64,000 nt of DNA from Antedon bifida (lineage: Eukaryota > Echinodermata > Crinoidea > Comatulida > Antedonidae), in assembly GCA_963402885.1 (NCBI GenBank), contig OY727103.1:7478501-7542500 (forward strand). Reading direction: 5' to 3'. Made by a program: the position numbers and the translations under genes. This document shows positions 1 through 64,000 of the stretch, piece by piece. The first letter of the stretch is position 1. Each line of letters opens with the position of its first letter. The notes below the pieces were generated by a model. That model was given only the letters and a program-made list of their open reading frames with translations. It had not been told where the DNA came from and did not search any database.

Positions 1-2857
1 TCTAACTAGTTTATCTTATAATTTATAATTCTGCTATTAAACAATCTCATAATAATGGCCAAGGTGGTTACTGGGCGGGAGAAGTCCTTGATCAATGACA
101 AGGTGCGTTAAAAACCGTCCTCATGGCTTATATAGTTTAATCCATCATTTTGATGAATTTTTAAACCGACTTCTTTCTTTTGTTCGTACGTACCTCATTT
201 TCTCTAAATTCGATACATTTTGTTTCCATGGATTCCTGAATATAGATGACATGTCTCGATTACTTTCATTGCTCGTGGACATTAACCTAATATACTCGAG
301 TTTGACGTACTTTCGAATAGTTGTTGCTTTTGACGGTGAACTTTCCAAGTTGGTATACTTAACCAATAGGTCTACGTTAACTGGCTCTTGACGCAATTGC
401 GAATACAACCCAATATTCCGCACAGTTTCATTGTAGGAATGAAATATCAACCTAAATATTATTATAAACGATTGGTTAAAAAAAGGTTTCACATTTTAAA
501 CTTTAACCCTAAAATCAAGTACGCAAGAGAACCGCAAATATTGACCAATCACGACGGGAAGGAACATATTTTGATATTTTTCCCTTTGTGTCTTTAAATC
601 GCCACCAAACAGCACTCAATCCACAACACATTGCAACATAAAGCGTTTTGAAAACGTACTTTTTTTCAGTAAATCCACTATTACATTTAGAAAATGTCTA
701 TCCTTACCGTAAATACATCAAAAATGATATGACCGAAATTCCAAGCGTGATCGAAAAAAACCTGATAAAGATCTTCATGGTTATAAACCAACATTTGACT
801 GGAAAATATAATTATTAGGCCTACATTACTGTTAATATTTCGTCTACCAGTTTACAATATTTTTGTTTTGGCCGCCATTTAAAAAATGCCTCAGATATTG
901 TCATTTAACATACACTTTTTTCTGCTACAGTGATTTTTTGAGTCTGTATACTCTAGCTAGTGAACATTATGTGCTACATTTGAAAACTTTGTCATCATCC
1001 GTGTAACCATTCTGGTCCACTATTAGTAACGGACGTGCTTTCTACCAAAACAACTTCCGCACGAATCGAATGCGCACGAAAAATATAGTAGATGTATTTT
1101 TCAAAACGTGACCCTTAAAACACCATTTTTTTTATTGAGTTTTGAGATCCGTATTTAAATACCATATTTTGAAAGAATGGTATTTTCTTGCCAGAAGAAG
1201 TGTCTATGATTCCGGCCTCAGTATTCGTCAAAACATACCAGTTTAACCATTATGGAGCAATAGGCCTACTATTGTTAACGCGATCTTTTTTTTATAAAAC
1301 CTTTTCGCAGATTTGTTGTCAGCAGAAACTGGGCCTAAAATGAAACCACCGGACCGCCGAAGTTGAATCGTATAATTTTTACTAATTTATCATTATAGAT
1401 ATACCTAAAATTTCAGTCAAATAATCTTTTAAAAAAAGTTTTAATAATCTTGATATCGTGAACTATGATTTTTTTGAAGTACGATGTCATTTATTGGATG
1501 AATAATATGGGCACTAACCACGGCTGTTTCAAAGATATGAATTAAGTCACGCGCCGCCAACGGTAGAGCGGTGTATTGTGGAGCTACCATTCGCAAACAT
1601 TTAAACGCGAATCCATGTGTGTATACCGGAAGCTGATTACTCATAATTTGACCGTTATAAAACCAACCAATAAGAAATAAATATAGACCGAGAGCTGAAA
1701 TAAAATTATGAATATTCATTAATACAACAGCCGAGACAGAAAGCATGTTGTTTTAAAAGCCTACTCGACTGATGACATGCTGATTTTGAGTGTAGAAATT
1801 GAGGTCCAATTCCAAACATTTTCATAAAATGCGTCTTACGTAGGCACAGTCGAAAGTAGGTATACATTTGTTTTTATATATCTTGGTTAAATGTATTTTT
1901 CACGGTAAACCTGCTGTAGGGTTTGGTAATTTAGATCCTTGTGATTGTTGAAACATTGACTTTTTCAAAAGGTGCCGGCTGAAATTTAAATTATGGCCGG
2001 TTCAATTTATGCTATTTCTAAGCCTAGAGGACAATTTTTGCCTTCTCCAGTCTCCACGCGCATGTGTATATACACTACATAGTTCTAGGTCTACTACACA
2101 CAGTACTTACTAGGCCTGCCCTGTTTTAACTGCTACCTCTAAGTCTATTACTATTGCTAAGCCTAGACTAGGCCTACCTTATTATTAATTAGTTAGGCCT
2201 GGTCTGGACCGCCCAAGTTAAGAGGGTAGGCTAGCTAGGGAGGAGTAGTTGTGGTAGGGCCTAAAACCTTCCTGCTGGCTAGCCAAGAAGGGGTAGACCT
2301 AGCTAGGCTAGCTATTTCTATTATTATATATGTGGCATACTACTACAGTAGGCCTACATCATTCATATCAATATCATATGTGGGTCTGATAAATAATAAG
2401 CGTAATTTAAACAGAAATTACAAGAACTATCCTAGGCCAGGCGATCTACCGGTACTACAGTAGGCTAAATATGCATGTTTACAGTAAGTAAAGTATCATT
2501 ATGTCTAGGCCGATACTCGTATACTTTTTTTTAGCAAACCCGTTCTGTTATATAAACCTAATAATATATATATGTTCTTTTTTATTTAGACCAATCTTAA
2601 ATCTATAGTACAGGTAATATTGCTACCAAAAGGAAGACCGAAAAAAAAAAAGATGGATGCAAACATCAAAAAGTAAACAGAATTTTTCACATGCGGACCT
2701 ATACATGCTCATGCATACAGAGTGGCAAAAATACAACTGATACGCGCAATGTCTAATGATGATTGGTGTTTAAGATGAATATTGCTAGCTTTGCACAGAT
2801 AAGTAACATAAAGAATTATAATTTTTTATTACAGTATTTATGAATATTGTTTTCAAC
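1..2857. other. Intergenic, no supported gene
   Basis: AT-rich sequence without a convincing gene. Two minus-strand open frames of about 100-115 codons (145-492 and 1441-1746) have no recognisable domain. The stretch at about 2090-2470 is dense in TAGGCCTA-like words. A poly-A-like run lies near 2640. Confidence 0.5.
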
Positions 2858-3376
2858 AACATTACATAAAATTAACTTTCTTATTGTATTCTCATTCCTT
2901 TAAAAATAAACCTCAACAGGCAGTTATTTCATTAATTAACATTACATAAATTTCAACAACATACAGTTTAACCTGCATTAAAATGCTTATGTCTGGCACA
3001 ACTACTATTATTAACATTACATAAATTTAAACTTTCTTATCTTATAATACCTTTCAAAATTAACCTCAACAGGCAGTTAGCTCATTCTTCCTATTTACAA
3101 CAACACAACATTAAATGTAACCTGCATTAAAATGTTAATGCACACATCGGGCACAATGCATACTTGTACATTTCATTATTTTTCATCTTTATTTTATATT
3201 AACATTACATAAATTTAAACTTTCTTATCTTATAATGCCTTTCAAAATTAACCTCAACAGGCAGTTAGCTCATTCTTCCTATTTACAACAACACAACATT
3301 AAATGTAACCTGCATTCAAATGTTAATGCACACATCAGGCACAATGCATACTTGTACATTTCATTATTCTTCATCT
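2858..3376. repeat. 188-bp tandem repeat running into the 3' end of the RAG1-like gene
   Basis: Two close copies start with AACATTACATAAATTTAAAC at 3013 and 3201, 188 bp apart, and differ by only a few bases. A third, more decayed copy starts near 2858. Each carries the words CCTCAACAGGCAGTTA and AATGCATACTTGTACATTTC. The last unit ends inside the final codons of the minus-strand RAG1-like gene (stop at 3364-3366), so the array forms its 3' untranslated region and appears to have grown by copying the end of the gene outward. Confidence 0.85.
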
Positions 3377-6300
3377 TTTCTCCGTTTCGTCTGGATTGTG
3401 TCTTGGATTGTTGGATCTATAAATGTTAAATGAGCTTTCATAATTGATACTAATTGATCTAGGGGGCTCTTCATCCCATACACTGACCGTTTCCTCCTAT
3501 TAAATTCAGCGTGAATTAATTCCCCACCCTGCTCGGCTAGTAAGCCGATACCAACTTTCCATTCCCTCATGAACTGGATACAATGATGTTCTAACATGTG
3601 TAGCTTTGGCTGGACTACTCTAGGAGCAACTCTCCTGTACTCTTTTGAAAAGAGTTTTATAGCACTTTCTGTGGAAGAAAGGATATTGTAACATATTATA
3701 ATGGTAACAGCCCTGCATTGTAACAACGTATTCATAATTATTTAATTTTGATTGCATTATCAATATCATTGTATCGTTATTGTGAATATTGATACTAATC
3801 TTAAATAATTATTTTATCATTTACAACTGAAATTTACCATATGTGTCTATCTCTTCGTCAGTTATAGATCGTGTATGATTGATAGCAGTGTGCACTTTAC
3901 TAAAGGTTGAAAACACTGGCGTAAAAGAATCTTGGATTTTCTTGAATTTTACCTCAAGTAGCTTTTTGCAATTTTCTGGGCATTGGTGCATTTGTTGTTT
4001 GAGTGTTACATCAACACCATCAAATAGCTTGTCAATTATATTTGACTGAAATAAAGGTAAATAAAACTTTTTAGTTATTACCTGCATCCTTTTTTTTATT
4101 AAATGCAGCTGGGTACATTGTGTGGGATTGCACTATTCAATATACTCACTTTACATGCTCTATGAACGTGGTTGCCCACAAAACTTTTGCCGTGGTACTG
4201 TTGCCTAGGGATTTTGTTTTGTCTGAGGACCTCATCCATTTTCGTTGCCAATGGGCCGCAACCAAATTTCAGGTCTTGGTTTACTGACGTTTCCTTTAAA
4301 TTTAGACAGAATAATTTTCTTTGTAAATTCTATTATGATTTTAGTGTGTACAGTAATTAAATAAAAATGAAACATACCAAATCCATGACTTCTTGTTTTT
4401 TCAGATTTATTTTTGCACCAAGTTCAGTTATTTCTTGAGGATTTGCTTTTTGTCCAACAAGTGCATAGGAGAGGCTATTTCGTAAATCATCAAGTTTTTG
4501 ATTTGCTTTTTGCACTTTTTCTGCACAAGTAATTCTGTGTGCTGCACATTCTGCTACCTTACGGTCAAAATCTGCTAGATGTTTACCTTGAAAAAATAAT
4601 TAATTATTATTATTTTTGAAAATGTGGAGGAAAAAGTTTTAAATAAAAAGGAAATTAACATTTACTGACATACCTGTTGGAATTGTAGATTCCTGTCTCA
4701 TGTTGAAGATAATTACATCAAGATTGTGTATTTCAATCTCGAGCAAATCGTACATTTTCTTGAATAGCCCGAGAGAAATATGCAGTGCTGGAATTGATAC
4801 CTGGAAATATACATTAATTAAAGAGGTATGAAAATATTATTAGTTGTTTTAAGTTTGTTATTTAGAACTAATATTATTTTGGACTTGTTTGTTTGAATTA
4901 TAATTTAAATAACCTACCAGATTTAATTCAATATCAACCATGTAAGGCCGGATGACACTGTGTGATATCAGTTTGCTCTTTTTTGGGTCACTGCCATGGT
5001 CAAGAAAACTTTTGTAATCCCTGTTGTATGTCTTTAGGCATCTGTTTTCTGATGGTTTGTTGTTAGACCTAATGTCATCTTGACTACACAGGCAGTATAT
5101 ACAGCTATACTTTCCTTTAAAAAAATAACAGAAACAGTATATTATTTTATTTATCAGAACAATAGTTTATTAAGTTTAAAAACTTAAATAAAAAAATAGG
5201 TGAATTTAACTAACCGTTGGGACTAATTAGTCCATATATTCTGCAAAGAAAGTCATAGTCTCCGAAGAAAAAAAGTCTGATGTTGTGAGGTCTGAAATTA
5301 GATTAATATAATTTAATTAATTAAAATAAATAATCTCTTTATATAATACTTATCTCTTAGCATATTAACAGTACACAATATTCCAGTTAATTTAGATTGG
5401 CTTATAGGCCTACTCTAGTACAACTCCCTCTAAATGTACAAAATTATAATTTACAAATTTTAATGGAATTGTGAACTTACATTTTGGTTTTAGGAGATAT
5501 CCACTGACTGCCATTCAATTCCATTACTTCATCCATTATTAAATTGAGTCCTTTGTTGATGTTGACAGTCAAATCTGGGGCCTGGAATATCAAGACTACT
5601 ATAATGTTGTGGAGAGCATTTGGTTTGGGTAACGCACAAATTTGTATCTCAAATTTTGTGGTATCACCACCCTTATCGCCTCCAAATTTAATAAATATTT
5701 CTCCATTGTTGAAAAAAGTTAGTTCATCTGACCTGAAATGCAGGAAATAATTTGTTTTATATTTATAATTCCTTATGTTATAGCTGTACATACAATTGTT
5801 AATAAATGTAACTATTGATATTTCTTATTACTAATTGATAACTTTTATTTAGTTTGGTTGTTAAATAAAATTGTTATTAACATACAGTTTGTGTTTGTTT
5901 TTTAAAAAAAAATTATTAATGTGTACATTTTACGATATTTTAAAAGTACAAAATATATGTTCAAGTTTTAGTGGTACTGTACTGTATGTATAATAAAAAT
6001 GCACATCACTGGGTACAGTACTATTACAGTACTATAAAAGTTTAGTAAAAGCCAATCAGCAATGTGTTGTAAGGATAACCAGGAATGGATAAAAAATTGT
6101 ATACATACATTTCATATTGATTTAAATATTCATAAATCAGTTTCTTAATTTGGGTGAGTCTGACGACTGCAACCTCTTCCAATGACAGCCCACCAATTGA
6201 CGTAGCTCCCTCCCTCTTTACAAACATATACTCGGTTGATTTAACTAAATAGCCATCAACAATTTTGTCTTGGCATATTCTCATCTGGCGTTCTGATGCT

Positions 6301-7561
6301 AGTAAGCCTGGACAAAACCTAAAAATCAAATAAATAATTCAACTGCATAATAATTTTCATAGTGATCAGTATGTTTTATTACAGTAGTTCTGCAGTGGTT
6401 TATAAATCAATCAATTTATTCGTTATGGATTATGAGAATTCACTAATTAAAACTTCAATTACCTTCGTAATGCCCGCTGCTGACTCCAATTTATTTTGCA
6501 GGCGTTCATGATACCAAGGCACCTTGTTGCATCCATTTTTTGACCATTAGTATCTGGTGCAGCAACATTCACTTTGGTGGCTTGTGAAGTGGTAACCATG
6601 TTTAGTGGCTTCAAAATTGAAAATGTTTTCAATTAATTACAACCAGAAAATAATATTTAAGCCTCACAAAATAATGACTAATCAGATGATTTTAAAGGAA
6701 AATTATTTTATTATTATATAATATTAATAATCGGATTTGGAATCTTACCCGTCCTTGAGTTTTCAAAGTTATTTTCCCTTCAGTCACATCTTGATGAACT
6801 AGCTTATGTGCCAGATTTGATAGCTCTGTTGGGTAGACATTTGTGTTGGCAGTTGCAGTTTGGATGTCTTTAACAGCATTTCTAATTTTCATAAAAGCTT
6901 GTTCCTTTTCCGTTTTACATACATGATTGTCTGTTTCACTTAGGTATAATTTTGACAGACAAATAGAACATTGAAGGACAACTGATGTTAATGAGTGCTC
7001 AATGATTGCCGGAATTTGCACAAGTTCGTCCTTCTTAAAATTAAAATTACAACTAAAACAGGGAATAGATAATTTGGAAATAGCAGAAAACAATTTAGTT
7101 GTACAGTGTGTACAAAAAAAATGGCCACATGGTGTCTGGACGCTATCAAGAGATAACATTTTATTGCAAATTAAGCATTCATAAATTTTATCACAGTCGT
7201 TTAAGATTTTGAACTGCCGACTGATTGTGGCTAGCGGCGGAGGAACTGAAGTAAAATTACCGCTTGTGCCTCTTTGAAAATTTTGTTTCTGTCTTCGCCC
7301 TGATACTAGTTGACTTCTGTATAAAAAACATGCTAGACATCTTTCCTCATGTGGCTTATAATGAAACGGCGAAAGAGAATGCCCTTTATAAAATCGTGAA
7401 TGACAAGTGGAACAAAGTGCCTCTGGATCAACAGAATTTTTAATTTCAAATAAAGGGGGTAATTTGTTCATGTTGGCCAAAGTGTACCTCTCATCTTTTT
7501 CTTTCATTTTTTTTCCACAATCAAAACAAATAGAGGACAGTGCCTTCTCATGAAACTCCAT
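3364..7561 (-). CDS. RAG1-like DDE transposase/recombinase with RING finger, 11 exons, 895 aa
   Basis: Exons on the minus strand: 7561-6749, 6608-6463, 6318-6109, 5732-5481, 5291-5215, 5114-4918, 4800-4674, 4586-4378, 4293-4150, 4045-3838, 3668-3364. All introns are GT..AG and all phases match, giving 2688 nt without an internal stop. N-terminal region: Cys pairs at 12/15, 50/53 and 75/78. RING: C129-x2-C-x12-C-x-H-x2-C-x2-C-x14-C-x2-C171. Second finger: C198, C201, H213, C215. Core: GGDKGG (D409), then FFFGDYDFLC (D485 or D487), CIYC (C504/C507), LHMLEHH (H818/H823) and AEQGGE (E840/E844). The CxxC and HxxxxH match the split zinc site of RAG1, and the acids match its D-D-E triad in order and rough spacing. 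Family knowledge: such proteins cut DNA at terminal repeats or recombination signals. The ATG directly follows a good acceptor, so a 5' exon may exist. It could be an active RAG/Transib/N-RAG-TP-type transposon or a host gene; I found no terminal inverted repeats. Confidence 0.85.
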
Positions 7562-10500
7562 CTGTGGGAAGATAGTATTTCACATTTGATACAGTGCAAT
7601 TCCATTTGTTGTAAACTAAATTAATATCTAGTTCTAGGCCTAGGAAAACATGCATATTCAGTGAATATTGAAATTAATAAATGAAACAATCGTATTAGCT
7701 AGCATTATTAAAAATTATTAATAATCATGTTACTTAAGGAAATTTAATTCATTGCGAAAAAATCACACAGGCTTGGGCCTAGCTTAAAGCTAGGCCGCCA
7801 GAAAGGCCACGCTCGTCGCGGGCCTCGTCTGCGCCTGCATACCCGGTGATCGGCTAATGTTTCAAAAAAGGCTGTTGTATTACGATAATTTATAAGATAT
7901 TGAACCGTCACCTTTTAACAAAACTATGTTAAATATTACCAATTAGTATTATTGGTTTACAGAAAATAAGTATTATCTTTTAAAAAATAACGATGTAAAC
8001 ACAATCGGTGAAGTTAGACGGTGTATTTTTAACTTTTGTTTGTTTACAATATAGACTACGCTGTTCGCTGCTACTTCCGGGTAAATTAACCGACTTTTAT
8101 ATTCGATAAGTCGTCTTAGTAATTGTTTTTTTATCATTATGCTGTAATGAAATCATAAAAAATCTGGTTTCAAACCAGCAAATACTAACCTTAATTGATA
8201 ACTTGATTAAAAAAACGTTAAATTGACTACAAATGATACTTGTATATTTTTGACGTTCGCGAAAGTTTCATAACCTCTCGCGAACGAATTTTCAATCTTC
8301 CGCGGTTCAGAAAAAGTCGTCTGCTAACATTGAGGGCGCTTGACTTTTTCTAAAATATTATCATAGGTTGAAACAGCTGTGTAACTTCAACGCCTTTATA
8401 ATTAAATATTCTGTAGTCCTTTGGAAAAATGAAGTAAAACATACACTTACATACGTTTTATAAAACAAACAGACGGAGCAGCTTTATTTAATTCTTCCTA
8501 TTATTTTGATTTAAAAATTGTAGGCCTACAACGTTAATGCACCCTACCATATATAGCGTAAAGCAAACTGAAGATTAAGTTTAGCAGCAAAAATAAAAAT
8601 ATACTAGCACGTAAATTCAGCAAGCAAATACTTGATGTTCAAATCTTATTGCATTTCCCTTCTTTGTGTGTTACAACAATGCTCTTCGATTATTGTTAGG
8701 ATTGCCTATAGACACCGCAGTGCTAGTGACATATTTTTCATATACTTTTCATTGTTACTAGGCCATGGGCTGAACATCAAAATTGTTACTTTTCGTGGTG
8801 GCCCCTCTGGCAACTACATATTCTTTACATATAAAGTTTGAAAATAATATTTACAACATTAATCATAAACTTGCCATCGCCAATAAGGCACTGTTTTTGT
8901 AAAAAATGAAAAATTATGAACAAATTATGAATTGTTGAATATAAATTATAAGCCAATCGCGAATAAGCTTTCATAGGCGTTTGGAGAGTTTTATTAAATG
9001 TTGACCAATGAGAAGCCTTCTGATATAGCTATTCGGTACTAGCTTGGTATCAACAAAAAAACACTAGACGGTCACACACATGTTGTAGGCCTACTCTTTG
9101 TGACTTTTATGATAAAATATGCCGAATTAGTGTTGTATTGACGTATCTAACTCTGTGAAAAAGTTTATAAAACTAGCAGCAGCAACACACGCTAAATTTT
9201 AAGAATGTTACGCATGGTGGAAGCTACCTACTACTAAATGTTATGCATTTTGACTTCACTCCACCACCAGCAGAGTGATAAAGGGCTAGCCTACTAGGCC
9301 TAGGCCTACTAGCTAGGCCTACCCTACTAGCTAGAGAGAGGCACCCTATTCGATTGGAAGATGGTTAACAAGCAGTACTCTATTTGCCTTCTACTAGGTA
9401 AGCCTACAAAAGAGGGTAATTTTTAAAGCTATTTTATAGGCCTATTTGTTCATGTTATTAATACTGTAAAGTGTAATAATGTATATTATTTATAGGCCTA
9501 CCTAACTAGCCTAACTAGTAGGCCTAGGTAGTAGGGCCTACTAGCATGGCATTATTGTGGCCTTGGGTAGGCTTAGAATCAATCACAATAATGCCATGGT
9601 GTTAATAGTTATAATACAGCTGAGTTGGTGGTCATCATGTCATTCAACATTGACTGATTGAGACTAGCTTTAGACCTCCAAGTCTACCTCTATTTTGTAA
9701 CGTTATTCTTTTTTTTTCTAAGAAAGTCAACAAGAATTCCACAACATCTTGAATTTAAAGAGCTGAAGAATACAGGTTCAGTGACAATGACAAAAAAGGT
9801 AGTTTGCAGTTTAATTTACTGTACAGTGTAAGTACATACAGTTCACATAAAAACATGATCTACAGTACTTCCGTTATCATATACTGTATGTTTTCTTTAT
9901 ATTTGTCATACAAAATAAAAAATTATTATCACTATAGTCCTTGTTATCAGGTGAACTGTTACTATACTTGTTAAGTTCACAATTTAGCTGATCACAGACA
10001 ACTCATGTCATCTTATTCGTAACATTCTGTCTTTTATTTTACAGTGCAAGTACTGTATCTACCAATCTAAGAATAAATTTCAGATCAACAGTCAGTTAAT
10101 GGTTTAACTCTGCCTTTGATTGCTGGAAAAAAATATTTAATTAGGAAATATTCTATAGCATTAACAAATTACAAAAAAATATATATAATATTATATCTAT
10201 TGATTTTTTTTCCGACATATTAGAACAACAATATGCCATACATCTTATACTTTAATATTACGCCATTTTTACCAATATATTGTAAGTAATTCATTGTACT
10301 TCATAGCTAGCTATGATTACTTTATACATTTTAGCAACTCATGTTAAATTGATATTCACCTAATAATGTTCTTTTATTTGTGTAGAAATAAATATTACTA
10401 TTAGTAAATATATTATCATAAAAAATTAACATGCTATACATAACATATCTTTTTGATGGTGTTTTAAAAAAACTGTTTCGTAATATCCTGTAATAATATA

Positions 10501-11800
10501 TGCAATATCCAAGTAAAATTTATTAATTTTGTGATAATTGTAACTTGGTATATAGTATTTATGTTACCAAGTCTCTAATAAATGTGATGAGTATATAAAT
10601 AAAGGTTGTCTATAGTATTTTACAATTATTATACACACAATACATTGACATAAAAATCATCTTTATGTTTGTTCTTTAAAATTGATATATATACAGATAA
10701 TGTAAGCTAGCAAAAATGAAATGATAGAATGTATTGTGCTATCATTTGAATCATCCAGGCTCCATAACAAAATGATGGAGATCCTGAGAAGATCTGAATA
10801 CCGGTGTTTTTTTTTGTGTCTGCCTTTTTTATTTAAACTTATTTATGAAATTGATTTTGTAACTATGGACGTCCGTTTCCGAAATAAAATTAAAATGAAT
10901 GAATGAATGATTATCTTGATTTATAGTAATAATATTAGTATCAATTCTTGTAATCGTTGTATTTGTTATGTTTTTTTTCTACAATTCTGTTAATTATACT
11001 AGGCCTATAGACGTTTTATTTAGGGATCACAGTATAGTGGAAATAAGTTGCTTGTACTTTTCTGTTTTATCCTTGATTGATCCTTTACAAAATGAAAGAA
11101 AAATATGTTTTTACAACCGGATCATGGTGGTATAAAACGCACAATGTATACATGTTTTTGGATGAATGTACCAATTATTAGGTTTGTATGCATGACATGA
11201 TACTTTGAATTCACTACAACCTTCTTGTGTGTGTATCTGCTTTTTGTGCCAGAAGGTGTTGGATTAACTATTGGGACACCACTTACTTCCAGATGATTTA
11301 TACAAAGCTACAACAATTGGCTCCATTTTGTAAATAATAATAATAATAATATTGTAAATCATTTTCATTTCAAGAAATGGCATAGGACGAAAAAACATTA
11401 ATTTTTCACCCGTACACTTAATATGAATTGATTTCTTTATCAGCAATGTGTATACCATTGTGATTGTGAATCGTTATACGGTACCTTATTTAATATTGTA
11501 AACTTGTTGTAGGGGTCGATTGACGGGTTTCACGAAACCTAACATCACGAAAGCTAAGGCCCCATAAGACCTAAGATCACGAAACCTAAGACCCAAGACC
11601 TAAAGATTACATATATTTTCGCCTGTTGAGTAAATATATACCTTTGTTTCACAACAAACAACCCGTCCAGTTTGGATATAATATATATTTACTGCATTGT
11701 GTTGGTTTCAGGGGTTGTTTCCATTTCGCACCTGCATTGTATTTTTAAACTTTATTCTGAATACAACCTCAACAAGCCTCATAAGTACTTTTATGAAAGA
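7562..11800. other. Non-coding region upstream of the RAG1-like gene
   Basis: A short CpG-richer patch at about 7780-7860 is the best candidate for the RAG1-like promoter or first exon. TAGGCCTA clusters lie at 9290-9320 and 9490-9540. At 10800-10910 the sequence ends in AATAAAATTAAAATGAATGA and further GAAT units, resembling the 3' tail of a CR1/L2-type LINE. An AAT microsatellite lies near 11330. No other gene is supported. Confidence 0.45.
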
Positions 11801-12395
11801 TATTCACATAAAAAGTAACAAATTAATACTTGGTATTATTTATAAATAAAAATTAGTGATTTTACAAACGTGTTTCTTGCACACTTTCGCATACTCAACT
11901 TTCAATATGTTCGTTTCTATGGACCGTCAAAAGAGCAAAAATAATTGAGGGCTAAACATTGAATTGAGTCTACATTTAATGCATTTATTGGTGAAATGCA
12001 CGTTTAATTTGTTCAATATATTTTGTCAATTTGTCAATAAAAATGCTGTAATATGTTACTTCTGATACTTTTCTATTTTAAAAGAGAATATTAATCGATC
12101 TTAAAAATCAGCATCACTACTAGGCCTAGTCATAAGGGTGACCTAAGGGGATATGATGAATTTGTCGATTTTAAGTTAACGAAACCGTGTAAAGTATCGA
12201 CAGTAACATTTTATTTGTATTGACAGTGACAAAATCTATTGAATTGAACATGATTTCACCAACAATAAGTTAAATAGATATATTCCAAAGTTTTTAGCCC
12301 TCTATTAATGTTGCTCTTTGGCGTTCAATAGAAACAAAATATTGAACATAGAGTATGCGAAATTCGCATGAGGAAAACCTCTGTAAAATCATCAA
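11800..12395. mobile_element. Foldback-like repeat A, copy 1
   Basis: The two ends form long imperfect inverted repeats of roughly 110 bp. The left arm (about 11860-11955) runs through TTTCGCATACTCAACTTTCA and GAGGGCTAAA; the right arm (about 12290-12395) carries the same words in reverse complement. The interior has no coding potential. Related copies lie at 30820-31404 and, partly, at 21846-22197, so this is a dispersed non-autonomous family. Target-site duplication is not clear. Confidence 0.6.
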
Positions 12396-13490
12396 TTTAT
12401 TTAAAGAATGTATTGTTTTTTTATTGATTCTTCTTCATCTAATTCTAAGGTGTGGTATTCATAAAAAGTAACAAATAAATACTTGGTATTATTTATAAAT
12501 AAAAATTGGTGATTTCCTGTAAACAAAAAGCCGGGAAAACGTATCCTCATGTTTTGCAAATGAAATGGTGTTCCCTGAATCAAGGCTCGCCCTACTGTAT
12601 AGTGTTAAAACATAATAGTCAGCATGTTTCCGACTCTCAGTGATGTATCTCCACAACATACGATAATATTTCCCCCTTTTTTAAAAACTTTATTTACAAA
12701 CTGGATTTCCAATTAAATTGATTGCAAAATATCTTATTATAACAAATTATTTTAAATAAACCTTCATTTATAAATGTGTTGATCAACATCACTAGTAAAA
12801 TTGTTAGGTCATATATTAGAGATAGAAAAAAACTATAGTACCAATACCGATAGTACATTTGGCGTTTCATAGAAAATAATTATCATTGCTGGACAGTATA
12901 TCTCCACTGGCAGCGTTGCTAGATAGTTTTCATTAACAAAATTTATGTCTGTGACAATATCAAGTTTTTCTTTAATTTTTTACATTATCTGTTTTCAACA
13001 CATACAATATCTGTTTATAGACAGTTCTTAAGATTCCTGTAGACTACATAATACTGTATATTGATTGTTTACCACCTTTTCATAATTATCATTGTTTCGT
13101 TGCGTCATAGTACAATTGTTGCCACTGGACAAGAGATTTAGTCAAGATTTAAAATTTAGAAATCATGCTGTCCAAATGCACTAATTATTAATGCAAAGCT
13201 ATACATATTGTGATATTTGTGTACTTCTAATGGGGTTATAACAATTGTTAAAATACATAGACAAAAAACAAAAATACAAAATCAATAAAAACAAAAATAA
13301 AAATAAACCCACCGACATGATCTCTGTCGGTCACTGAGATGATCAAATTACAAAAATTAAGTAGTAATAACTAAAAATAATATTTGACAATAGCAATAGA
13401 GTGAAGAACTAAAAATAATTAAATACATATAACAACAGTAAATAATATAATATAACTGAGAATAACAATTGAAAATATATCCTGTAATAT
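12396..13490. other. Non-coding stretch with repeat fragments
   Basis: At 12461-12520 there is a second copy of the word block found at 11807-11865 (CATAAAAAGTAACAAA followed by TACTTGGTATTATTTATAAA). The remainder is AT-rich and shows nothing I can name. Confidence 0.4.
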
Positions 13491-13658
13491 ACAAATAATG
13501 AATGTTTATGAGTGTAATGGTACAAATAATGGTATTTTGGTGAATGATGAAAGGTTATATGTCAACGAGGCAACGCCGAGTTGATATTTAACCTTTCATC
13601 ATTCACCAAAATGCCATTATTTGTACCATTACACTAATATAAAACATTCATTATTTGT
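13491..13658. repeat. 168-bp near-perfect hairpin
   Basis: Two arms of about 76 nt pair with few mismatches around a 13-nt loop at 13567-13579. Both arms contain GTGTAATGGTACAAATAATG and GGTGAATGATGAAAGGTTA in opposite orientation. No coding content. It could be a small foldback transposon or the template of a structured RNA. Confidence 0.8.
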
Positions 13659-14692
13659 TTTATATAACAATAGATTCCTGTGATTTGAATCAAATAAAAG
13701 GTAGCCCTAGTCAAGAGGCCTACATTTCATTCACATTGATTAAAACAGTAACATTTGGTTTTTATATATATTATTTTATATAATATTATATTAAATGTTA
13801 TATTTATATAGATTTTATAAACACACCGCCTACTTTAGTGTTAATTATGTCAACAAACAACCAAACAATCCTAGGCCTAGCAAGGCTAAAACGCCTAGGC
13901 TAGCCGGAGCCTAGCCTAATACTAACAGGCCTAGCTAGGCTAGACCTAGTAGTAATAGCTTGGCTGAAAAGCAAAACTTCGAAAGACAAGTGGAACTTAT
14001 CTAGGCTAATTATGGTTTTTCCAACGATTCCACGTCTTGTAGGGATGTCCCCATTAATTAATCAAAATCCTAAAAACGATCTAAAGCTAATTTAAATGCC
14101 TTTTTAATGAAATTAGGTACATTATACTGTATATCACCAAATCATACACAAAAATCTGCTGCTGTTGCATCTCGTGGTGGTGTTTACAAACAACAGAGGC
14201 AGGACAACAGGTTTCACAGTAATTTTTACGCTAGATTTTTTTTTCCATCGGCAAAACGTTTTTTTTTTCGCACACAAAAATGTTGAAAAAGTATTATTAA
14301 ACGATCGTTTAATAGTGCGTACTATTGCATGCCATGTGACCCACAATCGTCCAATCAAATGACAGGAATTTATTTAGGTGTTATATAATACCCTCTATAC
14401 AACATTTACGTGAAAATTACACGAAGAGCAAACTCGAGTTGCCGGGACGGGACGGTGTTGTGTGCACTTTTTCTTGGCTAATATATTGAAAGTATTTGTA
14501 TATACGATGTATGCTTTTACATACTGTGCATATGTTATAGAAACTACGGAGAAATAAATATTTTATATATTATAAACACATCAGGCACCGAACATGAATT
14601 TTAAGCCGCCCGGTGATATACTGAAATTAATTTTAAATGATAAATGTGAGGAAATCTGTGAGAATGAGAAAAACTCGAATTATTTTGATAAA
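13659..14692. other. Non-coding; upstream flank of the sulfotransferase duplication
   Basis: Contains a TAGGCCTA-rich patch (13870-13950). A sequence at about 14425 (GAGCAAACTCGAGTTGCCGG) is repeated at about 14868, so a 60-bp local duplication straddles the start of the large tandem duplication. No gene seen. Confidence 0.4.
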
Positions 14693-15390
14693 CACAAATC
14701 TCCTCGTGTTCGTGTTATTTTTCGTTTATTACATTATATGCAATAAGTGATAACAATGGCGGAACAAATATGAACATAACTAGAACTCAGTCCGTGACTA
14801 ATTTCCATTGAAATTGAGGCCTTAGGCCTACTACTGCTAGATTTCTAAATGTATAGAAGCTTGTATGAGCAAACTCGAGTTGCCGGGTGTTGTATGCACT
14901 TTTTTCTTTGCTATATTTTGAAATAAGAGTATTTTTCGAAAAGTTCTTCCAACTAATATTTTCAACATTTCAAGGTAGGCCTACTATGTATTTCTTTTAT
15001 TTGTTTGGTATTATCTTGGAAATCGGATTGGTCTGTCCAGTAATGTTCGATGGCTACAATAAATGCGCTTGTTATAGTAATAATTACCGAATTAATACTA
15101 GGCCTACACCCCAAGTATAATGCCCGATAGTGTAGGCCTACATTAAGTGAAAGAACGTGCCCACAGATGGTTCTCGAATACATATAATAGTGATTTCAGC
15201 GTTAAATAACTGGCGACTTCAAATGTACACAAACTGAATTTGTATTTTGTATGTAACATTATGGTTGATGGATGGGAAGAGGATGGGTGCAAAAACGAAC
15301 AATTTTTTAATGTATTCTTTATCCATTTAGTAACGAAAGATTAATTGTTTTTATGTTTTACAAATAATATACACTAAATTAAACACAGTA

Positions 15391-15420
15391 AAACATTGCG
15401 ATTTTTAAATCGCAATGTTT
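15391..15420. repeat. 30-bp perfect inverted repeat, unit 1
   Basis: Arms of 14 nt (AAACATTGCGATTT) flank a 2-nt centre. The same palindrome is kept without change in unit 2 at 22895-22924. Function unknown. Confidence 0.7.
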
Positions 15421-17804
15421 AAAATACTTTGTTGAAACTGTCACCGTCGATTGAAATAGTACAGTACATGTAACGATACATCACTAATACGAACTGTCAG
15501 TAATAAAGTAAACAAAAATCGTAAATTCGCTTTAATCGTCAATAGATAATTATCTAACTCAACTTAATTAGTAGGCCTAATGGTTTTCAATTGTTTCTGA
15601 GAGCCAATTCATACTTAAGTTGGTTCCTAACAATCAAAGTGTTTCGCGTTTAGGGCATGTGATCCTTCGTAGTAGGCCTATCCTCTACAGGCTTTACAAC
15701 GCTACTCATGCCAGTGAGGGGGAGGGTGGTGGTGTGGATGGTGGTTTAACTGCAATAATAAAGTTGATTGTACATAATAGACGACGACTGGAAAGGCTAG
15801 CTCATAATCCGTTAAAAAAATACCTATATCCAACCTCTGCAGCAAAGATTGAAAAAAAATGGATCGAATTTCTGTTATACTGTACTTGTCTTTACGACGC
15901 CTAAGGGAATAGAAACTTGTGAAACAGAGATTGTAATGTTCCATTTATCGCAGATCAAAACATTTGTATAAAAGTATATTAAATCTATCAAAATAGTATT
16001 TTTTTTAAAAAAATCGGCCTGTCTTCAACATTATGATGCTGTACTCGAGCTGTTCAACCGGTTTTCAGCTATTAAAAACAATTATCGTAGGAGGAGATAT
16101 GAATGCGAAGCATCCTCGTATTATTGTGTGCGGGTATTTTTTAAGATTGACATCCATTAGACAGTGTATACCACAACCACGAAACACCTCTATTTGGGGC
16201 AAATCGTTGAACCTAAATCCGTTTTAATTGTCAATAACTAATCATTTAACTCAATTTAATTAGTAAATAGGGTTATATCAGATGGTTAAAATGTGTACCA
16301 AAAGTACGAACCAACTTTATATACCATCGAGTAAAAATTCTAGAAATAAACCGCGATTTATCGAATTTTGCCCTTACGTAAATTTATATATAGATGCCTT
16401 TAATATATTATAACCATCCATACAAGTCCGATAAAAGTATGAAGAGTGAGGGCGCACTTTATTTTATGGAAGGTAATTTTTATTTGTATATTTTTAAACA
16501 CATATCTGTAAATATTTTAGTTTATACTTGGGTTTTCTTTATTTTATGATATAATTTATTGTAAACTATACTTAAATTATAGCTTGTCAATGTATTTTTC
16601 AACGGGCGCTTACGGCGTCTCGTAAATTCAGTCACGCTTCGTCGCATTCGCTGTACAGAATAATACGACATGAGGCGGTTATAAATTGGGTATAAAAGTC
16701 TAATTTTCTCGTAAAATCCCATGTTTTGCAAGACGAAACATCAAGAAATATTATTACCAATATACATTGGACCTACGGATGACATTTTATTAGGGTACGT
16801 TCTTATACCATGATGAGGGTGATTTTTTACCAGACTAAAAACTGTATCGCGGAAGTTATTTTTAAAAGATGCTAAATAATGTATTAATTATATCAATTAG
16901 GATGGTATTTATTTGAATAAACGCCCAACACCTCCCCAATAAAACATCACTTAGAATAATAATCACCCAAGCATTTCAATAATGGTAACCGACCGAAAAA
17001 CCTCTAAGCCAGAACGTCCTTCTAAAACCATCTTAACCGAGTCATTCCGAGAACCATCGCGATGCATCGTCGCGAAGCGACCTCATAGTATTTAAAATAT
17101 ACAATATAATTATTATACAATTAAATAAATTAACACTATTTAATCTAGTACTACTGACTAAATAATCATCATCACTACTTCAACTGTCCGTACACTATTT
17201 TCGTCCTAATTTTCTGAATTGTCCATCTAATATTCTAGAATAAATTATTAAAAAGTATTAAACGTGAGATTCGTTCGCTTCTATTCAGTTTAGGTTGGGA
17301 ATCAGAAGAAGTCATGATTCAGGAATAATTTCAGTTATTTGAAGCTATTCCAACTGTGTATCATAAAGTATCCTCGTTCTGAGTTTTAACTACATTCAGC
17401 TGACTACAATTCTTCTGATTTTCGGATCCTTTTTTTCTTCCTAGCAATATTGAAAAAATCTAGTAGAATTAGAAAGGAAAAGACTAATTGAAGAGTGTTA
17501 TCTAGGATGGTAAGATAAAAGTTTAAATGAGCTTTAAATAAACTTTAAAGTAGTGAGCAGTAAATAAGGACAAAATTTATGTTAATTAGTTTTAAAAATG
17601 AAATAAAAGATAGTAAATAAAAATTAAATCATGTAATATATTTTTAATTTCGTTGAATATTAAGTACTTCATTTTGTAAATAATAATAATGTTCTTTGTG
17701 ATAGCCTATTTTGTATATTTATAATAAATTTAGCTCTGCTGTCGCTTTGTATTCTATTTTTATACTGAAATAAATATATTCTTGATTTCTTATTATTATC
17801 ACAG
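15421..17804. other. Upstream region of sulfotransferase gene 1
   Basis: No supported coding sequence. Short open frames here are shared base-for-base with unit 2, but that reflects recent duplication and is no evidence of coding. The sequence just before the first coding ATG (TTATTATTATCACAG) is a plausible splice acceptor, so a non-coding 5' exon may lie in this stretch. Confidence 0.4.
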
Positions 17805-19887
17805 ATGAGAAAATATCGGGTGTTGCCGATGCAATGGCGATTTAACGGCACCATGTTGGCTTTTCTGTTGCTCGTCTCTGTCGTCTCTGTTGTCATTATG
17901 CTGGAGTTCGAACTTACAGTCAATAAGAACAGCTGGCACAAGTATTTTATTTGGGATCATCATCGACGGTAAGTTATTTTGATATTTTTCTCTCCTAAAC
18001 TTTAAAGTTATATTATCCACATGAAAAATTAATTTTATAGTATTTTTTATGTCATTTTAATGTCATGTAACAATAAAAAAAAAAAAAAAAGGAAACTCGA
18101 ACGCAAATATCGCCAATCGCTGCCAGACAATTGGTTTTTGGTTGAATTTTACCGTTGTGATTTTATAAGTGAAAATAAGTCTAATAGTTTACATGTTTTT
18201 GTGGGACAATACATCTTTTATTGTGAATATAATAACAAACATAAGCAACCGACCGGTACCCAAGCCAATAATACATATCTGGTATCATCTTTGTAACACA
18301 GAAATATTATCTAATATTTAATTAAACAATGAAAAAGTATTCTATAGACATATAACATTATTATCGTAATCGTATTAAACAGATTTAAAATACCTTAAAA
18401 CATTTACAATACTAAATTAGGAAATTCTGATGAATTTGGAATTACAAATGTGAATTGTAAAGTAAGCCACGGTAGCATTTCTTTTAAATTACAATTAATA
18501 ACTAACATCAGTATAAAATTAATCTATTTATTTATGAAAATATTACATGAAAGTTCAAATTGCGTCTATTAACATAACATTTAGAGTAGCCTATAACGAA
18601 TAGATAAATACAACCACCATCGGAACATTTTAAATTGTGTTTTTTAGGCCTATACTCTATCGTCATTATTTATTTACATATTATTTTGTTTTAACTTTTA
18701 GTGTAATCAACGGAACACAAGCAAAATGTACTGAAGGAAACAATGTGTGTAATAAAACAAATGACAACATAAGTGTACCTTCACCAACACAAGCGAAATG
18801 TACTGAAGTCGATTATATTGTGTTTCTAAAAACACACAAGACAGCCAGCACAACTCTTGCCTCCATTCTCGAGCGATTTGGCTACATCAGAAATCTACTT
18901 TTTGCCGTTAGTAAAAGTGGACACGCTTTTTCTAGTTCAAAATTGTTCAACCGCAATATGCTACCTTCACTCTCCTCTCTTAACTCTAAAGGTTTAAACG
19001 CATCATCTAAGCGAACTGGATATCATCTACTTACTAACCACGTACGATACAACCGTCCAGAAATGGACGCTGTGATCCACGATGCCAAGTACACTACGAT
19101 CATTCGCGAACCTGTCGCAAATTTCGAATCAGCTTTTGGTTATTTTGAAATAGCTAAGCATCTTGGATTAACAAGTCATAAGAATCCTATTGAAACTTTC
19201 ATGAAAACACCGAAGTTATTTCTCGACAAACATTTCTACCAGTGGAAAAGAGCTAAAAACGGCCAATTATTTGACCTTGGCCTAGAGCATGAATCATTTG
19301 ATGACTACTACACTGTCAAGTATAAGATTCTGCAACTGGACTCGGAATTTGATTTAGTTCTTATTACTGAATATTTTGATGAATCTTTGATATTGTTGAA
19401 AAAGTTGATGTGTTGGAGTTTTGAAGATATTCTCTACGTTTCTAACGGAATACGAAGCGCTAGTCATCGATACGCCCTCAACGATGAACTTCGAGCAAAA
19501 ATACGCGAATGGAATAGTGCTGACGTCATGTTGTATACACATTTTAATGAAACATTATGGAAAAAAATTAAAGAATATGAAGGAAATTTCGACAAAGATC
19601 TCGCCGAGTTCCGATCACGGCAACAACAAGCTATGAACAAATGTATTGACGATGAACGACTTAACAAGAACGACAGACGAGAAGTTAAATATGTCCTAAA
19701 ACCTAACATGAAAAAGTCCATTTTCTGTCAAAATTTGCTAAGAGATGATGTAGCATATACTAATTTGATTAGAAACAAAATGAAGCAATATGGCCTGTAT
19801 TTATCCTCCTCACCCAAGAAAAGTGTTCCCATTCTTCCGAGGGCACGAAAGCCACATTCTTCTTCACGTCGTAGGCATAGGCCTTAA
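17805..19887 (+). CDS. Galactose-3-O-sulfotransferase-like protein, copy 1 (two exons)
   Basis: Exons 17805-17968 and 18702-19887, joined in phase (CG|T codon) across a GT..AG intron, give 449 residues. Exon 1 encodes a short basic head then a hydrophobic run (about 17-32), a type II signal anchor typical of Golgi sulfotransferases. Exon 2 holds the PAPS 5'-phosphosulfate loop LKTHKTASTT (97-106) and the 3'-phosphate motif REPVANFESAF (about 190-200), the two hallmarks of the Gal3ST family that moves sulfate from PAPS to the 3-position of galactose on glycolipids or glycans. The stem has a duplicated TQAKCTE motif and NxT/S sites; the C-terminus is rich in Arg, His and Ser. The continuous frame starting at 18637 reads through the intron and is probably not the real start. 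The exact acceptor sugar cannot be told. Confidence 0.88.
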
Positions 19888-20436
19888 CGACCTGTTAGAA
19901 AAAATTAAAAATATGTGTTTGTTAAAATTTCAGTAGTAGGCCATTGTTTATCAACATATGAGTTGGACAGTGGTGTAATTTTAATTCAAACTTTTCTTAA
20001 CATTAACGTGTTCCTTACACTCTCTTGACGATGGCTACCCAAAAATCAACTCGAACATATCAAAATCGATGATGCAAATACTGCTAATATTCGTCACCAT
20101 CAATTAACTAATTAATCGGTGAATGTTCAATGTCATTTGGAAAAGTCGTCCGTTTCATTACGCTGTTGATCCGTTTTTAAAACGTCATACTTATTAATAA
20201 ATGTCACATCTCTACAATTTTCAAAAAGGATTTGTTAGTTAAAAGTTAAATATTGAGGGTGTGAAATCTGTCTGTGTTTCGCTATTGTACAATATTATGA
20301 TAATAATGATAATAATCTCAATTAATAACTTAACTATGGTATATAATTTTGCATATAATGTTTTGTAAATTGACTTATAATAATTAATGTTTATAGTATA
20401 TATGTAACTGTTAAATAATAAAAAAAAGATGTACAG
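19888..20436. other. 3' flank of sulfotransferase gene 1 with empty TTAA site
   Basis: AT-rich, no gene. The sequence GTTAAAATTTCAG near 19920 is the undisturbed counterpart of the site where unit 2 carries a 626-bp TTAA-flanked element. Confidence 0.6.
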
Positions 20437-20738
20437 TTTTAACTGTGGCGCAGTGATTAGAGCATTGAACTTGCAATCGGTTCAAGCCCCGGCCCGGTCA
20501 CTGCAGTGTTGAGTCCTTGAGCAAGATTCTTTATCCACATTGTTCCTCCCCACCCAGGTGATAGAAATGGGTACCGGTATGTAAAAAGTACTGGGAAGGT
20601 AAATCAGACTCGTTTGTGCGGGAGGAGTGGCGTACCCCCCACAAACATACACACTTAGTGGAGTCTGGCCCAAACGCTAAAGAAATGGAGATGGGCACCA
20701 CGGCCGTTAGCATTAGCTAAGGTTTCGACTTTACCTTT
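20437..20738 (+). mobile_element. tRNA-derived SINE, unit 1
   Basis: The head resembles a tRNA with a box A-like TGGCGCAGTGATTAGAGC. The box B area is damaged by a 13-bp deletion relative to unit 2. A body with CCTCCCCACCCAGGTGATAG and AATGGGTACCGG follows, ending in a TTTACC-type tail. SINEs are copied by LINE machinery from RNA polymerase III transcripts. Confidence 0.8.
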
Positions 20739-21484
20739 TAAATAGTCTAGCCTGTGTTTCGACCTAATTTTTACTCGGGGTACCCGAGTCTAGGACTCGC
20801 TCATCTTCTCCTCTTCCTCCTCTTCCATCTGGACACTATTGAGTCAACTTTCAAGTCCTACTAGTTCTTTACGCGTCGTCTGACGGCTCTGAAACATGGC
20901 ATGCATATACTAGGGTAATAGGTGAAAAGGTATAAAGAGAATATTTTCGTACTTCAACCGGATGCAGAATTATGACGTCTAAACATGGTACCAATCGAAA
21001 AAAATGCGATTTATAAAGTACTACTCTTCTCTCGTATTCGTTGTAGTATTGAGCTGGGAGACCTCAATTTGAAACCGGATGCAGTCATACGACGTCTCGA
21101 AGTAAACGAAGCTGTAATGACGTCATAAGACGGAATGTAACGTCTCATACACATCAATAACTTCGCTACCAAATACGGCTATATTCCGAAAAGTTACGTC
21201 ACATAACCGAAAATGGCATAATTACGGTAAATTATGAAATCTCAAAGTGATTTTCTTTTCAAAGATACCAAACACGTCTACAATCCGAAGATTTTCGTAA
21301 ACCGGAAGCATCATTTTATCATTTCCAAAAATGCGGGGCATATATTTAACAATTTCAAAAAGGTGCGAGGCATATCTTAACGTGCTATTATGCTATATTA
21401 TAGGCATAATAATCAATTATTTATATTTGTATAATAGGCCTAGTGTATCTAAATAGATTCAATACACTCAATTCAATACATTCG

Positions 21485-21841
21485 ATCAAAACATATCTCA
21501 TAATGCAACGCGCTTATTTGGCTACTCTGTATGCATACTCATAAAACTTCCTCGCGATCTGTGTGAAAACACCTTCTCAACCGTGAAGAGTTGTAAACAA
21601 TCCTAATTAGCATCATGCATAATGTATACTCATGGTTTGAAATCTTTGTTTACTTTCGCTCGCGACGATTTTTCAGACGAAATGTAATCAAATTAATTTA
21701 GTTTTTAATTACGTAAAATTGTTGTTTTTGAGTCGAATTTTCGACTTAAAGTGAACAACTTTAATATTACTTTGATATGGCCAATTTAAATTTAGAATAT
21801 TTTGACCTTCATTTTTTTGTGTTTCAAGGGACAATACATCT
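21485..21841 (-). mobile_element. TTAA-flanked MITE family 2, truncated copy
   Basis: Reverse-complement relative of the elements at 31409-31953 and 56007-56542. The right terminus AAGGGACAATACATCT is followed by TTAA; the other end is missing. It sits in the TTAA that is intact at 30816-30819 in another copy of repeat A. Confidence 0.75.
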
Positions 21842-21845
21842 TTAA

Positions 21846-22197
21846 TGAAAGAATCACATAAAAAGTAACAAATAAATCCTTAAATTAATGATTTTACAGG
21901 CGTGTTCGCGAATTTCACGCATGTTCAATATTTTTGTTTCTACGATAGTAGATGACTAAAACTCAGTGGAATCCGTCAATTTCTCATGCATTTATTGGTA
22001 AAAAACACGTTTTATTTCAATACATTTGTTAATCTGTCAATAAAAATACTGTAATAATGTTACTGCTGATAGGCCTACTGTTCTGTTTTCAAAGAATAAT
22101 AATCGATCCTAAATCAACATCACTACCTAGCCTAGACATCCTACTAAGGATATTATGATGAATTGTTCTATTTTATTCTTTAAAGGGTTAACGAAAC
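21846..22197 (+). mobile_element. Repeat A, partial copy at the duplication junction
   Basis: Matches 30820-31170, then breaks off at GGGTTAACGAAA, where sulfotransferase unit 2 begins. The breakpoint of the tandem duplication therefore lies inside this repeat. Confidence 0.8.
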
Positions 22198-22894
22198 ACA
22201 AATCTCCCCGTGTTCGTGTTATTTTTCGTTTATTACATTATATGCAATAAGTGATAACAATGGCGGAACAAATATGAACATAACTAGAACTCAGTCCGTG
22301 ACTAATTTCCATTGAAATTGAGGCCTTAGGCCTACTACTGCTAGATTTCTAAATGTATAGAAGCTTGTATGAGCAAACTCGAGTTGCCGGGTGTTGTATG
22401 CACTTTTTTCTTTGCTATATTTTGAAATAAGAGTATTTTTCGAAAAGTTCTTCCAACTAATATTTTCAACATTTCAAGGTAGGCCTACTATGTATTTCTT
22501 TTATTTGTTTGGTATTATCTTGGAAATCGGATTGGTCTGTCCAGTAATGTTCGATGGCTACAATAAATGCGCTTGTTATAGTAATAATTACCGAATTAAT
22601 ACTAGGCCTACACCCCAAGTATAATGCCCGATAGTGTAGGCCTACATTAAGTGAAAAAACGTGCCCACAGATGGTTCTCGAATACATATAATAGTGATTT
22701 CAGCGTTAAATAACTGGCGACTTCAAATGTACACAAACTGAATTTGTATTTTGTATGTAACATTATGGTTGATGGATGGGAAGAGGATGGGTGCAAAAAC
22801 GAACAATTTTTTAATGTATTCTTTATCCATTTAGTAACGAAAGATTAATTGTTTTTATGTTTTACAAATAATATACACTAAATTAAACACAGTA

Positions 22895-22924
22895 AAACAT
22901 TGCGATTTTTAAATCGCAATGTTT
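22895..22924. repeat. 30-bp perfect inverted repeat, unit 2
   Basis: Identical counterpart of 15391-15420, with 14-nt arms. Confidence 0.7.
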
Positions 22925-25307
22925 AAAATACTTTGTTGAAACTGTCACCGTCGATTGAAATAGTACAGTACATGTAACGATACATCACTAATACGAACTG
23001 TCAGTAATAAAGTAAACAAAAATCGTAAATTCGCTTTAATCGTCAATAGATAATTATCTAACTCAACTTAATTAGTAGGCCTAATGGTTTTCAATTGTTT
23101 CTGAGAGCCAATTCATACTTAAGTTGGTTCCTAACAATCAAAGTGTTTCGCGTTTAGGGCATGTGATCCTTCGTAGTAGGCCTATCCTCTACAGGCTTTA
23201 CAACGCTACTCATGCCAGTGAGGGGGAGGGTGGTGGTGTGGATGGTGGTTTAACTGCAATAATAAAGTTGATTGTACATAATAGACGACGACTGGAAAGG
23301 CTAGCTCATAATCCGTTAAAAAAATACCTATATCCAACCTCTGCAGCAAAGATTGAAAAAAAATGGATCGAATTTCTGTTATACTGTACTTGTCTTTACG
23401 ACGCCTAAGGGAATAGAAACTTGTGAAACAGAGATTGTAATGTTCCATTTATCGCAGATCAAAACATTTGTATAAAAGTATATTAAATCTATCAAAATAG
23501 TATTTTTTTTAAAAAATCGGCCTGTCTTCAACATTATGATGCTGTACTCGAGCTGTTCAACCGGTTTTCAGCTATTAAAAACAATTATCGTAGGAGGAGA
23601 TATGAATGCGAAGCATCCTCGTATTATTGTGTGCGGGTATTTTTTAAGATTGACATCCATTAGACAGTGTATACCACAACCACGAAACACCTCTATTTGG
23701 GGCAAATCGTTGAACCTAAATCCGTTTTAATTGTCAATAACTAATCATTTAACTCAATTTAATTAGTAAACAGGGTTATATCAGATGGTTAAAATGTGTA
23801 CCAAAAGTACGAACCAACTTTATATACCATCGAGTAAAAATTCTAGAAATAAACCGCGATTTATCGAATTTTGCCCTTACGTAAATTTATATATAGATGC
23901 CTTTAATATATTATAACCATCCATACAAGTCCGATAAAAGTATGAAGAGTGAGGGCGCACTTTATTTTATGGAAGGTAATTTTTATTTGTATATTTTTAA
24001 ACACATATCTGTAAATATTTTAGTTTATACTTGGGTTTTCTTTATTTTATGATATAATTTATTGTAAACTATACTTAAATTATAGCTTGTCAATGTATTT
24101 TTCAACGGGCGCTTACGGCGTCTCGTAAATTCAGTCACGCTTCGTCGCATTCGCTGTACAGAATAATACGACATGAGGCGGTTATAAATTGGGTATAAAA
24201 GTCTAATTTTCTCGTAAAATCCCATGTTTTGCAAGACGAAACATCAAGAAATATTATTACCAATATACATTGGACCTACGGATGACATTTTATTAGGGTA
24301 CGTTCTTATACCATGATGAGGGTGATTTTTTAACAGACTAAAAACTGTATCGCGGAAGTTATTTTTAAAAGATGCTAAATAATGTATTAATTATATCAAT
24401 TAGGATGGTATTTATTTGAATAAACGCCCAACACCTCCCCAATAAAACATCACTTAGAATAATATAATCACCCAAGCATTTCAATAATGGTAACCGACCG
24501 AAAAACCTCTAAGCCAGAACGTCCTTCTAAAACCATCTTAACCGAGTCATTCCGAGAACCATCGCGATGCATCGTCGCGAAGCGACCTCATAGTATTTAA
24601 AATATACAATATAATTATTATACAATTAAATGAATTAACACTATTTAATCTAGTACTACTGACTAAATAATCATCATCACTACTTCAACTGTCCTGAACT
24701 GTACACTATTTTCGTCCTAATTTTCTGAATTGTCCATCTAATATTCTAGAATAAACTATTAAAAAGTATTAAACGTGAGATTCGTTCGCTTCTATTCAGT
24801 TTAGGTTGGGAATCAGAAGAAGTCATGATTCGGGAATAATTTAAGTTATTTGAAGCTATTCCAACTGTGTATCATAAAGTATCCTTGCCGTTCTGAGTTT
24901 TAACTACATTCAGCTGACTACAATTCTTCTGATTTTCGGAACCTTTTTTTCTTCCTAGCATTATTGAAAAAAGAAGAGTTTTATCTGGGATGGTAAGATA
25001 AAAGTTTAAATGAGCTTTAAATAAACTTTAAAGTAGTGAGCAGTAAATAAGGACAATATTTTTTTTCGAAATTTATGTTAATTAGTTTTAAAAATGAAAT
25101 AAAAGATAGTAAATAAAAATTAAATCATGTAATATATTTTTAATTTCGTTGAATATTAAGTACTTCATTTTGTAAATAATAATGTTCTTTGTGATAGCCT
25201 ATTTTGTATTTGTTTGTATATTTATAATAAATTTAGCTCTGCTGTCGCTTTGTATTCTATTTTTATACTGAAATAAATATATTCTTGATTTCTTATTATT
25301 ATCACAG

Positions 25308-27374
25308 ATGAGAAAATCTCGGGTGTTGCCGATGCAATGGCGATTTAACGGCACCATGTTGGCTTTTCTGTTGCTCGTCTCTGTCGTCTCTGTTGTCATT
25401 ATGCTGGAGTTCGAACTTACAGTCAATAAGAACAGCTGGCACATTATTTGGGATCATCATCGACGGTAAGTTATTTTGATATTTTTCTCTCCTAAACTTT
25501 AAAGTTATATTATCCACATGAAAAATTAATTTTTATAGTATTTTACATTTTAATGTCATGTAACAATAAAAAAAAAAAAAAGAGGAAACTCGAACGCAAA
25601 TATCGCCAATCGCTGCCAGACAATTGGTTTTTGGTTGAATTTAACCGTTGTGATTTTATAAGTGAAAATAAGTCTAATAGTTTACATGTTTTTGTGGGAC
25701 AATACATCTTTTATTGTGAATATAATAACAAACATAAGCAACCGACCGGTACCCAAGCCAATAATACATATCTGGTATCATCTTTGTAACACAGAAATAT
25801 TATCTAATATTTAATTAAACAATGAAAAAGTATTCTATAGACATATAACATTATTATCGTAATCGTAAGATTTAAAATACCTTAAAACATTTACAATACT
25901 AAATTAGGAAATTCTGATGAATTTGGAATTACAAATGTGAATTGTAAAGTAAGCCACGGTAGCATTTCTTTTAAATTACAATTAATAACTAACATCAGTA
26001 TAAAATTAATCTATTTATTTATGAAAATATTACATGAAAGTTCAAATTGCGTCTATTAACATAACATTTAGAGTAGCCTATAACGAATAGATAAATACAA
26101 CCACCATCGGAACATTTTAAATTGTGTTTTTTAGGCCTATACTCTATAGTCATTATTTATTTACATATTATTTTGTTTTAACTTTTAGTGTAATCAACGG
26201 AACACAAGCAAAATGTACTGATGGAAACAATGTGTGTAATAAAACAAATGACAACATAAGTGTACCTTCACCAACACAAGCGAAATGTACTGAAGTCGAT
26301 TATATTGTGTTTCTAAAAACACACAAGACAGCCAGCACAACTCTTGCCTCCATTCTCGAGCGATTCGGCTACATCAGAAATCTACTTTTTGCCGTTAGTA
26401 AAAGTGGACATATTTTTTCTCTTTCAAATTTGTTCAACCGCAACATGATACCGTCACTCTCCTCTCTAAACTCTAAACGTTTAAACACATCATCTAAGCA
26501 AACTGGATATCATCTACTTACTAACCACGTACGATACAACCGTCCAGAAATGGACGCTGTGATCCACGATGCCAAGTACATTACGATCATTCGCGAACCT
26601 GTCGCAAATTTCGAATCAGCTTTTGGTTATTTTGAAATAGCTAAACATCTTGGATTAACAAGTCATAAGAATCCTATTGAAACTTTCATGAAAACACCGA
26701 AGTTATTTCTCGACAAACATTTCTACCAGTGGAAAAGAGCTAAAAACGGCCAATTATTTGACCTTGGCCTAGAGCATGAATCATTTGATGACTACTACAC
26801 TGTCAAGTATAAGATTCGGCAACTGGACTCGGAATTTGATTTAGTTCTTATTACTGAATATTTTGATGAATCTTTGATATTGTTGAAGAAGTTGATGTGT
26901 TGGAGTTTTGAAGATATTCTCTACGTTTCTAACGTAATACGAAGCGCTAGTCATCGATACGCCCTCAACGATGAACTTCGAGCAAAAATACGCGAATGGA
27001 ATAGTGCTGACGTCATGTTGTATACACATTTTAATGAAACATTATGGAAAAAAATTAAAGAATATGAAGGAAATTTCGACAAAGATCTCGCCGAGTTCCG
27101 ATCACGGCAACAACAATCTATGAACAAATGTATTGACGATGAACAACTTAACAAGAACGACAGACGAGAAGTTAAATATGTCCTAAAACCTAACATGACA
27201 AAGTCCATTTTCTGTCAAAATTTGCTAAGAGATGATGTAGCATATACTAATTTGATTAGAAACAAAATGAAGCAATATGGCCTGTATTTATCCTCCTCAC
27301 CCAAGTTAAGTGTTCCCATTCTTCCGAGGGCACGAAAGCCACATTCTTCTTCACGTCGTAGGCATAGGCCTTAA
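25308..27374 (+). CDS. Galactose-3-O-sulfotransferase-like protein, copy 2 (two exons)
   Basis: Exons 25308-25465 and 26189-27374 join in phase, giving 447 residues. The anchor exon has lost two codons relative to copy 1 (HKYFIW became HIIW) but keeps the frame. The PAPS loop LKTHKTASTT and REPVANFESAF are unchanged, so catalysis is probably preserved. Most differences from copy 1 change the amino acid. They cluster just after the PAPS loop (GHIFSLSNLF here versus GHAFSSSKLF), where nine or so replacements fall in about 100 bp. The remaining changes include L-to-R, G-to-V and K-to-L. This pattern fits altered acceptor specificity, relaxed constraint, or gene conversion from another paralogue. 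Confidence 0.87.
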
Positions 27375-27412
27375 CGACCTGTTAGAAAAAATTAAAAATA
27401 TGTGTTTGTTAA

Positions 27413-28038
27413 AGACCCCTTCCCTGCAATTTTGGACGTTTTTTGGAAAATAATACATATATATCACTTTAAAAACATTAAACCATGTCATTCCTTGTCT
27501 TAAATGTACGTTTTATGGTAAATTATGATAAAAAGTGAGAAACAATGCACTACCTAAGTAGCTCGCGGCGATCGACCTCTCGTGGACGGTCTTAGGCCTA
27601 GCCTAGCTAGGCTTAGTTTTGTAGGCCTAGCTGGTAAACATCGGTAACGTACGAACATCGTACGCTAGCTATATACCTAGCCTGACGTTGTATAGTTGCT
27701 GCATTAATTGTCTTTCTATTTTTGCCAGACTCCGTTGATACAAGTTGGGGAAAACCCGGTATTTTCACTGAAAAGTTAGGAGTCTTCCATTTGTTTTTGC
27801 CTCACGATCGATCGAAAAGTGGGCGAATTACAGGTGAAAAACAAAAATATCAATCCGCGCGCAATGCATTTTGGGATTTATAGCGGGCTGCTATAATGAT
27901 TAGAATCGACTTATTTTTCACATTTTTAACCGTTTAAAGACGAAACAAATTATCGCAATAGGACCATATAGTATTATTTTTACATTAAATATAGTTTGTG
28001 ATGTTAAATTAGATCTAAAAAACGTAGGGAAGGGGGCT
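27413..28038 (+). mobile_element. TTAA-flanked MITE family 1, copy in sulfotransferase unit 2
   Basis: Flanked by TTAA at 27409-27412 and 28039-28042. Termini AGACCCCTTCCCT and, reversed, AGCCCCCTTCCCT form a 13-bp inverted repeat with one mismatch. No coding capacity. TTAA target duplication is typical of piggyBac-type transposition, so this is probably a non-autonomous piggyBac-like element. Copies also lie at 44076-44690 (inverted) and 50207-50828. Confidence 0.88.
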
Positions 28039-28551
28039 TTAAAATTTCAGTAGTAGGCCATTGTTTATCAACATATGAGTTGGACAGTGGTGTAATTTTA
28101 ATTCAAACTTTTCTTAACATTAACGTGTTCCTTACACTCTCTTGACGATGGCTACCCAAAAATCAACTCGAACATATCAAAATCGATGATGCAAATACTG
28201 CTAATATTCGTCACCATCAATTAACTAATTAATCGGTGAATGTTCAATGTCATTTGGAAAAGTCGTACGTTTCATTACGCTGTTGATCCGTTTTTAAAAC
28301 GTCATACTTATTAATAAATGTCACATCTCTACAATTTTCAAAAAGGATTTGTTAATTAAAAGTTAAATATTGAGGGTGTGAAATCTGTATGTGTTTCGCT
28401 ATTGTACAATATTATGATAATGATAATAATCTCAATTAATAACTTAACTATGGTATATAATTTTGCATATAATGTTTTGTAAATTGACTTATAATAATTA
28501 ATTTTTATATTATATATGTAACTGTGAAATAATAAAAAAAAAGATGTACAG

Positions 28552-28868
28552 TTTTAACTGTGGCGCAGTGGTTAGAGCATTGGACTTGCAATCAATAGGT
28601 TGCCGGGTCAAGCCCCGGCCCGGTCTCTGCAGTGTTGAGTCCTTGAGCAAGATTCTTTATCCACATTGTTCCTCCCCACCCAGGTGATAGAAATGGGTAC
28701 CGGTATGTAAAAAGTACTGGGAAGGTAAATCAGACTCGTTTGTGCGGGAGGAGTGGCGTACCCCCCACAAACATACACACTTAGTGGAGTCTGGCCCAAA
28801 CGCTAAAGAAATGGAGATGGGCACCACGGCCGTTAGCATTAGCTAAGGTTTCGACTTTACCTTTACCT
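28552..28868 (+). mobile_element. tRNA-derived SINE, unit 2
   Basis: More complete than the unit 1 copy. Box A TGGCGCAGTGGTTAGAGC and a box B-like GGGTCAAGCCCC are both present, followed by the same body and a tail of TTTACC repeats. Confidence 0.82.
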
Positions 28869-29910
28869 TTTCCTACTAGTTCTTTACGCGTCGTCTGACG
28901 GCTCTGAAACATGGCATGCATATACTAGGGTAATAGGTAAAAAGGTATAAAGAGAATATTTTCGTACTTCAACCGGATGCAGAATTATGACGTCTAAACA
29001 TGGTACCAATCGAAAAAAATGCGATTTATAAAGTACTACTCTCCTCTCTTATTCGTTGTAGTATTGAGCTGGGAGACCTCAATTTGAAACCGGATGCAGT
29101 CATACGACGTCTCGAAGCAAAAGAAGCTGTAATGACGTCATAAGATGGAATGTAACATCTCATACACATCAATAACTTCGCTACCAAATACGGCTATATT
29201 CCGAAAAGTTACGTCACATAACCGAAAATGGCATAATTACGGTAAATTATGAAATCTCAAAGTGATTTTCTTTTCAAAGATACCAAACACGTCTACAATC
29301 CGAAGATTTTCGTAAACCGGAAGCATCATTTTATCATTTCCAAAAATGCGGGGCATATATTTAACAATTTCAAAAAGGTGTGAGGCATATCTTAACGTGC
29401 TATTATGCTATATTATAGGCATAATAATCAATTATTTATATTTGTATAATAGGCCTAGCGTATCTAAATAGATTCAATACACTCAACATGTTTATTTTTA
29501 TGTAATGATTGTTTTTTTCATTCAAGTCATATCATGTCAAATTTTACTTTTACAAAAGTGCCCAAACTCCGTAATTCGGTATGCGCCATATTTTTAAAAT
29601 CTGAACGACAGTCTTCAACTTTCGATAAACAATAATTGTTATAGCGACACTTATCATCAAATGACTGCCATGTTTGTTGGCATTTCGAGCGTGTTCACTT
29701 TACAATTAATTTAACATGTCTCTCGAACATAGCAGAGTGAAAATAATATTTTGTCACACCCCCGTGCCTCGATCCGGTAGACCCGAGAGATGGAAAATCC
29801 CTCTTTACTATTTAGCAAGTAGCGGCGGAGTGATTCTGCTCTGAGAGGATTTGGCCTTGTGGCGATTCCCCTCCTATATAGCACGTGGTTTCAGCCGTAT
29901 CCGGATATTC

Positions 29911-30278
29911 ACCCCCTGGACATTTACCCCCCGGAAAACTACCCCCCGGACAACCACCACCTAGACAACTACCCCCTTAGGACAACTACCCCTTTAGGAC
30001 AACTACCCCCCCGGACAAATACCCCCCGGACAACTACCCCCTTAGGACAACAACCCCCTTAGGACAACTACCCCCTGGACAATTACCCCCTAGGAACAAC
30101 CTGACTGACAGTGTATAATAGGTAGTTGACCGGGGGTAGTTATCCTAAGGGGGTAGTTGTCCTAAGGGGGTAGTTGTCCGGGGGGTTGTTATCCTAAGGG
30201 GGTAGTTGTCCTAAGGGGGTAGTTGTCCGGGTGGTAAACATCCGGGGGGTAACTGTCTAGGGGGTAGGTGTCCTAGGA
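29911..30278. repeat. Palindromic C/G-rich minisatellite
   Basis: The left half (about 29911-30093) is an array of 15-17-bp units such as GGACAACTACCCCCTTA. After a short spacer the right half (about 30121-30276) is an array of the same unit in opposite orientation (TAAGGGGGTAGTTGTCC). Transcribed or single-stranded, the two halves could fold into a long hairpin. The C-runs on one arm could also form unusual structures. Confidence 0.9.
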
Positions 30279-30819
30279 CCGGTTTCAGCAGCAACGCACA
30301 GACTTCTCTCTGAGCGGCGTGCCAAAGACATTTTTGACATTCCATTCTCTAGGAAATCAACACGTGTACCTCTCTCGCAAATAAAATGAACAGCGATGGC
30401 CAGGACAAGTTCAATAACTGGCGATGAATGATATGCCGATCAAATAACATGCCGCAAAGAAAAAAAATTGCGAGAGAATTCTGGAGCGCGTGTGAGAAAG
30501 ACTTACGTCCGACAATCGTAATACTAGGCCTAAAATTAAACTTTAGCTAATATGCTTAGCCCTAATCTAGAGGCCTATGCAGAAAATAATTTCATCAATT
30601 TTTATATAATAATAATTGGTGTAATATTTTAATAATGATACACTATTCCTGTTTTAGTAGGCTACGTATATTACGATTTTTATTTATTGTTGTCCATGTA
30701 CGTACTAATAAACCTGGCGCTAGGTTCCATCGCTTGTATTTGTACTCCAAATTTGATAACTAGCTTTATCGTGTGAATACCACACATTAGAAGTACTGTA
30801 TACCTCATGAGTACTTTAA

Positions 30820-31404
30820 TGAAAGAATCACATAAAAAGTAACAAATAAATCCTTAAATTAATGATTTTACAGGCGTGTTCGCGAATTTCACGCATGTTC
30901 AATATTTTTGTTTCTACGATAGTAGATGACTAAAACTCAGTGGAATCCGTCAATTTCTCGTGCATTTATTGGTGAAAAACACGTTTTATTTCAATATATT
31001 TGTTAATCTGTCAATAAAAATACTGTTATAATGTTACTGCTGATAGGCCTACTGTTCTGTTTTCAAAGAATAATAATCGATCCTAAATCAACATCACTAC
31101 CTAGCCTAGACCTAGGACATCCTACTAAGGATATTATGATGAATTGTTCTATTTCATTCTTTAAAGGGTTAACGAAACCGTGTACAGTATCAACAGTAAC
31201 ATTTTTCCTTACTGACTGACAAAATCTTCACTAAATAATGCGTTAAATATATAGATTCCACAGAGTTTTTAGCCCTCTAATTAATTTTGCTCTTTTGACG
31301 TTCCATAGAAACCAAAATATTGAACATTGAGTGTGTGCGAAATTCGCGAACAGTATGCGAGAAAAACATCTGTAAAATCACCAATTTAACGGATTTATTC
31401 TTCA
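30820..31404. mobile_element. Foldback-like repeat A, copy 2 (host of a nested MITE)
   Basis: The left arm (about 30866-30950) and right arm (about 31255-31390) are imperfect inverted repeats sharing TTCAATATTTTxGTTTCTA and GATTTTACAG. A family 2 TTAA element is inserted at the right edge. Confidence 0.65.
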
Positions 31405-31408
31405 TTAA

Positions 31409-31953
31409 AGATGTATTGTCCCTTGAAACACAAAAAAATGAAGGTCAAAATATTCTAAATTTAAATTGGCCATATCAAAGTAATATTAAAGTTATTCACT
31501 TTAAGTCGAAAATTCGAGCCAAAAGCAACAAGTTTACGGAATTAACAGGTAAATTAGTTTGATTACATTTCGTCTGGAAAATCGACGAGCGAAAGTAAAC
31601 AAAGATTTCAAACCACGAGTACGCATTATGCATATGCTAATTAGGATTGTTTACAGCTCGTCACGGTTGAGAAGATATTTTCACACAGATCGTGAGGAAG
31701 TTTTATGATTATGCATACAGAGTAGCCAAACAAGCGCGTTTCATTATGGGGTATGTTTTGATCGAAAACTTTGACTGGAAGTCAGAGTTATTTTTTTAAC
31801 AAAAAAAACGTCTGTATTTCAGTTAAATGATTTTTTTTTCGACAAATTTTTGGTGATAGTTAATAACTATTATGATACTTCAAAATGACCCACCTTTTTT
31901 CGAAATCTGTTATTTTTTATTTTTTTGGAATTAGTCAAAGGGACAATACATCT
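31409..31953 (+). mobile_element. TTAA-flanked MITE family 2, nested copy
   Basis: Flanked by TTAA at 31405-31408 and 31954-31957. Termini AGATGTATTGTCCCTT and its reverse complement form a 16-bp perfect inverted repeat. 545 bp, no coding capacity. The internal sequence matches 56007-56542. Confidence 0.88.
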
Positions 31954-31957
31954 TTAA

Positions 31958-33000
31958 GGTAGGCCTACTAATTCTAAGGTGTGGTATTCACGATAAAGCA
32001 TGGTTAACAAATGTCGAGTTAAAATACAAGGCAGGTGCAAAAGGGAACTAGCCTACTAGCGGACCTAGGCCTAGGCTACTACAATTTCGGTGATTTCCTG
32101 CCTCGCAATTTTGAGAAATGATTTGAATGATGCCTCGCATTTTTTGATGATGGTAATATGATGCCTCGCATAAATTTGTGACTTGCCGCTCATGCCTCGC
32201 TTCCTCGAACTTTGTTACTACCCCTCCTAAACTGCCCTTGAGGAGTGTGATTTACAACACGCTTAAATTTGATAAATTTCTACACACTAACAGCAAACCT
32301 ACAGCACCCCTGAATGTATTGAGGAGTGCAATTTGTAGCACACCTATCATTTTCAAAAGATAAGGCCTGATTATAATATTTATTTCCATATTACTAATTA
32401 GTACGTAAATGAAATGTTCACTTTTAACACACAAAAATAAACCACGTTTCTTGCCCTGAAAAGTATTAAACAAATAGAGAACACAATATGAACCCCTGTA
32501 TATATATCATATGTTATAAACATTGTACAAATAAATACTGTAGTTGCATAAAACAGAATCAACTACACAAAGAAGAGTGACATGTTTGCAACAAACAATT
32601 AATCAAATTAAATATAAAAAGAGATGTATAATTGTTTGAATAAAAAAGCAATGATATGGGCCTGATTTAAAAATAAATAAATAAATTTCTACATTTATCA
32701 TCAGATAGCAGAAGCCTAAAATACAATATACCTCATCCCCATAAAAACAGAAGATTAATAAAATGAGACTTTAAATAGGCCATTTTTCAGTTTTAATAAA
32801 GTTATTTGCTTCTGTAAAAAAAAATGATATTAATAATTTCACTTATAAAAAGACAAAATAAACGTTTAATTTTGACCAAAAACCAGAAACACTAAAAAAC
32901 AGGCGCAATATCTTCGTGAACTCTGGACGTGTTCTTAGCCACATATTTTAACCAATAGCATTCGTTTTTTTTAATCTGTTAATCAGACACTAGTTTTGTG
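31958..33000. other. Non-coding; distal upstream spacer of histone H3 copy 1
   Basis: At 32097-32205 the word ATGCCTCGCA recurs loosely. From about 32400 the sequence matches 50870-51400 upstream of the second H3 gene, marking the start of the duplicated histone block. Confidence 0.55.
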
Positions 33001-33161
33001 GAACTTCCGCCACATTTGAAACAAGAATGCGGACGTGTTCTAAACTGTAAAATTTAGCCAATCACTTGATTTCTGTTTCAATAACAAAAAAACACAATTT
33101 TTCGTTTAGCCAATCGTATTGCTTGTAGTCAATTACCCTTGAAAACATAGGTCCTTATAAA
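32952..33161 (+). promoter_or_regulatory. Histone H3 copy 1 promoter
   Basis: CCAAT boxes at 32952, 33058 and 33110, and a TATAAA at 33156-33161, about 55 bp before the start codon. The same layout precedes the second H3 gene. Confidence 0.8.
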
Positions 33162-33206
33162 CGCACGAATTTAACAATTTTGATATCAATCAATTTCATT
33201 AGTTGA

Positions 33207-33626
<420 letters not shown>

Positions 33627-33655
33627 AGCAAATTCTCCGTTTTCTCAAACCAAAA

Positions 33656-33690
33656 GGCTCTTTTCAGAGCCACCAAAAGTACAAAAGAGA
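33656..33690 (+). terminator. Histone 3' stem-loop and HDE, H3 copy 1
   Basis: Stem-loop GGCTCTTTTCAGAGCC at 33656-33671 (6-bp stem, TTTC loop), followed by the purine-rich AAAAGAGA at 33683-33690, the site pairing with U7 snRNA during 3' cleavage. Confidence 0.95.
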
Positions 33691-33699
33691 TGAAATTAG

Positions 33700-35200
33700 C
33701 ACTTTTCTACTTTATTTGTTGTTTTTTTAATATACCATATAATAATTAATATACATTCATTAATTCAAGCTTAGCATATGTACATTATAATAATCTAATC
33801 TGAAAAAACAGGTAAAAATACAGTATCTATATATTAGTATACAGTACTTACTAATTGCACTTTCTTTTCCCATGATTTGTCTATATAAATTATAATTTAT
33901 AGAGAAGAACATAACACTTTTATGTGTACAGTATTTTTTAAAAACCAATAGATGCACTGATTAAGTTTAAAAATAACATATAGTATAAAACTGACTCCAA
34001 GCCATGATTCAACATTTCGACTTTTATTTGATCATCATCAGGAATGTAATACTAAAACATACATAAATAACATACCATATAATATTACTGTATTCAGTAT
34101 ATAAACTGTATATTATAATAATCTAATCTGTATTTCATTGGGTAAAATGATTTGCTTTGTGAAAATACAACCCTTCATTTTGTTCAGGATGAGAATTACA
34201 TTACTTACCACACATACATTTATTTATTTATTCACTTTCCAGGTATACAAACAGAAAGAAACCAACATTATACAAAAAAAGTGTGGATGGAGTACCCTGA
34301 GGATTATTCCTGGAATAAAATAAATGTACTCTGGCTGTGCTCATACGTTATTAAAAACGATTTACAGAGATTTTTTAAACATTTTTTTGTTATATAAAAG
34401 ACATCAGATTATTTATTACAATAGACACCATATAGTTATGAGGTACGTTTTCAGTTTTTATCCTACCTTTTGTGTTACTTTTCCCATGATTTGTAATTGT
34501 TAAATTATAATTTATCAGATTATAGAGAAGAAAATAACACTTTTATGTGTACAGTATTTAAAAAAACCAATAGATGCACTGATTGAGTTTAAAAATAGTA
34601 GTATAAAACTGACTCCAAATAACCAAGCCATGATTCAACATTTCAACTTTTATTTGATCATATCAGGAATGTAATACTAACACATACCGTATAATATTAC
34701 TGTATTCAGTATATAAACTGTACATTATAATAATATCTGTATTTCATTCAGTAAAATGATTTGCCGTGTGAAAATACAACCTTTCATTTTTATCAGGATA
34801 AGAATTACATTTTTTACAATTAAATGAATAACGTACCACGCCAATTTATTATTCCAGATAAGAATAAAATAAATGTACTGCCTGTGTTCATACATTATTA
34901 AAAACGTTTTACAGAGATTCCATGGTTATACTGTATATAACAAAATTATTTTTTCAGTTGATATTTTATAATATATAAACTGCTTGTACAACAGATTATT
35001 TATTACAATAGACACCATTATTATAGTAATTTTCAGTTTTATCCTACCTTTTGTGTTCGTAAAGTACACCATTGTATTGGTGGTAGGTACAAAATAAAGC
35101 ATGCATACAAATAAAAAGATAAGGTGTTTACTTGTCTTCTTCCCTCCAAATGTTAACAAAGAAAGAACAAGTAAGCTTTTGTTTTGTACATTCAATAAAT
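33700..35200. other. H3-H2B spacer, copy 1
   Basis: No gene. It contains an internal direct duplication: about 33890-34400 resembles about 34490-35060 (shared words CCAATAGATGCACTGATT, ACTGACTCCAA, TATTTGATCAT). Sequence from about 35040 onward matches the spacer before the second H2B gene. Confidence 0.6.
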
Positions 35201-35216
35201 TGCGCGCAGTCAACAA

Positions 35217-35266
35217 CCAATGAATGCAGTCGACAAGTGAGCCTAACTGGAAAACCTCATTTGCAT
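35217..35266 (+). promoter_or_regulatory. Detached distal promoter of H2B copy 1 (CCAAT and octamer)
   Basis: CCAAT at 35217 and the H2B octamer ATTTGCAT at 35259-35266. In the second H2B gene the same octamer lies about 9 bp before the TATA-like element. Here the LINE begins directly after it, pushing the octamer about 6.1 kb away from its gene. Confidence 0.85.
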
Positions 35267-36071
35267 AAATAATAATAATAATAATAACTTTATTGAACAT
35301 ACGCCTTTAAATCGGCGGCACACGTTCTTCTGGACGGTGCGTTCTTACATACATTACATACATTAAGTTAGCCAGGAGGCTAAATAAAAGTATAAAGAGA
35401 AAATAAAAGAAAAAACATTTAAATGAAAGGAAACGAATTGTATAAAAAGAAACTAAAGAGCAAAAAGTACAATACTTAACTTTGATGGAGTGTTATTATT
35501 TATTATTAGTATTATTATCAATGTTATTAATATGTTAATTTTAAAGAAAATATTATTAGACCTATTATTAAAAATGTCATTTAATTTAAATATTATATTG
35601 TTTATTATTATTTAATTATTTATGTTCTTGTTAATACTGTATATCATTTAAGTATGTTATGAGTTATGATCTTTATTTGTTATTTAGTTAAAGTGGTATT
35701 ATTTTTATTATTATTTCGATTTTCCTAATTTTAATATTTAATCTTATTTTTAGTGTTTTATTAACCATTTTACCTCCTGATTTAATTGTGTTTTTAAAGT
35801 TTTGTAAATATAAGTTTAAAGTCTCCATGCAGCAGTTAAGTGTTGTTTACAATGATGATACAAAATACAGATATAAATAAAAGGCCTAAAATGAACAGAA
35901 ATTACATTTGCAAAATTAACAAAATTAACAAATTACATTATAAAGTTAAACATAAGAAATAAATGAATGACAAGGCATTTTAAAATCAACTGATACAGTA
36001 AAAAAAAATTTACACTATGCAAGTCTTACTCTGCAATACAGAACGGAAATCGGATACAATCTCTAGATCTA

Positions 36072-39000
36072 TTAATTGATAATTGCGGAGCGCTTTTTCC
36101 ATGCTCTTTTGGCATATATTTTGCAAAATTTATCAAGTATTAGATGGGTTTCTTTACTGAACACATGATAGTCACTTCCAAGTGTTAGGTGTATTTTAAC
36201 ATCAGTATTAGAATTTATGAATAAGTGCCAAATATGATTAAGGTTAGAAGATTGCAATTGTAGTTTTAAACTCATGGTTTCTTCTTTTCTAATGTCGTCG
36301 TAAGCAGGACATTCAAATAGGAAGTGTGTTACGTTTTCTATACGTTTCATATTGCATAGACTACATAAACCATCACTTTCAGGTAGCCAATTGCATTTTC
36401 TACCTTCTAATGGCAGAGTATTTGTGCGCAGCTTAAATTTGATACTTACCCCTTCAAAATCTGTTTTGTCCAGAAGGTAAGTTTCAAGACAAGGGGTTTT
36501 TTTTAAAGATTTGTATTCGTTGAGTGATGATTTTGTATTTAACTCTTGGCTCCAATTAGTAATTGATAAATCAAAGAGAGATTGTTTAAGAGGGCATACC
36601 CAATGTGAATTAACAATTTCTTTGTTTTTACGAATATATTCAAATATATCATTTGCATTACCTTTAGTAAATAGGTTTTCTAAGTGATTTACAATCTTAT
36701 AACTTAATAGATTAAAATTACAGTTTAAGTCAAGCAAAGAAGTAAGTAATAGTTTTGGCCATCGATTGTGATCCATCAATAAAATACGATTGAAAAAATT
36801 TATCCTATAATTATCCTGTATAACAGAAATAGGCGACCAGCCAAGTTCGCCGTACAACGCTGTCCGTGGTGTATTACGTGGTGCTTTTAAAATACACCGT
36901 GCCATTTGAAGCTGCAATTTTTCAAGTTTATCAACGTCAGAATAACTACCACACCACGTTGAGCAAGCATAATTAATTGACGGTAAAGCGATTACCTTCC
37001 ATAAAATATCACCGTAGTATATGCGGTTGAAGTTATTACAATTGTCAATAATTGACTTGATATAAGCAATTAGGCGATTTCCCTTTTTAATTAAATTTTC
37101 AAAATGAACATGATCATTTAGATTACGTGATATAAAAACACCTAAATACTTATAAGTATCGACTTCTGAAATGCCATAATCTCCTAACTTCCATATCTTA
37201 TTTTTATCAGTTCGCTTGCCGATTATCATAATGTTTGATTTTTCATAATTGAATTTTAGTTTCCAAACTTTGGCAAATTGGGTTGCAATATCCAACATTT
37301 TTTTCATTTCATGTTCATTGTCTGCAATAAGAACAACATCATCAGCCCAAAAAATTCCTCCTAGCCAGATATCATTAATTCGTACTCCAATATTATGGGA
37401 TTTCAGAAGTTTTGTAAACTCGTGTATAAAAATGCAAAAAAGTACAGGTGAGAGTACACACCCTTGCTTTACACCTTGTTCGATATTAAAATAATCTGTA
37501 CATATATCCCCAAACTTTACATGACCTCGTACATTTGTGTAAAGTGCATCAATAATTTTCCAGACGCGGCCTCTAATGCCTGAAGTCCAGGCTGCTGTTA
37601 ATAGGCCATCTCTCCACACGGTATCAAACGCCTTTCGGAAGTCCAGGAAGGCTAAATGTGTTGTCTTTCCCTCTTTTCGACGACATGCGACAACACTTTT
37701 TAGAGTGAATATATGGTCTTCACATCTGTGTCCTGATCTAAAACCTCCCTGGACCTCCGAAAGTACATCGTTGTTTTCAAGATAGTGGGATATATTTTTT
37801 GCCACTATTCTATTAAAGACCTTTGAAACGCATGAGTTTAGAGAGATTCCTCTATAATTGTTTAGGTCTTTACGATCTCCTTTTTTAAAAATTGGACATA
37901 TAATGCTAGTGTTCCATTCAGATGGTATTTTTTCAAGTATAATTATTCTCTTAAATAGTTTTAGCAATGAGTTGTTTAGTACGTCTCCCCCGTTTTTTAT
38001 TAGTTCATTGGTAATGTAGTCGGGTCCTGGAGCTTTATTATTTTTTGCAAGTGAAATAGATTCGGCAACAATCTCATAATTAATTTCTATGTCATATAAG
38101 TAATTTTCTCTATTGTCTATGGATATGTCATCATTTTCATAATTGATTCTAATTTGTTCAACCGACTTCTTGGTTCTAAAAAAATTGTAATCACACATAT
38201 CCTGATCCATTTTACCTAGGGTTTCCCAGTATTGTTTGATTGTTTGGCTTATTAACTTTTTATCCGAAACAGTATTATTGGTACCTGGTACCTTGATACA
38301 ACCTATCACTTTGTTTTTATCGTGTTTACCACCTCTTAAAGATTTCCAAAAGTCTTTGCATGAGGGACCACCTTTATTGGCAATATCAACAGACCGTTTC
38401 ACATTTGTTTTCAAGATCTTTTGCTTAATTAAACACTTGGCATTAGTACGTTTTTCTTGGTACGAAAGCCATAGCAATTTACGTTTGTTTTCATCGTTAT
38501 CTTTAGATTTAATGCATTGTCTATGGAGTTTAGCTGCTTTTTTCCTATCTCTGATAGCAGTGCCTATTTCTTTATCAAACCATGGTTTGCTTTTAGTCTT
38601 AGTTTCTTTAACGCCTATACCATTGGTTGCTGCGAATATTATAATATTTTTCCAGGATTCCCAGAGGGCATCAATATCTTCAAATGAACTAGCATCCCAA
38701 TTATTAAGTTTATTTTGTAAAATATGTTGATATTGTGAAAAATCTTGGTCATATTTAATATCCCATAGTTTGAGTTTCGGTGGTGTGGCTGTACTAGTTT
38801 TATTGTGTTGAACATTAATTGTTAACATTAGAACATTGTGATCACTACCTAGGCCATATTCTCTTTCTTCGTCTATTAAAAGGTTATCAACAAAATTAAT
38901 TAAATCTTTTGAGCACAAAAAATAGTCTATTGTGCTTTGTTTATCGGCCCTTGACCACGTTATTTTGCCATTACAGAGGATTGTAGAGTTTAATATTGTT

Positions 39001-39722
39001 AGGCCTGCATTGTCTTTAAATTCTAATAAGCGTTGACCATTAGAGTTTAATGTAGGATCCCCATTATCTATTTCTCTGCCAATCCTTGCATTAAAATCGC
39101 CCATCATAAGAATATGGGGATCATCTTGTTCGTTAAAACTTTCTATCTTAATTTGTTCTGAGAGCAACTGATTATATAATTCATCGGTTACTTCTACGTT
39201 AGCGCCTTCGACAGGAAAATAAGCAATGGCGATATACATAGAATTATTACAGTCCAATCGAACCTTTACCCACAATCTTTCATATTTATCGGACAGACTA
39301 TCAAACACATTGTCATCTAATATTTTAACATTGTTTGAAATGTAGATACCTACACCACCCCCACCCCTATCAATTCTGTTTTTACCAATCCAACGATAAT
39401 TATCAATATTAACATTCAGTTCATTTTTCAAAAACGTTTCAACAACTCCAAACATTTGAATGTTATTATCGTTAAGAAATTTAGGTATCTCATATAACTT
39501 TGATCTTAATCTATTTACATTATTAAATGCTATCTTAATTTCGGTGGCGTTTGTGTCGCCGTTACCTGTTTGAGTTTTACGTCCTCTTCTGTGGCGATTT
39601 CTTTTATGCTTTTTATAGTATGGCATTTGCACGGATTGTTTGTTTAGCTGAGTACAGTTTGGCTCATTGTTCTGGGTAATATGGGGTTCGTTAATAAGTC
39701 TCTTATCAAGCGAATGTTCCAT
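36072..39722 (-). CDS. LINE ORF2: endonuclease and reverse transcriptase
   Basis: 1216 codons, uninterrupted. The N-terminal third is an APE-type endonuclease (GDFNARIG near residue 207, SDHNVLML later). The reverse transcriptase follows, with FLDFRKAFDTVW, QGCVLSP and the catalytic WADD at about 791-794. Near the C-terminus a CxxC..H..C cluster (about 1115-1140, CSLCNMKR and HFLFEC) is a zinc-knuckle-like tail. Such proteins nick target DNA and prime reverse transcription from the nick. The intact frame suggests a recent insertion. Confidence 0.95.
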   Translation of the reverse strand: MEHSLDKRLINEPHITQNNEPNCTQLNKQSVQMPYYKKHKRNRHRRGRKTQTGNGDTNATEIKIAFNNVNRLRSKLYEIPKFLNDNNIQMFGVVETFLKNELNVNIDNYRWIGKNRIDRGGGGVGIYISNNVKILDDNVFDSLSDKYERLWVKVRLDCNNSMYIAIAYFPVEGANVEVTDELYNQLLSEQIKIESFNEQDDPHILMMGDFNARIGREIDNGDPTLNSNGQRLLEFKDNAGLTILNSTILCNGKITWSRADKQSTIDYFLCSKDLINFVDNLLIDEEREYGLGSDHNVLMLTINVQHNKTSTATPPKLKLWDIKYDQDFSQYQHILQNKLNNWDASSFEDIDALWESWKNIIIFAATNGIGVKETKTKSKPWFDKEIGTAIRDRKKAAKLHRQCIKSKDNDENKRKLLWLSYQEKRTNAKCLIKQKILKTNVKRSVDIANKGGPSCKDFWKSLRGGKHDKNKVIGCIKVPGTNNTVSDKKLISQTIKQYWETLGKMDQDMCDYNFFRTKKSVEQIRINYENDDISIDNRENYLYDIEINYEIVAESISLAKNNKAPGPDYITNELIKNGGDVLNNSLLKLFKRIIILEKIPSEWNTSIICPIFKKGDRKDLNNYRGISLNSCVSKVFNRIVAKNISHYLENNDVLSEVQGGFRSGHRCEDHIFTLKSVVACRRKEGKTTHLAFLDFRKAFDTVWRDGLLTAAWTSGIRGRVWKIIDALYTNVRGHVKFGDICTDYFNIEQGVKQGCVLSPVLFCIFIHEFTKLLKSHNIGVRINDIWLGGIFWADDVVLIADNEHEMKKMLDIATQFAKVWKLKFNYEKSNIMIIGKRTDKNKIWKLGDYGISEVDTYKYLGVFISRNLNDHVHFENLIKKGNRLIAYIKSIIDNCNNFNRIYYGDILWKVIALPSINYACSTWCGSYSDVDKLEKLQLQMARCILKAPRNTPRTALYGELGWSPISVIQDNYRINFFNRILLMDHNRWPKLLLTSLLDLNCNFNLLSYKIVNHLENLFTKGNANDIFEYIRKNKEIVNSHWVCPLKQSLFDLSITNWSQELNTKSSLNEYKSLKKTPCLETYLLDKTDFEGVSIKFKLRTNTLPLEGRKCNWLPESDGLCSLCNMKRIENVTHFLFECPAYDDIRKEETMSLKLQLQSSNLNHIWHLFINSNTDVKIHLTLGSDYHVFSKETHLILDKFCKIYAKRAWKKRSAIIN

Positions 39723-39764
39723 TAATGTTGTTGGTTCTGAGAGTTCTGCATTGCAGGCAAATTC

Positions 39765-41104
39765 CTATGTGCCGCGGTGATTGACTTGAGAGTCGTGCTT
39801 GTAGGAGTAAGGTCGGTTGTTTCTGTACTTGGTTGAACGTTGTCGCCATTTCGATGTGGAAACATTAAGGTTGTCTCTTTTGTCGTTGAAGAATTGTGGC
39901 TGATAGTAGCACTCCCATGTGTAATGGTTGTTCAGACCACATAGTTCGCAGTGTCTTGGATATGTCTTCTTAGGTTGTTTTTTAAGATGACGGTTGGTTG
40001 GTTTTACGGCGATAGCAGGGATAATAGCGTGTGAAGCATTAATATTGTGTAGCAACGCTCGTGTTCCTTGTTTGGAAAGATGTAACCCTCCCTTATTAAG
40101 GTTGTTTTGGGCTATGTCACCGTTTCTTAAGAGTAATGATTCATCATTATCTATCATGATACAGTTTTCGGTTCTTGAAATATTCCGTATAGATTCATTT
40201 AACCTGATAACTCGTTTTTGGTTTTCCAAGTCGTCGAGTCTAGGACACACGGTGGAAAGAACAATCTTGGACTTCGGAGATTTTTTCTTTAAGTCTTTAA
40301 CCATACCTTCGTATGCGGCAATTCCAGATATCAGCTTTTCATCAGATGTGCAGTTGTTTGTCCCTACATGGATAACGACAGATTCAAACGCGTTTGAGTT
40401 AATTGCATTGTTTAACTTCCCGTTTACATCATGAATTGTTCCGCCGCGTAGACAATCGACTTTTGTTTTATACAGTCCTCGTTCATTAATGTCTCTGATC
40501 ATTGAATCTCCGATTAAAAGAGTGGTATAATTTGACTTAATTGTAGCTTGGTCCTTTGAAAATCGATTCGTATGTGTAGAATTCCTATCAGAAGCAGTAA
40601 CATTAACATTTGAAGATGTACTTTCATTCAATGGTGGCTTGGAGATAGCGTTGGTTGTCGTATGTTGCTTGTTTGTTGAGACCCTTTTCAATTCGTCTTG
40701 TAGAGTTTCTATTTCCAGAGATTGTTTGCAAACGACATCGTTTAAAAGCACAATCTCCTTGTTCAAATCGTTTATCATTGATTCATGATCAAAGTTCAGT
40801 CTAAGGATTTTTTTATTGTCCTAGGTATGTCTTTGCATAGTGGACATATCCACACTTTAGGGTTTGATGTTGTTTTAATGTTTAGGCACATCTTATGGAA
40901 GCGTTCTTGGCATAGAGCACATTCAATAGGCTTTCCTTTGTCCATGTGCTGGTAATTGCAACCTTCTATTCATTGAATTCGTGACAGCGTCACTTGGGAT
41001 GCAATAGGTTTGCTAGTAGCAGTATCATAACTAGTGGTTGGAATATCTTCTATAGTTAGTGCCAAATCTTGATCCTTTGATTGAATCTCATTTTCAGTCT
41101 CCAT
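39765..41104 (-). pseudogene. LINE ORF1, broken: PHD-like finger, coiled coil, SGNH esterase, zinc knuckle
   Basis: The largest open piece (40778-39765, 337 codons) has a coiled-coil start, an SGNH-hydrolase core (LLIGDSMIRD near 86, VIHVGTNN, then GGLHLSKQGT) and a CCHC knuckle (CELCGLNNHYTWEC). Upstream, in another frame, 40969-40799 encodes a PHD-like finger (CALCQERFHKMC, WICPLCKD). Further upstream a start codon at 41104 opens the same frame, which is stopped by TGA at 40970-40972. The PHD and esterase parts are separated by a frame change at the A7 run (40808-40814 on the plus strand). So one nonsense codon and one frameshift split the original protein. Esterase-bearing ORF1 proteins are known in CR1-group LINEs. 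Confidence 0.82.
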
Positions 41105-41304
41105 TGTGATTGAGAGATTGTTTAAAAATTGGCGGCAAGCCTAGAACAATGGATTTCTTACCTCCTATTTTCCAGTAGTTGTGAGAACAGATTTCTATTC
41201 AAGAACTTCTGTTGCATTAGCGATTCAATAAATATACAAAATATTACGTCTGAATTTACCCAGTTTGACGGGAAAGAAAACAAACTATACCCGACAACAA
41301 AAGA

Positions 41305-41378
41305 AAAAATATCCGTAGAGGTTCGAACCCAATACTGAGAGCACTCAAACCTGAGCATTACCCGTTACGCCACAAATC
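41305..41378 (-). repeat. tRNA-like head at the LINE 5' end
   Basis: On the minus strand, TGGCGTAACGGGTAATGC (41355-41372) resembles a polymerase III box A, and GGGTTCGAACC (41320-41330) is a perfect box B at normal spacing. The sequence lies within a few bases of the 5' border of the LINE insertion. It may be a tRNA-derived SINE head captured by the LINE, or an internal promoter. Confidence 0.7.
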
Positions 41379-41393
41379 AGTACATATCAAAGT

Positions 41394-41402
41394 CAATAAA
41401 TA
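41394..41402 (+). promoter_or_regulatory. H2B copy 1 core promoter (TATA-like)
   Basis: CAATAAATA about 65 bp before the start codon, matching 53077-53085 of the second gene. It is now preceded directly by the LINE 5' end, and the octamer and CCAAT are missing. Confidence 0.7.
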
Positions 41403-41467
41403 CACTGGGCGATATGAAAATCATCACTTGATTACTTTACTCGTTTCGTATCGTAGTTGCTAAAATC

Positions 41468-41836
41468 ATGCCACCAAAAACTTCAGGAAAAGCTGCCAAG
41501 AAAGCCGGTAAGGCTAAAGCTGTAAGAGCTACTGACAAGAAGAGAAAACGTAAGCGAAAAGAAAGCTACAGCATCTACATCTACAAGGTGTTGAAGCAAG
41601 TTCACCCAGACACTAGCATCTCCAGCAGAGCCATGGGAATCATGAACAGTTTCGTCAACGACATCTTCGAACGTATTGCAGGAGAAGCATCTCGTCTTGC
41701 TCACTACAACAAGAAATCTACCATCACTAGTAGGGAAGTCCAGACCGCTGTCCGTCTATTGCTTCCTGGTGAATTGGCTAAGCATGCTGTATCTGAGGGT
41801 ACCAAGGCTGTCACCAAATACACCAGCTCCAAGTAA
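41468..41836 (+). CDS. Histone H2B, copy 1 (G50S; promoter split by LINE)
   Basis: 122 residues starting [20 protein letters not shown], with a Lys/Arg-rich tail, the histone fold ([31 protein letters not shown]) and the C-terminal helix to KYTSSK. It pairs with H2A. It differs from the second copy at residue 50, Ser instead of the Gly that is almost invariant in HPDTGISS. The intact frame and the 3' stem-loop remain, so transcription, if any, would need a new upstream promoter. Confidence 0.97.
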
Positions 41837-41866
41837 ACATCATTTTGCTGAAATATCAAACCAAAC

Positions 41867-41902
41867 GGCTCTTTTCAGAGCCACCACATGTTCCAAAAGA
41901 GA
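41867..41902 (+). terminator. Histone 3' stem-loop and HDE, H2B copy 1
   Basis: GGCTCTTTTCAGAGCC at 41867-41882 and AAAAGAGA at 41895-41902. Confidence 0.95.
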
Positions 41903-41949
41903 TTTTATTAGCTTGTGATTCATTTTTGTCATTTATATTATTATTATTT

Positions 41950-43100
41950 ATATTATTTGCAAAATATACCAGCCTTTTAGTTTGGTCTAAAGATTAGAAA
42001 TAATCCACAAAATCTATTCTTAATCCTTTATTTTTGTGTATAGTTTCTTTAACGAATAAAGAATTCTGTTGAATTTGTAATGCGCCAATTCCAGCAGTAA
42101 GTGATCAAGGCAGATTTAAAGGCGATGTTAGAAGAACATGACCTAATAGAGGCGGGTAGGTCTTTCCATAAGCAAGAGGCAGCAGAAGTAAAGGTGCTTA
42201 GGCCATACGTTTTAGTGTTACTAGTCGGAATGGAAATATTATACTGTATCAGACCAAAAAGTATGGTATTAAATGGCAGCTCATGTGTTAAATGGGAATT
42301 GTACTAAACACTCTGTTTAGTAGAACTTATTTAATGAGTCTGGATTTGATCCATGATCTTTAAGTGTCTTACTGTATCGGTGAACCTGGTGAAAAGTTAG
42401 TGAGAATAAGAAAAGGCTGATGCAAACATCATGTCTTATTCAACGTTAGCAAACCATTTGGATGCCATTTTTTTATATTAAAAAAAAAACTATCAACCGA
42501 AACCCTAGTACTGTATTCAGAACAGATTTTTGGTTACTTACTGAAAAATGTTGACTAACATTATAACATATAAATTCAAAGATCTGGAGAAAAAAAAAAC
42601 AGTACAGTAATTGGATCTCAATAAAAATAAAGTATTAAATGAGAAAAAAACAACTAGAAAGAAGTTCCAAGCTTTGGAAATGTATTTGGTACCCAAGTTG
42701 TACCCAATTAAATAGAAATATCCCGAATATAATATTTAGTCAAAAATGTATAGTGGATGAGATTAGTACAACTGTGTTCAAGTCACTGATATTATTGACT
42801 CAAAACTAAACAGAAAAACTGACATATATTTTTCAATTTCTATTCGGTATCTAAGTATATAATAATGACTTTGTTATATTAACATTTGTTATTAAAAAAT
42901 ATTTATAATTTTTTGCCAATTTCATTATTTTGTGAAATAAATATGTTTTTCAAAACACAAACTTACATGTTGACTGTATATATGTTTGTAACCAAGCCGA
43001 ATATTCGGTTAAAAACTCGGATATATAAAAAGAATGTATTGCAATTTATTTTTACTTCAACAAGAACAAAAAAATATGAATATCAATTGATTATTTTAGC
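41950..43100. other. H2B-H1 spacer
   Basis: AT-rich, no gene or recognisable element. Confidence 0.5.
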
Positions 43101-43110
43101 AACAATTAGG

Positions 43111-43220
43111 CCAATAACAAACACAATTTTTGTAAAAATCATTTTAAACATTACAACACAAAAAGGCGGTCGGGGAAGCAACACGGTTGCTTTAGTATAG
43201 GTCCGCAACATCAATATAAA
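43111..43220 (+). promoter_or_regulatory. Histone H1 promoter
   Basis: CCAAT at 43111, the H1-type AAACACA box at 43119-43125, a GC-rich GGCGGTCGGGG near 43165, and TATAAA at 43215-43220, about 80 bp before the start codon. Confidence 0.75.
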
Positions 43221-43300
43221 TCTAGCTTTCAATTTTGAACTTTTATCATAATATTTTAACCTGCTATTTGATTCGTGCTCAAGTGTGTTACTTATCTAAG

Positions 43301-43867
43301 ATGGCTGACAAAACTAAAACTAAGAAGGCTGCAGCTAAGAAGCCTGCTGCTCACCCAACTTACATCGACATGATTTCGGCAGCAATCGGTGCTTTGAAGG
43401 AAAGAAACGGTTCATCTCGTCAGGCTATTGCTAAGTACATTCTAGCCAACTACAAAGTCGATCCTGCCAACATGAAAACCCATCTCCGTATGGCGCTGAA
43501 ACGCGGAGTCGAGAGCAACAAACTAGTCCAACCTAAGGGTACTGGAGCCAGTGGTTCATTCAAGCTAAATCAGGCTGCAGCAAAAGCTGATGCGACTGCA
43601 AAGGCAAAGAAAGAAAAAGCTAAGAAGAAGGCAGCTGCAGATAAGGAGAAAAAAGCAACAAAGACCAAAAAACCAGCTGCAAAGAAGGCAAAGAAACCAG
43701 CTGCAAAGAAGGCTACTAAGTCACCTAAAAAGGCAAAGAAGTCGGAGAAAAAGAAGCCATCTGCTAAGCCTAAGAAGGCTAAATCTCCTGCAAAGAAGCC
43801 AAAGACCAAGAAGCCAAAAGCTAAAAAGGCTTCAAAATCACCAAAGAAGGCAGCTGCAAAGAAGTAA
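43301..43867 (+). CDS. Linker histone H1
   Basis: 188 residues from MADKTKTKK; the start is chosen where the basic N-terminal tail begins, although the frame is open further upstream. The globular winged-helix domain spans roughly 17-92 ([40 protein letters not shown]). The tail is Lys/Ala/Pro-rich with several SPKK motifs, the usual DNA-binding and kinase sites. It binds linker DNA at the nucleosome entry and exit. This is the only H1 in the window, although the other core genes occur twice. Confidence 0.97.
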
Positions 43868-43896
43868 AATATTTACAACCAAAATCCAAACCAAAC

Positions 43897-43932
43897 GGCT
43901 CTTTTCAGAGCCACCAAATATCCTAAAGAGAT
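43897..43932 (+). terminator. Histone 3' stem-loop and HDE, H1
   Basis: GGCTCTTTTCAGAGCC at 43897-43912 and AAAGAGAT at 43925-43932. Confidence 0.94.
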
Positions 43933-44075
43933 TTGATTGCTTTCACGTGAACATAATATTACAGTTATGTATAAAAGATGATTCCTGATTATATAGCATA
44001 TTAATTAAAACATTGCTTATCAAAGCATGGTTGAAGGAGGTGGAAAATAATCAATTCATATTTTATTATGTTTAA

Positions 44076-44690
44076 AGACACCTTCCCTACGTTTTAGATC
44101 TAATTTAAGATCACAAACTATATTTAATGTAAAAATAATACTATATAGTTCTATCTATTTATAGATAACTTTTTTCATCTTTAAATGGTTAAAAATTTGA
44201 AAAATAAGTCGATTCTAATAATTATAGCGGCCCGCTATAAATCACAAAATGCATTGCGCGCGGATTGATATTTTTATTTTTCTTCTGTAATTCACGCACT
44301 TTTCGATCGTGAGGCCAAAACAAATGGAAGACTCCTAACTTTTCAGTGAAAATACCGGGTTTTTTTCCCAATTTGTATCAACGGAGTCTGGCAAAAATAG
44401 AAAGACAATTAATGCAGCAACAGGCTAGGTATAGCTAGCGTACAATGTTCGTACGTTACCGATGTTTACCAGCTAGGCCTACAAAACTAAGCCTAGCTGC
44501 TAGGCTAGGCCTAAAGACCGTCCACGAGAGGTCATTCGACGCGAGCTAATTAGGTAGTGCATTGTTTCTCACTTTTTTTTACCATAAAACGTACATTTAA
44601 GACAAGAAATGACCTGGTTTAAAGTGTTTAAAGTAATAATTATATATGTATTATTTTTACAAAACGTCACAAATGGTAGGGAAGGTGTCT
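44076..44690 (-). mobile_element. TTAA-flanked MITE family 1, inverted copy between H1 and H4
   Basis: TTAA at 44072-44075 and 44691-44694. Termini AGACACCTTCCCTAC are identical for 15 bp in inverted orientation. The interior is the reverse complement of 27413-28038 with moderate divergence. No coding. Confidence 0.88.
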
Positions 44691-45253
44691 TTAATATCTT
44701 GAGATGCTTTGATTGAGTGCATTCCACTAATTAAATGCAACTGGTGTTGATTATCAATGAATCGATTTGCCCTCCTACGTTGTTTTTAGGTTCGATTTCA
44801 TAGCTATTCCTTTCACCTTATACAGACGGGTATAATTTGATTGTAAATTACTGTATACATAAACGGTATATTTAACGAAAAGTTAAATCTACTGAACAGA
44901 ATGAACAAAGTTGAACTGGAGGGTCAACTAATATTTTTATCTATGACAATATAAAACAAACGAAAGTGAGGTAACACATGTTATGATTTTTTCAATATTA
45001 TTTCGAACTTTCTTTGTTCATCTTCCGGAATGCATGACAAAGAAAAAACAACTTTTATTTCACACAAAAATACAAAATCAATTGCTTTTATTGTTTACCA
45101 TAATATTTGACAAAAAGAAAGAAAGCAAGCAAAAAAGCGCAATTTTTGTATTTCCCACCAAAAAATTAAACACAACGGCTATTGTAGTATATTTTTGCTT
45201 CCCAGTACAAAGGTCAACAATAGCTGTATACAGCAGTCGGAATTTACGTCCGC

Positions 45254-45267
45254 ATTGGCTGTATAAG
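45254..45267 (+). promoter_or_regulatory. Histone H4 copy 1 promoter
   Basis: Inverted CCAAT (ATTGG, 45254-45258) and TATAAG at 45262-45267, preceded by TTTACGTCCGC, which is shared with the second H4 gene. Confidence 0.7.
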
Positions 45268-45322
45268 TACGTAAATTTTCGAAGCAATTAGCACATTTCG
45301 AATTTGTCTTCGAAGAAAATAA

Positions 45323-45649
<327 letters not shown>

Positions 45650-45672
45650 GTACATTCAATTTCAAACCAAAC

Positions 45673-45707
45673 GGCTCTTTTCAGAGCCACCACATGTACA
45701 AAAGAGA
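45673..45707 (+). terminator. Histone 3' stem-loop and HDE, H4 copy 1
   Basis: GGCTCTTTTCAGAGCC at 45673-45688 and AAAAGAGA at 45700-45707. Confidence 0.95.
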
Positions 45708-46209
45708 TTTGTTTGCTAATATGTACAGTATGTCTATTTATTTATAGTATGTACACTACAATCCACCATAACATCTCCTTGTTGTTGCACACATAGCTTA
45801 TATATTGCTATCCACTATACGAGGAATAAATAAACTAATTTAAGAATGTCATTAGAAAAACCAGCGTTATTGTATTTCTAGTACAGTATTCAAAATCTAC
45901 ACCATTCTCAATCCTGACTGAGGACGATTAAAGTTATTAATGTCTACATAAACGTGGTAGTCAGCCGCAAACTATATCAACATTTTATTTCACCATGCAA
46001 ACAATATTACATCATGATTCTCAAATTCACATTAGTCGATACAGTTGTTACTGTAATTATAACAAAAATATAACACATTTTTATGAAGCTAAATGTTCAT
46101 AAAAGAAGGCACATACAGTAATACTGTAATTTCATAAAAATATACCAGTGATATATAACCGTTGTGATTTGTAAATTTGCGCCAAAATAACAAAGAACGC
46201 CCACTCAAT

Positions 46210-46302
46210 AGATAAATCACAATAGAAGTGATTACCAACTACAGCGCGGACGACCGTGACTGGTACAGCATTTCGTAGGGCGAACCACAGGCGGCTATAT
46301 AA
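46210..46302 (+). promoter_or_regulatory. H2A copy 1 promoter, degraded CCAAT elements
   Basis: TATATAA at 46296-46302 is intact. Both CCAAT-type elements of the second H2A promoter are altered here: CCCAATAG reads CTCAATAG, and GTGATTGGT reads GTGACTGGT. Confidence 0.6.
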
Positions 46303-46370
46303 CACCGGGTACTGTTTGAATCTTCATTATTTTCGAATATCCCGAAAAATACATTTATCAAGTAACAAAC

Positions 46371-46775
46371 ATGTCTGGACGTGGCAAAGGAGGAAAAGCT
46401 AAAGGAAAGGCCAAGAGCCGGTCAAGCCGTGCTGGACTTCAGTTTCCGGTCGGTCGTGTTCACCGATTCTTGCGAAAAGGTAACTACGCATCCCGTGTCG
46501 GTGCTGGTGCCCCAGTCTACATGGCTGCCGTACTCGAATACTTGACTGCTGAAATCTTGGAGTTGGCTGGCAACGCTGCCCGTGATAACAAGAAGAGCAG
46601 GATCATCCCTCGTCATCTTCAACTTGCAATCCGTAATGATGAAGAGTTGAAGCGACTTCTCGGAAGTGTGACCATCGCACAGGGAGGTGTACTACCAAAC
46701 ATTCACACCCGATTCTGTAGATGTCAAAAGACTCTCTGTGGAAAACTGTTGCCAGTCTACCAGATACCTATATGA
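46371..46775 (+). pseudogene. Histone H2A copy 1, C-terminus replaced and stem-loop lost
   Basis: Residues 1-111 ([15 protein letters not shown] to GGVLPNI) match the second H2A except K94 for N94. From residue 112 the sequence is unrelated ([14 protein letters not shown]...) and ends at 134 residues instead of 125. The histone fold and acidic-patch residues (E56, E61, E64, D90-E92) remain, but the C-terminal docking segment and the usual ubiquitinated Lys are gone. No stem-loop follows; an AATAAA lies near 46898. It is either a pseudogene made by a breakpoint after codon 111 or an unusual polyadenylated variant. Confidence 0.85.
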
Positions 46776-47660
46776 CTGTATTAAGTACTTTTAATACACG
46801 ATATCGCTGTCATAAGATTGTATGTGAAGACATGGTATAATGCTAATAAGATATATGTATACAGCATCCCCACGGGAACCAGGCAATTGGTTGCAAATAA
46901 ATGTGTTTTTATTATAATGTTTTAATAAACTTTTACTCATAAGTGTAGGCGTAGTAAATTAATTTTTAAAAATACAAAAATAGTTTATATTTATTTTTAT
47001 TGTACTAAATCATTTCCCATATATACTAGAATACGTTAGGCCTAGCCTTCGATGTATTTTTCAACACGTACATCGAAATCCAAATTTCCCGCATAGTCTC
47101 TACTACACATTCATTACGGTACTACTACAGTAGCAGTGTAAAGCTTACTAACTTGTCTAATAGGCCTAGGCCTCTAGCTAGTAGGCCTACAGTAGTATGT
47201 AGGCCTAGCCTATCCCACTCGACCCAGGCTAGTAGGCTTAGTCACAGTGGGTCCATACGATGACATAGCCGGTGCTACTGCAGTTTCACACCTAAAACTG
47301 GGCATAAAGCTTCACGGTCTCTCACTCACCTATCTATGTTTTTACATTGGGTGATAGGGACTGAGATGTTCACTCGAGGTATAGAATTTGGCATAGAACA
47401 GGATACACAAACAGATAAGAGATTATTTTGACTGCCCAACCTAATAAACACACAAATTGCAAAAGGTAAAACAAATAAAAAATGCTTTAAAAGCAGTGGT
47501 ACAACGATAACAATAGTCACTAGTCAATATAACATTTGACAGAAAGAAAGCAAGCAAGCAAAAAAGTGCAATTTTTGTATTTCCCACCAAAATTAAACAC
47601 AACGGCTATTGTAGTGTATTTGCTTCGCAGTCAAAGGTCATCTGAATACAGCAGCCGGAA
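46776..47660. other. Spacer between H2A copy 1 and H4 copy 2
   Basis: Holds the foreign sequence that replaced the H2A 3' end and a TAGGCCTA-rich patch at 47155-47230. From about 47525 it resumes homology with 45105-45340 upstream of H4 copy 1. No further gene. Confidence 0.55.
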
Positions 47661-47671
47661 TTTACGTCCGC

Positions 47672-47687
47672 ATTGGCTGTACAAATA
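47672..47687 (+). promoter_or_regulatory. Histone H4 copy 2 promoter
   Basis: ATTGG at 47672-47676 is kept. The TATA position reads TACAAATA (47680-47687) instead of the TATAAG of copy 1. Confidence 0.6.
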
Positions 47688-47734
47688 CGTAAATTTTCGA
47701 AACAATAAGCGAATTTCGATTTCGAAGAAAGTAA

Positions 47735-48061
<327 letters not shown>

Positions 48062-48095
48062 GCAGTTATACAGTCCAATCAATTTCAAACCAAAC

Positions 48096-48130
48096 GGCTC
48101 TTTTCAGAGCCACCACGTGTACAAAAGAGA
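48096..48130 (+). terminator. Histone 3' stem-loop and HDE, H4 copy 2
   Basis: GGCTCTTTTCAGAGCC at 48096-48111 and AAAAGAGA at 48123-48130. Confidence 0.95.
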
Positions 48131-48639
48131 TTTGTTTGCTATTTTATTTATATGAACAATCTGAATCAACATTCACGTTAGCCTTTACATATGTTACTGT
48201 AAAACGAAACAAATGTCATAGATTAAAGGGGAGAGCGAAGACCATACGAAATCGACCATGACATAGGCCTAGTGCATAGATAATGCTATCGATTAATTAA
48301 ATTTCAGTATATCACCGGGCGGCCCACAAACTATTTCAACATTTGATTTCACCATGCAAACAATATAATTACATCATGATGCCCATGTTCACACTGACCT
48401 ATATAATACTGTTACTGTATAACAAATATAATTTTGCAATGTTAATTTAATACTGTATAAGACATTTTAAAGAAGCTATGCATGGTGTTTGCCAAATGTT
48501 CATAAAAGAAGACATCATGCTTGTACTATTGTTTCAGTGGGGTATAGTTAATATTTATTACCCAGGTTAATCATTATTTATGCGAGCATAAAATCGATAA
48601 GGTACTTTGTAATACAGTAGTATTATGTACTTTGGTAGG

Positions 48640-48790
48640 ATCAGGTTGAATTTTGGATATTTAACTGGCCTTGTATATTACATATTTATATTATATATAT
48701 ATTTTATAAACATAGTATACGTCCTACAAATAAATACTGTATTAGTTACATAAACAGAATCGACTACACAGAGGGTTTATTTTTATTGTA
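48640..48790 (+). repeat. Fragment of H3 upstream spacer, misplaced
   Basis: Matches about 50960-51060 and 32490-32580 (words TATTATATATATA, AAATAAATACTGTA, CAGAATCGACTACACAGAGG), which otherwise precede H3 genes. Here it lies upstream of H2A. Confidence 0.7.
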
Positions 48791-48900
48791 ATTCTTGTCT
48801 GTTATGCAATTAAACTAAAAAATGTTACTTTTTGTGCTGCTAAATTTTATGAATGTATTTTTATGTATACTGTATATTGAATAAAATATACCAGTGATAA

Positions 48901-49276
48901 TTCAGTGTGGCCAGCGATTGAAATCAAATTATGCTAGATGGCAGCACAAAATTATGCCAGATTATGCCAGACACAATTAAGGCAAAAATAGCACAAAATC
49001 AATGTATCGTTATGTTTTATGTACCACAAAGGTAGGTTGGAACAAAAAAAAAAAAAAAAAGGTCTTCGTGTTTTCGCCTAAATTATGCCAGATTTTTACA
49101 AAATTATGCCAGATTTTTTTGAGAATATGCCAGATAATATGCCAATTCGCTGTAAAAATGCTTTTTTCAAATTATGCCAGATTTTCTAAAATTATGCCTA
49201 GCATAAATGCTAGATGCCAGATGGGTCAAAATTATGGGTACCAGACGGCATAATTATGCCAGATTTGGCCACTATG
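48901..49276. mobile_element. hAT-like non-autonomous insertion upstream of H2A copy 2, with internal ATGCCAGAT repeats
   Basis: AGTGATA flanks both sides (48893-48899 and 49277-49283). The H2A copy 1 upstream region has a single uninterrupted AGTGATATATAACCG, i.e. an empty site. Ends carry GTGTGGCCA and, reversed, TAGTGGCCA. The interior is a loose tandem array of AAATTATGCCAGATT. A roughly 8-bp target duplication fits a hAT-type mechanism. Confidence 0.75.
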
Positions 49277-49346
49277 AGTGATATACAGGTATAACGGTTG
49301 TGATGATATTTTGTAAATTTGCGCCAAAATAACAAAGAACGCCTAC

Positions 49347-49454
49347 CCAATAGAACAATCACAATTGAAGTGATTAACGACTAGAGCGCGGACGACTGTG
49401 ATTGGTCACAACAGTACAAGATTTCCGTAGGGCGAACCAAAGGCGGCTATAAAA
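49347..49454 (+). promoter_or_regulatory. H2A copy 2 promoter
   Basis: CCAAT at 49347-49351, inverted CCAAT (ATTGG) at 49401-49405, and TATAAAA at 49448-49454, about 65 bp before the start codon. Confidence 0.8.
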
Positions 49455-49507
49455 TAGCGGGTACTGTTTGAATCTGCATTATTTTCTAATATACCGAAAT
49501 ACAATAG

Positions 49508-49897
<390 letters not shown>

Positions 49898-49932
49898 ATC
49901 ATCGTACTACTTACCGCATTCTCAAACCAAAC

Positions 49933-49968
49933 GGCTCTTTTCAGAGCCACCACTTGTCCAAAAGGAAT
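49933..49968 (+). terminator. Histone 3' stem-loop and HDE, H2A copy 2
   Basis: GGCTCTTTTCAGAGCC at 49933-49948, then AAAAGGAAT at 49960-49968, a slightly different purine element from the other genes. Confidence 0.93.
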
Positions 49969-50206
49969 TGAATTAGCACAAAGTAACAATATACTGTAAC
50001 AGTTTAACATCTACAAATTGGACAGTTTCTTGTAGTATGTATTATTTATTATCCTCAACAACTTAACGTTATTTGCAGTACTGCTTTTATAATGGATAGA
50101 TATATACTGTATTTCTATATAATATAGAACATTTTTTTATTTATTCAGGTATAAAACAGCCGCCATTGGCTGATAACGTTTGTTTACAATCAATATACAT
50201 ATTTAA

Positions 50207-50828
50207 AGACCCCTTCCCTGCAATTGTGGACGTTTTTTGGAAAATAATACATATATATCACTTTAAAAACATTAAACCATGTCATTCCTTGTCTTAAATG
50301 TACGTTTTATGGTAAATTATGATAAAAAAGTGAGAAACAATGCACTACCTAAGTAGCTCGCGGCGATCGACCTCTCGTGGACGGTCTTAGGCCTAGCCTA
50401 GCTAGGCTTAGTTTTGTAGGCCTAGCTGGTAAACATCGGTAACGTACGAACATCGTACGCTAGCTATATACCTAGCCTGACGTTGTATAGTTGCTGATTA
50501 ATTGTCTTTCTATTTTTGACTCCGTTGATACAAATTGGGGAAAACCCGGTATTTTCGCTAAAAAGTTAGGAGTCTTCCATTTGTTTTGGCCTCACGATCG
50601 ATCGAAAAGTGGGCGAATTACAGGTGAAAAACAAAAATATCAATCCGCGCGCAATGCATTTTGGGATTTACAGCGGGCCGCTATAATTATTAGAATCGAC
50701 TTATTTTTCACATTTTTAACCGTTTAAAGACGAAAAAAGTTATCGCAATAGGACCATATAGTATTATTTTTACATTAAATATAGTTTGTGATCTTAAATT
50801 AGATCTAAAAAACGTAGGGAAGGGGGCT
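50207..50828 (+). mobile_element. TTAA-flanked MITE family 1, copy between H2A and H3
   Basis: TTAA at 50203-50206 and 50829-50832. Same termini and interior as 27413-28038, with which it is nearly identical, so the two copies are recent. Confidence 0.9.
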
Positions 50829-51337
50829 TTAAAGTAAAAGAGGCACAATTATAAACAGTATAAAAAAATAACATACGAAATGAAATGTTCACTTTTTACA
50901 CACAAAATAAACCACGTTTCTTATCCTGAAAAAGTATTATACAAATAAAACATATTGATCCCCTGTATATATATATATATATTATAAACATAGTATACGT
51001 CCCACAAATAAATACTGTAGTAGTTACATAAACAGAATCGACTACACAGAGGGTGACAAACATGTTTGCAAAAAACAATGAATTAAATGTAAAAAGAGAT
51101 GCATCATTGTTTGAATAAAAAAGAAAAGATATGGGCCTGATTACAAAATAAAATTGAAATATTAAAGGTTTGTTTTTAATTCCCTACATTACAGTATCAT
51201 CAGATAGCACTAAAAAAAAGAAACAAAATAATTATTTCACTTACAATATAAAAAGACAAAAAATACGTTTAATTTTAACCAAAAAAAGGCGCAATATCTT
51301 GGTGAGCTCCGGACGTGTTCTTAGCTACATATTTCAA

Positions 51338-51546
51338 CCAATAGAATTCGTTTTGTTAATCTGTTAATCAGACACTAGTTTCGTGGAACTCCCGCCACAT
51401 TAAAAACAAAACTGCGGACGTGTTCTAAACTGTAAAAGTTAGCCAATCACTTGATTCCTGTTTGAATAACAAAGAAACACAAGTTTCCATTTAGCCAATC
51501 GTATTGCTTGTAGTTAATTACCCTTGAAATCATAGGTCCTTATAAA
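51338..51546 (+). promoter_or_regulatory. Histone H3 copy 2 promoter
   Basis: CCAAT boxes at 51338, 51443 and 51495, and TATAAA at 51541-51546. Confidence 0.8.
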
Positions 51547-51588
51547 CGCACGAATTTAAACAATTTTGATATCAAATTTATTAGTTGA

Positions 51589-52008
<420 letters not shown>

Positions 52009-52036
52009 GGCAATTCTCTGCTTTCTCAAACCAAAA

Positions 52037-52071
52037 GGCTCTTTTCAGAGCCACAATATGTACAAAAGAGA
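52037..52071 (+). terminator. Histone 3' stem-loop and HDE, H3 copy 2
   Basis: GGCTCTTTTCAGAGCC at 52037-52052 and AAAAGAGA at 52064-52071. Confidence 0.95.
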
Positions 52072-52079
52072 TGCAATTA

Positions 52080-53010
52080 GCACTTGTCTACTTTATCTGT
52101 TGTGTTTCTTTACCAATAATATTTAATATACATTAATTACGTCAAGCTTAGTATATAAACTGTAGGCCTACATTATAATCTAATATGAAAAACAGGTAAA
52201 AATACAGTACATACCTTAAGTATACTTACTAATTGCAATTTTTTTCTCATGAATTGTCTATATAAATTATAACTTTCATTTCGTTATTTATTCCGTCTAT
52301 AATCACTCACTGTAGCTGAGCTGTTCAACCCAACCCCAAAGTCAGTTTACATATAAAATACACAAAGTACTGTACAGTTAAAGTGAATCGAAATGAATGT
52401 GAACTTTGTAATGAAGGCTGATGACCTTTCTAGTGTTTTGTCTGTTCCCATTTTTGAGCAATTTGACTAATCCATAATAATACATGTACAACCTTTTATT
52501 TTTCACCTCTTGAAATTATTTGTACTATACAGTATTCGGGATGAGAATTACATTTTTTACTATTAAATGAATGACGTACCACACCATTTTATTAAACATG
52601 CACATTTACTATTCCAGATAAGAATAAAATAAATGTACTGGTTGTTTTCATACATTATTAAAAACGATTTACTAAACATTTTTTTGTTATATAAAAAATT
52701 ATTTTTTCAATTGTCTGATATTATTTTATATTAATATATTGAAAAACCACTTGTACTGTATTTATGTTATGTAAAGACAAGACATCAGATTATTTATTAC
52801 AATATACACCAAATAGTTCACATTATGAGGTACGTTTTCAATTTTTATCCTACCTTTTGTGTTCGTAAAGTACACCATTGTATTGGTGGTAGGTACAAAA
52901 TGAAGCATACAAATAAAAGGATAGGTGTTTTACTTGTCTTCTTCCCTCCAAATGTTAACAAAGAAAGAATGAGTAAGCTTTTGTTTTGTACATTCAATAA
53001 ATTGCGCGCA
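52080..53010. other. H3-H2B spacer, copy 2
   Basis: AT-rich, no gene. Partly homologous to 33700-35210, but shorter because the internal duplication seen there is not present in the same form. Confidence 0.55.
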
Positions 53011-53018
53011 GTCAACAA

Positions 53019-53085
53019 CCAATGAATGCCGTCGAAAAGCGAACCTAACTGGAAAACCTCATTTGCATATCAAACTCAATAAATA
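53019..53085 (+). promoter_or_regulatory. H2B copy 2 promoter (intact)
   Basis: CCAAT at 53019-53023, octamer ATTTGCAT at 53061-53068 and TATA-like AATAAATA at 53078-53085. This is the uninterrupted layout against which the LINE insertion in copy 1 is recognised. Confidence 0.85.
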
Positions 53086-53140
53086 CACTGGGCGATGTGA
53101 AAATCTTCACTTGACTCGTCGTATCGTAGTTACTAAAATC

Positions 53141-53509
53141 ATGCCACCAAAAACTTCAGGAAAAGCTGCCAAGAAAGCCGGTAAGGCTAAAGCTGTAAGA
53201 GCTACTGACAAGAAGAGAAAACGTAAGCGAAAAGAAAGCTACAGCATCTATATCTACAAGGTGTTGAAGCAAGTTCACCCAGACACTGGTATCTCCAGCA
53301 GAGCCATGGGAATCATGAACAGTTTCGTCAACGACATCTTCGAACGTATTGCAGGAGAAGCATCTCGTCTTGCTCACTACAACAAGAAATCTACCATCAC
53401 TAGCAGGGAAGTCCAGACCGCTGTCCGTCTATTGCTTCCTGGTGAATTGGCTAAGCATGCTGTATCTGAGGGTACCAAGGCTGTCACCAAATACACCAGC
53501 TCCAAGTAA
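53141..53509 (+). CDS. Histone H2B, copy 2
   Basis: 122 residues from MPPKTSGK; an upstream in-frame ATG at 53063 lies in the promoter and is not the likely start. Normal Gly at residue 50. Complete promoter and stem-loop. Confidence 0.98.
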
Positions 53510-53538
53510 ACATCATTTTGCTGAATCTCAAACCAAAC

Positions 53539-53574
53539 GGCTCTTTTCAGAGCCACCACATGTCCCAAAAGAGA
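53539..53574 (+). terminator. Histone 3' stem-loop and HDE, H2B copy 2
   Basis: GGCTCTTTTCAGAGCC at 53539-53554 and AAAAGAGA at 53567-53574. Confidence 0.95.
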
Positions 53575-53732
53575 TTTTATTAGCTAAACCGGTAAATTGA
53601 ATGTACGCGTTAAATGTATAACCTATTTTATTTGCTTTTAACAAAAAACTGAGTTTCTTTTATTGTTTTGAACAATTGGTTCAAACAATGTAAAATTGTT
53701 TTTTGAACATATAAAACTACAGTGATACATAT

Positions 53733-54493
53733 CAGGGGCGGATGCAGGGGTGTTGCCCGGGCAACACCCTTTATTTCATACTAAATGTTTTTTTCTGCCA
53801 CTAAATTAAAATTTAGATCCCATTTCATCATATTATTATAGATTAATTATTAACGTTATAGAAGTCCGGGGTTGGAAAAGACTATATTTATCTTCATTTC
53901 CCTACTTCCGTAATATTTGGGCGAATTTCCGTAATAATTACGGACGTTCCAAACATTAAAAACAGTGTTTTATTACTTATTTCTGCAAATTTCAATGGTG
54001 GTTGTACAGTTTATAGTGGATAAATGAAAATGAATTTAGGAAATTGTGGTTTAACTGACTTATTTAGCATTTATTTCAAAATAATAAAATTTAACGTTTT
54101 GCTCAATATATTTATAGCAGCAGCTTCACATTTTTTTTTCTAAATTGTTTTAATTATCAATTGATAGTAATTAATTTGTATTCATTGATTTTAATTGCTA
54201 GAATTTATTAAATTACCGGAAGTACCTACCAAACAATGTTATCCTTATTGTTTTTAGCTTGTGTTTTACCGGCGGAAAAAACAGACATGATACGATCTGT
54301 TTGCTACTGTGTAGCCTGATATAGAGTATCATTTCAATTTATCGGCCATCTAGTGGTGACATTTTGTGTCAACAAAAATTCCCTCGCCACAGGCCCCACC
54401 ATGGGGGGGGGCCTGTGGCGCAAATACTCAGTGTCTACAGCCCTCTGAAGACTCTTGGGCAACCCCCTTAAAATAGATCTGCGACCGCCCCTG
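53733..54493. mobile_element. hAT-like non-autonomous DNA transposon
   Basis: Ends CAGGGGCGGATGCAGGGG and, reversed, CAGGGGCGGTCGCAG, the terminal type common in hAT elements; 761 bp, no coding. Near the left end is an 18-bp perfect palindrome (GTGTTGCCCGGGCAACAC, 53750-53767). Near the right end is a strong hairpin with arms CGCCACAGGCC (54385-54420). A clean 8-bp target duplication is not evident; CATA(T) occurs on both sides. Confidence 0.7.
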
Positions 54494-55737
54494 TCATATA
54501 TACTTTACACAACTTTTGTTTCTAACAAATAATTTAAATTACTGTAGTACAGTACATTACTTTAATCATTAAAATGTACATTAATTTAGCCTAAAAATGG
54601 TTGGCCTCCAGCAACCAGCTAGAAAGACTTCCTGCTCCAACTGTTGGTTTCGCACTGCTGATGAACCAATACCATTGTCTTCATTCCAAGAGGCTTAGAA
54701 TCATTCTAGTAGTCCTACCTATCTGGACTACACTTGATCCTATTAAATAAGTAGGCCTAGCTAGGTATACATGTGATGGGCCCTACTAACTAGGGCCTAT
54801 CACCGGCTAGGTAGGCTGGTTAGCAGAGACTGAGCCCTGCCTGCTAATGGTGGCCTGGTATGATTGATTTGCCATTGTTTATTCTCATCAGAAGAATAAT
54901 ATACAGTACAAAATAGAAACAAACCTTCATATATTTCCTTCCAATTTCAAAGATTCAATGAATCAAGCTTTTCAGAAACACAATTAACTTTTTATTTTAA
55001 GAGAAAAGTAGGCCATGCATTGGCCTATGTAATTACAGTACAGTGTACTAGCCTACTCGAAAAATGTTAAATGTCGCTTATGATGAATGATGATCATCGT
55101 TTTGCTTGGGCGCGAACAGTTTGAGTCTCGTTCGTTCCTTTATGTCACTCGCGGACTGGCCAATCAGAGCATGGATGTGTTCAGCTGACATTCCACACTA
55201 AACTTTGTCATCCATCGGACAGATGTAAGTTTGTAACTTGCTTATTTAACAATAAAACAATTAGTAACGAAAGGGAAAATTGTATTATTTTAACATGGGC
55301 CAAAATATTTTGCCGAGTACTGTACATTTTTATTAATTTTTTATTAATATCACCAGCGATTCGCTTGTTTCAAGTACAGTATATCATCAAAATGTAAGGA
55401 AACTAAGCATGTATTGATTTAAACTAAAATTTACTTGTCATAATGTTCATTATCGTAACAATTTTTCATTACCGGTACTACATTTGAAATGTCATGTTAT
55501 TTAAATCTGACCCTTTTTTTAAATTACTTTGAGAAAAATGTAGTCAGACAATTTAGGGGTTTTTCTTATTGCAAAAAAACGCAAGTACACAATAAGACTA
55601 AACAAAGTGAAGTGTTATTACCTGACAAAATCTTTAATTACCCTAGCAATTTAATATACAGTACTATAATAATTTCACATGATTGATTAACAAAAAACCC
55701 TGTAAACTTTTACACAAGCAGAACTCTTCATCACCTG
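54494..55737. other. Non-coding stretch
   Basis: No gene. A TAGGCCTA-type patch lies at 54750-54800. Confidence 0.5.
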
Positions 55738-56960
55738 ATAGGCCTCTGTAAACTTAGACTGGTTAATTCTTAATTCCCCACTTGAACGCGACGCCATATC
55801 CACAACTCGCGCAAGTTAATTGACAAATCACAAGCGACTTTCGGATTATCCATCGCGCCGTGATTAGTCAAGTTCACGCGTCAGAGATTTACATGAAAAA
55901 TGGGCCTATAGCAACATTTTGTTTCATTGGTGATTTTGATTCAAAGGTAATGCTAAACAACAAATCCAAAATTGAACGCGAGTTTCAATAACCCAATTTG
56001 CATTAAAGATGTATTGTCCCTTGAAACACAAAAAATGAAAAAAAAAATATTCTAAATTTAAATTGGCCATATCAAAGTAATATTAAAGTTATTCACTTTA
56101 AGTCGAAAACAACCAATTTACGTAATTAACAGGTAAATTAATATGATTACATTTTGTCTGGAAAATCGTCACGAGCGAAAGTAAACAAAGATTTCAAACC
56201 ATGAGTATGCATTATGCATGATGCTAATTAGGATTGTTTACAACTCGTCGCGGTTGAGAAGGTGTTTTTTTCACACAGATCTCGAGGAAGTTTTATGATT
56301 ATGCATACAGAGTAGCCAAACAAGCGCGGTGCATTATGAGATATGTTTTGATCGAAAACTTTGACTGGAAGTCAAAGTTATTTTTTGAAAAAAAAAAACG
56401 TCTGTATTTCAGCTAAATGATTTTTTTTTCAACTAATTTTTGGTGAAAGTTAATAACTATTATGATACTTGAATTAACCCACTTTTTTTTGAAATAAAAA
56501 AAATAATTTTTTTTTGTAATTAGTCAAAGGGACAATACATCTTTAAGTATGTGGTGCCGGCCCCAAAGTAAAGTGGAAACCAGTTTTCCTATGCACGATG
56601 CTGTCAGGTGTTAACATCTGCCATCTCAATTGATAGGCCTCTGTAAACTTAGACTGGTTAATTCTTAATTCCCCACTTGAACGCGACGCCATATCCACAA
56701 CTCGCGCAAGTTAATTGACAAATCACAAGCGACTTTCGGATTATCCATCGCGCCGTGATTAGTCAAGTTCACGCGTCATTATACGTAACAGAGATTTACA
56801 TGAAAAATGGGCCTTTAGCAACATTTTGTTTCATTGGTGATTTTGATTCAAAGGTAATGCTAAACAAAATCCAAAATTGAACGCGAGTTTCAACAACCCA
56901 ATTTGCCAGCCCCAAAGTAAAGTGGAAACCAGTTTTCCTATATCTTCCATCTCAATTGAA
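55738..56960 (+). repeat. Local tandem duplication of about 0.3 kb, first unit expanded by a MITE
   Basis: The block beginning AGGCCTCTGTAAACTTAGAC is present near 55740 and again near 56636. Both run through AACGCGACGCCATATCC to CCCAATTTGC and the CCCCAAAGTAAAGTGG segment. The first unit carries the TTAA element at 56007-56542. Confidence 0.85.
56007..56542 (+). mobile_element. TTAA-flanked MITE family 2, copy in tandem duplication
   Basis: TTAA at 56003-56006 and 56543-56546; 16-bp perfect terminal inverted repeats AGATGTATTGTCCCTT; 536 bp; no coding. Confidence 0.9.
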
Positions 56961-58740
56961 TGATTTATACACTTGTTTAAACAAACACAATTAAATACAA
57001 AAATATAATACAAATTGAATCTCATTTAAAATACTGAAAATGGAAAATTAAGAGGTTTTTGGAAGTACTACAACACTATGATTATAATCACACAGCTGCC
57101 TTCAATGAATTACCTGTGTGTATTACATAACAACCAAATCAACCATCGCATTATAATAACGTAATCGTAACGAGAGGATTTGGGCAGTTTCATAGTTAGT
57201 TACTATGTACTCTAAAACTGTCACTAGCCATAAACCGTTGAACAAGATCTGTTGCATTTGTTGCAGAGTGATCGCACCTTAACAATATTGACAAGTGAGG
57301 TACGAAATGCCAGAATTATTTTTTTTATCTGGAAATCCTCACTGCCGTTAGCATCAATTCCCTCTTATGTACATCGAATCAGCAAACAATTGTATAAATA
57401 GCAGCTTAATCTTTGATTCACTTTTGTTCACCGATACAAAGGCGAACTTACATTTTAATCAATTTCAGCTTTTTAAAACAAATTATTTACACAAACATGC
57501 TTCACATTTGAACTTTAAAAAATATTTGATATAGTGTATTTTTGGTATTGTTTTCCTTTTTTAAAATCTTGAATATCACTTTTCTTTTACAAATGATTAA
57601 AAAAAATTAATTATATACATTATCACATGATCAAAAATAAAATGATATACTACATAGTATTAAGTTATAATTGAACTATTATACCAATATAGTTTATTGT
57701 AATATTAGGTATACTAAACAATTAAACGTATACTAAACTTGACGATAAATAATTTCTATACTATATTAAATAAACTCTATAGGTGTTCATTATAATTCTT
57801 AATGTATCTGATTCTTTTTGCAACTTATTGTACTTAATTACTTAATCTGTATATAATTCTAAATATAACAACTGTACTTATTTTTCTCAAAATGTATGTA
57901 CATTAATCTCTATGCAAATCTTTATTTTTAATAGTAATACAATTTAAATATGTAATATTTAAATAGTGTAACAATAGATGATTTTATATTTTATACATTT
58001 TATGTGTCAATATGTGTCATTATTATTTCATATTATATTCCAACTTCATCACATTTTAAAAACTTTGAAAATATGTTAAAAATTAGAAAAGGAAAAAATT
58101 AATTAATAGATAATAATGTTAAGATAATAATGTAAACTATAAATAGATGCCTTAAAATAATAACGGTATAGACTATGTTTGCAATGATTTTAAAAGGGAA
58201 AGCATATTATTATAAAATATGTATACAGATATAAAACACGAGTTTAATAAAGGTGGCGTAAGCTACAAAAGTACTATAAAACAACATTGAGGCAAGTATG
58301 GCAAAAATGGTTAAAACTATAATATTTACCAAGGATTTACCTTTTTTTAAATATATACGGTAAACTTTCTTTATAATAAGTTAATACTGTGTATTAAGTA
58401 GTTATTCCCAGAAAGCATTAAGTGGGAGTCGTTTATAAAAAAGATTAAAATATGTCAACAGAATGTAATTATAACTTTAAAACACTGTGGTAAGTACGGC
58501 AAAAACGGACTAGTCTAAAAGGTTTTAAATTTACCAAGGAATCGAAAGTAGAGAAATATAAGAGTAAACTTGCTTGCGTCGCGTTTACATCACTGCGTTG
58601 CTCTTTACCGAGAGAACCAAGCTTAAGAGGTCTACTTTGGTACTTGAAATTCAATCGAATTTGGAAAAAAAAAGGAGTGGCAATACATGGACGGAAAGGT
58701 TTAGAATTCTCACATAAAACAATGACTCAATGAGTAGTAG
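56961..58740. other. Non-coding, very AT-rich
   Basis: No gene, RNA or clear repeat identified. Confidence 0.5.
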
Positions 58741-58754
58741 AGACGCGACACAAG

Positions 58755-58830
58755 GACGTAAGTGAGTTGACCAATCACAAGCGATGGGTTATTCGAACTG
58801 CCGCTTGTCATTGGTCAACTCGCTTACGTT
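58755..58830. repeat. Inverted repeat with opposed CCAAT boxes
   Basis: Arms 58755-58783 and 58802-58830 are near-perfect inverted copies, each containing AGTTGACCAAT and ACAAGCG. The centre is 18 nt. Confidence 0.75.
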
Positions 58831-61094
58831 GCGTCTACGTCCTTACGTTGCGTCATAGTGGTAACCAAGCTTTACGCTCGACTTTTACGCATACCAAACA
58901 CACCATAGAAGGTACTTGCAGGCTTTAAGGGTTTTCGATTCCAATGAAGCCTAGCCCACCTGAAATATTTGATAGATGTAGCAACCAAAGTCGATACTAA
59001 TACTAATAGCATAGTCCATAAACGTTACTAAATCAAGTGAAATTTCAGTATGGGGAGTCATTGTTACACTTCTGATTGGTCAATAGTTTATTGTCCAATT
59101 ATTGTCTTTTTATGCCCGACACTGCTTGACTCGATAAACATTATGAATGATATTATATCATTATTATTGCAACTTGGTACGTTGAAAACAATGTCAAATT
59201 ATAATGACGTCTATAAAATAAATATACAACTTTTTGAATGAAAAAATAATAAAAATCTACAATACCAACTGAACACCAGAATGTCATTAACAAGTTTTAA
59301 AATATATACTGTATAACATTAATAAAATAAAGATATGCACGCATAAATTAAACTCTGTATATGAAGGTCATATCTGGAAGGATCTGACCAATTATTAAGT
59401 TATACTTTTGTATTGAGAATTAACTATGTGTTTTTTTTATAAGCTCTTGGAATTTTTTATAGAAAAATGATGCACTCATGCCGCCTACTCAGGTGGCTTA
59501 CCAAAGGTCACAATCGTTTATGCATAACAGATATATGTAACATAGTAGACCTACTGCATCATAAACACACTTGTTGTACTGAATCTACATATTCTGCTTT
59601 TTTCACAAAATTTATTTATTTTATATTATAATTAGCACCTCGACATCATTTACCACACATTTTGATCATTAGCACACAGTAACTGCACAAAAGCTACATT
59701 GGTCAGAGGTCATCCATTTAAGTTATTTAAATCTCAGTTTAATACCTTTAGTAGAGCTTCTTTCTTTGATACACATGGAATTAATTACCTTACCACATTG
59801 TTTCAAGCCCAACACTCAACACTTGTAAACTAACATATGACTCGCACATAAAAACTATGAGAGGAGGCAGCCTATACGAGTAATACTACTTGCCTCCTTA
59901 TTTCATTTAATAAGGTAAGGTTGTAAGCATGTATTGAAATTTATAAAAAATTGATAACATTTTGAAGAATTTTGATTCTGAATGATCAAAATACATTACT
60001 TTTTCTAAACATTTTTTGGAACAACAAATGATACATGCATAAAAAAAACCACCTCACTCAGTAGAAAAAAAAATCACACAAAATACTTGCAGCACACAAA
60101 ATCATGGACAAATGTATATTATATACAATTTAGAAATCTCATATAAAGCAAACTCTTTTAAAATTAATTTTCAGGAATGTATGTTTTTGAGAATGTAGTA
60201 GCAATAATTTGGGACCTTATGAGTCAATAATAATAATGTATTTATTTATATAGTGCAAATTCCATATACTGTATATATATATATATATATCTTTATGTTG
60301 AAATGACACTTTCACATTATTACCCCGGTTATTTTGATCAACTATGTATGTATGTATGTTTCCATAATATTGCAGTCAGTAATCAGCCCAGTTGTCCAGG
60401 TACCCATTTGTACACCCTGGATAGAGGAAGGCAAACGCAAGTGTCTTGAAGAACACAGGCAATGCGATGAGTATGCATTGGACTCAACACAACAACACAC
60501 ACCACACGCTCTCAATCTATACATCATCACTTCACCCAACACGATATTTCCAGATGGTCTTCCATTCAGAACGCAACCGGGCCCAATGTAGCTTAACTTC
60601 AGAGAAATCACTGAAGCGTCAAACTTCGTTTTGCTGTCAAATTCAGGGCATTAACAAATTACGAAAATTAGCATATGTCTGTATACTTTTCAATAAAGAT
60701 TGTTTGGGATAATTCGAGTATTTTGAAGCTTTATAAAGTAAATATTATGTAAAATAATGAAAATAAATTGAAACATCAATTCTTAAATGTGTTTAAAGTG
60801 ACCTTAATGTATTTTATCTAAATTCATACACGAAGATAAACAGAAAATAAATCTGTTTATAGATGTATTTATATTTTACAACACCAGTGTGATTACTGAA
60901 GTGTAGATGGATAAACCTGGAGTAAATTCATCTCACAATTTTGTTGGTACTGTACTGTATGGGGGTAACCTCCAAATAAACATGGTGTTTCTCTCCAAGT
61001 TGATAGTGTAAATTGTGTTGGAAATGCCCGAGTTGCCTGTCAACTCTTTACACAATCATTAACAAATTATTAACTATACATTCCAACATGTAAA
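58831..61094. other. Non-coding region with microsatellites and a SINE fragment
   Basis: A (TA)n run near 60270 and (TATG)n near 60345. At about 60395-60480 a minus-strand fragment (GGTACCCATTTGTACACCC region) resembles the body of tRNA-derived SINEs. A short hairpin with GGAGGCA/TGCCTCC arms lies at 59862-59902. No gene seen. Confidence 0.45.
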
Positions 61095-62692
61095 TTAAAC
61101 ATGGACTTCAACTTCTGGGCCTTCCATCTCCCTGGTAAACCGAACACTCCTACTCAATCCAGTCCCATTTTGTTCCGTTGGCGCTATTGCGTTTCTTGAT
61201 GTTGGAATAGAAATGATTACTTGATGCCAAAGAAGCGTCGATAATGCAATAGCAAAGCACCATATCCACTCAGATAAATGAAGTGAAGTTGTGTTGAATG
61301 GCGACTGAAATAACTCTATGAATACAATCTGTAAAAATAAAATCGCTTTAATTACATTCCTTTATTTTAAAACACACACATCCAGTCAAGTGGCTGACCA
61401 TATCTATACAATCGGCACAGGCCTGGTTCAAGTCACTCCTCAACCATTGTTCTGGTGTTGGTTGGTGAACAAGTCTTCTTGGATAAGGAATTAAAACTGG
61501 AGAAGTGTACACATCTGGCTTATGTGCACTTTAAAGAACCCAGAGAATCTTTTGGAAGAGTAGGGGTAGGGGTAGCGTTTCCCGTCCTTGGACCATTCAT
61601 CTGGTTAGCTGACATAAAACTGAAAAATGCCTTCAAATGTAATTATTAAGGGTAGCTACCGGTTTAAAACTTCTATTGTTTATTTTTTAAACATAAACTT
61701 TTGAAACCACATTTATTATAACCTCACTTAAGTTTCTGAGAACAGTGAAACAGAACATGTATTAAGAAATACGTGCTTTTTTTAAAGCGCCACTTTTGAA
61801 AGAATGGGCTTATTTTGACCATTTTTCTGCGCTGCTGGGTTTTTATATATGATGTTGCAAATATTTTATTTTAAACATTAGAAATTTTTAACCCGGAGCT
61901 ACCCCTTTAATACTGAACATACTTGAAATGAAATTGATATAAAAAAGAATATAATCCATTTTATTTGGCTGCCCTCAGTCTCAGCTACAATGTTTCTTTC
62001 ACCGTACACCTTCCTTGTGTTGAATGCGTTGACAACTGTCATAAGAACGGTCACGTTGAAAACTAGTGTCATGTGTACAGAAGCTGCAGAACGAACACCT
62101 GTTGTCTGTCCATTATCGATATCAAATAACATTTCATTATCACCTGTAAACAAAAAATATTAATAGGAACGATTTATCGCAAATTATTTCCTTTGTGATT
62201 AATTGTATATTAGGAATTAATAACAAATTGTTTAGCACTTTTCCAAACTGATAAGAGCACATTAAGATAAAATTGTCACAAAATATTCTAATCAGAAAAT
62301 AGATCAGTTTTCAACCTCTCAGGGTTGTTATCAAGATCATTATAATTAGCGCCATAACAGCAACATGTTTAGTCTTATAATTAACTAGCGCTTACTGAAC
62401 TGAAGTTTCAAAGACCGGTTAGGACTAATAAATTGGCAATTCATTTAATCAACAAAAAAGAAACCAAATTATTCTTACCAAGTAAATAAATAATCAAGAT
62501 AACAAGAAGCTGATAACCACCATGTCCAATTATAAAACGTAGTTTGATACGAGACAACAATGGCTTATACCAGCCTTGCGACACACGTTGCATGGCTGAT
62601 TGACTCGGGGTTTCTCTCATTAAAATGATAATCACAGCGCAGTTGATGATGAAGTAAAGCCAAAGAAGGTGACAAGATTTCAATGGTGTTCC
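61095..62692 (-). CDS. Plasma-membrane Ca2+-ATPase-like protein, last three exons (partial, divergent)
   Basis: Exons 62692-62479, 62143-61923 and 61328-61095 splice in phase and end at a TAA (61095-61097). Read in order they match the C-terminal membrane domain of PMCA pumps: GTPLKSCHLLW..., RVSQGWYKPLLSRIK..., GHGGYQLL..., FDIDNGQ..., NAFNTRKVYGERNI..., SEWIWCF...LLWHQVIISIPTSR. In PMCA the helix 6 motif is LLWVNLIMD, whose Asn and Asp bind calcium. Here it reads LLWLYFIIN, so both ligands are replaced, and the following TEPP is degenerate. The tail after IPTSR is only about 33 residues and lacks the Arg/Trp-rich calmodulin-binding segment. It could be a non-transporting paralogue or a decaying gene. 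Upstream exons are beyond the part I can recognise. Confidence 0.8.
61395..61615 (+). mobile_element. Possible SINE fragment in PMCA-like intron
   Basis: A box B-like GGTTCAAGTCAC near 61431 is followed by a GC-richer body unlike the surrounding AT-rich intron (CACTTTAAAGAACCCAGAG, GGTAGCGTTTCCCGTCC). Family not identified. Confidence 0.4.
61650..61906. mobile_element. TTAA-flanked MITE family 3 in PMCA-like intron
   Basis: TTAA at 61646-61649 and 61907-61910; termini GGGTAGCTACCGGTTTAAAA and, reversed, AGGGGTAGCTCCGGGTTAAAA-like. 257 bp, no coding. Its edge lies 12 bp inside the intron from the 5' splice site at 61922. Confidence 0.75.
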
Positions 62693-64000
62693 CTAAATAA
62701 AACATTAACAAGTTTCAACAGATGTTTCTTTTCTTTTGCTGTTTGTATAGATTGTGAGGAGTTTGGTGGACATTGTTTGTTTGTTTCTTTATTTCCATTC
62801 ACAAAAACATAAACATACATAAATAATCATTACAAAACAAAAGAATGGAAAGAGGGAATCTCTGAAGCACAGCTTATAATAAGTAGAAACCCCCTGTTAC
62901 AAAACAATTTATAAATATATATAAATAGAAATATGAAAAAAAGGCACAAGGGCATATAGGTAAAAAATACAACTTTTAAGAAAATGCAAACAATCTTTTT
63001 TGTTTTAACAACAAAAAATGATAGTTTTCTCAGAGATTGAAATGTAATTGTTCAGTTTTAATCATTAAAAAAGGGGAGACATAAACAAACAACAAAATAT
63101 CTGTTTTAATCAGAGTATTGCAAAAGTAATTTATTTTTGCATTTTATTTTTAAAGTTATAGGATTCTTATGTAACTTAAGATTCCCAGGTATTTCACACC
63201 AAAGTTCAACCCCTTTACTGACTAAACTTAATGATTTTTGAGTGGTTCTTTTAAATTGTGGGTTGGACTACTGATCGTGGGTTTGAATTCAACACTTGCC
63301 GCAATGGTTGTATCTTTTGGCAAGTCACTTTACTTGTGTTTGTTTCTTTCCACCCAGGAGTACAAATGGGTACCTGGTAAGGTCAAAATTTTGCGCTGAT
63401 TACTAGCTGTATTTTTTTTCCATACGTTTTCCATACATTTTCAAAAATAATAATATGTTTCACAACATAGCACTATATATATTGTTCTGAGGTTGCAATA
63501 TATAGGCATTGTTTAATGTAATATTGTACATTAGAACTCCTTTAAAATAATCAAAGGTTTTGGAGTGACAGATTGATTTAGGCCTCTATTAATAAGACAA
63601 TTGAGATAGTTACTGGATCTTACAACAGAATATCTATATGGCCAAAGTATGTATAACACATGAATATCCTGTTCATTAAAAACATGTAACATTTCAAAAG
63701 GCATTGTAGGATAGAGTGTCAATAGATGGCAATAGTTTGAGTCATGGAGTAGTGTGCCCTAATATGTATGTGTATTCGAGATAGGAGTATGCATCCTGGA
63801 CTTTTTGCCCCAGGGGCGTTTCAGCTCCGGAATGCATAAGCAGGTTTCGTATTCTTGTATGGAGATCTCTACAGGAATATTAATGTTCTACCTTTCTATT
63901 TTGGAGAGGGCGCTGTCAGAATGGCGGCGCCCTGTGTAACCTTTATAACCATGTTATTTTCAATGCATAATTGACAGACAGGAGATTCTTGTGTTATAAG
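62693..64000. other. Intron or upstream region of the PMCA-like gene
   Basis: At 62780-62990 the sequence resembles a LINE 3' end in reverse orientation (TTTCTTTATTTCCATTCACA). At 63285-63390 a SINE-body fragment has TTTCCACCCAGGAGTACAAA and TGGGTACCTGG. No further PMCA exon recognised. Confidence 0.4.

Follow-up and report, generated by a model that had tools for sequence, protein, structure and literature searches.

Within the window, the whole 64,000-nucleotide stretch of Antedon bifida DNA that was analysed, lies a complete and apparently Chapaev-type transposon of 6,863 bp (1519..8381), which has its gene on the minus strand and was delimited by comparison with L009, a copy 690 kb away inserted at another site. 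In the BLAST table the homology between the two copies stops, give or take a few bases, at CAC/GTG termini that were thus obtained with no motif used, and the flanks of the two are different 4-bp duplications, those of the window element being TAAC at 1515..1518 and the same letters at 8382..8385. The feature had been described in a first-pass annotation as a gene; the gene stands, as part of this transposon with TAAC on both sides. Across 6,859 aligned bases the two copies differ by 7 substitutions, with four single gap columns and one 188-base gap, the latter corresponding to a tandem repeat found by repeat search that is present in two copies in the window (3009..3378) and has one unit more in L009.

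The eleven exons first proposed for the gene, with GT..AG borders and matching phases, are reproduced by splice-site enumeration and assembly, and the predicted splicing on the minus strand (7561..3364) gives 895 amino acids and a stop codon with no internal stop. Exon 1 (6749..7561) encodes an N-terminal Cys/His region (residues 12-78), a RING (129-171) and a second finger (198-215). Exon 3 (6109..6318) begins the match to DUF1280, the bulk of which lies in exon 4 (5481..5732) together with D409 (in GGDKGGD), and is followed by D485/D487 in exon 5 (5215..5291), the CxxC pair 504/507 in exon 6 (4918..5114) and an LH motif (571-572) in exon 7 (4674..4800). Exon 11 (3364..3668) carries HxxxxH (818/823), E840, E844 and the stop codon. 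Exons 2 (6463..6608), 8 (4378..4586) and 10 (3838..4045) come from splice enumeration, assembly and spliced alignment, and in exons 5 and 9 (4150..4293) the acceptor is not the top-scoring one, yet is picked by spliced alignment. The true start may lie in a leader exon: among four loci examined the exon-1 ATG is missing in L015 and L024, both of which have an upstream ATG-plus-donor candidate, and is present in the window and L021, which have no such candidate.

In the assembled protein all of these residues fall at the positions originally given for them, and the RAG1-like order of N-terminal Cys/His pairs, RING, second finger, D, D, CxxC, HxxxxH and E is confirmed. The protein is probably a DDE transposase, with the DDE centre and zinc site assigned from motif order and conservation. 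C504/C507, L571-H572 and H818/H823 are identical in all three family proteins, as indeed are, in the window, L015 and L021, the full 33 positions checked, which comprise zinc ligands, acidic residues and LH. The eight RING ligands are invariant in four of four exon-1 sequences; two RING models match all three family proteins (best 7.3e-05) and zf-C3HC4 matches two of them (best 3e-06), with the window protein under Pfam's curated cut-off for every RING model matched. When a three-family profile was searched against PDB, RAG1 chains matched best across the RING and second finger (E 1.1e-5 to 0.48), with BRCA1 slightly better than RAG1 as a match to the RING. The Cys/His residues of 12-78 are invariant in the three families, C53 being changed to Y in the degraded L024, and this region may be a Chapa domain, a label that follows solely from the pattern of Cys and His and from where the region lies.

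The gene belongs to a multi-copy element. DUF1280 has 66 matches in the genome, the C8 cluster accounting for 19, and a protein alignment took in the window and nine of the 16 loci of the set L009-L024, leaving out L010, L013, L016, L017, L020, L022 and L023. Eleven exons are found in eight of the ten aligned sequences (the window, L009, L012, L014, L015, L019, L021 and L024), with ten in L018 and nine in the fragment L011. The window, L009, L012, L015 and L021 have no stop or frameshift across the whole or nearly the whole protein and L019 has none across residues 93-883, the broken copies being L014, L018, L024 and L011. Two of the families are intact in addition to that of the window, at 64-67% amino-acid identity and with the exon layout kept. 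Between families dN is 0.23-0.28, dS is saturated beyond estimate, the gene's fourfold-degenerate sites show 61-67% difference and third codon positions diverge most; dN and the divergence at third positions point to constraint on the protein.

The element is also recently mobile. The coding sequences of L012 and L015 are 99.96% identical at different sites (ATTA and AAGT), and among 28 paired elements the target duplication is exactly 4 bp, of varied sequence, in 26 and absent in two (L026, L037), with a 5-bp duplication in none of the 28. Three of the 26 elements have the same flanks as another copy, so that 23 different insertion sites are represented, and CAC/GTG termini are found in all 28 pairs, the search pattern there having already demanded CAC. 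The open frame had been ascribed to a young transposon or to selection on a host gene; the former explanation holds, and the latter is not needed for an element that exists in many copies and has moved recently.

DUF1280 has been described as representing Chapaev transposases (PMC3985635), and it is matched in a Pfam profile search by all three family proteins, in the window protein at E=1.4e-14 and over residues 361-462 only. The hallmarks described for Chapaev, which are duplications generally of 3-4 bp, 5'-CAC/GTG-3' ends and the C(2)C, LH and H(4)H motifs (PMC4079192), are all present in this element. There is thus little doubt that the gene is the transposase of an intact, recently mobile and autonomous Chapaev-type cut-and-paste transposon, and that, as in the subset of Chapaevs for which this is known, a RAG1-like zinc region and a RING form its N-terminal part; RING-bearing Chapaevs as such have already been published (PMC4411706).

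That the locus might instead hold a true RAG1-like transposon of the RAG1L/ProtoRAG kind, or a domesticated RAG1-like host gene, is suggested by the RAG1-like order of the parts, from the zinc region through RING, second finger and acidic residues to the split zinc site, and by the profile match to RAG1 chains, which covers the RING and second finger, but is very improbable. The membership in RAG1 or RAG-like proteins that was originally claimed is not supported, as the core matches DUF1280 in three of three family proteins and Pfam RAG1 (PF12940) in none of them at E up to 10, HMMER's filters dropping most weak matches, and none of the best 60 of 70 PDB matches is to the RAG1 core or is named Transib or ProtoRAG. 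The duplications are 4 bp, against the 5 bp produced by RAG-like elements and Transib (PMC8355894, PMC7204232). A search of the whole genome for a RAG1 core gave no match, a weak result in that control genomes gave none either. No RAG2-like partner was seen in the eight other open frames in or beside the element, which have no Pfam match above cut-off, although a spliced gene could escape such a search. The split CxxC/HxxxxH site, called RAG1-style in the first-pass annotation, is present as described but is common to EnSpm, Mirage, Chapaev, Transib and RAG1 (PMC12730594). It is by the same token that a Chapaev3, Mirage or EnSpm/CACTA element might be considered, these having C(2)C and H(3-4)H in common (PMC12730594), but such an origin is hardly credible for a core that matches DUF1280, with DUF1258 (the Mirage model) and Transposase_21 absent among the Pfam matches, and for varied 4-bp duplications, where the Chapaev3 elements of PMC4079192 make 3-bp TWA duplications and the EnSpm-like families of PMC12730594 duplicate 3 bp. 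The Chapaev-type element is kin of RAG1 as a known distant cousin, and not RAG1 itself. Its core falls in a non-RAG superfamily if Chapaev is kept apart from Transib, an outcome that the first-pass annotation had itself named as refuting its reading, and Kapitonov and Koonin treat Chapaev as a distant clade of a single Transib superfamily (PMC4411706).

Both ends of the element are bipartite. At the left end, on the plus strand, an outer block identified by end comparison (CACGGCTGTTTCA, 1519..1531) is followed after a 12-bp spacer by an inner block (AAGTCACGCGCC, 1544..1555), and at the right end, read inward on the minus strand, the outer block (CACAGCTGTTTCA, 8369..8381) is followed after a 22-bp spacer by the inner block (AAGTCAAGCGCC, 8335..8346). 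The outer and inner blocks are common to both ends, with spacers of 12 bp against 21-22 bp, in every one of the 28 pairs, which represent four related families, the difference being 9 bp in family B and 10 bp in A, C and D, about one helical turn. In mononucleotide shuffles scored by the best ungapped 22-mer, the observed inner-block match was reached in 0 of 1000 for families A and D, 4 of 1000 for C and 34 of 1000 for B, so that in family B alone the shared inner block is not convincing. When the pattern for the outer block was relaxed, 68 sites matched: 64 known ends, one variant end, two known ends picked up again from a CAC lying upstream and one apparently unrelated sequence; one previously found end drops out. 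The relaxed search found no further family, and the asymmetry is therefore demonstrated only in the four related families and not in other DUF1280 loci.

The left end also includes a stretch of about 210 bp (1519-1730) that is conserved between families and overlaps a 103-aa open frame in the window. A second gene there was considered and rejected, since by eye no frame is open throughout in the displayed loci of families B, C and D; Rfam has no match in 1400-8500.

The N-RAG-TP of Aplysia, the element of Panchin and Moroz (2008), reportedly has RSS-like ends, as here. It is likewise mobile and has RAG1 N-terminal-like sequence, but is described as consisting entirely of that N-terminal-like part, whereas here a full transposase core is attached (PMC8355894). 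Also close are the Chapaevs with a Chapa domain and then a RING (Kapitonov and Koonin 2015, PMC4411706), which share the type of DDE core and the order of N-terminal zinc region and RING; the accessible text of that paper makes no mention of a bipartite end with unequal spacers, which this element has, and no such Chapaev end was found in print in the literature searched. With Transib, ProtoRAG and RAG1-RAG2 the element shares CAC termini and a DDE core with split zinc site (PMC12730594 for the split site in Transib and RAG1), the RING being found also in RAG1, and with some Transibs, ProtoRAG and the RSS it shares bipartite unequal ends (PMC8289069 for ProtoRAG). It differs from them in their 5-bp duplications and RAG1-type core and, for RAG-like elements, apparently in the RAG2 partner (PMC8355894, PMC7204232).

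During transposition a transposase dimer or tetramer would bind both ends at their outer and inner blocks, and an RNase H-like DDE centre formed by D409, D485 and E840 or E844, held by the zinc site of C504/C507/H818/H823, would cut at the CAC/GTG borders and insert the element with a 4-bp stagger. By analogy with RAG1, the RING and second finger probably serve in dimerisation, as a ubiquitin ligase, or in both roles. The constant spacing of 12 against 21-22 bp suggests that synapsis may prefer one short-spacer and one long-spacer end, which recalls V(D)J signals and could be an analogue of the 12/23 asymmetry.

The spacing may also be an incidental inheritance from an ancestor common to all the families, one end of which had lengthened by about 10 bp, with pairing subject to no rule, an explanation that we put at a little under an even chance. 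The four families share ancestry, because of which the 28 pairs are not 28 independent tests, published unequal spacers vary, for example 27/31 in ProtoRAG (PMC8289069), and the inner block of family B is reached by 34 of 1000 shuffles. Against this, the spacing is held within 1 bp between families though the spacer sequence changes and the fourfold-degenerate sites of the gene have diverged as far as given above. It is a more tentative suggestion, and on balance a doubtful one, that these elements are a RING-bearing Chapaev clade with its own 12/22 pairing rule, in which an outer heptamer-like block and a distal block would be recognised at both ends and only a short and a long end productively joined; the 12/23 principle would then be older than the split of Chapaev from Transib/RAG, or would have arisen twice.

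RAG1 is generally viewed as the union of a Transib core with a zinc/RING front end, and the transposons reported to carry such a front end are the Chapaevs. Because the RING-Chapaev system described here is intact, has moved recently and occurs as several families with near-identical copies in a single genome, it offers a living case in which that front end can be tested on a related core. Published work links the origin of the 12/23 rule either to RAG2 and the vertebrates or to a small number of Transibs, and if the unequal ends of this element matter for pairing, that origin would become directly testable in an independent relative.

The intact, intron-rich gene that the first-pass annotation had described as a RAG1-like recombinase or transposase was recovered by splice-site enumeration and assembly as 11 minus-strand exons running from 7561 to 3364 of the window, encoding 895 residues and a stop, and the residues it had named were found where it had placed them. 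The gene is more than a product of chance, since 11 exons recur in eight of the ten sequences given a spliced alignment (the window and 9 of 16 other loci in the genome). Loci L011, L014, L018 and L024 of this set are broken, and the proteins of L012, L015 and L021 contain no stops and no frameshifts. Between the three families represented by the window, L015 and L021 protein identity is 64-67%, with divergence mostly at third codon positions (0.55-0.58 vs 0.14-0.30 at the first two) and all 33 checked residues identical.

The core of the protein belongs with Chapaev. DUF1280, which has been assigned to Chapaev transposases (PMC3985635), is matched by residues 361-462 of the window protein (E=1.4e-14) and by all three family proteins, none of which matches the Pfam RAG1 model at E up to 10; DUF1280 and RAG1 fall in one small clade of a published tree (PMC3985635). 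Chapaev elements are recognised in print by target duplications of, generally, 3-4 bp, termini of CAC/GTG and three motifs, C(2)C, LH and H(4)H (PMC4079192), and every one of these is found here. The split zinc site does not single out RAG1, which shares C(2)C and H(3-4)H with EnSpm, Mirage, Chapaev and Transib (PMC12730594). Elsewhere in the genome 19 of the 66 DUF1280 matches lie within 0.65 Mb (G000:C8, 21.56-22.21 Mb), 17 of them equal in score, suggesting that another Chapaev family has been amplified locally.

The N-terminal front end consists of invariant Cys/His pairs (residues 12-78), a C3HC4 RING (129-171) and a C2HC second finger (198-215), an architecture that is already known (PMC4411706). 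Among the 60 best of 70 matches to a three-family profile, solved RAG1 chains are matched over the RING and second finger only, from 3jbw at 1.1e-5 through 1rmd at 1.3e-3 (positions 126-218) to 0.48 for the weakest, with BRCA1 slightly ahead at 1.8e-6. The window protein by itself falls under the Pfam cut-off for every RING model it matched.

Homology to a second copy, which lies on the same contig at a distance of some 690 kb, extends from 1519 to just beyond 8381 and so encloses the gene. The element ends in CACGGCTGTTTCAA on one side and, read inward, CACAGCTGTTTCAA on the other, with TAAC flanking it on both sides and AACT on both sides of the second copy. Over 6,859 aligned bases the two are separated by 7 substitutions, along with one 188-bp repeat unit and four single gap columns, which means that at least one of them has recently moved. 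In family B, L012 and L015 occupy different insertion sites, with 99.96% identity between their coding sequences. Four examined copies of 3.2 kb and 3.8 kb (L025, L027, L038, L044) contain transposase fragments only and look like deletion derivatives. In family D (L024/L036) one full-length element, flanked by a 4-bp duplication, has a transposase with two frameshifts and no E840-E844 segment; family-D ends also occur on shorter elements. At the short-spacer end about 210 bp (1519-1730) of no evident coding capacity are kept between families, at 67.6-69.0% identity in families B and C (BLAST pieces), with just 104 bases aligning to family D at 75%.

The window also holds a histone gene cluster (33207-53509; repeated H3, H2B and H2A and one H1, named by eye) whose genes look echinoderm-like, an open 1,230-aa LINE ORF2 that encodes an endonuclease and a reverse transcriptase (36072-39764, minus strand), preceded by an ORF1-like frame (39765-40820, minus strand) for which Pfam at E up to 0.001 gives a GDSL esterase domain and nothing else, and two 417-aa plus-strand frames about 7.5 kb apart, very similar by eye (18634-19887 and 26121-27374), the first matching galactose-3-O-sulfotransferase. 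The gene content suggests an animal genome.

Both ends of the element, read inward, carry an outer block CACRGCTGTTYCA and an inner block AAGTNNNGCGCC. A search of the 315.6 Mb genome for the outer block, a gap of 5-35 and the inner block returned 65 hits, against none for a reversed control; the 65 make up 28 facing pairs, each within 15 kb, and 9 solitary ends. At 26 of the 28 pairs the flanks are exact 4-bp duplications and at the other two there is no duplication; 5-bp duplications, which RAG-like elements and Transib make (PMC8355894, PMC7204232) in contrast to the 4 bp here, occur at none of the 28. Three of the 26 have the same flanking sequence as another copy, apparently through later duplication, so that distinct insertion sites number 23.

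A spacer of 12 separates the blocks in 32 matches, one of 22 in 26 and one of 21 in 7. These values follow from where the block borders are drawn, the 9-10 bp difference being independent of that choice. Every one of the 28 pairs joins a 12 end to a 21 or 22 end. The short end lies at the 3' side of the gene in the window element and in all eight of the longer copies whose orientation was determined (L029, L031, L033-L037, L042). This unequal spacing is kept in four families despite differing spacer sequence, although the shared ancestry of all copies may explain the regularity without its being enforced. In shuffle tests the shared inner block passed in families A and D (0 of 1000) and nearly in C (4 of 1000); family B alone, at 34 of 1000, is not convincing. 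Unequal bipartite ends are known from RSSs (12/23), a few Transibs (12/23) and ProtoRAG (27/31) (PMC8355894, PMC8289069), and some Transibs are singled out in print as the one case known, apart from V(D)J recombination, of transposition with 12/23 asymmetry (PMC8355894). For Chapaev, the literature searched yielded no report of such ends, a provisional negative.

In the most probable mechanism, a transposase dimer or tetramer would bind both blocks at each end, cut at CAC and insert with a 4-bp stagger. The ends, the stagger length, the recent movement and the conserved acidic and metal residues are observed. The DDE chemistry, the geometry of the zinc site, the function of the RING and any preference in synapsis are predicted.

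The window element is thus a real, well preserved RING-Chapaev transposon of a known kind, with sibling families and derivatives, and the asymmetry of its ends is intriguing, with a possible functional role.
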